Shown here piece after piece: positions 1 through 64,000 of a DNA stretch of 64,000 nt. The notes beneath the pieces were generated by a model. The model made no database searches and was not told the DNA's origin. It was given only the letters and a program-made list of their open reading frames with translations. The DNA is from Clavelina lepadiformis. Lineage: Eukaryota; Chordata; Ascidiacea; Aplousobranchia; Clavelinidae. The stretch lies in the NCBI RefSeq assembly GCF_947623445.1, contig NC_135245.1:1681501-1745500 (forward strand). Reading direction: 5' to 3'. A program made the position numbers and the translations under genes. The first letter of the stretch is position 1, and each line of letters opens with the position of its first letter.

Positions 1-150
1 TATTTCATATTAGTGGTTACAAATAATAGCTGGAAATCCAGAATGGTAATAATAAGGCATTGAGTTGATGTACAGATATGATTAAAACTTTAGCTGAAAT
101 AAGTTATGGCTATGATATGATAGACAAAAGCTTCTTAGCTTATACCATAC

Positions 151-3100
151 CAGCTGGACAGCTTAAGCAGGTTGACAAGCCACCACTACTGTAGGTTCCA
201 ACAATACACTCGATATACTCTGTGGCTGATGGGCATGAGTAGCCGGCAGGACAAGTTGAACACACGGAAGCATTTGCAAAGCTGTACGTGCCTAAATATA
301 TAAAAAGCGCAGTGAATATAGCAACAAAATATGTGCCATTTGGGCTGGTGTAAAGAAAATACAGTTGTTTGCAAAGGAGTCAATTTATTTTTATGAAACA
401 TCAAACATCGCCAACGCAGCTTACATATATATTTATTGAAGCGTTTCATTGATGAAGATATTTCCATAATGTTAATTTTTTGGTCTTTCTCACATGACTC
501 ATAAAAGTATACCAAACCATTTTTCATTTTCATTATATCATTGTTTTTTACGCTATCCGTAAAACAATCTACTGATGTAAATAAGAAGTACAATGTAAAA
601 CACAACCAGCACTACAATTAACAGTTTATTAAGCATTACGAGTTTCTGTTGAGAAGCAGTGGTTTAAGTAAATGTTCGTTACGCTTGACAAACTTTACCA
701 GTTGGACAAGTTATTGGTGACGATGATCCGTCAGGGCAGCGGCTTCCTCTGGGACAGCCGTGACAGGTTGAGTCTGACAAATAACAAGAATAACAAACAT
801 TATCACAAACTATTTTAAGCAAAATCAAGTATTTCAAGAAGCCAAAACAGCTGCTATAGATGACAACTAGGAAGATCAGGCTGGAAAAAAGCATTAACAA
901 TAACAAGAGATTGCTCGAAAAAATGCTTTTCATCACCTCTTAATGCACTGTATGTTCCACCGGTGCACAACACTGTTCCACTTGAACCGCATGAATAGCC
1001 AGCTGGACAAGCTTCACATGTCGTGGCACCGGCATCAGAAAAGGTGTCTGCGATGAATTGCGCAAGGTTACACATAAACATGAAAATGCAAATGAAAAAA
1101 AAATAATAAAACTGTGTAAAATTGATGGTAAAGAGATAATGTTTTCATGCAACAAACCATAGCACAGCAATTATATAGTCTTACGTATATTGCAAAAAAT
1201 TTGTTAAACTTGCCACGTTTGGTTCATGATAAGTGATACAAGTTTGTATTTAAGAATTAATCACTTACTGGAACCACAAGGCACTGGATCAGTGGACGAT
1301 GACAAACACTGGAAATTAACCGGACATGATGTGCAAGCTGCATCATCAAGAAGAGAATAAGTACCGGCTGTGCAAGGTTCAGGCCCAGCCCTGAGAGACA
1401 GTAAGATTGTTTACTTAAAATATTCAATATCATCGGCAATAAAAGGGGTGTCTCATGGCAATTGTGAGCAAACATAGGGTCGATAACACAAATAGAAAAT
1501 AATGAATTAATCATACTCACACCATCAATAAATCCAGCCTGAATTAATGGTCACTCATTTTAACCAAAACATATTTTATTACAGCAAATATATAGTAAAA
1601 AGCATATTTGAACAGGTGCCTAGAAAGGTAATTGCTTACGAAGGGTCAGTGCATTGAAAACCAGCGGGACAGGATTCGCAAATTGTGTGGTCTAAAGACG
1701 AAACTTTATCGCTGGCACACAAGGTACAAATGGTAGCGTTTTCAGCTGAAATATATCCTGTTCTACAAGGCACTGGCCTACTTCTTGGGTCAGAGCAAGA
1801 CGACCCTAAAATGAAAATAATTATTTCGAAAACTGCAGCAATAAGTATCAGTCAGAGCAATATTAAAGTAGTTATTGAATGGAAGGCTGTCTAAAACCAT
1901 CGGAATAACAAAGTGTGCATCTGAATTACATTGATCTCTTCCTACATTTACTCCTTTCACTTCCAAAAAATTGAAAAATACTTGCACAAAGTTTCGGAAA
2001 TATCAAAACTAAATTATTGAAGTTAGTACTCCATGAAAAAGCAAACAACATAAACCAAGTGAGTGAAAAAGATTCTTCCGTCAATCTAAATAGCACAAAA
2101 CATTTGCTGCTTATATTCACAAAACAGTCGCAGCTTACCTGCAGGGCAAGGCAGACATGCACTTAACCCTGCTGAATTTGCATAGTATCCAGAGGAGCAG
2201 GGAGTGCAGGTTTCTTCCATCCACGCACTTGCCGTGCCGATTGAACACAGAACGGTCTCATCCCTACCTGGGCATGCGCTACCACCAGGACAAGGACTGC
2301 ATGTTGTAGCACCTGCGTCATATAACAACGTTGTGTACTGATGTTTGTGGGATGGAGAAATATGGTCTTGTCAACAACAAACGAACTTGTGTTTTAATCA
2401 ATTCTAAAACTGTGAAGATTGTTTTACAAGATTTCACAGCCACCTCCAGCACTAAAAGTTCCTTCAAGACAAAACACAGCGGCTGTGGGGTCAACACAGG
2501 AGTAGCCAGCAGGACAAGAAGTACATGAAGCACTCCGAGCAATCGAGTATGACCCTGCGCCACAAGGTTCCTCTCTGCTGCTTCCTTCTGTACAGAACGT
2601 TCCGGCAGAGCATGGTGTACATGACTCTGTGCCGGTTGAACTGCTAAATGTGCCACCTTGACATTGCTAAAACAAAGACGTTAAATCATTCAGTGTTAAA
2701 CGCAGACGAGTGGGATTAAAAAGGCTTTAGTAATGTTCATTTTAAATTCGATCAATCAAAAATAAACATTACATCCATTTAAATTTATGCATAGTTACAG
2801 TGTAAGATAATCCATTTTACTATAGACATTTTAGCAAGATCAGCGAAGAATACTTTCATTCATCAGAAGTTATCTTAACAAGCTTTTTATTTATACCAAT
2901 AAACTTCAGGATAATGTACACTAAAGGTTGTTCATTTTTATGTATAGGCATGTAGACATAGTTGATGCAATAAATTTTAGCATTTAGTGCAAAGCAAAAG
3001 CAGTTGATGTCACAGTATTTCACCTGGCATGCAGTAATGTTAGTTTGTCCGACTTGATCATTGTAAGTCCCAGTACCACAAGGAATTCTTGCTGTGGCAT

Positions 3101-5174
3101 TTCCACCTGTGCAACTAAAGTAAGAAAAGATAGTTAAAACACTTGCATGCTTCTTTTAGATATTTGGTTTCATATTGCAAAGGTACAATAACATTTTGAT
3201 TAATTTGATACCAATCAATTAACACATAATTTGCAAATACTAATTATGAAAAAAGCAAAGAAAACTTATGCTAGCGGATTATGCCATTCTTGACACCGAG
3301 CATATTTTTTAATCAAAAATTAATAACATTACACAATAATAGAAACAAAGTTAATACATACAATAATAACCAGAAAATCAAAATTAAAAAGGGGGATTTT
3401 GCATTGGATTTACAAGAAAAAAGATACAAGTTCTTTGCACATATTGGCTGTAACGACAAGTAAGTTGAAAGTCAGAAAAACCCTTGATTTTGATTTAAAA
3501 CTCTTAAGTCAACAAGAAATTGAGATTGTCATAGTTTCGTAACCATTACAATGTTCAACGTGTTGAGACTTGAGCTGATGTTATACGCCGTCCACTCAAT
3601 GAAACCTTAAAACACAAGGAAAGTTGCCACGACAAACAAGCACCATTGACGCACATAGCTGGCCACATTCAGATCACGGCTAATATTTGCACAGTCCAAT
3701 TATGACTTATCCTTAGTACAAGGAAACTTTTTGTTTGCATACTTGTCATTCTCGATGATGAATTCGAAGATCCATTGGTTAATACGTATAAATTATATAA
3801 TCCTTGTGTTTTTGATATTATTTTATGATTCTTAAGACCAAAATATATTTCACAACAAAATTTAAAAATTCCTGGAAATCATCAAAATTTGTATAGTGCA
3901 GGCATACTGTGAAGCAATGATTGTTAATATATGGCAAACAAAAATAAAACAACGTCAATGTTATTATAAAAACTAGTGCAAAGAAACCTTGCATTTATGA
4001 AAGACGAAAAATGTAATCAGGAATCACACAATAGCAGCCAGAATGATTTATAAGTTTAGTTGTGGAACACTCCCAACCAGTGTGACAACAAACAGAAAAC
4101 ATCATAGAAGAAAATCAACCGCATAAACGCAGAAGACATTCGAACAATATAAATTGTCATAAATATGTGTGACCAAACAAAAAGAAATTCTGTTGATTTG
4201 TGTTTGGTTGGTAGTCTTAGAAATGGTCTTTTATCACTTCTCACACAATAGGACAATTCATGGCAATGTACACAATACCACTGACAATGGAGGGTTATCT
4301 AAGGATCAAGTTAAACAGAGAGAATCTCTGACTTGAAACCTTGAACTGGAAGGAAAAACTTTAAAATTTTGAATCTAACACATTTCTAATTGCAATATGA
4401 TAAAAAAAAATTTTAAACAATAATTGGAGTACAGTAAATAATTTTAAGAACAAAAATTGCAGTTTAACACTAAGAAATTACTATTTCATAGATATATATA
4501 ACTACAACATAAAACACAACTAAAAAAATGATGTTGTCATTTAGTAAAAACTCCACGCAGAAAATCACATCTTTAGTTTGTTTAATGAAACAGAATATCT
4601 TAACACTTACTAATATCCGGTCGGACACTGAACGCATATTCCACTTTCATAATATGTTCCCGGGGAGCAAATAGTTCCTGAAAAAACAATTTGACTATGA
4701 TAAGACAACAATAAAATCGACAAGTATTATAACTATTCCATTAATAAAACAAAGGTGGCCGTCTTCACCGTAAAACAGTTAATAAGTTGGATACAAGTAG
4801 CACCCATCAGGTGAAAAAAAATTTATAACAACACAGTTAAATTTTTCCAATGCTTAAAATGGCATTTTTAATTTTAACTAAAGATGGAAAGTAATTGTTT
4901 GTAAACAAAATTATACACAACAAAACAAAAATGAGAATTCTGATAAAGCATATATATTGCTTGAAAGTAGATTTTCCTTGAGGTTTAATGAAAACAAGTT
5001 ATATGAAGTAAATGCATTCGCGCTAGCTATTAACAGTTTAAAAAACAAAATATACAAACTTGAACACGTACCGGATACAAAATGAACTTGCAGAAATAGC
5101 ATGCATCCAAATATAAACCATAGTTGGAAGCTTTTCTTGTAGCTTCCCATAAAATTCTTCATTTTCAATGTCAT
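151..5174 (-). CDS. Secreted cysteine-rich GCC2/GCC3 (ephrin-receptor-like) repeat protein, 5' part
   Basis: Ten coding exons read leftward: 5174-5072, 4677-4611, 3114-3024, 2666-2444, 2312-2139, 1805-1640, 1390-1269, 1047-937, 773-699 and 291-151. All have GT-AG borders and their phases chain without a break, giving about 424 residues before the last donor (GT at 150-149); the gene continues off the left edge. The first exon encodes a hydrophobic signal peptide (core FQLWFIFGCMLFLQVHF) ending near VSG. The rest is a chain of cysteine modules of the type C-x2-CPAGYSC, each followed by a GTY/GTF turn, as in GCC2/GCC3 or ephrin-receptor-like modules of extracellular proteins such as SCUBE. No transmembrane segment is visible in this part. 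Most exon junctions are phase 1, which favours module shuffling. A secreted or cell-surface role is inferred; the ligand is unknown. The start Met at 5174 was chosen because it is the first in frame; in-frame Mets follow a few codons later. Confidence 0.85.
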
Positions 5175-7499
5175 TATTGTTTAGGAATGGTCTCCCATAG
5201 TCTCAATGCTCCAAACAGTGGATTTGATTTGCTTTTTTTTATCGTTTTGTACAAACTCTTCAATTTCAATTTTACTTAGTTAGTCAAGAAAATATAAACT
5301 CTACAACATAAATAAAAACAAACAACTTAAGTTGCTATTAACAATTACAATAGACTTATGACATTTCAAAATCTATTCGGTCATACTGATAATTACAAAT
5401 TTATTTTAATAACAATAGACGAATAGAAATATTTTGTCAATTTACTTAACACTGAAACCACATAATCACCCATTGCTTTATTACGAGCCATGAAAGCAAA
5501 AATATCTCATAAAAAAGATGTATCGAAAAAAAAAAGTATTTACTGATAGTGGCAAATATTTGGTCATGTTTTCAAAATACTTCTTCATACTGCTACTGCT
5601 ACTACTACTTGATACTACTGCTGCTTTCAAAATACTATTTCTAAACTTCTTAGCCTAAATTAAATTACGCTACATCAAACGTCCCAGGTAATGTACTACA
5701 CACATGGATGATACACAAACAAAATTTTTTATTTTTGTTATTTTATTTTTATTTATTAGTTTATTGCATTTCAACAAAACTCTCACCAAATAATTACAAA
5801 TTCAGCTGCAAAGTTTGACTTGTTTCAACACGTGAATACCTCTATTGTGATGTCATGGTTTACATCAATTGCTATTTATTTGCTGTGGGGTTGTTTTGAA
5901 ATTGTGCAAAGTGAAACTTCACATCACAAAATATTTAAATTACAACTATATACCCTTGATTTTTAAACTCTTTTAAACACTTTTTCATTTAAACTTTAAA
6001 CTTCTTATTTAAATTTCAAAGTTCATTTTTTAAATCTTCTATTTATACAATCTTGAAACACTCTTTACAACTGCATTATTTTGTTTTCATAAGCTTTGTA
6101 CCACGAATACTTGGGTGATAGAACATATTAATAAAATACAGTGAGATGTCTACAAAGCCTATTGTAACCAATATTAAATGGAACATGCCATCAGTTCTTT
6201 GCAACAAACATTATATTTAAATTAGCAGTATATTGAGACTGTCATTTTTCAACTTTGTTTCAACTTTCTGTAAATTGGTAGACTAGTATGAGGCTATTTT
6301 AATCTGCAGAGTGCTTTAATTTTCGTTTTGAAAATTTCTACACAGGCATCCCCCTTTATAAAATCTTCTACTAAAAGCTAGGCTGGGCATTATAAGGTAG
6401 ATCACCATTTGGTCATTTTATATAATTAAGCCTAGGCTATAACCTTTAGGTTTGGAAATTTACAATTCCAGAATGGTTGTAGACTATTTGTGTTTTAGGT
6501 TACTCTATAGCTTCAGATTGCAAATGAATAACTCCTTTAACTTTTTGCGAGATACCCATTAATATATATATAACGGTCTGATAGTAGTAGCACGATTCAT
6601 TCAATGATAATTAATTAATTGTCTAGATTAAAAGGCATGGTACAGCTGGAGAAAATTTCGGGCGAGCCTGATGCCATTGCTGGGATGCAAAAGCATAATT
6701 AAAAATATCTCATGGTACAGCTGCCACCCTTTCCCAGTATGGAATGTAACATTTTTGTGAATATGTGAAATCACGACACACAGAAAAATTTACGGTCTTT
6801 AAAGTCAACCAAACAAGTAAAACTAAGCTATAGTCTAGGCCTACAAGCTATGACATGTCGCTCTAGCTGTTGTCTTGCTTTTTACAAAATAAAGGCCATT
6901 TTGATTAGACACATCCCTATTTAGGCTATTTGCTTGCATGCATCCTGGAGGCAAACATACTTCAATGTAACAACAAACGTTCAAACAGGTACCGCGAAAA
7001 ACGAAACAGCCGCTTCCATTTCGTCTACCGCCATCATGATCACATCCAGCGGAGTTAATTGTAGCTTAACTTTAATTCAAGCGTTGAAGAGGTTTACTAA
7101 AATAAATTGCAAATAGCGCCACTGAAATAAACTTTTAACGGTTTTGGGTATTCTTAAGGAAAAAAAGGGAAGCGATGATTGATTTCATTTAACTATAATC
7201 ATTAGTTAGGCAATCTATACGGTAATTTATAAAAAAAAAATTGCAAACGCTTATTAAAAAATATACAGTATATACGACAAAATTGTCATCGTTTCGGTAT
7301 AGCAGTGTTCGTCAATCTAGCTGCTGAAAGGTTGCTGACAAATAAAACTTCTTGTTACTTTCTAATTATTTTGTTTTATTTTATATTTTAAGCCTATTTA
7401 TTTTGTTTTTACAAGTTGCGAATAAAAATTTCTGTCAGGCTCTGCAAGGTCTGATGTGTATTTGGGGTGTTCAAGAAGATGTCTGCAATCACCTCATAT
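5175..7499. other. Intergenic, upstream of the cysteine-rich gene; no gene recognised
   Basis: AT-rich sequence with no ORF that looks coding on either strand. It should hold the promoter and 5' UTR of the leftward cysteine-rich gene, but no core promoter element could be assigned with confidence. Confidence 0.5.
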
Positions 7500-7504
7500 A
7501 TAGG

Positions 7505-7840
7505 GATGCTTACCGGTCACGCACAGATTAGCCATTTGTATTGGTAAAGGTAAAATCTTAATCTCTTATGGTAATTGAGCTCAGACTAACCTTATGTCGA
7601 ATGGATAATCCACATTTCAGGCCTATGGTTGTTGCCGGCAGGTCTGCTGGTACGGTGTATGCATTATTGTGCACACTACCCTACCACTACCAGGTGACCA
7701 TGCAGTCATAGGCCTGAACTATGTGGATTACCCATTCGACATAATGTTAGCTTTAGCTCAATTTCCTCAAGAGATTAAAATTTTACCTTTTTCTTACACG
7801 AATGGTTAATCTGTGCATCACCTGTAAGAATCTCTACGGG
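7505..7840. repeat. Long imperfect inverted repeat (foldback MITE-like element)
   Basis: A left arm at about 7510-7627 is matched by an inverted right arm at about 7707-7830, separated by roughly 80 bases. Matching blocks include AGGCCTATG near 7620 against CATAGGCCT near 7707, TTATGTCGAATGG against CCATTCGACATAA, and the outer TTACCGGTCACGCACAG against CTGTGCATCACCTGTAA. An RNA copy would fold into a hairpin over 100 bp long with scattered mismatches. No clear target-site duplication was found, so assignment to a transposon family is open. Confidence 0.75.
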
Positions 7841-7876
7841 CTAATCCTTGACGAATCGGGTGTTGCAACCTGAAAT

Positions 7877-8049
7877 ATGACGACGGGATTTTTCCCCGAT
7901 TATGATTATGAATGGGCCATTCATTCTACGAAACCTCTCACAAAATGGACAAACGCAAAGCATCCCATTAATGTTAACGCCAATGGAAGCTACTTAGAAT
8001 GTGCGGCTGTGTGGTCAGAATACCCAGAGACTTGGCATTCCCGCGAAAG
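7877..8049 (+). CDS. Orphan coding-like exon, unknown protein
   Basis: An ATG at 7877 opens 57 codons plus two bases that run into a good donor (GAAAG|GTAATA at 8049/8050). The peptide starts MTTGFFPDYDYEWAIHSTK and ends near YPETWHSRE. It is rich in Trp, Tyr and charged residues, unlike the Leu/Ile/Phe-rich chance ORFs of this AT-rich region. I do not recognise the family and could not find a matching downstream exon before 12.2 kb, so this may be the first exon of a gene with a long intron, a relic, or chance. It lies about 40 bases beyond the foldback element. Confidence 0.3.
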
Positions 8050-11000
8050 GTAATACTACCTTCCCGTCTACGCGTCCAACCCCAGTTTAACCAAGCTTAG
8101 AGATTTCAAAACTGCCTTTTAGATACTTGATTTGAAAAGCAAGTTTGAAATTAAAACATTTTTACTTACCATAAATAACTTACAAAAATGTTTTTGTGTG
8201 TTCGAAAAAGACGATAGGAACGGGCGGAAATAAAATTTTCACTGTCACTGTCAATTTCCCACAAAATCTGTTCCCGAAAGATTAAAGCCAACTCCCGTAT
8301 CATTTCAATTATGTAAGTTTTTGTTAAAAGCGTGGATGGGGACGAAAAATGAAGACAGTTATTGTCAGCGTGCGCTAAGAAACGGGAAAAAGTGACAAGG
8401 CTTAAAAGGTACTTAAAATAATTAAGTTAATAATTGCTGGTAGCAACAAGCACGGCCACTAAACCCATCAATCCATGCGAGTTGCCGCCGAAAGATTTAC
8501 GTTTATTTGAAAATTTCTGACATTTTAAAACATTTTAACTCAAGTTTATAACTTTATAACAAACGATAATACAAGATCACCTTTTACATTCATATAAGAA
8601 GATGTGATGTAAAAAGTATTGGTTGTTATTGTTTTCGTTTGTTATTTTGGCATTAATTAACCTGCTGAAAAGTGGCAAGTTTCATGATGACAGTCGATAG
8701 ATGACGCTAAAGAGGCATAAAAAGCCACTGGGCACCAAGTTGTTATTCCACCGGTGGGATTTGGAAGAAATTAACCTACCAAACGTTCGTCTGAAGTTCA
8801 CGTTTCTTTGAAATCCTTTGAAACTTTGTCGTTATTTTTTTCATTTCGGATGAAAACATCGGTTAAAATAGATGTTAACCACGTGACATGATACAGGAAA
8901 AGCAGACGCCCGGTAAATGTCAAACAACACACTGACGTTGGTTTACGACTTCACATCGTGTTAAAAAAATCCGTTTACAGTGAATTCATTCTGGTTCAGT
9001 TTGCTCCGTCTATTTCATTAACAGAGTCCCACAGAGAACGATTCAAGAGTCGTTACATTGTGTCAACTTATCCGGTTCTTAACAAAACAAATTACGGCCT
9101 TCGGAAACACTTGTACAGTTTATTATAGCTACCAGCCTAAACATTTAAAGTTGAATAATACTTATGCTACCGATTTATTTATCTTAGACATACAATGAAG
9201 AAGTGGAAAATCAGCCGACCACGAAACCCATCCAATGATGGGAAGAAAACATCAAAAACAGCCCCAGAAACGCGATAAACAGATCAACTTACCGCGTACT
9301 TGTTATGCTGTGCACAATGCGCGATGACGTAATCGTAAAAGAAGAGAGAGAGAGAAGTGCATTAGAGGTCGGCCGAAAACCGGAACCATGGCGCGTATCG
9401 TCTGAAGTATTTATGGAATATGTGGAATGCGTAGGCGAGCCCTTTGAGAGCGTTTAGCTGGGATACTTCAAACGAAAAAGCTCCGTTCGAGAATCGTTTG
9501 AAAAGTGTTCTACAGTTCAATTGGCTCAGCCAGGCTCAAGAGTGTTTGAAATGTCAATTGGGAATTCGCCGACTTCGGCATAGTTAGATATAAGTTATTG
9601 ACCGGAATAACTCCGTTATTTGCACTAGCGCAAAAAACACAGACTTTATCACCACTTGCAACACTTTGGGTTTCTTTCACCATGACTTATACGATAACCG
9701 TTGCTGAATTTTGTTTACAGTAGACGCAAGCGAGCTTGTTACGCTACTTTACTGTGAAGAATGACTTGCAATGTTCAACATCGGACGCTGTGCATCAAAA
9801 TCCATGACCGAAAGCACGTTTGTCGCCAAATATGGAAATCATGTCATATGGGGCCGCATGAGATTTTTTGCATGGAAATGTTTCGTTCAAAAATAGATTC
9901 GCTTTATGCACGCTGTAAGCCTCCCAAACTTAAATGCAGAAACGTTTCGTGCAAATTTATACAAAGTATGAATGACGAATAACTTATTGATCGCCAACAC
10001 ATTAAAGCTAATTTGTTGACTTCATTATTACCACTACTCGAACTTTTATATACGTCATCTTCACACGACGGGCCCACGCCAAACGGTGCAATAACACTTA
10101 ACCGCTAACGTTGTTTATTTCGACCGCAGAAAACTCTTCGATTACGTCGACAGCCAATTAATCGGCTGTCGGTGCATTTGCTGAAACATTTAATGCCAAA
10201 TTTAGCAAGGAGTGACGTAATATTACCTCATTTGAGCACTTCCCATGCTCAAACCAGGTCCTGTTACGGTTTGATTGCCAATCAAACACCGGCAACGTAT
10301 AGCTGGTAACGCATAGTGTTGAATTACTTGGAAGGAGAAAAAAGCAATTTGTTATGCGAGCGACACATCGCAAGCAATTAACCAGTGTTGCATGAAGCAT
10401 AGTTACTACTGAGGAAGTTGACGTGACTACGTCACGCATGACCGGGATTAACCGAGTCTCATTTCCGGATCGCAACAACGGGCATTGTTATGAAAGCCCA
10501 CTTTATTAAATAATTGTGGGTGGGTAGTGATAATGTTAACTCGTATTCATGCAACGTGTTTGTCTGTGTTAGGGCCAACTATTTTCGGAGTTAACGCAAT
10601 AGGAATTTCCCCAGCTGTAACTTTACTGTGGCAAGTCATTCTCGAAATTCCCAAAAATTTTCCAAAGAAAAAACAACGGAAAACATGAAGACTTCGGATT
10701 AAGAGTTACACCACATGGTATGACCATGAGACCGCATAACAAAATCACGAGATAAAAATTTCGTTATCTTGGTCGAACTTGTTTACCAGTTGCTCTGACC
10801 AAAGGTAGCTTTATTCACCCGCCCACTTCGCCAACGTGTTAACCAGTTAATGGAAAGAGCGCAGGTGAATTGATAGCGGTAGTTAAATGCTTTCATTCAA
10901 AGCGCGTCTTCTGTTAACGTGGAAGTTCTAAACAAAAACAAACCTGAGAATATCAGAGTCGTTTCAAGACCTGCGCTTCCACCGAAGGGAACCTTTGTGG

Positions 11001-12236
11001 AAGGCGTAATCCATCGGCATGAAAATATTTCAACGTCTCAAGCGGATGGTTGCGGACTTAATATCAGCGACTGTTGGATGTTTATTGCATTCCAAGACAC
11101 TCACATGGGGGGAATAAACAGCAAACACGCACAAAGTGTCAGAGCCTGTGTTTTATTAACTTTCAAGGCATAATCAGAGTGAGGCGAATGTAATCCCACG
11201 AAACTCTTTCTTTTACACATTTTCTGTGCTAGGCGCTGCCCATTAACGGAATGAACCTTGTTGATAGAAAGCGTCACAACAACGATAATATTAATAATAA
11301 GAATAAAAATACTTAACGAAACGAACGGTACGCATGTACACTACAACAGGGTTACGACAAACAACGTCATTTTCGTGAAAAATAAAAACATGATCGAAAG
11401 GAAACAAGAAATGGTCAAGTATGACGGTGACGACGAATTTAGCTTGACAATGCAATAGCAACATGACATAACTTCCATATTGTTACAGAATAATAACTAA
11501 TACGACTAGACTTGGCGGAAGCGTCAGTCCGATCTGTTTCCTTGTAGGGAATCTTTTACACAGATAACTCTGACCGAACACCGAAGACAAAACGATGCAA
11601 GCACCACAAAGACCCGGCAAGGTCAGGACTTAAGGTGTATATTAAGCTGTTCTTATTGAAATAACGTTAATATGTTGGTCGTCTACATACAGATGATCGT
11701 GTTTTATTTTCCGACTCAAATTACGATGAATGGGTGAACAACAAAACGCCAGACTGACAATGAAATGTAGTTTTGCTGGATATTATTAAAAAAAATCCAC
11801 CATGCCTTTCAATACATAAAACCCAGCAAACTTTATAACCATTCTAAAAATAAGTTTTATTTCAGTGGGTTTTCCTTAGAAACGATTTTTGACATCCGTT
11901 CAAACCTTTAAACATTTTGTCTAACAGCCTCGCAATTAAAACATAAAAATAAAATTACCAGTTTAGTAATAAATGTTATTACCTCAAATACTGTTTGGTA
12001 AATGATGAAGAAATATGCTTTTAACAGCAACAATCTATTTTGAACGATGAAAAGACCACACTTAAGGCCTCGATGCAGTCTTGCATGGAAAACGCGTACT
12101 TTATTCCAGGCCATAAATAAAAATTACTGTCAAGCTCACAAAGAAATACGAACAATGTTCACAGTTACAAGAAATAACATAGCAGTAACATACCACCACG
12201 AGGAAACGAAATAAAAAGAAAAAGAAATGAAGGCAT
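8050..12236. other. Intergenic; no gene recognised
   Basis: Only short ORFs without recognisable domains were seen, including those at 9761-9982, 10158-10478 and 10919-11173. Base composition is less AT-biased near 8.7-10.5 kb. Nothing else could be supported. Confidence 0.4.
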
Positions 12237-14329
12237 CTACAGTTTCTTTATCATTAGCGCTCCGAGTCCAACGCAAGCAGCCAACACACCGACGCTCATT
12301 ACTGAGCGGATACCGGCGTTGAATAGGTTGGGGTCGAACCCGTTGTCTTCGGCGCAACCGATTTTGTCAACGCTCGCCTTACTCCATTCAACAAAATTTT
12401 CCTGGAAAAAAAGCAACAGACATTATGTACACTGCACAAATAACTCGTTTTTGGTGAAGTAACCCTTTTAGTTCCTCCAAGCGTAATTATGTACATTGTT
12501 CAGCCGAAGCATATGCATCCATCCGTATACCGCTTAGTACTTACATAAGGCAATGACACACTTTGCCAAATTCACAAGATACCTTGTAACGAGTTATATT
12601 CCACCAGAAAATTACAATGCAAATTTTTTTTCGTGCAAACTTATCACATTCCTAAAACATAACTAGTCACTATGTAAACCAGGAGAGGACAATAGCAATA
12701 AGAATGAAAGGTAGCGCACAATGCTTGGATAATTTCTGAAGCTTTCAAAGTCGAATCGTTTTTTTTGTGTCACACACAATCGGCAAAGCTCAACAAAATA
12801 TGAGATATTCTATTCACTGACTACGAGTTTCCGTTTGTATTGAGAAACGCCCTAATAAAGTTTGAGATGTGAATAGACCGGCACTGAAGTATGGAAACAC
12901 CTTTATTTAGAAGACAAACAATAAACAGCGCCAGAACGTCCAAATATGAGACAGAGGAAATTTTATTTCTTTAGCAGCGTATTGTTTAAGGTGGTGTTAA
13001 AGATTAAACTACAAAAAGTTTGTTTAAAAACTTTAGTATTGGGAAATACGAATATTCTTAAGAAAGAGTGATGTAAGTACCGATGAGAAGTTGGTTTCCA
13101 ATCGTAAGTTACTAATGCAATTAATAGTTCGCAGATAAACTAGGTTACATGCAATATAGTTACTTATTCATCTAAATTTAATCATTCCAAAATAAAGATA
13201 TTTATAGACTTTGAATACGTAACCGAACAAGTAACATGAAAACCGATAACCAACTTTGAGCTATGATAATAAAAGTTTGTTTAGAGCGGTAACTATATAC
13301 AGAGAACAACTTTTGCCAACTACACTCTATAAAATGAGAGGACATAGCGCAAATATGTGGTTGTGTTTACTCACTCCCACATGCACCCCCATAAAACTTA
13401 AACAAGTTTGGACTTCTCCCACACAGTCAGCAAAAAGTCCAATGAAAAGACAATTTTCAAATAACATTTGATTCACATCTCAAATTTTCTAAAAACAAAA
13501 TCGTAAATAAACGAAATTCTTCTCACCCATCCTCCCTGCTTTAATATCCAGGGCGAAAGCTCTGTGTCCAGGAACCTTGTGACCCAATTCACAATATCGT
13601 CAACTTTTTCAGGGGTCCGGCATTCAACAGCACGTACAGCTACTGTTCCAGCAAATACAAAGAGTGCTATTACATGACCCCACTTTATGTGGCTGTCATC
13701 AAAAGTAACTTTGTGCAACGCCGCAGTGTTTTTGTTTGTTGCAGTGAGATTTTCAATCTTGTTGGGAATTTGTTTTAGGGGTAAATGAAATAAATCCTTG
13801 CATATTCTTGAGAAAATGGCGTCCACTTCTGATTCTGAAACATCCATGGTTCTATAATACAAAATAGGTATCATACACATCATGTAGGTTTTAAAATTTC
13901 GGTGGGCACTAAATAAATGAAACAGATATCAATATCATGAATTTGTAAAGTTCTTGAAACTACACATTGGCTTCTGTGCTTTTATTAACATAATTTAGTT
14001 AACAAACAAAATAGGTTATTCTTCAGCTACTAGAATACTATATAAAAGTACACTATAACCTACCTCATCTCATTCAGCAGATCGGGAAATGTTTCTTTAT
14101 ATTTTCGTTCATATTGGCCAGCAATGCTCCTTAAAGCGAGGTTCAGTTTTGAAGGAGACTGCTGAGGTAGAGGTAGTCCATTCATGAGGATAGACGCCTC
14201 GATTGAGTTTATGTATGGCGATGCTCTCTCAGCGTTGTAATCTTCATGGGACAACGCTGAGTGGATCTTGTAAAGAACATAATCTTCAACAACTCGTCTT
14301 GTTTGTTGAACCATTGTTGATCCGACAAG
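12237..14329 (-). CDS. Bcl-2/Bcl-xL-like apoptosis regulator
   Basis: Three exons read leftward: 14329-14064, 13851-13527 and 12401-12237 (stop TAG at 12239-12237). Phases match (AG|A, then a phase-0 junction directly after GGW). In order: a BH4-like helix (RRVVEDYVLYKI, compare the VVDFLSYKL type of Bcl-xL), a BH3-like helix (LALRSIAGQYERKY), BH1 (HIKWGHVIALFVFAG), BH2 (SPWILKQGGW|ENFVEW) and a C-terminal membrane anchor (VGVLAACVGLGALMIKKL). The intron right after GGW in BH2 is the conserved position known in this family. The BH4 and BH2 segments look prosurvival. The 5' border is uncertain: ATG at 14335 overlaps a good acceptor (TATGCAG|CTTG), so translation may begin in an unseen upstream exon or at an internal Met (STMVQQ). 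About 30 residues are inserted before BH1. BH3 has Gly where Asp is usual, and BH1 has WGH instead of WGR. Confidence 0.85.
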
Positions 14330-14335
14330 CTGCAT

Positions 14336-17300
14336 ACCGAAGCCAAAAGATTAAAACTTCAAGCAATAATCATCTTAGATCTTAAGCAAGTTTTGCTTTC
14401 TGCCTGAAAATACAACAGTTTCAAATGAATGTTAAGTGAATCAGACTGGTTAAAGATGATAAGTGCTCACAAGACTGTAATAATAATATTGATAATGTCA
14501 ATAATTTTCAAAGCTCCAATCACTACGACCAAGCAAGTATGAAACTGCAGCAGGACTTGTTGGCAATCCCATTTCTATATTAGATGATGTCAAGCCTCAA
14601 ATTACAGAGTTTGACATTTACTTACTGCTCCAGGCATAGTGGTAGATTAAAATCTACCTATTCTACAAAACAGTTTTCAAAATGCTTAATAGGCAAAACC
14701 AGCATGAGCAAATTGATGTTTGACACTCTCACAATTATTTCGCTTGATAAACCAGCTCAATTACACACAACTGGTAACTGAACCACTGATACAAAAGTTG
14801 GCTTGATACTGGTTACATACATATGAGCAGTGCAAAGTTTCATCATAGATGCTTAAAAGCCAACTAATAGCATAGTTGGCATTTGGCACTATTCTGGTAA
14901 AGTCACAACATTCGCCTGACAATATGTACAATACCACACACAATGAACAGTGGAATGTGCCTTCTTCTTTGTGCATAAGTCTGTGGGAACCGAATAACAA
15001 AATACATAATCATACCTAAATATACGGTTCATTTAAGCCAAAGAAGTTCAAATATGCGGGAGTTGGAATGTGGTGATGATGCAATATTCACCGGCAAAAT
15101 ATGTAACCTAACCATCATAATTTTTCCTTTCAACAATATTGTGCCAACAGCAGGTTTTGTAAAAACAATTGTAATTTTACACCTGAAAGTGATCAGATGT
15201 CCTGCTTTGGTATTTCAAACAATAGGTGGCAAATATGTGTATGTATTTATAGAAATATACCATTAGTGACATTGTAATGGAGCAATAGTGTTATGGTTAA
15301 AATATTTTCAACTAAAGTAACCACCTGGTAGCATTATGTCCCAACCAGCTTAAAGGGAGGCCAGAGCACCAGATTAATGAAATTGCAAATATTGATTTGG
15401 GACAAACACAAGGCTAATGCGTCACAGCACAAACATTTAACATATGTACATTTTACCGGTACAGCATCATGGTTGGTGTTGTTTTACATACGACAAAATG
15501 TTCTACTAAATATGTCTAATTTTCATGTACGTAGTAAGCCCAGTCCAGCACACAAAACCTTTACCACCAAAATACCAGTTATAACAAAATTATTGTTGAA
15601 GCGATTTTAATGTTAATTTTTATTTTTACAATCGACTTAATTGCTTCACCTGAGAGAAGACAACATACATCATATACCAGGTGTCATATAAGACGTATCA
15701 GTAATAGTCAGCAGTTATAAGTGACCTAAGCAGTTAACTTGTCACTAATGCATTTATAACGTGCAGCCTCCATAATGCTTCTATGGTCAGACAACCAGCT
15801 CATTCTGAAACTCTCCTACATTTACCTATTTCTTTCTGCCTTCACCCTTTGAAACCAGAACGTACGAAGAAGTCATCTATAATTAATGGCTACGTTACCC
15901 ACTTACAGTATTAGCTAAATATATACAGAGCAGTGGCTCATACTCTTAGTGACGTTATGTTGAATTCAAAACAACTTTTCAGTTAAATGATGAAGTTTTA
16001 AAAATAATCGATTTAACATTTAATACAAAATGTAGCAAGTGACATTAAATAATCTTACAGAAAAAAGTAGAATATCGATGGCTATTAGTGTCAATGAGTC
16101 AGTGTGGAGGTATAATAGCTTGAAAAGCAAAACATGACATTTATAAAAGTCAAACTTGTTTAAAATTAAACAGCAGTGACACTGACACTGCAGCAGGATT
16201 ACACCGCAACTCAACATAGTTCGAATAAACTGCCCTCCAGGCACAATACAGTACTGTGTTAAATAGATCATAGCTATGGTACTTTCAGGCTAATATATGG
16301 AGTTTCTCTGCCATATTTCCAGCAGGGTATCTCCATACCAGAAAGTGAAAGAAGAAACAGGTTATTCAAAAAAGAAAGATGGGTTTGAAGATAAAACAAT
16401 GCAAAAGTATGCATTTACCTTTCTTTTATCTCTCTTATCGATCTTAACGTTATTTTAAAGCCACAATAATAGGTAATCAAATTTATGGACTGATATTCAA
16501 TCGTACTCAACTTAAAAAACAAGCTGTAAACCACATATATACCAAAGGGGATATATTTGATTGGCATAAATGATTATATTAAATAAACTGGTGCAACTAC
16601 TTTTTAAAGCAAAGTCAGGCTCATGAATATTGTTCATTTCAATCTGTATTGTAAGTTTTACTGACTGAAGAAATTCATAGCAATGAGAGAATCAAATTCA
16701 TACATCAATTTAATATCATACTGCTCACATCCCTTAGCTGCAGTGCCTGGAGAAAATGTGTATACATAGTCATACAGTTTATACCAAATTCATATACACA
16801 TCTATTTATATATACCATGATACAATTAACATTCAGCGGCAAATATATAGTATGCTTAGCACTGCTTTAATACTGTTCACTGATATCACCTCATTTCTGC
16901 AGTGCCTAAATGAAAATTAAAATATCATGCATATATACCGTGATAAAATTAACAGTCTGCAGCAGCACGAGACATAGTTCTAAAGCATACCATAATTAAC
17001 TACAGTAACCTATGATGCAGTAAATATCCAATCACAAGGTCCCTTAGAACTATTACCTGTAATGCACATGACTGCATTTCACAACTTTGCAGTGAATCAT
17101 TCAACAAACCGATAACAGCAGTATAAAATCAACACTGCTATACTTAAACTAACTCAGCTCTAAATTAAAACGAAATATTTTCATGTTTTTCACCTGACAG
17201 ACAACAAGCAAGCTAAAATCATGAAGATAGTGTCCAAAATAAAAACAATTTCAGAGAACACAATACTTTTAAAGTCATTTGGTTAGTATACTTGGCCAAA

Positions 17301-18713
17301 TGTAACAAAATACAACGTAACATATGGTATAGTATGACAGGAGACTACAGTAGCAGTAACTAACACTATCATGACAATATGGGAAAACAAACTATATACA
17401 GATATATCACATATATACAATTGATTTTCTCATGAGAAAATACACTTACAAGCAAGAGCAATCGCAACTAACTTAGTTCCGTACAGACACCAGGAAACGC
17501 ACTCACAGAGAATAATCTTTTGAAAGTTCCCACAAGAATTTCTCTTAGCTGCGCAAACCCATTGTTAGCCGATCGTGACCATACAAGTATCAGAGCGGCC
17601 CTTTGTAAGCCGGCCTGACAATGCGTCAAGGGCTTTTTCATTGATTAGTTTTTTGAACTTAAAATGAACCACTTGAACTAATGCTACATACCTTACTTTG
17701 GCTTAGTTAGTACAAACTCAGTCAGTACAACTAAAACTAGCTCGGCTAACAATACTGAAGGGTGTAACGCTTGGGAAAGTCTGAAGTCTATAAACAGAAC
17801 CTGCTTAAACGTGGTATAAACGCCGATAATTCTTTTTTGTCATCTAACAGTAAACTGTACTGATTTCAACGTGTTTATTACCTCTAACATACTTTAACCA
17901 TTAACGTTGTTTGGCAAAACCCACTCAAACCGTATAACGTCAATACCGAGGTCTGTGTGCTCACCACGTAGGTTAATACAACGAATGAAAAAAGAACATG
18001 GCTGGTGGCCACGATGCTCGTGCGAAAACCTCATAGGTAGTGACGTCATCACTAAAAAACGTGACGATCGCTTGTTGTGTTGTCGGCTGACGCGGCTAAC
18101 TGAAAATAGCACGTAAGAAAATTTTCCAGAACACAAGGATGCTGGAAAACAAAATTAGGTCACGTTTTGTCTTGCCGAAGGTATTACTTATGTTTTCTTT
18201 AACAGTTTTCTTTTTGGCACGGTATTTCTTCCGCCGGCTTTTTGGCAAACATTTCTCTTCTACAAGGAAACTGAAACTAATGAGAATAGCAAGCAAATCT
18301 ACACTTAGGATATTATAGACAAGCAAACTATGCGACTGAAACAGTTGTGTTTACGTCAAATTTACCTGGTTATGCTATGACTCAACCGTTGTAATAGTAA
18401 CTTAAAAATAGAGATTGCGTAGGGAACACAAATCTACTTTGCAACAACTACGGCCGGTGTACACGCGAAATTTGTTGTTATTTTGTAGTTAATCGGTTTG
18501 TATACACAAAAGATTAATTAGCGTTAAATAACAAAAAGCCAAAGTGAGATATCGTATCGCTTATTTTTCGCCATTGCCTGTAGGGAAACGAAAAGAATGG
18601 TGCTAATATCGACATAGCAAAATTATAACCAGAGATATGCACGCAAACGATCGACGAACAGGAAATAAGTAGCTTAGCCCGAAAACTAAACTTAAAACAT
18701 GCAAGGTGTTAAC
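14336..18713. other. Gene-poor stretch upstream of the Bcl-2-like gene
   Basis: No coding region was recognised on either strand. A degenerate tandem duplication of roughly 180 bases is suggested around 16.72-16.98 kb, where the words CTGCAGTGCC and ATATATACC recur in the same order. An upstream exon or promoter of the leftward Bcl-2-like gene may lie here but was not identified. Confidence 0.4.
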
Positions 18714-19137
18714 TAGGGATGTGCCGCGAGGAAGATTATTCGGGTTTGTGCGAACCCGAATATCATGAAGGTCGACACGAACGAATCCCGTATCTATTCG
18801 TATTAGAACCAAACAATAAAATTTCATCCAAAAGTTGTCAAGTCTTGCTTGTAAAATGACGTAATCGATAAACTATTCGCTTTCTTTTGAAAAATAGTGT
18901 TCAAAAAACGATTGAAAAAGCAAAATCGTTAGGAAAACGTCCTTCATTGTAAGTACTGCTGACTGTAGTTTAGCTTTGTCGGGAAACTAGATAATCATTT
19001 TTAACAAAGGTCAGTAAATTTACAAGTAATATTGTATTCGGGTTCGCCATTGTTGGTATTCGTGTTCGCCCGAATCTTTCATAAAGGCGATATTCGACGA
19101 ATCTACTCGGGTTTGGGTTCGTATCGGCCTATCCCTA
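18714..19137. mobile_element. hAT-like MITE with 8-bp TSD gtgttaac
   Basis: The 424-bp element begins TAGGGATGTGCCG and ends TCGGCCTATCCCTA (imperfect terminal inverted repeats). It is bracketed by the perfect direct 8-mer GTGTTAAC at 18706-18713 and 19138-19145. Inside are palindromic words around ATTCGGGTT...AACCCGAAT. There is no transposase, so it is non-autonomous. An 8-bp duplication is typical of hAT transposition. A truncated relative of its right end lies near 52.49-52.58 kb. Confidence 0.85.
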
Positions 19138-20363
19138 GTGTTAACTATAGGCCAACACTTTGGTGCTACAGATTCCGTTGTAAACTGGAATTCATTCTCA
19201 AGAGTAGACTTCGCTTTGTGCAAACAATTAAAACGTTTGTTCTTATTCGGTCTTTGCATGTTTTACAAAACAGGACTAATTTATTTAGTTGTTTTACCGT
19301 GTTGTCGATGCCAAAAATAAAACTCGTCTTCTCTTTGTGTAATTATAGAAAGAAACATGATTGCAAGTATTTTATACCAGGGTATTGTAAAAAACATACC
19401 CCCCTGAAAATATGGCTCCATTATGACGTAATAATCCTACACACAAATGACAGTAATTTGCATACCGTAGCTTATTTAGCACCGAAAAATAGGGCTATGT
19501 ACAAACCATTACCGAAATTACGATGTCAGGGGTATCTATAGTAGGGAAAAACACCATGATTCTTTTCTTGGGTGGAAACAAATCTTTGCCTAACAAACTC
19601 GACGACGATTGCTCACCATACTCAAGGACCAGCTTTCGAGCTCATCAGACATTTTTACAAAGTCAAATTTTTCTATGAATTTTAGTTTTTCCCTTAAAAC
19701 AACTAAACATGTTAATTGAACAATGAAACAGTAAATGTGCTGTTGATGTTAAGTTTTATGCATTGATATCAGGTCGATATGAAAATCAGAATTTCAAACA
19801 ATCCCAAACGCCAGACAGCACCTAGCCAACATATCAAAAGCGTTCATGTTTTGAACGAGCCTCGAGTTCCATCTAGCGTTTATTTTTAACTTACAATATC
19901 AGCTGTTATGATGGTTAAATGCATGATTTAAGTGCCTGGATCTTAAAAATGTGACGAATGTACTTTTCCGAATATTTTGATATTTCTAATTACGGTAACC
20001 CAAAATTAGATCAAGTAATTTAGAATATCAAATCAATAAGTTGTTTGTCGTCATTGTCAACATTTGGCTTGCACGACGACGTCCTTGCAGCTGAACGTTT
20101 ACGTTGTCTTTATACGGAAATCAACAAAGACTTCTAATTACCAATTTTTAACGAGTAGTCAAATAAAAAATTGTTTGTATTGGTATTAATTTGATATTCT
20201 CAAAGGAACACCCTTTCCGAACATATTTGTGAACAACCTGAAATTACAAAGTACCGGTTGGCCTAGTTATCGCTTAACATAGTTATCTTGTTTCATATTA
20301 GGTTGGGTGAGACTGAAGCTGAATGTCACACATAAATTGGTTGTCACAGGGGATATTTTAAAC
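19138..20363. other. Intergenic; no gene recognised
   Basis: AT-rich sequence between two MITEs. The 169-codon ORF that starts inside the left MITE (19032-19541) has no recognisable domain and begins in transposon sequence, so it is not called as a gene. Confidence 0.4.
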
Positions 20364-20860
20364 CAGTGGTTCCCAACCTTTTTTAGTCACGGACCCCTTT
20401 CAAAAACTTATCAAGCTTACGGTCTCCTAAATTTTTAAGACTGACCCTAACTAACCAATGATTTTGCAAAACTACGATTACTATTGCTAAACTTTATTGC
20501 AAACTGTCCTTTTGCTAAACAACCCGTCCTATTGCTAATGTCTGATATGCTACTAATGCTTGGCATTTTGAACGAGAAGATATTGTGACATCATAAAGAC
20601 TATCGTTCCGCATGTAATTTCAATTTCTGAGTTTGGATAAACGTCACCATCAACAAGAAAAAAGAAAGCAAAATTACATCTCTTAACCAAATATGGAAAC
20701 AATTGACGGCACTAGCCTACATTATTTTCGTGCCTACAAGTTGTTGCCTTACATCCACGTGAAATTAATTGAATATTGTTATTTAATTCAGTCAATTTCC
20801 AGTGCACTCACCGACTTTCTGCAACCTTATCACGCACCCCTCCCTGGTTGGAAACCACTG
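20364..20860. mobile_element. hAT-like MITE with 8-bp TSD ttttaaac
   Basis: The 497-bp element has ends CAGTGGTTCCCAACC and GGTTGGAAACCACTG, and a perfect direct 8-mer TTTTAAAC on each side (20356-20363 and 20861-20868). No coding capacity. The TIR type CAGTGGTTCCCAACC is widespread among hAT elements of animals. A shorter element with similar ends lies at 31556-31708. Confidence 0.92.
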
Positions 20861-20869
20861 TTTTAAACC

Positions 20870-21262
20870 AATGTTGTAATGACTCGAGTCATTGACTTAA
20901 ATTGAGTCGACTTGAGTCCTGTTTTTTTATGACTCGACTTCACTCGCGTCAAAGATCCTAAATAACTTGACTTTATTTGAGCATAAATTCAAATATGTGA
21001 CTCCAGTTGCTTTGTTACTATTGTGAGCGCAAGGGAGACAACTTTAGGTAACAAAAACGGTATTTTTCGAACAAATTACAACTCTATGTAAAAAGTAACT
21101 CACCAACCAGACAAATTTGTAGACAGCCATGATGTTGTAGTAACCAATTTTACCAACGTTTTATTTAATGCAACGCATAGTGACTTGATTTGACTCGAGT
21201 CACAATTTAAATCAACTCGACTTAACTCGCGCCAGAAAAAAATGACTTGGTTACAACCCTAA
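20870..21262. mobile_element. Second MITE-like element abutting the previous one
   Basis: Sequence from about 20870 to 21262 has an imperfect inverted layout: GTTGTAATGACTCGAGTC near the left end and AATGACTTGGTTACAACCC at the right. Words such as GACTCGAGTC and GAGTCGACTT repeat in both orientations. Borders are approximate, and no perfect target duplication was found. Confidence 0.6.
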
Positions 21263-21461
21263 ATTTAATGCCGTTAGGCCTGTAGTAATTATAAGAAAGC
21301 AATCTGCACTCGGTCGAGATCTTACATTCATAAAAGCAGCCTTCTACTGCCTCACGATCATAACATGATCATCAACCAATTTATTTTTTGACTCTGTCGT
21401 CCAGACTAATCCATGTGTGCCGTGGTCGAGGATAATATTGAAAAATGGTGTTTCCCATAAA

Positions 21462-22211
21462 TAGGCTTACCATAATTTTGTGGCTTCAAAGCGGGACGCT
21501 TTCAAACAACCCAAACCCCTTAGCTTTGATTTTTTAACTTGACATTTTTCGGAAATATTACGTAGGCCCACATTTAAACCCACCCTAACTGTCGTCATTG
21601 ACCATATTGTCATCGAAAGTTCAAGTGCTTGTTCTCTAAATATCGGTTTCAATTCGAAAAATAGGAAGGAATTGACGTTAACGATACAAAAATGGCTGCC
21701 TCTATTTCACCTAAAAAATCGTGCGTTCAAAGCGTCATTTTACCGGTTCTTTTTAACCTAACTAGGTTCACTTGAATGTTACAATGTAGTAACCTTATTA
21801 CCTAAATCTACCTTTTAATGCAAATTTAACTTCAATTTATCCTAAATAGCTAAATTCAACTTTTTGCGTGTCTAAACATGAAACCTTAACAATGAAACCA
21901 CTAGCGGACTAGCCAATGTAACAAGTGTACCAATTATCCGCTAACAATGACGTAACAATAACATTTTTATCAAATACAATGAAATAAATAACAAACAAGA
22001 TCCTGAATTCTTCTTCAAGAAGTACCGCTACGCTACATAGCAAAAACAATAATAAGAACATGCTAATGTTTTTGTATGGCTTCTATGCGGTATGCCTATG
22101 CTGGCTGACTGAATGCCAAACCGGGACGTTTGGCCGACCGATCGAGACGCCAGGACAAGACGTTAAAAAGGGGGACAGTCCCGGCTAAAACGGGACGTAT
22201 GGTAAGCCTAT
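21462..22211. mobile_element. Probable MITE with ATAGGCTTACCATA terminal inverted repeats
   Basis: The 14-mer ATAGGCTTACCATA at 21462-21475 is matched by its exact inverse TATGGTAAGCCTAT at 22198-22211, about 750 bp apart. Subterminal words CGGGACG occur near both ends. The flanks do not show a clear long target duplication; TA at the borders is possible. Confidence 0.55.
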
Positions 22212-22289
22212 ATATGCCAGTCTATGAACACCTAGCCGCTGGCCATCAAAGTTGATGCTACCGTATCCGTTACCCGTTGGTCGAGTCTA

Positions 22290-22400
22290 GCCAGCTGGTG
22301 GCCTAGACGTGAGTCTAATGGTCATCAAACGGTTGTTGGCTCGTCGCTCTGCGGCTCGCTGGTTTGAACCTGCAGCTGGTCGATCGACGTTCTCCGATTT
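22290..22400. repeat. Possible tRNA-derived SINE fragment
   Basis: On the plus strand a box-B-like word GGTTTGAACC occurs at about 22362, with a weak box-A-like region some 70 bases upstream (GTGGCCTAGACGTG). No clover-leaf could be drawn. This may be a tRNA-derived SINE head, but the evidence is thin. Confidence 0.3.
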
Positions 22401-22499
22401 TTCCACTGCACTATGAGTACCCTCCACCAACCCACTGCTTTCATATCCATATGAATATGCATATGCAATATCCATATGAAATTGCAAAAGTAATATCGG

Positions 22500-22581
22500 C
22501 TTTGTCGGCAGGATTCGAACCTAAGCGGGCTGCGCCCAACAGATTTCGAGTCTGTCGCCTAAACCACTCCGCCACGACAAC
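22500..22581 (-). tRNA. tRNA-Ser(CGA), divergent copy (unit 1 of the array)
   Basis: It shares the anticodon arm of units 2-5 (ACAGA-CTCGAAA-TCTGT; anticodon CGA reads UCG). It has a D-arm change (CCGAG becomes GGAG in the box-A region), several variable-arm changes and an A-G mismatch at the first acceptor pair, so it may be a pseudogene. A TTTT tract for Pol III termination lies just beyond its 3' end. Confidence 0.65.
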
Positions 22582-22658
22582 TGTGCCTAATGCATAGATG
22601 AAATAGTTAAAATGGTACATTTCTGAATATCCATATAAAATTGCAAAAGTAATATCGG

Positions 22659-22740
22659 CGTTGTCGGCGGGATTCGAACCTACGCGGGCAGGGCCCAACA
22701 GATTTCGAGTCTGTCGCCTTAACCACTCGGCCACGACAAC
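22659..22740 (-). tRNA. tRNA-Ser(CGA), unit 2
   Basis: An intact clover-leaf can be drawn: acceptor GTTGTCG pairs with CGACAAC, the anticodon stem ACAGA/TCTGT holds loop CTCGAAA with anticodon CGA, there is a long variable arm as in class II tRNA-Ser, and box B is GGTTCGAATCC. The discriminator is G as expected for serine. CCA is not encoded. A TTTT stretch 10-15 bases downstream can terminate Pol III. Confidence 0.93.
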
Positions 22741-22817
22741 TGTGCCTAATGCATAGATGAAATAGTTAAAATGGTACATTTCTGAATATCCATATAAAAT
22801 TGCAAAAGTAATATCGG

Positions 22818-22899
22818 CGTTGTCGGCGGGATTCGAACCTATGCGGGCAGAGCCCAACAGATTTCGAGTCTGTCGCCTTAACCACTCGGCCACGAAAAC
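22818..22899 (-). tRNA. tRNA-Ser(CGA), unit 3 with acceptor-stem mismatch
   Basis: Close to unit 2, but the 5' acceptor strand is GTTTTCG against CGACAAC, giving one internal mismatch, and there are small changes in the variable and T arms. Anticodon CGA, box A and box B remain. It may be functional or decaying. Confidence 0.8.
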
Positions 22900-22976
22900 T
22901 GTGCTTAATGCATAGATGAAATAGTTAAAATGGCACATTTCCGAATATCCATATGAAATTGCAAAAGTAATATCGG

Positions 22977-23058
22977 CGTTATCGGCGGGATTCGAACCTA
23001 CGCGGGCAGGGCCCAACAGATTTCGAGTCTGTCGCCTTAACCACTCGGCCACGACAAC
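22977..23058 (-). tRNA. tRNA-Ser(CGA), unit 4
   Basis: Matches unit 2 apart from one acceptor change that creates a G-U pair (3' strand CGATAAC). Anticodon CGA, both internal promoter boxes and the downstream TTTT are kept, so it is likely functional. Confidence 0.9.
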
Positions 23059-23135
23059 TGTGCTTAATGCATAGATGAAATAGATAAAATCGCACATTTC
23101 CGATTATCCATATGAAATTGCAAAAGTAACATCGG

Positions 23136-23217
23136 CGTTGTCGGCGGGATTCGAACCTACGCGGGCAGGGCCCAACAGATTTCGAGTCTGTCGCCTTAAC
23201 CACTCGGCCACGACAAC
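23136..23217 (-). tRNA. tRNA-Ser(CGA), unit 5
   Basis: Matches unit 2 across the tRNA body, with complete acceptor, D, anticodon (CGA), variable and T arms and a TTTT tract downstream. Likely functional. Confidence 0.93.
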
Positions 23218-23294
23218 TGTGCTTAATGCATAGATGAAATAGATAAAATCGCACTTTTCCGAATATCCATATGAAATTGCAAAAGTAATATCGG

Positions 23295-23376
23295 CGTTGT
23301 CGGCAGGATTCGAACCTACGCGGGCATAGCCTAACTGATTTCGAGTCTGTCCCCTTAACCACTCGGCCACAACAAA
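23295..23376 (-). tRNA. tRNA-Ser(CGA), unit 6, degenerate
   Basis: The unit most distant from the others in the array. The 5' acceptor strand is TTTGTTG, which pairs poorly with CGACAAC, and the anticodon stem and variable arm carry extra changes (CAGTTAGG; GGGGACAG). The anticodon loop CTCGAAA and box B persist. Probably a pseudogene. Confidence 0.6.
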
Positions 23377-23487
23377 TGTGCTTAATGTGCAATGCAAATA
23401 GATAAAATCGCACTTTTCTCGAATCACTAGATAGATACCACCATGTCGGTGTTTCCGGAATCTTCTCCTGAATTTCAAATCTGACAA

Positions 23488-24542
23488 GATGAAAATGTAG
23501 CTAGCGTAGTCTAGATGAAAATCAAGCTAGCGTAGTCTAGATGAAAATCAAGCTAGCGTAGTCTAGATGAAAATCTAGCTAGGTTAGTCTAGATGAAAAT
23601 CAATCTAGCGTAGTCTAGATGAAAATCAAGCTAGCGTAGTCTAGATGAAAATCAAGCTAGCGTAGTCTAGATGAAAATCTAGCTAGCGTAGTCTAGATGA
23701 AGATCAAGCTAGGGTAGTCTAGATGAACATCAAGCTAGCGTAGTCTAGATGAAAATCAAACTAGCGTAGTCTAGATGAAAATCAAGCTAGCGTAGTCTAG
23801 ATGAAAATCAAGCTAGCGTAGTCTAGATGAAAATCAAGCTAGCGTAGTCTAGATGAAAATCTAGCTAGGGTAGTCTAGATGAAAATCAAGCTAGCGTAGT
23901 CTAGATGAAAATCAAGCTAGCGTAGTCTAGATGAAAATCAAGCTAGCGTAGTCTAGATGAAAATCAAGCTAGCGTAGTCTAGATGAAAATCAAGCTAGCG
24001 TAGTCTAGATGAAAATCTAGCTAGCGTAGTCTAGATGAAAATCAAGCTAGCGTAGTCTAGATGAAAATCAAGCTAGCGTAGTCTAGATGAAAATCAAGCT
24101 AGCGTAATCTAGATGAAAATCAAGCTAGCGTAGTCTAGATGAAGATCAAGCTAGCGTAGTCTAGATGAAGATCAAGCTAGCGTAGTCTAGATGAAAATCT
24201 AGCTAGCGTAGTCTAGATGAAAATCTAGCAAGCGTAGTCTAGATGAAAATCAAGCTAGCGTAGTCTAGATGAAAATCAAGCTAGCGTAGTCTAGATGAAA
24301 ATCAAGCTAGGGTAGTCTAGATGAAAATCAAGCTAGCGTAGTCTAGATGAAAATCAAACTAGCGTAGTCTAGATGAAAATCAAGCTAGCGTAGTCTAGAT
24401 GAAGATCAAGCTAGCGTAGTCTAGATGAAAATTAAGCAAGTGTAGTCTAAATGAAAATCTAGCAAGCGTAGTCTAAATGAAAATCAAGCTAGCGTAGTCT
24501 AGATGAAAATCAAGCTAGCGTAGTCTAGATGAAAATCAAGCT
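23488..24542. repeat. 26-bp minisatellite, about 40 copies
   Basis: A head-to-tail array of the 26-mer unit made of GTCTAGATGAAAATCAAG followed by CTAGCGTA, close to 1055 bp or 40.5 units. Most units differ by one or two bases (CAAG/CTAG, GCG/GGG, GAAAAT/GAAGAT). No unit is lost to an indel, so the period is kept throughout. Each unit contains several CTAG words (TCTAGA, GCTAGC). Units are contiguous with no unique spacers. Confidence 0.97.
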
Positions 24543-25363
24543 GATTTCGAGACCTAGCTACGCCTACGTCTCCGTAGTGTATTAACTATAAGCTAGTTTC
24601 AACTAAATTTTAAGTACTAAAGTAAACTTCTGTTATTTGCTTAAGGGGTCATGTCCCAATTCAAAGAGATAGGCTTTTCAATGCAAAGTACATTAAATCA
24701 AGAAGCTACCAACGCAAAACTACATCATAAACCTACCCTGAATTTTGGCTTGCAACAAGACCTAGGTTATGTCTGTCTACAGTCTTAATTTGGACAAAAT
24801 CCATGTACTCAGTTTTCTATAACAATTGCCTAAACTTTACAACAAGTTTTTAGCTTAACATTTTATGACAAATACTCCAAAAAAACAAAAATTCAAACCC
24901 ACACAAAATTTACAACTTAGCCTAGACCTGGAACCAGCTGTCGTCAAAGCAACGACGAAATACTCCACATCGACGTCACATGCGCATTGGACCAGAAAAT
25001 TTTTGGATTTAGGGCAGAAGTGCACAATCAAATGACGTCACAATTTGAGTAGCTGGGTTCTAGTATACAAATCATTAGAGTTGTTGTTTGTTCACTTTTC
25101 CACTAGGCTGGAACAGAATTTTTTTTTGCTATTTTTGGCTTGAAATAAACCACTTCAACTTCTAAGTTCCTGAATCTTAAAGTTGGACAATCACATATTT
25201 AGATGAAATCGTCACTGCGTATGATACAACCTGGTGGAAGTTAGAGTTATATACTGGACATCAGGCAGCGCATAATATTCCTGGATAGCTGGATGGGTGG
25301 AATAAAGTGTAATTTAGCAGAATAAACCGCCCTACTTTTGCAGCAAGTTACGTTTTCACTTTC
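24543..25363. promoter_or_regulatory. Upstream region of the ankyrin/death-domain gene
   Basis: No gene lies here. It contains a copy of a 46-bp dispersed repeat at 25020-25065 with a perfect CRE-type palindrome TGACGTCA (25033-25040), about 330 bases upstream of the start codon. A second copy in the opposite orientation lies near 34.5 kb. Promoter function is inferred from position only. Confidence 0.4.
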
Positions 25364-28300
25364 ATGATGGGTGGTAGCAGTAGTAAAGGGCAAGAAAAAT
25401 ATCGTTGTGTTCAGCTGCACAATGCCATTGTTGGTAAGTTGTCTTCAGTATGGACAAATTAAAGAACTAGAGTAAGTGCTATCAGCTCTGATAATTGCAT
25501 GTTGATTGTCAAAATTTAACCATTCAATGCTGTTATGTCATCGATCGTCGTCATTGTAGGTGGAAATGAGACTGCTGCAAGAGAGTTGCTAATATGTGGC
25601 GCTGTCAGCCCCAACAACAAATTGTTTACGCACAGCAGGAAACTGGTACTTCCCCTGTTCACAGCAGTGGAAAACAACTGTCTATCCTTGGTAGAAGTTC
25701 TACTGCAATACGATGCCAGTACATCAACTTTCAACCGAGAAGGTGATGTGAAGTGAGAACCCTGGGCCCATCTTTGAATCCCTTCTAATATATAAGCTAT
25801 ACTTTAAGGCCTTACCCCATTACATCTGGCTGTTTCTCAAAACCTCCTTGATGTTGCGGAGACTTTGATACGACATCAAGCTGATCCTTCGTCTGTAAAT
25901 GCTCAGGGAGACACAGCCCTGCACGTAGCAGCCACCTACGGACTTGTAAATATGGCTCTGCTATTGTTAAGGTTGGGCAAATGTTAATCAAATAGTACTT
26001 GGTTTGCACTTTTTATTTGAAAAGTTCTTTAATAGTTCTGTGTTTCCAAACAGATAGTTGCTTAGGGGATCTTCTCTTTGCATCGTAATTTATTTTAGAT
26101 CGGGAGCTTCTGTAAACAGCGCAGGAAAATTGCAGCGTACACCTCTCCATTCGGCTTGCGCCATACCAGGCAATTTGAACATGATCACGACTCTGTTAAA
26201 TAACGGGGCTGATCCTGATGCCTTGGATGAAGAGCATCGAGCTCCTCTGCTCTATCTTGGCCAACTTGGCAACATGCAAGTGAGCAAACAGCTACAAAAA
26301 AATCTGTTTACTGTGATATTATTTTTGTGAATGGATCAAGCTCTTGAGGTTTTTGATGCGTATATAAATTGTTGTGTGATATGTGTGAGTTTTGACCTTT
26401 ACTGAAGGAGGATAATGTTTAATATTGTGCAGGGAATAGATTGCCTAATTCAGGCTGGTGCCCAAAAGAACACTTGCGATCTTCACAGAAAAACTGCTTT
26501 ACATGTAACTGTTGAAAATGAAGAGGTTGCTGCAACCAGGTCTCTCATAAGACATCAGTAAGTTTTCAAACTTTTTGCCGTATTTTATAACTTTATTTTC
26601 GCTGTAAAAACTTTAAGGGAAAAAATAGTTTTCTTAAATTTCCTGTGTCATTTACCCTTTAGATGTGACATTAATTGGCAAGACAGTAACGGCCAAACAC
26701 CTCTTCATAAGGCCGTGGAGAAAGAATATTGTGAACTTGTCACTATCTTACTGCAAAATGGAGCTGATGCAAACTTACCAAACTCATCCGGTGTCTTACC
26801 GCTTCGTACTGCTGTTTGGAAGAAGAACGTTGATATTACACAGGTTAGCTTTTAATGGTAATTACTTTTCCCAGATTGCAATTTGTAGTAGTATTATAAC
26901 ATAGATTATAAGTTCTGCAAATGTTCCCATTGTCATACGCTGGTCTTTGTCTGACATCCTCACCTCATGTGTATTCGATATGTGATATATCCTTAAGACT
27001 ATATGGTATGATGTGATTTGGAATCATATTAGTTGATAAAAAGTGTATCGATTGTTGTAGAAACTGCTTTTGAATGGTGGGGCAGAAGTCAATGCTTGCG
27101 ATAAAACAGGGATAACACCATTACACGTGGCTTGCCTATATGCGCTTAAAAATAACGAAAATGACAAGACCCTGGTTGAACTTCTCCTAAATAGCGGCGC
27201 TGATGTGAATATACGATGCACCAAACATGGTCGTTCTCCACTGCACAATGCTGTGGAGGCTAAGAATGATGAGGTTGGTGTTGTGTACAACTTGATCATG
27301 GATAGCTGGTGCTAATACAACGAAATTGGTGTGATTATAAATCTACAATACTTGTGAACTTGTGTGGTGAACGGGGTTTATCAATAGTGTGCTTGTATAT
27401 ATACTAAGAAAGATTAGGGTTGTATTTGTCATCAATTCCAAAAACAGCAGGCTTGCTCTTTATACAGACAGTTATGCTTCTCATTCGAGGTGGGGCTGAT
27501 ACTTCTATGGTAGATTCAAAGGGTAGGACTCCACAATCGTTATCAACAGATTCAAATATTACTGCATTGTTATCTGACAACTCACTTTATCACATCGGTA
27601 AGTATTGAAAGCATCAAGTGAACTGGAGAAATAGTTTCGAGCATTTGACACAATAATCTTGTTTTAGGATAATCATTTTGATATTATAATTTTGTTATTT
27701 CAGGATTTGTTCTGTTTCTGTGCGTTCTAAACCAGCTAAAAAGTAAAGAAAAACACTAATTTTGACAACTCTTTTTGAATTTTGCAGGAAATTTCAGCAA
27801 CGGATTAAATCGTACTCCAACAACTGGAAGGATTGACTTGTCAACCAATCACACGACACCTGCTCGGCCCACTAACCTTTACACCCCCCCAACATCACGA
27901 TCAAATCAACAAGGTCGCTTAATTGACGGAATCAATCACGCCCCACCTATTCCACCCCGAGATGGCTCCTTCAATCACTCGGCAGGTTTGCAATGTTACA
28001 TATTTGCTGAATGGTTAGAAATAATTTGTTACTATACCTTTATAAAACTACATATTCCACCCTATTTAATCAGTTTCCATGTGTTGCAACAAGGTCAGAA
28101 TTTCGCTGTGTTTCAATGTCACCACTATTTGTGTATATTTGCATAGATCTGTTAGGACCAGTGGCAAGTTCCTCAATGAACGTTGTGCGCCATAACTTTG
28201 TGTGGTCTTCACTTAAAGATGGAGGAAACTCATCTTCAAACTCAAATCAAACTGTTAACAATAAGTTGGTTTACGTTTCTGCTAACCAATCACAGATGTG

Positions 28301-31300
28301 CAGCAAACAACCTTGCTTTAGCTGATAGAAACAGTAGCCGCACAAATGCCTTTTATAATGTTCTTGTATCTTGCAGAACTATAGACCTACCTTGCCCTTC
28401 TAAATTGTTGTCTTTTCCCACCACATTTGGTGCTGGCAAAAACAGCCCGCAGATATTATGCTACAGCATATCTAAATCTGCCCAGCTAATCGACACAAAA
28501 GTGGGCTGTCTGCTTACTGTTGAATATGCCTCTGTCTTGTCCAATATTCTCTTGTATGTGGAGGTAATGATGCGTAACCCTCTATCGGTGTTATTTAAAT
28601 TGCAACAATATTGCTGTTTCAAGCTATATATACTGCAGCTCAGTTGGGTAAATTTTTATCACATACTTATTTGTACAACGCATTACAACTAATTTTGAAA
28701 GTTGCGATTTATTTATTTCAACCCGATGCTAAATACAAAACTATGGTGTTTTGTAAATGTGTTAAGTTTTTTGTTTTATCAGGCACTCAACTACTCCCCA
28801 GATATTTTGCCACTTCCTACCTCACATCGACTATGCAGTAACCTCGTGCATTTCTACACACACTACATAACGGGATCAAATCAACAAATCCTATTTAATG
28901 GAGAGGAAGCACGACCAGAAAAGGAAGTTCCCCATTTTGAAAAATCTGTCGTCGTCAAGTTTCCGCTTCGTAAATCGCTCGTTGAGTTGTACGATGAAAC
29001 TGAACAGGATATAAAGATATATGTCAGTTATGATGAGGTGAAACATTTTGCTTTAATTACTATTTTAAGGGTTGGTTGAAATAACCAATTAGAAGATTGA
29101 AGTACCATTCAATCAACACTGTGATATCCGAACCTACTTGCCTTTCCCAGTTGTTGGTAGGAATAAAAGAGGTTCATGAATTTCTGTATGAAAAAATGAG
29201 GGCATAGTGGTCAGGGTCATAAAACTTCGTTTATTTCCAATCATTAAGTCTTCAATTTGCCGTGAAAGGGCTTCACTTGGGAGGAGGCTGGGAGCCAACT
29301 GGAGAAGATTTACATGGACAACAACACATCTGATCCCGACTCGGTTTATTTCGCCACCACTGAGACGGATGAACTAGGATTGTATGCTGTCGTGTTGTGT
29401 TCGAGGCAAGATGTAAAGAATATCAAACCAGGCGATGAAAAGGTCTGCTGCCTGTTCAACTTGTGCACCATAGTGCTTGAACTCATGTTTTCGCTCGAGT
29501 TTGTTAGGCTAAATTTGTAGCGGCATGTATAGAATTAGGCATGCATGTGTGACAGATCACGTCGTCTGTTGATCCTTCCATCAACGCATCTGTTGATCTC
29601 TCCCAATATGAGAAGTGCACCGTTGAATTAGTTGCGGAAAATGTTGTTCAAGACACGTTGCACAAATTGCAAGCTGACGGTGTGTAGAGGAAAAAGAGTA
29701 TACTTTAATCATGTCCGATACTGCATATAGTTACAATACCACCAATGTCCTACATATTACATTGTATTGTAGATTTCCCGTATGTTGTCTCATGCAGTCG
29801 CCTGGTTAGTATTTCGTTCAAAAGTCGTGATGACTCCTTGCAAGCCAAACAACTTGTCACAATACATGTGCCTTGTACACTTCCTGCTAACACAAACCAC
29901 GGGGAGCTCTCCTATCGGGTCCTGAAGGTACCAAGTGTGAATTATGCTGACTGACTAACTCAAGTCTACCAGTTGCAGTTATTGAATGCAGACATGAACA
30001 CCAGCAGCCTTGTGTTTATGTTATTGTGGTTTTATCTGCTGCAGAAATGCGAAGAGTTGAATGCAACCGGTTGGTGGAGTGGCAATGAGCAGGAATGGAG
30101 TGATGTAACCGAAAAGGAATGCCAGCATCTTCAAACATCCTCGAAAGGACGAAGACTGCTTGGTGCTAATCAAAGGTTTGAGTTTAGATTAGACTCAAAC
30201 TTAACCAGAATGATACATTTGTGACGTAATCTTTGATGTTTTAGTGCCTCTCCTCAGCACATCAGCTTCACGATAATCTTGAATTCATCGTCTCGAAGCT
30301 CTTTGCTCATTGTTGCGGTGCGCACATTTTCTTCCAGTCTCTCAAACCATCTCGCCTTACTCCCGAAGGAAATAGATAAACTGCAGACGTCATCAAACAT
30401 TTGGTGAGCTCATGTATTTTTTTATAATATTACTCTAAAATATTTCAATTCAGTTTGGCATTCTGATTACCTTGGTCAGTATGCAACTTTTAAAAAAATT
30501 TTACGAGAATATCTACGTTGCGTTTTTCATAATAAAAAACTGACTTGCGTTGCAGTTTCATGGTTCATCAAAAATCCAACAAGCTCTCTCATATAACCTG
30601 TGATGCAGTTGCTGATACCCAAGCCAAAGGTGTTAGTAAAATGTATGAGATAAGTGGTCTTTATAAAGGCACACTTCCCAGCGTCGCGCAGGTTCATAAA
30701 AACTAAGGAAATATCCTGTAAAAATGAACCATTTCAGAAATCTTATATTAGTTGTTTTTGGTGTTTGTAATGGGTAGAGGGTGCACCGAAATTTTGGAAG
30801 CTTGGCCGAATTGCTGATGAGCATTCTTACATCACAAGTTTTCACTGTTAAAGAATTCTCTGTGAACTGTTAAAGTAAGATTTGTTTTTCAGCTTGTGCA
30901 AGAGAGAGATGTTCTTGTAATTTCCGCAGTGGGTGGGGTTAAAATGGGCATTGGTGAAGGATCCAGAAAGTTTGTTTTTCATTCTTGCTTGCTGCCATTT
31001 TCTGAGCATTTTAACATAAAAGGTAAAAATAGATTTAAATGATTATGTTAAATGGTAACTTATGTTAACTTAATTCTTTCAAGTTGGCCTTGTTCAGATG
31101 TTAATGTACAAAAATGCAGGATGTCTTAGTTTAGTCAAGTTAACTGAAGCAGAATTTTATAAATGCACACTTATAAATGCACACAACCACTGAAGCACAA
31201 TGATTTGTCTTGTTTCTTAAATGAAATGAACTGCGACACTACTTGTAAAATTCATGTTTTTAGTCTTTGCTTTTCATAGTATCATATAAAATTTATCACA

Positions 31301-32666
31301 ACATCTTTTTACTTCCAGGCGCAACCTGTAGCTACAACACAAATGAGGAATATATCGGTTATATTGAAATAACAAAGGATCCTAAATCTGCTGATGATAA
31401 GTTCAAACCCAGATCTGCACTGAACAGTGAAAGCAGTGTTCTTGTAATGGAGAATAACTCAGCAATGGACCGAACTCACTCATCTACAAGCTCTGCACAG
31501 CAATCTTCAAAGAAGTATGGAGTTTACTACAGTATAACAGTACCCAGGCCTATACCAGTGATTCCCAACCTTTCCTACTTTCGGGCCCCAAGCTGCAATA
31601 ATTCTTTTCTCGCAAACCCACAGCTTCAAAGTTGTTACTTAATAGGCTATTTATTAGGAATTAAAATATAACTTGCGCACCCCTGCAACATCCTTGCGGA
31701 TCCCACTGGTCTGTGTTATCTCAAAAAAGTGATTGTTTGGCTTATTGTGTCGTAATAATCGTTGTGTCAGGCTTCTAGCTTCACTTCCTGTTGAACTGCC
31801 GAGGAAAAGCAAACACAAAGTCACAAAACCAAGTCCAAGTGCAGCGCCTGTTGAAAAGGAGCTTCTTAATGACAAGCTACTGCAGCAAATTTGCAAAGAT
31901 TTGGACAAACCTGAGCTTAGGGAACTTGCCTTTCAACTCGATATCAGCAAACAAAAGTAAGTAACCAATTAACACCAAACTTGTTGCTGTAATTAAAGGG
32001 AGTTTATTCAAAATAAAATTTCTAAATTTCGTTCTTGCTTCTATTTCTAGGGTGGACGATTTTTTTTTGCGTTTTCTGGATCGTTCAGACCAAGCCGGTG
32101 TAGCGATGTTGCACGAGTGGTCACGTGAGAAAATTGCACAAAACCATGACCCAGTACCTTTGTTTTGTGATGCACTTCGTTGTATTGGCAGGGAAACCTT
32201 GTCACAAGATGTCGCCCAGCGTTGCAACCCCTTCGTTTTAGAAGGTGAGGCCAAGGAGCAAAGATGGGCAATTGTTTTCTCACTATACGTCATGCGGTTC
32301 TCCGTTTATGTCCTTGTTAACTGACGTTGTGTAAAACTCGGCCATAACTTGCCCTCAATAAAACAAAAGGAATAAAATTGCAATTTTACCAAGCAGAAAT
32401 GCTCAGTATAGCCAGAGTGCTCTTTTTGCTTTGCATTACTCACTCTTCTATTGCCCCTAAAATGGCTGTGTTTCTGTGATTTTCTTATATTTTGACTACA
32501 TTTGTTTTTAGAACTGCGTAATCTCGCCCCACTACCCGTCTTGACGGAAGATGGCAGTGTTGAGCTTCCTCCACAAGCTTCAGAAGCCTCCTCCGATGAA
32601 CCTCCGATCCCAAGCAGAGATCCAATCACTCGGCTACCGACCGGATTATTCAGCATTCCTGAATAG
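25364..32666 (+). CDS. Ankyrin-repeat and death-domain protein
   Basis: Exons: 25364-25433, 25560-25742, 25809-25971, 26099-26279, 26433-26557, 26663-26843, 27061-27273, 27468-27597, 27788-27985, 28147-(unresolved), an exon ending at 28563, 28783-29037, 29269-29442, 29556-29679, 29773-29927, 30045-30175, 30245-30403, 30556-about 30630, 30893-31022, 31319-31514, 31771-31956, 32051-32244 and 32512-32666 (TAG). All other phases agree. Residues about 25-415 are ankyrin repeats (TPLHLAVSQN, TALHVAATYG, TPLHKAVEKE, TPLHVACLYA), followed by a Pro-rich linker (HAPPIPPRDG), a long beta-rich middle that may be ZU5/UPA-like (not established), and a C-terminal death-domain-like helical region (LLQQICKDLDKPELRELAF to DVAQRC). 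Starting at the second ATG (25367), the N terminus MGGSSS fits an N-myristoylation signal. A role as a cytoplasmic or membrane-tethered death-domain adaptor is inferred. An hAT-like MITE sits in the intron after 31514. Confidence 0.85.
31556..31708. mobile_element. Short hAT-like MITE inside an intron
   Basis: A 153-bp insert begins CAGTGATTCCCAACC and ends GGATCCCACTG, matching the terminal type of the element at 20364-20860. Flanking 8-mers (GCCTATAC, GTCTGTGT) match at only four positions and all differences are transitions, as in an old duplication. It lies in the intron between ankyrin/death-gene exons 31319-31514 and 31771-31956. Confidence 0.6.
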
Positions 32667-35369
32667 AAAGTTAAAATCTTTGTTGTTTCAAATCCATTTT
32701 TGAATTGCAAACTTTCACTTCATTTCTTGGTGCCATTGTACAATGAATGTGCTTGGATACCTCTATTGCAAATTTATTTCACTTCGTTTTTGATTAATTA
32801 GCCGAAATGTACTGGTTAGGTTTTACTTTTGACACCATTTTTGCATACAAATTTGTAACGCTGGTACTGTAGTGGTTTGGAAACAACGTAATGCAATTGA
32901 ACACACCCTTCTGTTACTGTGCTTTTCCTTTATCGATTGCTAACGGCACAAGCTGAATTCTAGCTGCTACTTTCTGTCTTTTTTGCTTCGTACACTTGTC
33001 TTAATTTCTTCTTCTCTACCTGCTTTTGCCATATTGTTTGTGTTGTTGCATTTCTTTGCGTATGAAGATACTTTTATGGTATTTTTAGACCCTTTGTTTG
33101 GGTATTATAACTTTTCATCGTGATGTATATTGACTAAACATTCATCATCTTCTTTGTTACACAATTTGCAATTTGATCAGTATTGTGAAGCTGAACGCTG
33201 CAACATTAAAGTTCGTCCTTCTGAGTATTTAAATGTATTTTTAGGTCTAGTAGTTCCTGTCAACTGTTGTGACTGATGGTAAGACTATCGTCTTCTTCAG
33301 AGCAATATAAGTCTGCTGTAATGGTTCATTTAGGGCCCTTTTAGAAACAAAGCTCGTATGACTGAATTACGTTGCCGGTCACGCAGCATGGGTGTATATA
33401 ATTGCCGTGCACTTCCAACTCAATTAATTGGTTTGTGCAAGGTAGAAGATTTTTATCATTTGTACATTACACATAGTACAGATAATATAAGCCTGAACGC
33501 AATCACCTTGAAATTCTTCCCATTCAAACTTCTTTCTTTTAAACATCTTAAGCTGGGTAAAATTTGTAGGAATGGTTTGGTAATCTTTATTCCCGGACTG
33601 AGGAAAGTATTTACACGACTTAAATCCGACGATTTAGAGTTGAATGCTAAGTTTTGAAAGAAGTTATACAATTATATCGAATTTAAAATCAGGACCACCA
33701 ACAACCAATCACATACGAAATAAAAAGTCTCTTAACTTAGAGTTGTCCCAATACAAGAGTTTTTAGCTGTCAAAAAAGGAATCTTCTATAGTTTCTACTA
33801 AAAAATTCCTTTTAAAAAAATGACTTGTTTCAACAACAAACAATAGCAAGGCTTATAAAACCGAAATAATAACAATTAAATCAATAAAAAGGAGTTACTA
33901 CGCAACAAATAATGCTATTGGATGCAATATGGTGTCCACAATTTTTGGCTATTGGTACTACCGCGTGTTCGCGTAACGCTCTTGGGACCTAGCAGTGAGC
34001 ACTGCACCGGTCCGTTAGGTTCCAGCGAACACTGGAGTTAGGTAACGACTGGACGTAATGTTGATCATACGTGTGGTTTCCTGTAGTATTATTGGTAACA
34101 ACGTTAATTTTACTATAAAAGCTGGCAATTTGTCCAAACAAATTGGAGCTACGTCAGTCAAGACCCCAAATATGCTAGCCTAATTTAGCCACGCCGAAGT
34201 CTTTCGATTGACGACACCTTTTACTTTAAAACTTTGTTAGGCCTAAACTTTTACGGTATATAGCGATGACATCAAAGCATGAGACAACGAATAATGGAAA
34301 CTCCTCAAAAACACAGTTATAACCTAGCTGTGGTTAATTGTTGTTTCAGTGGATTGAGTAGAAGATACGAGATACTTTCTTTAACCTAATACTCCATAAA
34401 CAGAGAGTGTTGTGCATGCTGCACAGTAATGTATAGAGGTCTACAAGTGCACAACTAGCCTACAGGGTGCCTTTGTTTACTAGATCCCAGCTACTCAAAT
34501 TTTGACGTCATTTGGTTGTGCATTTCTATACTAGACCTGATTTGTCGACGTGCGCGCCAAATTTTGTGTGTCTGCATCATTGCACCATTTCTCATCAAAA
34601 ACTGCCATTCTTTACAGTGTAGATTTTATGTATGTACATGATGCATAGGTCTACACATATCATGTAGTTTTCTGTACATGTTTATAGCCCAGTTCTGTCT
34701 GTCTTCCTGCACAGTCAAATTCATGAATTTTTACTCCTTTGGCCAACTGTAGTCGCCAATATTGTTGTGCAAATTTTTTTCATGCAAAAATGCCTCTTCA
34801 AACTAAACAAATAAAACTTTAATTAACCTATTAGCCTATGTAATTAAAACTTCTGATCCCTGACAGGAAAGTATGGCAGTTTTCGATGAGAAATTGTGCG
34901 TGCAAAGATTCAAATTTTGGTTTGATGACGTTCACTGAAGGCTCTTTGCTTATTTATTGTAAATCAGTGTGAAGATAAAAAGTTTGGCGTGTACGTTGAC
35001 AAACTTCGTGCGTGAATGTGCCACACTTTCCACTATTACTCTGATGTAGATCCTTTTGTCTAGCATTATGCTAACATTATTTTGCTGTTTTTTATACCAA
35101 TTTTGGAATTTGTATGTACTTGAAATATTGTTTTAAGTATACTTACGCATTATATAAATAAACAATCATAGCAAAAGTTTAAAAAAGATAATTCGTAATT
35201 TCTCTCTTTTCATAAAGCAGCTTGTCTGCTTGTGCTGATTTATGGCTGTAAGATCTGCATTATAAATTTTTTTTATATCTGAAATAGGAATAAGTTGATG
35301 TTGAACTGAATCCATAGCAATATGTAACTTGCATAGAGTAGTTTGGTTTGTTATAATGTCACCCTCAAG
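32667..35369. other. Intergenic between the ankyrin/death and NPAS-type genes
   Basis: Holds the 3' UTR of the upstream gene (possible AATAAA near 33.72 kb) and the promoter region of the downstream gene. A 46-bp dispersed repeat with palindrome TGACGTCA lies at 34478-34523, inverted relative to the copy at 25.02 kb. A second dispersed word (GGACTGAGGAAAGT, about 33.6 kb) recurs near 51.48 kb. No further gene was seen. Confidence 0.45.
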
Positions 35370-38300
35370 ATGCTGCAGGAGAGCACAAATAGTGAGGAAA
35401 CCTGTAGCAATGATCTTAAGTCGACCGGTGCTTTTAACCACACAGAAGAAAATAACTCGTCTGAGAAGGAGCAACACTTAAGAAATTTAAGGTTTAATTG
35501 ATATCTGATTATACAGTATTTCTTCAATGCTGAATATCTTGGGCCCAGATATTTTTTTATAGATGATTTATTTGTAACGCAAACTGGGACTACAGGTTTT
35601 TGACCACGTAAAAACTAATTTCAAATTCCATGATAAAATGCATGGGTTTTACCACCATCGTAGGACAATCCTTAAGTCTATGCAGTACCTGTGGAATGCG
35701 ATATTACTAGCACAGTCTGACTTGCGGCATTCATGGTTTTAAAATAGCATTTTTTGCAGGATGTCTCACATGAAGAAAGAAAAATCCAGGGATGCTGCCC
35801 GTTCAAGGAGGGGCAAGGAAAATTTTGAGTTCTATGAACTTGCCAAGCTCTTGCCTGTTCCAAATGACACTTCCAGCCAGCTGGATAAAGCGTCCATCAT
35901 TAGACTTACAATGAGTTACCTGCAACTCCGAGATTTTTTTCATACCAGTAATTTCTTTCTAAAGTCCTACAGTGTTACCGCTGGTGAAAGTGGTATGTCT
36001 GAGATATTATTTATCGATACATTGGCAATATTAATTACGATAAAGTTATAATTACTTTATTCTGATAGTTATTCAGTTATTTCTATAATGAATTATATAT
36101 TTCGATTTCTTGTATTGTTTTTGGTTGTATTGTGCATGTAAACATGACTATTGCATACATGTTCTTCGTGTTGAGTTATATCGTATGTTGCTCTTTATCC
36201 TTCATTAATGTGTAAGTTCTTTTAGATATGGAAAGATTTGTACAGCAGAACTTGTCATCTGTCCTATTGCAGGTATGTTTCCAAACAAGTTGGTTATAAT
36301 TTTTTTCAATTAATGTTGTTTGTATTCTGGTTTATTACACTGTCGGCCTAGCAAAATAGTGGTAGAATGCCCGGCCGATTGCAATTTGGTATGAACACTT
36401 GGTGGTGCTACGCTATCATTGTAATATCCTTGAGCAAGACCTTACTCTTGGTTGATGTTATAGACGAACTGTCTAAAAATAAATAAACAATCCAAAAAAA
36501 AAGGTGTCTGAACAAGTTTGGTAAGTAACAAGGGTTCAAGTGATAAGGAACATTGCTCAGTTTAAATCATGTAAACACCTTTCTCATTCTGAGGATAAAT
36601 GTTTCGATACCATGCTCGTACCTTATAATTGCCCTGGTTTCTGAATAAACAAAACTTTTTGACCCTTGTTAATCTCGCTTTGCAGAGCTTAGATGGCTTC
36701 CTGATGGTGATAAACAAGAAAGGAAGATGCTTGTATGTCTCAAACACGGTCTCAAGCTACCTTGGTCTAGCCCAGGTGATTGTGGATAATAATTATATCT
36801 TTACTCAATAGAAGCTCAATAAAACAAGCTTACTTATAATTAAAATTTCGGATAACCCAATGTACTGCAACGGGCTGAGGCCAAGTATGTATATAGCTGA
36901 TATTCATGTTACAAACTACTCCAAGTAATTTAATGTGTCATTTCAGCTTTGAGTTAATAAACTTTCGTTGTATGCATATAGCTTAATTTCCATTAATTCT
37001 CTTTTTACTAAAAGTTTTAAGTTTCTGACTGGGGTTTTTCAACCAAGGGAAGACCCAAACACTGGCTTGTATCTAAGAAAAACTCTTCAATGCCTACTTA
37101 TTTCGGACAGGTTGATATGGTTGGCAGCTGTCTCTCTAACTTTATTCATCCTGCTGACCAGCTAGAATTGACTGACCACTTGGAAGACAAGTGTTGTGAA
37201 AACGGAAAAGGAAAATTTTGTCGCATCACCAAAGAAACTGGAGGTATTGTCGGCACATAATATACATATTTGTTTTTATGGTGTTTGGTGAATAAAGGGA
37301 GGGGTGCAATATAGAATGCTTCACTGGGGCCTATTATAATGTATTCCACAGCACAATGGTTTTTTCAAATCCTCCAATACATACGTGTCAAACTCCCGGC
37401 CCGCGGACCACATCTGGCCCGATTTACAATAAAACTTGGCCCGCAATGTTATTTTGTACATTGAACTATTTCCGTCCCGCGAGATCATTGTACAGTATAA
37501 CTTACTTTTTTCAAGCAAGAAACAAGATTATAGCAAATCGCACAATAGAGTAGCAAAGCAGTTGCCCCACCATACGATAGAATAAATAGATTTAATCTAA
37601 CGCTTGTAATCTGGGCTGCTTTTTTGTTTATTGTTTGTTAATTCTTTAATGCTTTTGCAAGGAGATGAATGAAACATAATGAGTTAATGACGTAATAGAA
37701 GAATAATCAAAAATAGCCCAGTCAAAAATCGTCAAAAACATCAAAAATTTGGTGGTTTTTCACTGCCTGTTCGAATTCATATACTCGTGTCACGAAATGT
37801 TCAATCAAGTTTTATCCTTGCGGCCCGCGGCGTTAAATAAGTTTTGAGTTTTGGCCCCTGGTGCGATTGAGTTTGACACCCCTGCTCTAATAGAATAACA
37901 TAGTTTCAAAGTTGAAACTTCAAGCCACAGCATTACCTTTTATTTATGTCTGCAATGAGCTGCGAAGATGGTTGAAGTAAGACAGTGGTCTTTACCTGAG
38001 ATTGAATTCCAGTTCTAGGTCATTAATTGCTGTCACTTCACCTGTCATGTATAAGTAAAAGTAAATATAGAGTAAAAATATTTCAGGCTACAATGAAACA
38101 GATGAAATCAATTGACTTACAAGTTATTTATTTAGATAAGAATACCTGTTCTTGCTCGTTTTATATTCGGATGAAATCCACTTTAACTCGCCGCGGGATG
38201 AGCATTAAGTCATCGGGCTATAAAGTAAGAATTTCCACTAAACTCATGTTCCTTCTGTATTTTCTTGAAATCGTTGAACGTCTTTCAAGGTCGTCCATAT

Positions 38301-41300
38301 TAGCGGATGTCTGAGCCACAAGAACCTTCAATGTATCTCAAACAATGACGACGATTCGTCAAATGAAGATTCGGAAGAATGTACCATTAGAAACAATCTG
38401 CTAGGTTTTGTTGCCATTGCACAAGTCTTACCTTCACCATCTGTGACTGACCTGCAACTTGAAGAATCGATGTTCGTGGCCAGACTGGGACCTTCACTTC
38501 GCATTAACTATTGCGAAGAGAGGTAAACCCGAAGAAAATGTTCCGTACCTTATGTAAAGCTAGTGGATAGTAATAGGGATTTTCATACCACAGTAGGAAC
38601 CGCTTCGTCACCTCCATCGGACAGTACATTAGAAAATTTTTGATTAATTCAGGCTCTACTGTATAAATCCATTTTCAATTATTTTGTAGTGTTTGTGAGA
38701 AATAACAAAAGCTAATTTTGATGTTGCTGACTGTTTTTGAACGCGTCACCTTTAGTAGGATGTGATATAGACATTGATTTGATTAATGTTAAATTGATCG
38801 AAAATCTGAAATAAACTGATTAATGAAAATCGAAAATTTTCTTCTTTGATGGATATTTCCACATAAACAAACCAAATTGTTACTTTTTTTCTGTCTTAAA
38901 TACATGATTGATAAATTTTTAGCATCCAGGGTTGTTGTTTTGCTGCTTGTCTAGATGCGTCGGTTATTAAAACCAGCGCTTATTTAATCTTAAATCAATT
39001 GGGGCCAAGGTTGATTTATTTATTTACTACTGTCTGTATGTAAACAAAATCTGTATTTGTTTAACGCAATGATACACTGACAGAGTGTAGACAGAGTACA
39101 CCGACAATCACTGGAGCTGTAAATTAACATGTTTTTGTTTTGATTTTAGGCAATGTGGCACACCACATGTTTGTGTAGTGATAAATGTAATGAATATTTC
39201 TGCATCAACGACAGGGTGAAACAGGTGACAGACTATGAAGCAGATGAAGTGAAGGGCTGTACTATATATCATTTTGTTCACACGGCAGACTTGGACAAAA
39301 TAAGAATGTGCCATCTGGAAAGTATGCTTACATTCATCGTCTTTCTAAAAAGGATTGTAATCCCTAAAGGAAATCATAACTTAGTATTTTCAGTAAAAAC
39401 CCATTAAGTAATTATGAATGTCAACAACATAATGCACTTGAAAGCATTGTGTGGTTTTCACTTTTCAGTCCGTTTGTGTTTTTAGTTCTTACAAAAGGCC
39501 AAGTTACCACGCCTTACTATCGGTGGCTTACTAAATCCGGTAGCTATGTATGGTTACAGTCGTGTGTGACTTTACTGATTGATAAGCATCAGAACACTGA
39601 AGAAGACGCATTTGTATGGATTACACATGTAGTAAGGTAAACCCTTGTAATATGCAAAAGAAATTTCCTTCCAAGTAAATGACGAGGGACTTCTTGTTGC
39701 TGTATAAAAGCTAAAGCATTTTCGGTGAACAACAGTATCAGTTGGCCATAGTATATCGTTTTCAAGCCATTTTCCCTGATAGCTAGATTACGTGATAAAA
39801 TTTGGTGTCTTTGTGGTTAATAGAGTACTTGTTTTTGTGGGATTTTTAAACGCCGTTTTTCCTGTTTATGAAACATCAGCTATATATATTTTTCAGGTTT
39901 TTGTACGGTTTTATGTTACACTGCATATGTTAATATATCTATTTACACCTAACATATACAGAGAATAAACAGTTCAACATCATAATCGAATGATTCATGT
40001 AAACAAAACCATACTATTTGTAGTGAGAGAGGAAATGGCTGGAGCCAGATAAAGGCATCTAAGGACAAAACTAGTAGTCCAACAGCAGATCAAGCTAGCG
40101 GTAAATTTTTTATTCCATCCATCACATTTTCCAAACAAAATGTCGTCCAAAAGTCATTCATCGCAAAAGTATTTTCTATGCAGATAATGACAGCACCAAG
40201 TCAAGTTTGAAACCAGGCGTCAAAGCTTGTCGTTCTTACTCATCTAGTGAACCTGAGGCCATAGACAACAATAGTGCAGTAAGTCGATTGCCCGATGTTA
40301 AGCTTGCTTAGATAGACTTTTAATCCTCTTGTGTTAGGTGAAGATCACTTTTTTGTTTGTTGCCAATGTTTGTTATTTAGCCTGTTTATGTCCAAGTAAC
40401 CATGTCAGCAATATTCCTACCTTGAAGCAAAGTGTCATTTCTATTCATGTAACAATAAGGATGACTTTTTGTAGCGTAATAATTGTTTTGGAATTGCTTT
40501 GTTTCAATGTTTCTACTGTATGTTCAATAGCCAGGCTTACTATTAAAGAAACCTTCGTAAATACAATAAGGTTACTAAGACAACTACTGGAAATAGGTGT
40601 CTGTGAAATCTGACGAAACAAAAGAATCAAATGTCAAGTTTGTTAAAGAACTTCCTGATAAATGTTCTGCGTTAAAGAGAACGCACAGCACTAACACCTA
40701 TAATGCCTTGAGCGAGCCAGGTACGACTATTACATTCTATCATATATTCTTGGTCTGCTGTGTATTTCTTAGTGATATTGTGGTATTGTTAGTTATTAAG
40801 TTATTGTTAGTTCTTGGTGATTAGTCTTCATCGAAATCAGGCTTAACTACTCCTAGGAAGTTAAATAAAGTTCATGTATTTGACACGATTAACTTCATCC
40901 AGGCCATTTCCTGATTGAAGAGTGTTTTGGTTCAAAAGTTGGGGAAATTTTGTTAGTCATACGAACTGGGTTGACATTTTAAAATTGATTCTTTTAAACT
41001 GTGCTGTGTGCTCGTCATGTAACTGTTACTAAGTGCTATCAGTGGTTTTTAAACATCCAGGCTTCGCGTTTGTGTAAAGTGTATGACAGTAAATGAAGTA
41101 ATTTGTTTGTCAATGCGGTGTTTACAGTTTCACATTACTGGTCAAGTAATTGAATAGACTGTTCAGTTAAAGGTACTTGTAACTCCAATGTAAATGGAAT
41201 TGGATTTTTGGATTACTTTGAACTCTAACGAACTGCATTGCACGCCAGCCTTATTTAAATCAACCACATATTTCCACTATGTGTTTACACTTCTTTTTGT

Positions 41301-43563
41301 GGTTGTGCTGAATAGTTGGAGTGGATGACGCATTAAACTCATATTTTTAGCAAATATTTGTCAATTGTTTCCTGAAACTTCATACTCCTGGGGGATCTAG
41401 TTTATGAGCTAAATTAAATACAACTTACTACTACAGTGAAAACTTGTTTATTTCACTAATTTGACATTTCAGATAACTCCAAATAATTTCACTGGTTTGA
41501 ACAAAATTTTAAAATGCTTGTAAACAGCCGTCAATAACTTGAAATGTTTTTGTGGTTTATGGCTAGCTAGCCAGCCATAAGCTAGCTCTAACTAGCTCTT
41601 GTTGTGTTAAAATTAGTGGAAACGGCATCCATTGTTTCATAAGTACCATGGAAATTTGCTTTATTACTGGGTTATTCTAAGCTACAAAGCCAAAAGTTCT
41701 ATAATTTAACGCCCCTTCACCTTAAACCTCTCATATGTATTGCTGCTTTAATGTATAACATTTACTGACCCAAGTTAAAGCCATCACAATCCAGTTATCA
41801 AAAGATAAAAGAGATCTATTAAACATTAAAAATGAAACAAGGATAACGAAAACAGTTAAAATAACTAATCTAGGTGAAAATAAATTAGGCCATAGACAGA
41901 TTACTTCAGAAAGTTTACGGTACTTTTTTATAACCTAGTAGACTCGGAGGGGAAGCTGAGGGCATTTTGCCTGAACTGATTTAACTCAAGTTTAATACCA
42001 TTATCACGATGTATAATACTGCTTTTAGATCTAACTGTTTCTACTCATCTACAGCAGGGCTTCTCAAACTATGGGCCGGGGTCGTGAAACAAATTTAATT
42101 TTCATAAATTGAATTGTTTCTTGTTGATTTTTTATTCGCTTTACTGTTTCCATTACAAGAGCCTTTTATTACTGCAGGCTACAGTTACTGTATTTCGATG
42201 GGTTGTGTGCATTTGTATGATTTTGCCAGAGACAAAAATACCGCTTTAGATTTGTAATTGGACGTTTATAGTTTATGGGTCGCATAGAAATTTCTTTTCT
42301 AAAATTGGGTCGCAGATCCAAAAAGTTTGAGAAGTCCTGGTCTACAAGATCTACAATTGTCTAAAGACTCTAAAGGAAAAATCCTTGTTACGATACGTTT
42401 ATTGTCTCCCAATTGTATTTGCATAGTTCCTTGCCATCAATTATACCAACTTCGCTTAAATTGAAACTTTGGATAATTAATCAGTACCTCCAATTTCAAC
42501 TTAACAAGCTTTCAATAAATGTCATCTGTCATTATCATAATAAATGTCATTATACAAACACTGCACGAGGTTTTTTACAAACAGTGTGATTTTGAACTGC
42601 AGTACCCATTTTAATTAGTTTAGACATGGTCACATAATATTGTAAGTAATTATCGTTAACCATAGGATTTACATGTACCTACTTTTCTACCAAAATTCAC
42701 AATACTTTGAACCAAAGCATTTTTAATTAGTTTCTGGATATATACTGGAAATGAACTAAGTTCCTGTTTAACCTAACATATTGTACATCTGCTTTCATTT
42801 TTCAGTTGACAAGGAGCACATTGTAAAGAGAGAGAGAATGGAGGAAAGATTACCTGAGTCATCTGCTGCTTCGGAAGATGGAAAATCTTCCTTATCAAAA
42901 ACCGAAGATGTTCTCGATGTTGACTCCACGATGTGGAGAAATCCCCCAAACCGAGAAGTATCAAATCGCAGTGATTTGAACACCACTGTTATACATCATC
43001 ACTACCCTTACGGGATCGATCCCAATGTTCTTAACTCTAACCCTCTGTTTGCAAAAATGCTTACAACAAGTTATGTCAGTTACGACTCTCTGCTATCATC
43101 AAGAGACGCATATATTTTAGCCCCACCGGTGAATTATCTAGCCCCAATGTTAAACCCGTTACCCCAAGTGGTGTCTGCCCCACCCAAGGATATTGCCGGG
43201 TGCCCCTCCTCTGTCGCAACCATTGTGGATGAATTGAGGAAGGACCCAATGAGGAAAGTTAGTCCTCCAAATAAAGTCATCCTCTCCAGCTCCCAGATCC
43301 CGTATAGCAAATTGGTGATGCCAGCGTTCGTCGAAGTCAACAATGGCGTGGCAGGGGCGGCAAGTAGCACCCAGAACAATCAACAAAACCTCAATGTGAA
43401 CCGACTGCACCCCTCCGTCTTGACATTATCAGATGTTCCTAACAGCGGCATACTTCTGGCACCGTTACCTGGTTGCACCCCTCATGGTACAAATGGGCCC
43501 TTGATCCTACAACCCTTCAAACTTGCACATAATGTAAATGCACTCAACTCCCTTCCCATTTAA
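35370..43563 (+). CDS. bHLH-PAS transcription factor of the NPAS1/NPAS3-Trachealess group
   Basis: Thirteen exons: 35370-35491, 35760-35992, 36226-36272, 36686-36775, 37111-37243, 38136-38224, 38290-38522, 39215-39321, 39486-39636, 40024-40100, 40184-40278, 40597-40720 and 42806-43563. The joined length is 2259 bases, exactly 752 codons plus stop, with every junction in phase. Residues about 46-100 form the bHLH: the basic region [11 protein letters not shown] is followed by [15 protein letters not shown], which separates NPAS1/3 and Trachealess from SIM and HIF. PAS-A spans about 125-235 ([29 protein letters not shown]) and PAS-B about 290-400 ([28 protein letters not shown]). The Ser/Pro/Asn-rich C-terminal third is a likely activation region. 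As known for the family, it should act in the nucleus as a heterodimer with ARNT. NPAS1/3 against Trachealess cannot be settled here. The short first exon is inferred from its open frame and splice fit. Confidence 0.93.
36340..36490 (+). repeat. Probable tRNA-derived SINE in an NPAS-gene intron
   Basis: The sequence GCCTAGCAAAATAGTGGTAG followed by GTATGAACAC resembles worn box A and box B, and ATCCTTGAGCAAGACCTTAC matches the tail style of several aquatic-animal SINEs (a CTTGAGCAAGG-type core). It ends in an A-rich stretch (AAAAATAAATAAACAATCC...AAAAAAAA). Borders are approximate. Confidence 0.5.
37380..37884. mobile_element. hAT-like MITE with 7-of-8 TSD in an NPAS-gene intron
   Basis: The left end reads GTGTCAAACTCCCGGCCCGC and the right end GAGTTTGACACCCCTG. 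The flanking 8-mers CTCCAATA (37372-37379) and CTCTAATA (37885-37892) differ at one base. Internal GGCCCGCGG words are present at both ends. No coding capacity; it lies between exons 37111-37243 and 38136-38224. Confidence 0.85.
42055..42339. mobile_element. hAT-like MITE in the last NPAS-gene intron
   Basis: Ends CAGGGCTTCTCAAACT and AGTTTGAGAAGTCCTG are near-perfect inverted repeats 285 bp apart. The flanking 8-mers ATCTACAG and GTCTACAA share their six central bases, consistent with an aged 8-bp duplication. Non-coding. Confidence 0.82.
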
Positions 43564-45920
43564 ATACAGTTGTTAATTGACGCTTCACTCTCAGGCAGTC
43601 GCCCTCTATATAAATTGTTTACGTTATACCTCATACGATCAGAAACAAAGGGTGCGTTTTATCACTTCTACGCTGGTTTCTTGCAGCAATTTTTAGACTT
43701 GTTTTATCCACAATAAGCAAAATCTACCACATCACCCCTGTACAACGCGTGTACTGCTCGTGCAATTTTTATTTTCTCTTTTAATGTTTTAAAAGTTCAT
43801 TTTTTTCTTTTTTAGCGTGCTGGAAATTACTTAGTATTGTACTTCACTAGTTCTTTATACACATTAATGCTCCGCTGTGTGTGCAAGGGCGGACTTGGCA
43901 AAGAGTGCTTTTATTATTACGAATAATTTAAACAGTTTCTCATTGTGTCATAAGTTCCAAAAGTGGGTGCTCTGCTCATAGTCTTTTTGTGCTAGTATTT
44001 TTTTGTTGGAGTTGCTTCTACTACCTATCAGTGCGCAAAAATACTATTATTGCTCCGAGTTTATAACGTTACGTAAGCGCTGGAATACGTGACACTTTTC
44101 AGCCGAGAGAAGTTATATTCTCAGATTTTTGCCCACAAAAACTACCAATATTTGAAATTATTTAAATGTTTGTCTCCAACCTATGATACAATTACGGAAC
44201 CGCAGTAAATGGCACTGGCACTAAATGCTAAGCAGCTTTCACGAAAACTTGTTCAGCGTAGAGCCCTAATTTATTTCTTTGTTATAATTTTTGCATGAAA
44301 TATTGGACAGCATTTTTAGAAATAAAGTTTCAGACCTTGCAGTCATTTGACGCCCGCCTATTGCATAGTAATTCCCCATTCTTCAATTTTCGCTTACCTT
44401 TTTCTCACCGAAAACTGTCGGTGGACAGGAAACTTAGGAATCGAACTACGTTAGCTTTTTGCACTACATTTTCTTGGTTCTGAAGCTTTGTGGTTGATAT
44501 GTGCACTTTTTTTGTGTAACAGGTGAATAAAATTTGTAAGCTTTGCAAGTGCTGCAGTTTCATTTGACGTCAACGTTAATTAGGAAAACGTTAAGGACTA
44601 AAAAGTTTAGTGGAATGTAAATGAATGTTGGAAGTTTAAGAAAAGCTGTAGCGGTTGGCGTCCTGCCACTAACAGAACACAACGTGGGTTTGGTGGCCAC
44701 GCCAACCTACCATTTGAAAGCACAATTCTATTAATTGCTGTCTTGAAGGTTTTAAGCAATTATACTTACCACTTTTTCCTGCTCCTTAATTGTCCATGAG
44801 CACGTGCTTTATTGTGCTGTAATCACAACGGTAAGCAACTTAACTTTCGCTCTGCACTGTTAACGACAAAAAATATAAACAGTAAAATACAACATCAATG
44901 ATAACGTCATAAGCATGCGATGTCGCTTTGCAGACAGAAATAGTTAACTCAAACAGTCAAATTTAGCTGTGTACGTGGGCAGATCTCCTTAACCGTGATT
45001 CGATGCATAGCTGTTGATGGCTTAGTGTTGACTTACCACTTAACAGCTAAACATTTTTGCTTGTCCATTCGTGTAAATGGTATGTTTTTTAAGATATCGC
45101 TAAAAGCTATCGGGATCGGGATGAATTGATCACTGACCAGACGAATTACAAAATCGAATACAGTAGGCCACCAAAGACAACAGATGAACAACAAACTGCA
45201 AAAATACAGTCGTATGCAACAATGCGCACTTAAATTGTATGAAATATTCTGGTTTCATCCTAATTTTTTTCCGGCTGCCGTATTTGTTCCTGGCATTGTG
45301 ATGTAATAATGTTGCATGAGTCAGAGTAACTGTTCTAGTAAAAAAATTATTTTCCTTGTGGGTTTGTAAGTTTTGTTCTCTTATCTGCAAGTTAATTTTT
45401 AACCTACTAGTTTTTTCCAAAACCCGACGGCAATTTTCAAGATTTTTGAGCGAAAAATTAACGTGAAGCATGTACTAAATAGTGTATACCAAATGCTTTT
45501 TCGAACTTCGTCAGGAGAATATTATTTCTGAAACCGGAGAAATTCAATATTAAGATATAAAGTATACATGATAAAAATGTCATGAAAATATTTGTACCGC
45601 ATTACAGTGCGTCGCTTTTGGGACTGAAGCCGCGTGCTTTGGACGTTGACGAACATTAAGAAACTTTCCTGTCAAAAAGGAAACATTTGACCTTGCTACT
45701 AGCTCTCTTACTCTCTGACAATACGCTTAGTATAATAATTTAATCGAAAATAATTAATATAGATTGAACTGTTGTTTCTTCGAGGAGACACATTTCTGCT
45801 TTTGGATTCTATGATTCTGCCAAAATTTTGTCAGAATAACGGTGGTACAAACAAGCAGACTAAGGCCAGTTAACTTTGATTTGCCAATAGGAGAGTTTAA
45901 GTCTTTAAGAGATCAGTGTA
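43564..45920. other. 3' UTR of the NPAS-type gene, then intergenic DNA
   Basis: A polyadenylation signal AATAAA at 44526-44531 is followed by a GT-rich tail, so the 3' UTR is probably about 1 kb. From 44.6 to 45.9 kb no gene was recognised; the antisense ORF at 45130-45471 has no domain. Confidence 0.5.
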
Positions 45921-46099
45921 CAAGGCTGCCACTCGTAGGGATTTTACCCTACGGTAGGGTTTTTTGGCCCCTTGTAGGGTGTAGGGTGACCCTACGGGTT
46001 TTTCACGTTTACTCATAGATTTCCTTTTGTTTAAAGTAAAATAAAAATAAATTCAAATAATAAATTTACTGAATAATGACAAGAACATAGTCTAAACCA

Positions 46100-46357
46100 G
46101 GGGTGGCCAAACTGCGGCTCTTTAATGAATTAGCATTGTTGAATTAGACATGCATTTTCCCGGTCTAGACGAGTTGTTTGATCAGATTATGAAACAATGC
46201 GTTCTATCACATGTAGTAACAATGGACACTTTAGTTAAGTAAATTGTCAGATTGAAGCTGTACGTCAGGGCTGACCTAGTTTTAAGCCTTGGTTGTGGTT
46301 ATAGTAATAATTGTAAATTGCAAAAAGAGTTGGAGAAGCCCAGCAGGTGGAGACTGG
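46100..46357. mobile_element. Left half of a hAT MITE, nested in the composite element
   Basis: Starts CAGGGGTGGCCAAACTGCGG and follows the element at 50922-51436 for about 260 bases through AAAAAGAGTTGG and GGTGGAGACT, with internal length differences, then diverges. The matching right end is absent, so it was truncated or rearranged. Confidence 0.8.
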
Positions 46358-46539
46358 AGAGTGAGACAGCAGATGAGCAGAATCAGCAGATTGAGCAGAC
46401 AGGAATCAAGTGATCTTGTTTTGTAGATTTACGACTTTGTGTTGCGCGCGGTGGTCCGAAGTGGTCCGTGTGATCAAAATGTTTGCTTTGAACTTTATGA
46501 AGCGATCTTATATCAAAGATAGTCATATCCACCAACTTA

Positions 46540-46896
46540 ATGTTGACGACAGCTCCCGCTGGCCTTCTATCCAAGAGGTTTTTTCCAGGCTTGATGGCAA
46601 GTGACACAATCAAAAAATTGCTACCTCATCAGAAAGAAAGTTTCTTGGAAAGATGTAGGGAATGGTATAGGCCTAGGGAGGCAGTGAAGCAATTATATCA
46701 AAGGATCAATTTAGATGACCCTGTACTCCAATCTCTTTCGCATTTGAAACCATCTGCTATTGTTAACGAAACTTCTTCAATCACTGCTGCAGCCACGATT
46801 GCTAGTGGACTTCCTTGCATTACAACTATGCTCAATGTTAATGCACAGCAGATTGACCGACAATTGTGTGCCAATAGAAGCAATTCGGCTATGTAA
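46540..46896 (+). pseudogene. Possible transposase-derived coding fragment
   Basis: A 118-codon open frame includes ASDTIKKLLPHQKESFLERC and REAVKQLYQRINLDDPVLQ followed by SLSHLKPSAI. The pattern (a conserved acidic/leucine segment ending in DPVLxxLSxLxP) recalls the C-terminal part of hAT-type transposase-related proteins. This is recognition by style only and not a firm family match. It lies between the nested MITE and the reverse-transcriptase frame, which overlaps its end in another frame. Confidence 0.35.
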
Positions 46897-47818
46897 TGTG
46901 GAGAGCATCCTAGCAAAGATTGGTAAAGGTATGATGAATGGGGAGGGAATGCCTGCAAGTTGGAGAAAGAGTGTGTTGGTTCCTTTGTACAAAGGAAAGG
47001 GAGATGTGAAGGAATGTACCAGTTATAGAAGCTTGAAAATGCTTGAACATGCAATGAAGGTTTTGGAAAGAGTTTTCGAGGATCGAATTCGTGAGAGAGT
47101 TGAAATTAGTGAAATCCAAATGGGTTTTATGCCAGAAAAAGGTACAGTTGATGCCATGTTTGCTGTGAGACAATTGATAGAGAAATACGAAAAGGTTGAG
47201 AAGGAGCTGTATTTCGTGTTTGTTGATCTGGAGAAGGCCTTTGACCGTGTTCCCAGAGAAGTGATTTGGTGGGCTTTGAGGAAGAAAGGTGTGATGGAAC
47301 CAGAAGTTAGAGCGGTGATGGAGATGTATAAGGAAGCTGAGACATCTGTGAAACTCGAAGGCGAAATGTCAGAATGGTTTAAGGTAGAAGTGGGGGTCCA
47401 CCAGGGTTCAGTGATAAGCCCATTGCTTTTCGTAATTGTTATGGATACTCTGACACATGATTTGGAAACAACAATGGAAGAGTTCTTGTATGCTGACGAT
47501 TTAGTTCTCGTAGGAGATAGCTGGAAAGAGGTGGAGGTGAAGTTTGTTAGATGGAAAAGCGCACTGGAAAGCAAAGGTTTGAAGGTGAACATCAATAAAA
47601 CCAAAGCGATGAGAATTGGTAGAAAATCGTCGAAGGGAGTAGTCAGTACTGTTGATCCATGCGCAATTTGTGGGAAGAGAGTAGGGAGAAATTCCATTCA
47701 ATGCAGAAAGTGCAAGTATTGGGTGCATAAGAGATGTTCAGGTATCAATGGAAGGCTGACGAGTGGAATGAATTACGATAACCCTGGTGGTTTATATTCT
47801 GACTTAGTTGTTGATTAG
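46760..47818 (+). CDS. LINE (non-LTR) reverse transcriptase, 5'-truncated, with C-terminal PHD-like zinc motif
   Basis: The frame runs 352 codons, but recognisable RT sequence starts near 46.9 kb. Seen in order: fingers (LVPLYKGKGDVKECTSYR), palm motif A with FVDLEKAFDRVPRE, motif B (VGVHQGSVISPLLFVIVMD), the catalytic YADDLVLVGD box, and thumb-proximal GLKVNINKTKAM. The C terminus carries CAICGKRVGRN then CRKCKYWVHKRCSGI, a Cys4-His-Cys PHD/RING-like zinc pattern found in several invertebrate LINE ORF2 proteins. The endonuclease domain and most of the RT0/N-terminal region are missing. It normally copies element RNA at a nicked target. The catalytic YADD is intact, but the truncation makes self-mobility unlikely. 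Confidence 0.88.
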   Translation: MLTKLLQSLLQPRLLVDFLALQLCSMLMHSRLTDNCVPIEAIRLCNVESILAKIGKGMMNGEGMPASWRKSVLVPLYKGKGDVKECTSYRSLKMLEHAMKVLERVFEDRIRERVEISEIQMGFMPEKGTVDAMFAVRQLIEKYEKVEKELYFVFVDLEKAFDRVPREVIWWALRKKGVMEPEVRAVMEMYKEAETSVKLEGEMSEWFKVEVGVHQGSVISPLLFVIVMDTLTHDLETTMEEFLYADDLVLVGDSWKEVEVKFVRWKSALESKGLKVNINKTKAMRIGRKSSKGVVSTVDPCAICGKRVGRNSIQCRKCKYWVHKRCSGINGRLTSGMNYDNPGGLYSDLVVD

Positions 47819-48082
47819 AAGCACCAAAGAATGTTATCTGCTATTGCTCTTGTTATAAATTCAACATTACTGATATATTCAATTAGTGGAAACACAAACG
47901 TCAGTAAATGTTGAACTACTTTAGTTCTGGTGCTTTTGAACTGAAACTAAAGTAGTTATAAAGTGCTATAAAACTGCCAAAATTTCTTTTTTTTTATTCA
48001 AACTGCGTAGGGAGATGTAGGGTTTTTTTAGGTGTGCTGGTAGGGTTAATTTCTTTTTTTGAGTGGCAACACTGTCAGTGTA

Positions 48083-49023
48083 TAAACTAAACTGAGATTG
48101 TTATTTTTTTCCTAACTTGGACTGTGTTATTAGTTCTTAGGTTAGTGCAAAAAGCATTTTCGCAGTTTGATTGACGTGTGGTTGGTTTCTACGTACTGAC
48201 GGTGACGGTATCTTCCAATTTAATGTTTTGTAAAAAAACAATTCATCGTTATTATGCTATGCATTTACGAGGCTATTTCTTTTACCCAACAATGACTCAT
48301 TATTCGTCTAAATAAAGGAGTTGACAGAGAAGTGCATAGATTTATTTTTTTTTCACATTTAGTAAAGGAACGTTATGTATTACACAAAAAAAACGTAATT
48401 TAAGGATTTCACATAGGCTATAGTGGGCAGAAACGGGCAAAATATCGAGAAAGATGGATTACACTGTGCTGCGTTTGAAAATTATTTCGCAAAGGTCAAA
48501 GATGTTTTAACTGTTTCTGAATCAATTTTTTGCGCTGAACTAAAAAATGTAACCAGTTTTTTTCAATCAGGTCAAGTTTTTTTTTCATCACATATTTAGG
48601 TAATTATGCTAGCTTTGGTCATTATTGTGCACAAAGAAACTAATTTCTGTGGTAGCTTAATTGGTCATGCATGTTGTCAATTTTCGCAAGATGGTATTTT
48701 TATTTGAATGCAAGGTTTTTGCAATGACAGCCATTTTAAATACTACAAAAATATAATGACACAGTTGAAATAAAGGCACTTACAACTAACCAAGAAAGCT
48801 TCCTAACACATAATTTTGTTCAACGGCGCTCAAACTAACAGTAGAAGTTAATATGTTACACTATAGACACGTAAACACTTAACATCGAAAATGTGTTTTA
48901 AATGCGAAATACTTGATGTAGAAATAAAAATGAAGTGTTCAAAATAGCTTAACACAGAAAGCGTTGTGCGGCACATGATGATATTCCGACGATAAATACA
49001 ATAACAATATAAATACAAATGAT
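48083..49023. other. Intergenic; no gene recognised
   Basis: AT-rich, with many T-runs. No ORF or repeat with a recognised identity. Confidence 0.4.
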
Positions 49024-50278
49024 TTATGCTGACAAAAAGTGTCGCTTCAAAGATTTTCTTCTATGTGTGGAATTGGGAAGATCTCTTTTTAAGCACCAAC
49101 AGTAATCTGCAAGCATGTTTACATCCCAGTATCCTTGGTACCTTTCTTGCATCTGCCGAAGGTCTTGGTGGAATCTCTCTCCCTGTTCTTCGCTGTAGTC
49201 ACCACAGTTGTCAGGAAAGTAATCCAAATGCGAACTCAGAAAGTGCATCTTCACAGACATCCGGGCTCCAAGGGATTGAAAGCTTTCAAGCAGCTCTTTA
49301 ACCTCTGCTTCGTAATCAGGGCTTCTATACTTTCCAAGGAAGTTTGGAATTACTACTCGAAAAGCTGTCCATGCTCTTTTTTCTACTGCACACATGAGTG
49401 CAGTAAAACCTTCGTCTTTGATCAGCTCACGGATCTGTGGCCCATCTAAGACTCCTGCTCGTAGCTTCGTTTCAGAGATACGGGGAAATTTCATTTGTAA
49501 GAACTTGAAGGTTGGACCATCTTTATCAAGTGCCTTGGTATAGTTTTTCATGAGACCAAGTTTAATGTGGAGAGGTGGCAAAAGAATATTTTGTGGATCA
49601 ACTAAGTAAGCAGATTTGACATTTTTAAATCCAGGTGTAAAACTTGTTCTGGGTGGCCAGTTAATTTGTGTGTAGTGGCGATCATCAGCCCTCGAGTTCC
49701 ACAGAAAAAAAACATGGATGTTTAGTGTAACCGGCCTGTAACCCAAGAAGTATCGAAATCATTTTTAAGTCACCACATATTTTCCATTTGTGTTGGCTAT
49801 ACTGAAGAGATTTCAAAAGGAATTTCATGTCTTCATAGCATTCAGTGAGCTTCACTGAATGTCCAACAGCAACAGAACCAATCTCATTGCCATTGTGTAG
49901 TAATACTGCCTTCAAACTCTTTACAGATGAGTCCAAAAACAATCGCCATTCTGCCGAACTGTAGACTATGCCCAAAGCTGATATTAATCCTGAAACATCT
50001 TGACAATATACTAGGGAATGGTCTTCGTCATAATTGAAATATTTTCTAAACTCTTTATGTCTATACCGATACCAGAAACATGTGGTGTGTGGAGCTAGCA
50101 AGTTGTTCTCACGTAGTCGTGATCCTAGGAGCTGAGCGGATTCTTTGGTGAGATTTAAATCCCGTGTTAGGTCATTCAGCTCAAGCTGTGTAAGAGGCTT
50201 TGGTTGGCTTGTACTTTGCTCTGCATCCCATGTGTCTTGTTCACTTGCTTCGCTCTCTGCAGATGAAGAACACTCCAT
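49024..50278 (-). pseudogene. Intronless ORF of an uncharacterised multi-copy invertebrate family, one frameshift
   Basis: Two overlapping frames read leftward: 50278 to about 49700 (N-terminal 197 codons, ending near KHPCFF) and about 49710 to 49024 (C-terminal 220-odd codons, beginning near FLWNSRADDRHY). They join logically across a run of eight T on the coding strand near 49705-49712, where one extra base shifts the frame. Recognisable stretches are ELNDLTRDLNLTKESAQLLG, FLDSSVKSLKAVLLHNGN, LLPPLHIKLGLMKNYTKALD and ERFHQDLRQMQERYQGYW. From memory, proteins with these stretches occur as intronless, multi-copy ORFs in many invertebrates and look mobile-element-borne; I cannot name the family. 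The break may be a real mutation or a homopolymer sequencing error. Confidence 0.7.
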
Positions 50279-50330
50279 TTCACTTATTTCTCCAGGTGGT
50301 TCTGAAACAGGAATACCAGGGCCATGTGAT

Positions 50331-50390
50331 ACTGCACACTAACTGCACACTAACTGCACACTAAACTGAACACACTAAACTGCACACTAA
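50331..50390. repeat. Short 11-bp tandem repeat
   Basis: About five units of ACTGCACACTA in a row, with one degenerate unit, just beyond the 5' end of the leftward intronless ORF. Confidence 0.85.
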
Positions 50391-50921
50391 CCTAGCCTGT
50401 AAAAACCAGTTCAGATGTTTAACTTTTCAAGCATCAGGTGCATTCGTTATGTTCTTCTCATTGTGATGTCACTCAAGTTTCATCAAAACTTAATTCAATT
50501 GCTAAATCATTTTTATGACATCACAAATCTCAATCGCAAGACGCTGAAGTTGTCGAAAATTTCTAATGCAATTTGCCAAAAAACTAGACCTGATGGAAGA
50601 AAACGGATAACAGTTTTGGATTCAGCATCAAAAAGTACAGTAAGAACCGTCAATACTTCAGTAACCTCAAAATTAACGCAGCACAGTGTTATTATTTAAA
50701 TAGATATTGGAGCCAAGTAAGTGAAAATCGTTTTATTTGCAAATGTTTCGAGTAACAATGCAATAGAGAATGTCAATGTTTTGACAAAAATTGTTAGTGC
50801 TATCATACTGTAGCCTAGTTGGTTCTTTAAAAGTTAAAATATAGATTTTATCTTTTAATTTACATTTGACACCTAACAACTGAAGTCTAATTTTAATGCA
50901 TCCTAAGCATATGGTATAGAC

Positions 50922-51436
50922 CAGGGGTGGCCAAACTGCGGCTCTTTGAGCCTTTAATTGCGGCTCTTTGAGCCTTTAATTGCGGCTCTTTAATGAATTT
51001 GCATTGTTGAATTAGACATACATTTTCCCGGTCTAGACGAGTTGTTTGATCAGATTATGAAACAATGCGTTCTATCACACGTAGTAACGATGGACTCATT
51101 GTTAGTAATAATCAAATTACACTCCAAAAAGGACATTATTGTACAGAAGTGTGCTAACTTGTACACTGTAGTTAAGTAAACTGTCAGTTTGAAGCTGTAC
51201 CTCAGGGCTGACCTAGTTTTAAGTCTCGGTTACGGTTACACTAATAATTGCAAAAAGAGTTGGTGAAGCCCAGGTGGAGACTCATAGTATCACCACGCAG
51301 CACTAATGTTTATCAATAGCTACACTTCGTTGCGAGTGAATAAATTCGTATTTTTTATTGTGTTTGTGTTGCGGCTCTTTTAAAGCTCGAATTGGTAATA
51401 TGCGGCTCGAGCATGAAGCAGGTCTGACCACCCCTG
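50922..51436. mobile_element. hAT-like MITE with 8-bp TSD gtatagac
   Basis: The 515-bp element starts CAGGGGTGGCCAAACTGCGG and ends GACCACCCCTG. Perfect direct 8-mer GTATAGAC on both sides (50914-50921 and 51437-51444). Near the left end the phrase TGCGGCTCTTTGAGCCTTTAA is locally triplicated. It is the full-length relative of the truncated copy at 46100. Confidence 0.95.
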
Positions 51437-52488
51437 GTATAGACTATAGCTTATGGTATAGCCTAGTAATCTACAACCTCGGACTGAGGAAAGTTTTTGC
51501 ATCACTTAAGCCCTGCGATGATCCTTAATCATTCAAGCCAAACAACTGCCAAATCTCCTCACCTAATCGTCTATCTTCAACAATTGGCATTGTGATTTAT
51601 GACTTACTGAACTTAATTTCTTCATTTAAAGTGGGAGGTTGTAATGCGAACAAGTGTATAAAATATTAAGCAAAACTGTGAAGTATACATTCTGACCAGA
51701 GAAATTTGTTAAATTTTTTTATGTTTTTAACAATTATAATTGTCATCTTAAAGTCATTGCAAACTTGTCACGTTTTGCTCTTTTATTGTGGACTTTAATT
51801 GTGAAGTCATAATGAAATCAACGTAAAAATTGGATAGATTTTGATTCAAGTGCGGGTGCAGCTTTGAATGCGGTTTATATCAAAGGTTAAGTGGTACCAT
51901 GCTATAGGTGGTATGTAACTGCTAGTGTTTAACCCACTCCATGCATAGTACCTAAGCTTTTGCACATGAATAGGTAAGCTTAAGTTACCATGTTTGTGCG
52001 ATGGGTTTCAGGTTAGTTTTAGCTAAACGCCTAGCATCATAGATATCGGCATTGATCAGTACAAATACTGTACATAACCTAACCTTTCACTTCAGTATAA
52101 GTTATTTTTTGTGGACTTCGGTTAGCATCTACCTGCTTTTTCTTACATATGAACATCTGCCTATTGAATGTAAAACACATATGCTACATCCGCAGTTAAC
52201 CCAAAACCGTTTAGAAGTGTTATGATTACCACAAATTCACAACAGCTTTAGAGTTGGCATAAAATGCACCAAAAAATGTGAAAAAATTCTTGGTCAGTAT
52301 AAAATACTCTGTTACTTTTTTACGTATTATCTGCACGTGTATCACTAGTAAAAGAAACTTGTTTAGTAAATTACCTTCGCTGCAAGAGATGTTGACTGGT
52401 TCTATGGCTTACTCAGGAAATTAAATCATTATTTCTTACCAAAGTAAGTAAATTTTTTGAGGGAAATTGTTTTTGGGTGAAATTGTTT

Positions 52489-52581
52489 TTGGGTTCGCCA
52501 TTGGTAGCATTTGTGTTTGCCCGAATCTTCCACATGGACGGTATTCAGCGAACCTGTTTGGGTTTGTATCGGTCCACCCCT
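52489..52581. mobile_element. Truncated right end of the 18714-type MITE
   Basis: The words GGGTTCGCCATTGGTAGCAT, CCCGAATCTTCCACA and GGTTTGTATCGGTCCACCCC follow the right third of the element at 18714-19137. The left end is absent. Confidence 0.75.
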
Positions 52582-52603
52582 TTGAATCACTGTATGTCTA
52601 GCA

Positions 52604-53251
52604 CATGTGTCGGCAACCTTTAGTGTTGAAAGAGTCATTTGTTCCCGTTTTCTTCAAATTAAAACCTACTGTGAGCCACAACACCTAATACTTAAAACAA
52701 ATAACCTAATGCTACATATATAATTTAAACTAATTCTTTTACAGTTACACGTAAAAGCTTTAGTACGTAATTGGCTTATGCCTCCCCCTTTCATTGAATC
52801 CCCACTACTTCTGACAAAAAACCTGCTATACCTGTCAGCTTGCTGTGCGGTTACATTTATTAGCTATTACTTGACTGAAACTTGGACAACACAAGACAAG
52901 ATGGTTACCCTCACAAAATTCTCACTACACCAATGACAATCCGCATAGTCAACAAACAAGACCAATAAACAAGACATGCGGCCTCGAATAAAAACAAACT
53001 TAGGATCATGTGAGTGGCGAGCAGCCATGCGTATTATGCCCACGAAAATCACTGGGTAGTAATTACATAGACTTTTCACATCGGAACAAATCATTCTGAA
53101 TAATAATCTGACAAACACATTAAGTTATTACATTGTGACACTAATAAACACCATTATTTATTCACATTAGGTTTTCTTAACTGAGCTCGCTGGCTCTGAG
53201 TCACGGGAGCCAGAGCACAGAGATGAAAGAGCTGCGGTTTGCCGACCTATG
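52604..53251. mobile_element. hAT-like MITE with 6-of-8 TSD
   Basis: Ends CATGTGTCGGCAACC and GGTTTGCCGACCTATG are inverted repeats 648 bp apart. Flanking 8-mers GTCTAGCA (52596-52603) and GTCTTTCA (53252-53259) agree at six positions. The open frame inside (52867-53118, minus) has no domain. Confidence 0.8.
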
Positions 53252-53259
53252 GTCTTTCA

Positions 53260-54846
53260 ACACTCTTGACGTTACAACACTAATCACATGTGGTTGCCAA
53301 AAGTCGCACGATGTCATAATTGTTTCTAGTTATAAAGTTATTATTTTGGGCGAACATGCAAAAGTATGATTGCATCAATCGGAAGACACAGTAGGACCTG
53401 CTCAGTAACTGGGTCTTGACTTGAGCAAATGGAAATCATTGCTGAAATTTTTATGTCATATACATAATACTAAATTACAAAAACGCTCAGTATCACAGTA
53501 AAAATGATTAGCTCACTTATCTGAAACAAGATTTTTTTGCATCTGCATTCTTTGACATGAACTGAATTGGTTGGTCGGCTGTTGCTTGTGGGTATAGCAG
53601 CGTAGTTGTTCCAATAGAAAACCCCAAGCTTAAAATTTTTCTTAAAATCTGCTCGAAATCATAGAACCCAGCTAAATTTTCGTAAAGCAAATTGTAAGTG
53701 ATATGTTAGAAAAAAGAATTCATTTTGAAACAGTAGTTTGCTTGATTTCAGTTTGATAATTGTTCAGTTATGTTTGCTGCTAAATTTTGCCAGAAAATTT
53801 CGCAGGATCTGGCAACACCTAAGCTAAGATCAAGAGGTAAGCTATACGATCAAGGTTAAGTTCTACGTTCGGTGTCCCCACAACTAGTCGAAACCGGAAA
53901 TTTTTCACTGTGTGAATGTTAGGCCACTCAGCCACTTAGTTCAATTCTATCCACAGCCATATTTGTACATTTTGGGCAAAAAATTTGCTATACCCGCTGG
54001 ATTGCCCATTTTGGAAGCAGTCAACTCTTATCTATAGTCTTCACTTCTATAGTAAAGCATACCCCCCCCCATTTGACAGCTGTTTTTGCTATAGTTTCTT
54101 CTCATAATATTCCACATCAGCCAATAACTTTCTAGTCTAGCAACTAAGCACATCATTTGGATTGAGAGGCTCGCTTTTAATATATATGTTGTGATGTTTG
54201 CTGTCTGGACCAATGTGGACATTTGACACAGTCAGTCGCCAACCAGTGCTGTTGGAGGTTGATAATATCAAATGCCACGTGTGGAACAACGCTGAATCTG
54301 ATGGTGAGATAAAAACAGTTGCTTTGAAATGTTGAACAGTACAAGCTGTTGATGCCAGTTGATTAGTGTTCTTGAAATATATTTTTTTGTGTTCGTTCCA
54401 GAAAATTCAAATAAATTTTATTAATGAAACCAGCCTACAATGTAATACTACAGCTTAGCTTAGAGAAGTGTTATTTTTGATAAAAAACTAATCCCGATTC
54501 GAAACGCGATTGCTTACTTTGTAAACTCATTTGGGAGAAAATGAGTAAAATCTGGATAGGACACCCAGGATTAGAAAGTTTGTGGACTCTTCAATGCCAT
54601 ACAACTTAGCGCATGTATTTGTGTCAAGATAATTGTTGTAGATCACATGTCACGAATTAGTCTTGTTTCAGGGCTTGTTGATGTCATTACAGAGTGTCGA
54701 AACTCACAAGTGCATGAAGCCCTAATTACATGTAGCTGTTACAGGAAGTAGCTGACACTCTAAATGAATGATATTGCTCATGTCTCATTTAATGATTGGT
54801 GTTGTGTTATTCACTTACAATTAGCAGGAAAACATGTTATACTAGG
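53260..54846. other. Intergenic, upstream of EIF4ENIF1
   Basis: No gene recognised. It should hold the EIF4ENIF1 promoter and any non-coding first exon. Confidence 0.4.
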
Positions 54847-57800
54847 ATGGATACAGGGAGTATTGATTTAAAGAAATTGCTGTGTTTTTCGTCGGATAAT
54901 GGATCCAATAAAGAGAAGAATAACCGAGTCTCATATTCGAAGGTGAGAATTTTCCATTATTTAAACCACACCACATTGCCCATTTGAGTTATCCTAAAAA
55001 ATTGTGTATAACCCAGTATGCTAATATGTCTTTTATCATTCACCAACCTTTATTTTGTCAGGAAACGTTAATAATTCTTTCAAAGAACTCGCCTTGTCGA
55101 TCACGACCGGATTGCCTCTCCCCGAATTGCATTGGGTTTGTCATTGCAACCTTTTTGCATTCAGTGATTTCATTAATAATGTTCTATGCCAAGTGATTAG
55201 TGCTATTTAAGGATTATGCGTTGTAACCCAAAGCGTCTGGGTAATTTCTGTTTTAAATAGTTGGTTAATTTTGTGTTTAAATTTATCAGGAATGATGGTT
55301 TGTGGGATCCAGAAAAGTGGCATAGGTCATTTTCATCGTCTTCATTGCAGGAAGGTTAGCTGTTTATACATTTAACTAATTAAACTAACTGAAATAAATG
55401 TTATATTCTATGCATGGTTGGTTGCTTTTCACATAGAGTATAAATTGGTCAAATTTTACCTGTCACAAAACACATTTTGCTGATAACATTGCTATTTGCT
55501 TTGTATTAAGCACGATAGGCTGTGTAAATATTTACTACCTTCTGCTAGTCCTGGAATCTTTTAAGTCTTCAAATTTAGTAATTTTCAATTTTTTGTAACA
55601 ATTCATCACAGCATTTGGGCCCCCCCCAATCGGTTGTTGTTTTCACAATTTATCAGCATTTCTTAGCCTATTCGTTGTAGTTTGCACCCAAAACATTTAC
55701 AGATGTCAGTGATTGTCAACAAACTAAACTGGAGCAAATCTAGTTTTTTTAAAAATGTCCCCAATTATGGGCAAAATATTCTTATATTCAACCACTATCA
55801 GGACAGTGACAGGCAGAAACAACATGATTAGATTGTGACCCATGATTTAAGATAGGCTCTCCATATGGCTGTTAGCTGAGCAATGAGCCTAATAAATTTC
55901 AAATGGCATTGCTTAAATTTTTTATTTATATATTTATGTGTAATTAATATTTTAAAGGTGAGGTTCTCCACACTGAATAGGTTTATGTAACTCCAGTTTT
56001 AAATTTATAGTTTTAAATATATATATATGATTTTTTTATCTCTTTTTACCAGTTTTTAAACTTTGCATGAATTACTTTCTCATAATCAAAAACGAAAAAT
56101 TCATTGCTGTTTGATGGATTCGTTCTGAAAAGTGTTGGTACTGTCAAATTAAATAAGTTTTAATTAAAATACCATTCGTTTAGATTCACGGCGGTACGAC
56201 AATTACGACGAAGGAGATAGTAACGTAGTGCTCGGTCCGCAACGAAGAAGTTTCCAAGGAGGTTGCCATGTCGCATCGAAGGAGAAGTCGTTGTCTGCTT
56301 TCTCTAGATCTGGGCTTCTCCCTAATCCAAAATTATCAGGTTTGATGTTATTGATTGGCTGATTGTGCATGACCATATTTGGTTCAACATTTACTAAACA
56401 TCTATTTAGCTCTGTGTTATAATAATAATAATAATCTTTCTGGTGCTTGGTTAAAAAGAGCGTTGTTGTATATTGTGCTTCTGTTTGTTTTTTGTGGATA
56501 ATTTAAGAAATTTTAAGCATGTTATTGGTCACCTACCTTATTTTCAAACTTTGGAATAATCTAAATTCTGCTTTATTCTTTATTAATGCACAAACTCTCA
56601 GAATTATCGCAAAATTTTGGAATTATTGAAAAAATCTAATTTTTACATCGCAATTTCTTATGTAGCGAGAATATTCTGATAGAAATATATTTACGTTTTC
56701 CCATGTCGCATTCTGATTAGACATGCTCTTTTATTATTCATACACCATAGAGAAACTGCCCCAGGTGTGGTATTGTGTGTTAAACTATGTTTCATATCAT
56801 TGACAGCAACAGTTTTATCGTTCAACAAATCACTTTTTAGAAAGTCGAGTAAAATTGACAAGACAGCTTTCACATGAAACAGAATCACACCCCTCCAGCA
56901 TAAAACGCTTCCACAGTGTACAACATGACAGTAGTGAATGGTAGGTGTTTTTTGGCCTGATCAGCATTAAATAAAGATAATAATATATTGTACCACTGTT
57001 AAGAGGCTGTTATAATTAATATAATTCATGTAATGGACCTTCTGTCGTGCCTTATATCTTTTTTGACAAAGCTGTGTGACCCATTAAGACTGAACAATGA
57101 ACATATACTGTATTGAAAATGGTGGGTGTAATATGATTGGATTAAATGAATTTTATAGGCCACGGAGAGATTTAGACAACAACAAACGAAGTTTTGAAAA
57201 ACCTGAATCATACAGAAGGCCAAGACAGGATTACAAAAAATTCGTATGTCGCATGTCGCATGTTGATAAATTGCTGTTTAGTTTTAAGGTTTTGCTATTG
57301 CTTAAAATTAATAATTTGCTTAATATTAATAGAATAGCAGAAGATACAATAATGATAGGGAGTACCGTGACAACAAAACTTACCAGGAGTTGGAGCCGGA
57401 ATGGATCAGTCACGGCCCCAAGTCACAATTTGACACAATAGAGCTCCAAGGTGACAGACTTACACTGCAGACAATATAATGTTTGCTGTATAGAGTAGAA
57501 AGCAAATTGCCATGTGTGGTAACGGCCGCTTTGTGAGATCCGAATTGCAGTGCCTGCATTTTTAATCTCTATGTGTGATCCACGGACTTAGGTTTCGATG
57601 ATCCTGGTGACTTCAGCTGGATGGGAGGAGAGATCCCCATGGATGACGTTCCGGGGAAGCGAAAGACCAAGAGTTCAAAGGAAGATAAAAAGTCTTCGGA
57701 GCAAGATGAATCACCAAGTGAGAGGAGTCGTAGCTATTTGAAGCAGAACCTTTTGGGTTAATTGCATAAGTGGCCATGCCTACTATTATCCTATTCGCAG

Positions 57801-60800
57801 TTACACGATACATACAACTATAGGAGAATCTATGCATTTTCTGTGACCAACTAAGTCGTTTGTGAAATTTCTATTTCACTTTTGATTCATTTTGAAATAT
57901 TTCTGCCCAAGATACATTTGGAGCTCTAGAAGATGATGATGAAAAGATTCCATCTACAGCAGAAGAACTCCCTCTGGAGGAAGAGTCTGTTACCAGTAAG
58001 TTTGAAGTTGGGGGGAGATTTAGTCTTTAAAGGGTGGAAGACGCTGTTATCATTGCCTTTCAAGTTGTGATTTTATAATTATGTATCTGTTACTTATCGC
58101 GCTAGTATTGCATAAGGTCATACTTGCTTTGTTTCTGATTGTTCTTTCTTTTTTGTGATAATTTCAAAGCATTTTGTACATCGCAAGAAGCAAATACATT
58201 CGTAGAAAAATAATCGTAGGGGCAATTTTGACCCAGAACTCCGAAAAGGGGGTGATTTCACAAAAAAGGTTAAAGACCACTGCTGTATATCCTTGTATTA
58301 GCACATTTGCTTATGTATTATTCAGCTTGTCAACGTAATTTCAAATATGAACTCTGGAGTTTAGCTTTGCCTTTTTGCAAATTCACCAACATTGGTTGTT
58401 ATGTGTAAAAAGAAAACATGTTGATTAAAGCTCTGCTTTTGGCGTTTTCTTTCGTTGAAATAATTGATGACATTTTCTTAGATCAAGAAGAACCTCAGCC
58501 TGTTAAAAAGGACACTTGCACTGAAGTTGAAGATAAGAAAGAAAAAGAATCTTCCAATGCTGCTACCGAAGTACATTATTTGCCATATAACATCTACTTC
58601 TGGAGAAATATGCTTTACAGAATTTCTTCCTTAAAAAGGCAGACAACTCCATTTTTGCTGCTCTGACAAATGCTTGTTTAGGTTGAAAAGCCTGACCATG
58701 GTCAAGGGATTGATAACGAAATTAGTCAGGGCAGCAGGTTCAGCCGATGGTTTAGTATGGATGCTACATCTATGCCTGACATTGATTCAGGTATACTGGT
58801 GTAAAAACAAGCTAATATAGTGTTCATCGAATATTGTTAAAATCATTATTCTAAGCTAATTAAATAAAGTGAGTTAAAATTGGCAACTAACATGGGATTC
58901 TGGTGATTTTGTGCATTGTTTTGATGCAGTTTCCTTGGCTGAAAAACTTGCATTAGAAGCAACCGAAGAGCCTCCTGATAAAAACGATTCAGTCACATCA
59001 AGTATGTTATGACCATTGTCAAATTACATGAAATGTAAAAGTATTAAAATTATTAGTCAGTGGGTGTTATGTGTCATAGAGATGCCGGCATCGATTGGGT
59101 CTTCATAAAACCTTTTGTAATTACATATCGTCATGTTGAGGTTTTTTATGGGGAAAAACTAGTTACATGTATTAAGTTTCCATCCAGTAATCAACTTAAC
59201 ATTGTTATACTGCAGCAATGAATAACGAGCCTATTGGACTCATTAAACAGCCAGATGTTGAAAACAAACCTGCATCTTCAGGTGGCGGGTCATCAGACCT
59301 GCATGGCACCGATGCATTTAACCGGTTAATTGCTTCAATTCGGGCTTCAGATAAAGTAAAAGAACAGATACAACAACGGGTAAGTAAAAGCCACCGTCAA
59401 CTAAGTGGACTTTTAAAGACATTACTGAACTTGGACTATTGTCTTATGCTTATATTTTACAAACATTTGTGGCTTTGTTATGGTGTAAGTTGTTTAAATG
59501 AACTTGTGTGCTAGGATAGGAAAAGAGCCACATAAGTTCTTTATTGGAAAAATTACAGCATGACTTTTAATCCCATGACAATATGTTATTTTATCATAGA
59601 ATCAAAAAATGCAAGCATTACAATCGATGATGAAAGCCACACAGTCAAGAGATGGTAATTAGTCACGTTCCATCTGAAATTATTGCTCTAGAGTAAAACA
59701 AGTAGCAAATATGGTCAAATTTTTGTTAAATCATTTGGAAATGAAGGAATAACGACAGATTTCTGTCTATGTTGGAGAAACGTTTTTCCACAAAATTTTA
59801 AAACCACAGCTTGCTTAATGCACTCAGAGGAAAGTTCCATTAATAATTTATGTTCAACTCAGTGAATGTAGTGTGCGTGCTGTGCCGGTTTGTCTTAACA
59901 TTATCTAGGGTCTAAAACTTACCATTGCGGTCATAAAAATGCTTGAATTCACTGTATTTTGAATGTACTGGATTGAGTTTAAAGACCAGTAACCTATCAT
60001 CAATGTGCATTGCTTTTCTTCATTTCCCAACCGACAGGTTTTGTTTTTATGTTTCAGATTTCAATTTAACATCCGTAGAAAGTATGACTGATCAGTCTTT
60101 GAAAAACAGTTTAAGCCAACTTCAAACCAACATGTTGAAGCAGCAGCTTGAGAAACAAAAAGACGCTTACCAGCAAAAATTAAGGTTGTGAAAAAGTTGA
60201 AACGAGCATTCTTGATTTTCACAAAACATTTCAACAATCTTCTGAATATGTTCATCCTAATTGTACATAACTTGTAACTTGTTTGTTTATGCTAATTTAA
60301 CTTATTATTGGTTAAAAGTTTTCAGTTTTAGAGTGATATGAATTTTATGATTTGTTTCTTTTCTGGAAATTGTTTGCCAGCTTTCGACAGTGCATGACTT
60401 TCATGTTCGACTTAGTGATTGTGAATTGATTTTTGCAGACAAATGGAGCAACAACAACAAAAATTGAACCCGAATATATTTCCCAACCAAGACACGCTTT
60501 CTCATCAAGTAAGTTTATTCTGCACGAAATGTGTTTTTTGTAAATCTTTTGTATTGAACAAGTGAAATTACTAATATGAAAGTTAACTGTCCATACAGTT
60601 TTTTAGTATGTTAGGTTTGAATTTATAGCGTAAAACACGTACCATTATCTGGCTGCAATTTTTGCAACAACTGTCATGTTATTTAGGGCATTTTGCCTGG
60701 ATTTGCTGGCCAAAGCGCAAAGGCTAGATTACAGACTTTACAAGATAAAGGTTATTACCCAAATGGTATGTTTTTGATTTTTGCGGTTTCACGATGATAC

Positions 60801-62332
60801 TGCTAAAATGTATTTGTTTCTGTGAAGTAAACCACCTAATTTAAGTTTTATTTTCTTAACCAATTGGGCAATCTGAAATCGTTTGCTTTCAGATGTCGAT
60901 GAAAGGGTCGCTGCGACTGCGTCCCTGGCTGCCAAGCTGAAGGGCAAGAAGGATGAAAGTAACATTCACGGCATTAACCCGATTCTTGCTGAAAGATTGT
61001 ACGGAGGTATTAAGGCAGACGCTTCTAATGCTTTCAACGAACAGACAATGCTTGAAAAGGAAAAATTAATGAAACTTAAACGTTTGCAATCAGCACCAGC
61101 GGAATCGTCGAAAAACAAAAGCTACTCGGGCATGGCTCAGAATAGCAGTTTAATGAACAGTTCACTTGCTATAGCGCACATGCTGGCAAAAGCCGGGGTG
61201 ACCGAGGAACAACTAAAGCAACTCACCCTCGAACAGCAGGAACTAGTCATTTCCATGGTTCAAAATCAAAATAGTCAAAAAGACATTGCAAAACTAATGA
61301 ATATCGATACACGAAATTTTAAGCCAATTGACACTGGACCAAACACTTCAAAAACAAGTCTGCAGTCGGCAAATACATTAAATAGTGCGCAAAGAAGTGT
61401 CAGTAGTTCAAGTGAGGCTTATTTAAATGGACTGCTGTCATCAAACAGAGACTTACGACTGCCTAACACTGCAAACTCAACGAGTGCTAATGCCTTAGCA
61501 CTCCTTGCTGATAAAACTGCCCCTACTGCTATACAGGCTTATAATGATGGTAATATGCTTCGTAATATCGTGTCATCCAGTTACCCATCGACCGCAGGCG
61601 CCGTTCAGGCATCATCTACACAATCGCGTATTCTTCCGCATAACGTGATGCCCATTCACCCGCAAATTATGTCACCAGTTGTACCCATCGTGTCACCCAA
61701 TCTCGCACCCCACATGCTGACGGCTGCCATGGCTTCACCCCACTTACCGCACCTCGTACAGACTCCAGCCCCGCATCCAGCACTGCTGTTACAAATGCAA
61801 CATCAGTATTATGCAACTCATGTAGCCGCTGCCCAACAACAGCAACAACAGGCTGTCATGGCCGCCCTCGCACAGAAACAACAGCTGGCATCAGCAAAGG
61901 ACGCAGCCAAGTTGCAACAGAGTGTCCAAAACATGCGGATAGGTAAGCGATTGTGTTTTGTTTTTAGTTTTGTGCTTCCAGGTGAAGTTAACCACTGCAA
62001 ATACAATTACCTGTATTTTGGTTCCCTGTAAACTCAATGTGTTTTAAACTTTTTATTCAACCCCACTAAGGTTGAGTTAAATAACAAGTCAGCAACTGTT
62101 TATTTTAGCCAACGTTAACCCAGAATCTCTATGCTTAGCCTCGAACCACCCTGGAGCGGCTGGTGTCGACCCATCGGGATCAGATCGATCGCAATTCACC
62201 AACCCCCTCTCACAGTGGTTCAGTCACGATGTTCTTCGGCAGTCTCAGTTTCCACCAGTATCCCAGCTGACAGGACAGACGGCAGCAAAAATAGGCAGCA
62301 ATTTACACAGCGCCGACATCAACAAGCACTGA
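54847..62332 (+). CDS. EIF4ENIF1: eIF4E transporter (4E-T)
   Basis: Nineteen exons: 54847-54942, 55062-55135, 55290-55354, 56184-56339, 56841-56940, 57159-57243, 57333-57450, 57592-57717, 57912-57995, 58482-58570, 58682-58790, 58930-59001, 59216-59379, 59600-59654, 60058-60184, 60439-60508, 60687-60765, 60893-61942 and 62109-62332. The sum is 2943 bases, 980 codons plus stop, close to the 985 residues of the human protein. The eIF4E-binding motif YSKETLI (residues 30-36, YxxxxL-hydrophobic) is split by the first intron. Then come NDGLWDPEKWHRSF, LGPQRRSFQGGCHV, the CUP-homology/DDX6-binding segment (PEWISHGPKS, DTIELQGFDD, about 215-245), SRFSRWFS, DAFNRLIASIRAS, and the C-terminal LSQWFSHDVLRQ. 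It shuttles eIF4E and works in P-bodies in mRNA repression. The ATG at 54847 is preferred over the one at 54796 because an in-frame upstream stretch shows no conservation. Confidence 0.95.
58210..58276. mobile_element. Tail of a hAT-like element in an EIF4ENIF1 intron
   Basis: The phrase AAAAGGTTAAAGACCACTG matches the common inner-to-outer end of hAT elements of the CAGTGGTCTTTAACC type. The opposite end could not be found nearby, so this is a fragment. Confidence 0.4.
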
Positions 62333-63289
62333 TTGTTGTAAACATGTAGTTAGTGTAAAAAGTTCAATGACTTATGTTGCATGGATTCACAGATTTCTAC
62401 ACAAGTCATGACAACGTTCGGCGGGAGGTGTACAAAACATTTTCACAGATCTGTATTTATTTTTCATTTGTGCCATGTACCTATATAGCTCTTACATCAA
62501 AACCATTCGCTGCCAAGGACCCAGTCCTTCCAGTAAAAACTACACATGAGCAACTGCATGACTATTAACAGTACATCGCGCAAGCTCATGAAATGTATAT
62601 GGACTGTCTTGTGATAGTACATCAATGGTGCTCTAACCTATCATCATCTACCACCACATTTCTACTGTGTTGCGTATTGTTAAGTGGTGTTATTTTGGTT
62701 GTGTAGTACTAAGTGTCTGTGCAGTATACAAACATTTTGTGAGGTAACAAGTGTGTGTCTGTAATGACTCTTGAGGCTGAGCCCGACTACTTTAACAGAT
62801 AATTGCTTTGTTTCTGTTTAAGCATACTGTGTGTAAATCACCATAAGCATTGTAGTTGTACATTGAGCTTTCTACTGCTTTGAAATTTCTTGCCTTTACT
62901 GTGGTCTTTAAAAATCATTTGTCATTTAAACACATGCTTACGTAGGTGTGAATGATGGTTAGCAATTTCACAATCCTTGGATTATCTTTCGTTAATGTTT
63001 AAAGCAAAAGCATGAGTTCCTGGATTCTTTCATTTACCAATAATAAACTTTTGTTGAAAATCACACTGACATCTTGACTTGAGCAAGCGTACATTGATGA
63101 ATTTGCAAGATTGCTTGTGTCAAAAAGGTTACGGATCACAGCATGGCTAAACACTGTTTTACTAACACCCCAACTAGTTGCAGGTTGTAATTAAAATAAC
63201 AGAGAGGCATTACAGACAAACAAAAAGACAATTCAACACATTGCATGGTGGTTAAGGTGATGAAATAGTGCACTTATATGACAGCAGCT
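62333..63289. other. Shared 3' intergenic zone of EIF4ENIF1 and ASPDH
   Basis: Holds the EIF4ENIF1 3' UTR and the unannotated ASPDH 3' UTR in converging orientation. No other gene seen. Confidence 0.5.
63042..63047 (+). promoter_or_regulatory. EIF4ENIF1 polyadenylation signal
   Basis: AATAAA lies about 710 bases after the stop codon; the following bases are T-rich. The convergent ASPDH stop is only about 245 bases further on. Confidence 0.6.
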
Positions 63290-64000
63290 TCAGCACAAAT
63301 GTATACCTGGCCCCTGCCTTCTGGCAAGAAGCAGACTGTTCCAGAAAGAATGAAAGGTTGCACTTCCAGTCACTGCACCAGGAGCAGCAGGATTTTTTCT
63401 CACAGATTTGACACTGAAAGTATTGCCATCAGCAGTTGTGTTACCAGTGACATCTACTTCCACAACATGCCACTTTTTTAGACTTGGATCTGCAACAAGT
63501 CGACCGATTACTTTATCAAAACCCAAATTATGAGCGGCAATAGAAGCTGCAGCCATGGTGTTGACATTGTTAGGAGCTAACGAACAGAGTTCTTTCACTG
63601 GACCATCATATAAAGTAACTGCTGCAGTTGCTGGAGAATCTTGCATGAGTTTATCGTTAACTACTTTCAGTTTACCCTCCAATCTAAAGGATGATGGATG
63701 TTTTTTCATTGTAACTGTCAAGCCATGCAAAGATTCCATATTGGCCATTTTCTGAATGTCTTGAGCTCCCCAAAATGCTCCACTTGGGATATACACAGCA
63801 TGTTGATGACGAAGTGCAGCCTCTCGGAGTGACATATTAACTTGAGGATCTGCAAATGCTGTTGGAGACCCAACAAAATAATCAGCCACAGTCAAAAACA
63901 AACTGCCATATTCCTTGGAAATTCCAGGATGGGCAACTTCTACAATGAGGTCCACAGATCTACCGACTACATTTTTAAGATCAGTTAATATTAGTTCTTT
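63290..64000 (-). CDS. ASPDH: Aspartate dehydrogenase domain-containing protein, 3' part
   Basis: One open frame runs from the window edge (64000, KELILTDLKNVVGRS) to a TGA at 63292-63290; the 5' exons with the N-terminal NAD-binding fold are off the right edge. Visible family stretches: VDLIVEVAHPGI, YIPSGAFWGAQDIQKM, YDGPVKELCSLAPNNVNTMA, LGFDKVIGRLVADPSL and NPAAPGAVTGSATFHSFWNS, ending GIHLC. These match the C-terminal catalytic/substrate domain of ASPDH, a predicted NAD(P)-dependent L-aspartate dehydrogenase. No internal intron is seen in this part. The sequence is complete at the C terminus and shows no break. Confidence 0.95.
   Translation of the reverse strand, partial: KELILTDLKNVVGRSVDLIVEVAHPGISKEYGSLFLTVADYFVGSPTAFADPQVNMSLREAALRHQHAVYIPSGAFWGAQDIQKMANMESLHGLTVTMKKHPSSFRLEGKLKVVNDKLMQDSPATAAVTLYDGPVKELCSLAPNNVNTMAAASIAAHNLGFDKVIGRLVADPSLKKWHVVEVDVTGNTTADGNTFSVKSVRKNPAAPGAVTGSATFHSFWNSLLLARRQGPGIHLC

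Follow-up and report, generated by a model that had tools for sequence, protein, structure and literature searches.

Animal Pack-TIRs are terminal-inverted-repeat (TIR) transposons that contain foreign filler DNA, with microhomology at many of their breakpoints (median 2 bp), and their multicopy class, which shows target-site duplications (TSDs), includes for example Pack-hAT-N8_XT of the western clawed frog (PMC8277862). The pipeline of that survey required a best parental hit above any other and dropped parents with transposable elements (TEs) in the flanking 100 bp (PMC8277862). In mammals, a SINE V-domain has been spread by amplification of the MER6 DNA transposon (PMC6887750). Furthermore, plant Pack-TYPE transposons are described as non-autonomous DNA transposons that capture and move host coding DNA (PMC8903248), and the maize Ds elements, likewise non-autonomous, have one class formed by internal deletion of the autonomous element (PMC3260210). 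The tunicate element described here resembles the Pack-TYPE elements in capturing and moving other DNA and the deleted Ds class in its origin from a longer element, and it differs from both plant systems in carrying a LINE fragment.

The window is the whole 64-kb stretch of DNA that was analysed (C6:1681501-1745500), and positions are given within it unless a locus is named. It holds a composite hAT unit of 2,154 bp at 45921-48074, the parts of which are listed below with reference to L032, a full-length relative, and L042, a copy of the source LINE.

45913-45920, no strand: left target-site duplication TCAGTGTA, abutting the element directly
45921-45936, plus strand: left terminal inverted repeat CAAGGCTGCCACTCGT, common to family copies
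45935-45995, plus strand: left subterminal GTAGGG/CCCTAC cluster, four forward and two reverse, putative transposase-binding repeats
46098-46317 (approximate), plus strand: segment of another interspersed repeat, beginning CAGGGGTGGCCAAACTGCGGCTC, also in L032
46424-46455, no strand: scar left by an earlier internal loss of about 1.28 kb of transposase gene, now 32 bp with no match in L032
46456-46863, plus strand: remnant of the hAT transposase gene, 96% identical to L032
46748-47818, plus strand: open frame of 356 aa, with a start in hAT sequence, an RT core, a truncated PHD-like motif and a short hAT-derived tail
46864-47778, plus strand: cargo, a 915-bp internal fragment of an endonuclease-RT-PHD LINE, 98.7% identical to L042, replacing about 0.94 kb of hAT
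47489-47500, plus strand: YADD codons of the reverse transcriptase (RT)
47660-47749, plus strand: PHD-like zinc motif, with the downstream Cys-rich stretch of the LINE (ECGRCKGC) cut off
47779-48074, plus strand: right part of the hAT, 98% identical to L032
48007-48045, plus strand: right subterminal GTAGGG repeats, three in number
48059-48074, minus strand: right terminal inverted repeat (reverse complement CAGTGTTGCCACTCAA)
48075-48082, no strand: right target-site duplication TCAGTGTA, abutting the element directly

The sequence-only reading had described a perfect 8-bp duplication, inverted ends and GTAGGG subterminal repeats, and all three are present, the ends (CAAGGCTGCCACTC and CAGTGTTGCCACTC) as imperfect inverted repeats in which 11 of the first 16 positions are equal. 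GTAGGG or CCCTAC occurs 11 times in the element, compared with 20 times across the 64-kb window, and is clustered near both ends (six in the first 75 bp and three in the last 70 bp), and these subterminal repeats are putative transposase-binding sites. A perfect 13-bp inverted repeat with an 18-bp spacer lies near them in the right hAT part (47914-47957). Exact 8-bp TSDs are found at all four full composites, at the deleted derivative L012 and at six of nine other distinct family sites examined, the remaining three of the nine, including that of L032, being without an exact 8-bp duplication. As such, the 8-bp TSD, the short and imperfect TIRs and a related full-length copy with a hAT transposase place the element in the hAT superfamily.

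The interior had also been read as holding half of an unrelated hAT MITE. A repeat segment is indeed present, but it is not peculiar to the composite: L032 has it in the corresponding position, so it was there before the RT block arrived. Genome-wide, the first 23 bases of the repeat are matched 910 times with up to three mismatches (471 forward and 439 reverse), compared with none for a reversed control, and no opposite end of this repeat of some 900 copies was found at up to three mismatches in four other loci compared. Elsewhere in the window, at 50922, there is a second exact copy of CAGGGGTGGCCAAACT, probably from the same repeat, which in L051-L054 adjoins self-similar DNA resembling tandem arrays with units of roughly 84 bp.

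A search of the genome (209 Mb in 95 contigs) with the whole element gave at least 46 matches among the best 40 of 598 candidates scored. At least four are full-length composite copies with the same interior, namely E1 on C6 (the window copy), E2 on C4, E3 on C8 and E4 on C1, which are 99.1-100% identical to the window copy and differ from one another by 0.19-0.79% with gaps left uncounted. The same two cargo breakpoints are found at all four loci, and each copy is bounded by a different perfect 8-bp duplication (TCAGTGTA, ATTCTAAG, TTTCCAAC and GAGATAGT), which is the outcome that the sequence-only reading had expected among same-ended copies if the element had moved as a unit. A fifth copy, E5 on C3, is truncated and has lost an inner piece and the right end, and two identical 1,014-bp fragments of the composite, E6 and E7, lie on C1. 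The loci of the latter, L046 and L047 (G000:C1:3154000-3160500 and 3428500-3435000), form an inverted segmental duplication in repeat-rich DNA, and E6 and E7 were treated as a segmental pair and excluded from the insertion count. The right cargo junction is common to E5, E6 and E7 as well, among the best 40 of 93 candidates scored with a right-part probe.

Empty sites were sought by joining the two flanks of an element with one target copy and comparing the result to paralogous loci. E2, E3 and E4 each have a repetitive left flank, and eight paralogous loci were compared. A single exact 8-bp target was present in all three loci for E2 and all three for E4; for E3 the 8 bp were exact in one of two loci, the other having two differences within them, and both E3 relatives are 75-79% identical overall. 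The left flank of the window copy E1 has no other match in the genome, and the empty-site comparison covers E2-E4. Segmental duplication of one locus was also considered as the source of the four copies and was ruled out, since the 1.5-kb flanks of the four full copies and the fifth share a single match at E≤1e-5, a weak one of 63 bp at 76% identity. Because four copies with the same interior have different TSDs, with empty sites for three of them, the composite moved as one unit, as first proposed, and it has been mobilised to at least four chromosomal sites.

The history of the hAT part can be read from its relatives. The full-length relative, at L032:10-3487 (G000:C3:9971509-9974986), has 3,478 bp and an uninterrupted 682-aa frame, in which Dimer_Tnp_hAT is matched at E=5.4e-4 with 20.1 bits, slightly below the curated cut-off of 21.4. 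Homologues of the protein, over up to 97% of its length, carry PF14291, PF27073 and in part PF05699, and L032 is a possible candidate for the source of transposase. The composite matches L032 at 1-549, 1834-2235 and 3177-3478. The first of the two gaps, at the scar, is also found in L012 and L015, both of them without RT, and the second holds the cargo, with about 0.94 kb of hAT gone, including the 3' end of the transposase gene. L012 is a deleted derivative with its own duplication, TCTTTAAT. No right end of L015 was found within the 3.9 kb examined, so this copy supports the older deletion only. A probe across the cargo site found 15 copies (all 15 candidates scored), of which ten match across the site and five stop at the cargo junction.

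Other forms of the family were also seen. In L039, L040 and L043 a 1.4-kb deletion derivative joins L032 1-1247 to 3283-3478. By eye, at least 17 end pairs, including these three and L041, lie 1.34-1.44 kb apart among the best 40 of 187 and the best 40 of 55 candidates; they are not all one form, since at least three (C9:725042, C6:6773007 and C1:3044306) retain more of the right side. Moreover, NCBI lists an uncharacterised protein, LOC143458967, that matches 81% of the hAT transposase at 95% identity. A gene of this transposon, probably the copy L031 (G000:C5:9497500-9503000), thus seems to have been taken for one of the host in the annotation.

The RT frame with YADD and a zinc motif that had been reported from the letters alone was confirmed, with matches to RVT_1 at E=1.5e-31 and to a PHD-like zinc motif at E=1.3e-5. 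Judging from the coordinates, this 356-aa frame starts in hAT sequence in a reading frame different from that of the transposase. The parental source lies elsewhere in the genome, where LINE copies (for example L008-L011 and L013) align to exactly element positions 944-1858 and continue in both directions, so that the filler between the intact TIRs is foreign. In L042 the LINE frame is 1,073 aa long and shows matches to an endonuclease, an RT and a PHD-like motif, and both cargo ends fall inside this ORF, the right one about 0.74 kb before the end of the LINE. The cargo is without the LINE 5' part, the endonuclease, the 3' part and the tail, and it is without the C-terminal ~170 aa of the ORF. 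The frame is cut within the RT region, and the serine codon of KIGKAAGPS is where the cut falls. The source LINE is multicopy, and its copies nearest to the cargo, two of which tie, match it at 98.7% identity, which points to a donor family and singles out no one copy. In a midpoint-rooted tree, five copies of the cargo form a group distinct from seven of the LINE that left out the partial E6 and E7 (support 96/91; 98% of 200 bootstrap trees), and three of 500 label shuffles were as low as the observed cargo/LINE grouping. In addition, two bases are common to all seven cargo copies and absent from all seven LINEs compared. These patterns point to one origin of the cargo copies.

The sequence-only reading had left two possibilities, that a hAT element captured a retrotransposon piece and moved it or that later insertions nested inside it. 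Capture and movement is borne out by the four full copies with four TSDs and the empty sites for three of them. That a hAT already stood at the window site and a LINE was inserted afterwards has a negligible probability in our view: four loci share the same cargo and the same two breakpoints, the cargo is bounded on both sides by points internal to the LINE ORF, and the hAT has lost about 0.94 kb there. LINE copies end in a (GAT)n tail, with short target duplications seen by eye at several of the 17 copies compared; the RT block has neither the LINE tail nor, by eye, a flanking duplication. By comparison, where other stretches are inserted, in L033, L034, L037, L038 and L045, the hAT coordinates on the two sides overlap by 3-9 bp and nothing is lost at the site, the hAT losses of L037 and L038 lying away from the insertions. 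Same-ended copies without the RT block, which together with a separate short duplication around the RT would have spoken for nesting, do exist, as parent forms, but by eye no such duplication accompanies the RT. The four TSDs, together with the empty sites and with breakpoints internal to the LINE ORF, rule out simple nesting.

The composite is very probably a non-autonomous hAT that works like the animal Pack-TIRs, by deletion, gain of a LINE piece and spread with passenger cargo. A full-length hAT such as L032 would have lost about 1.28 kb of transposase gene, giving the form of L012 and L015, and one copy of that type would have lost a further ~0.94 kb and gained the 915-bp internal stretch of LINE ORF, most probably by a template switch into a LINE copy while a hAT that had broken or stalled was under repair or replication. 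As the unit retained its two ends and its subterminal repeats, the transposase of intact relatives could move it in trans, and it now sits at no fewer than four sites, each with a new 8-bp duplication.

For the entry of the cargo, template switching seems somewhat probable, and it accounts for the hAT loss and the LINE gain in one step. A plausible but less probable origin begins with a 5'-truncated LINE inserted at 46863 by target-primed reverse transcription; a deletion would then have taken away the final ~0.74 kb of the LINE with its tail, together with the target copy on the right and ~0.94 kb of the hAT, after which the unit was mobilised. Such 5'-truncated copies of the source LINE recur, one of them (L014) starting 31 bases from the left end of the cargo, and the LINE has the (GAT)n tail and, at several copies, the short target duplications. 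Internal deletions are likewise recurrent in the hAT family, and the hAT sequence before the junction, AGAT/TGACCGACAAT, might perhaps suit the LINE as a target. However, two events are required, and no intermediate was found among the 15 copies at the site; moreover, none of the five left-junction copies continues into the LINE 3' part (all 37 candidates scored). The two routes leave the same footprint and both fit, and the overlaps of the parents at the junctions, by eye one base on the left and two on the right, could easily be chance. Template switching is favoured over truncated insertion with deletion.

It was also suggested from the letters that the element might be an unusual cut-and-paste carrier of RT. 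That the carried RT is a working protein kept by selection, making the hAT a functional RT carrier, is very improbable. The cargo frame is open, at 356 aa, in two of the four full-length copies and is likewise open in the partial E5 and E6, with the RVT_1 core and YADD present, but the fragment has lost the endonuclease and the C-terminal part of the ORF, and a stop shared by E3 and E4 leaves a frame of 267 aa. Synonymous and nonsynonymous differences from L042 number 3/9 in E1, 3/10 in E2, 3/14 in E3, 4/15 in E4, 3/8 in E5 and 6/11 in both E6 and E7. On these small counts the nonsynonymous-to-synonymous ratios are 0.68-1.20 for E1-E5 and 0.47 for E6 and E7, compared with 0.15-0.78, also on small counts, among the seven LINE copies. 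With E6 and E7 at 0.47 and some LINE pairs at 0.77-0.78, cargo and LINE are not sharply distinguished by this test. Taken alone, E6 and E7 do not look neutral, on counts too small for a strong claim, and overall the counts do not clearly speak for selection acting on the cargo. From its structure and substitution pattern, the RT fragment looks like a passenger, and with the fragment incomplete and no clear constraint on it the idea of a working carrier is unsupported. A more speculative prospect, which we regard as very unlikely, is that this tunicate hAT family, after a single capture, serves as a multicopy vehicle of LINE coding sequence. Sense RT sequence, moved by the hAT to several places, could then be co-opted or could influence the LINE in return, for instance by giving rise to small RNAs.

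Comparison with known systems places the composite closest to the animal Pack-TIRs and MER6. Like the Pack-TIRs, it has foreign filler, short junction overlaps and multiple TSD-bearing copies (PMC8277862), and its mobilisation after capture, as in their multicopy class, is seen in the four TSDs and the three copies with empty sites. Unlike what that survey required (PMC8277862), its parent is a multicopy LINE with no single best hit; the single-best-parent rule is a screening rule, not a mechanistic requirement, and the composite is accordingly classed as a hAT derivative that works like a Pack-TIR. A LINE cargo of this type would probably be missed by the published pipeline as described (PMC8277862). 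Similarly, in MER6 a retroelement-associated piece was spread by amplification of a DNA transposon, but there it is a SINE domain in mammals (PMC6887750), whereas here it is a LINE coding fragment in a hAT of a tunicate. Among literature titles and abstract openings, which give partial coverage, none described a LINE or RT fragment carried in a hAT or captured by such elements.

To summarize, this kind of capture is known; what is less usual is the cargo, a piece of LINE coding sequence within an animal hAT that is multicopy. The composite is a well-resolved animal case in which a DNA transposon gains a retrotransposon piece and spreads it. One assembly contains the full-length relative and the deleted intermediate, as well as the donor family and the composite with its TSDs and empty sites. 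Because screens for captured DNA that leave out parents flanked by TEs would generally pass over cases of this type, capture of one transposon by another may be undercounted.
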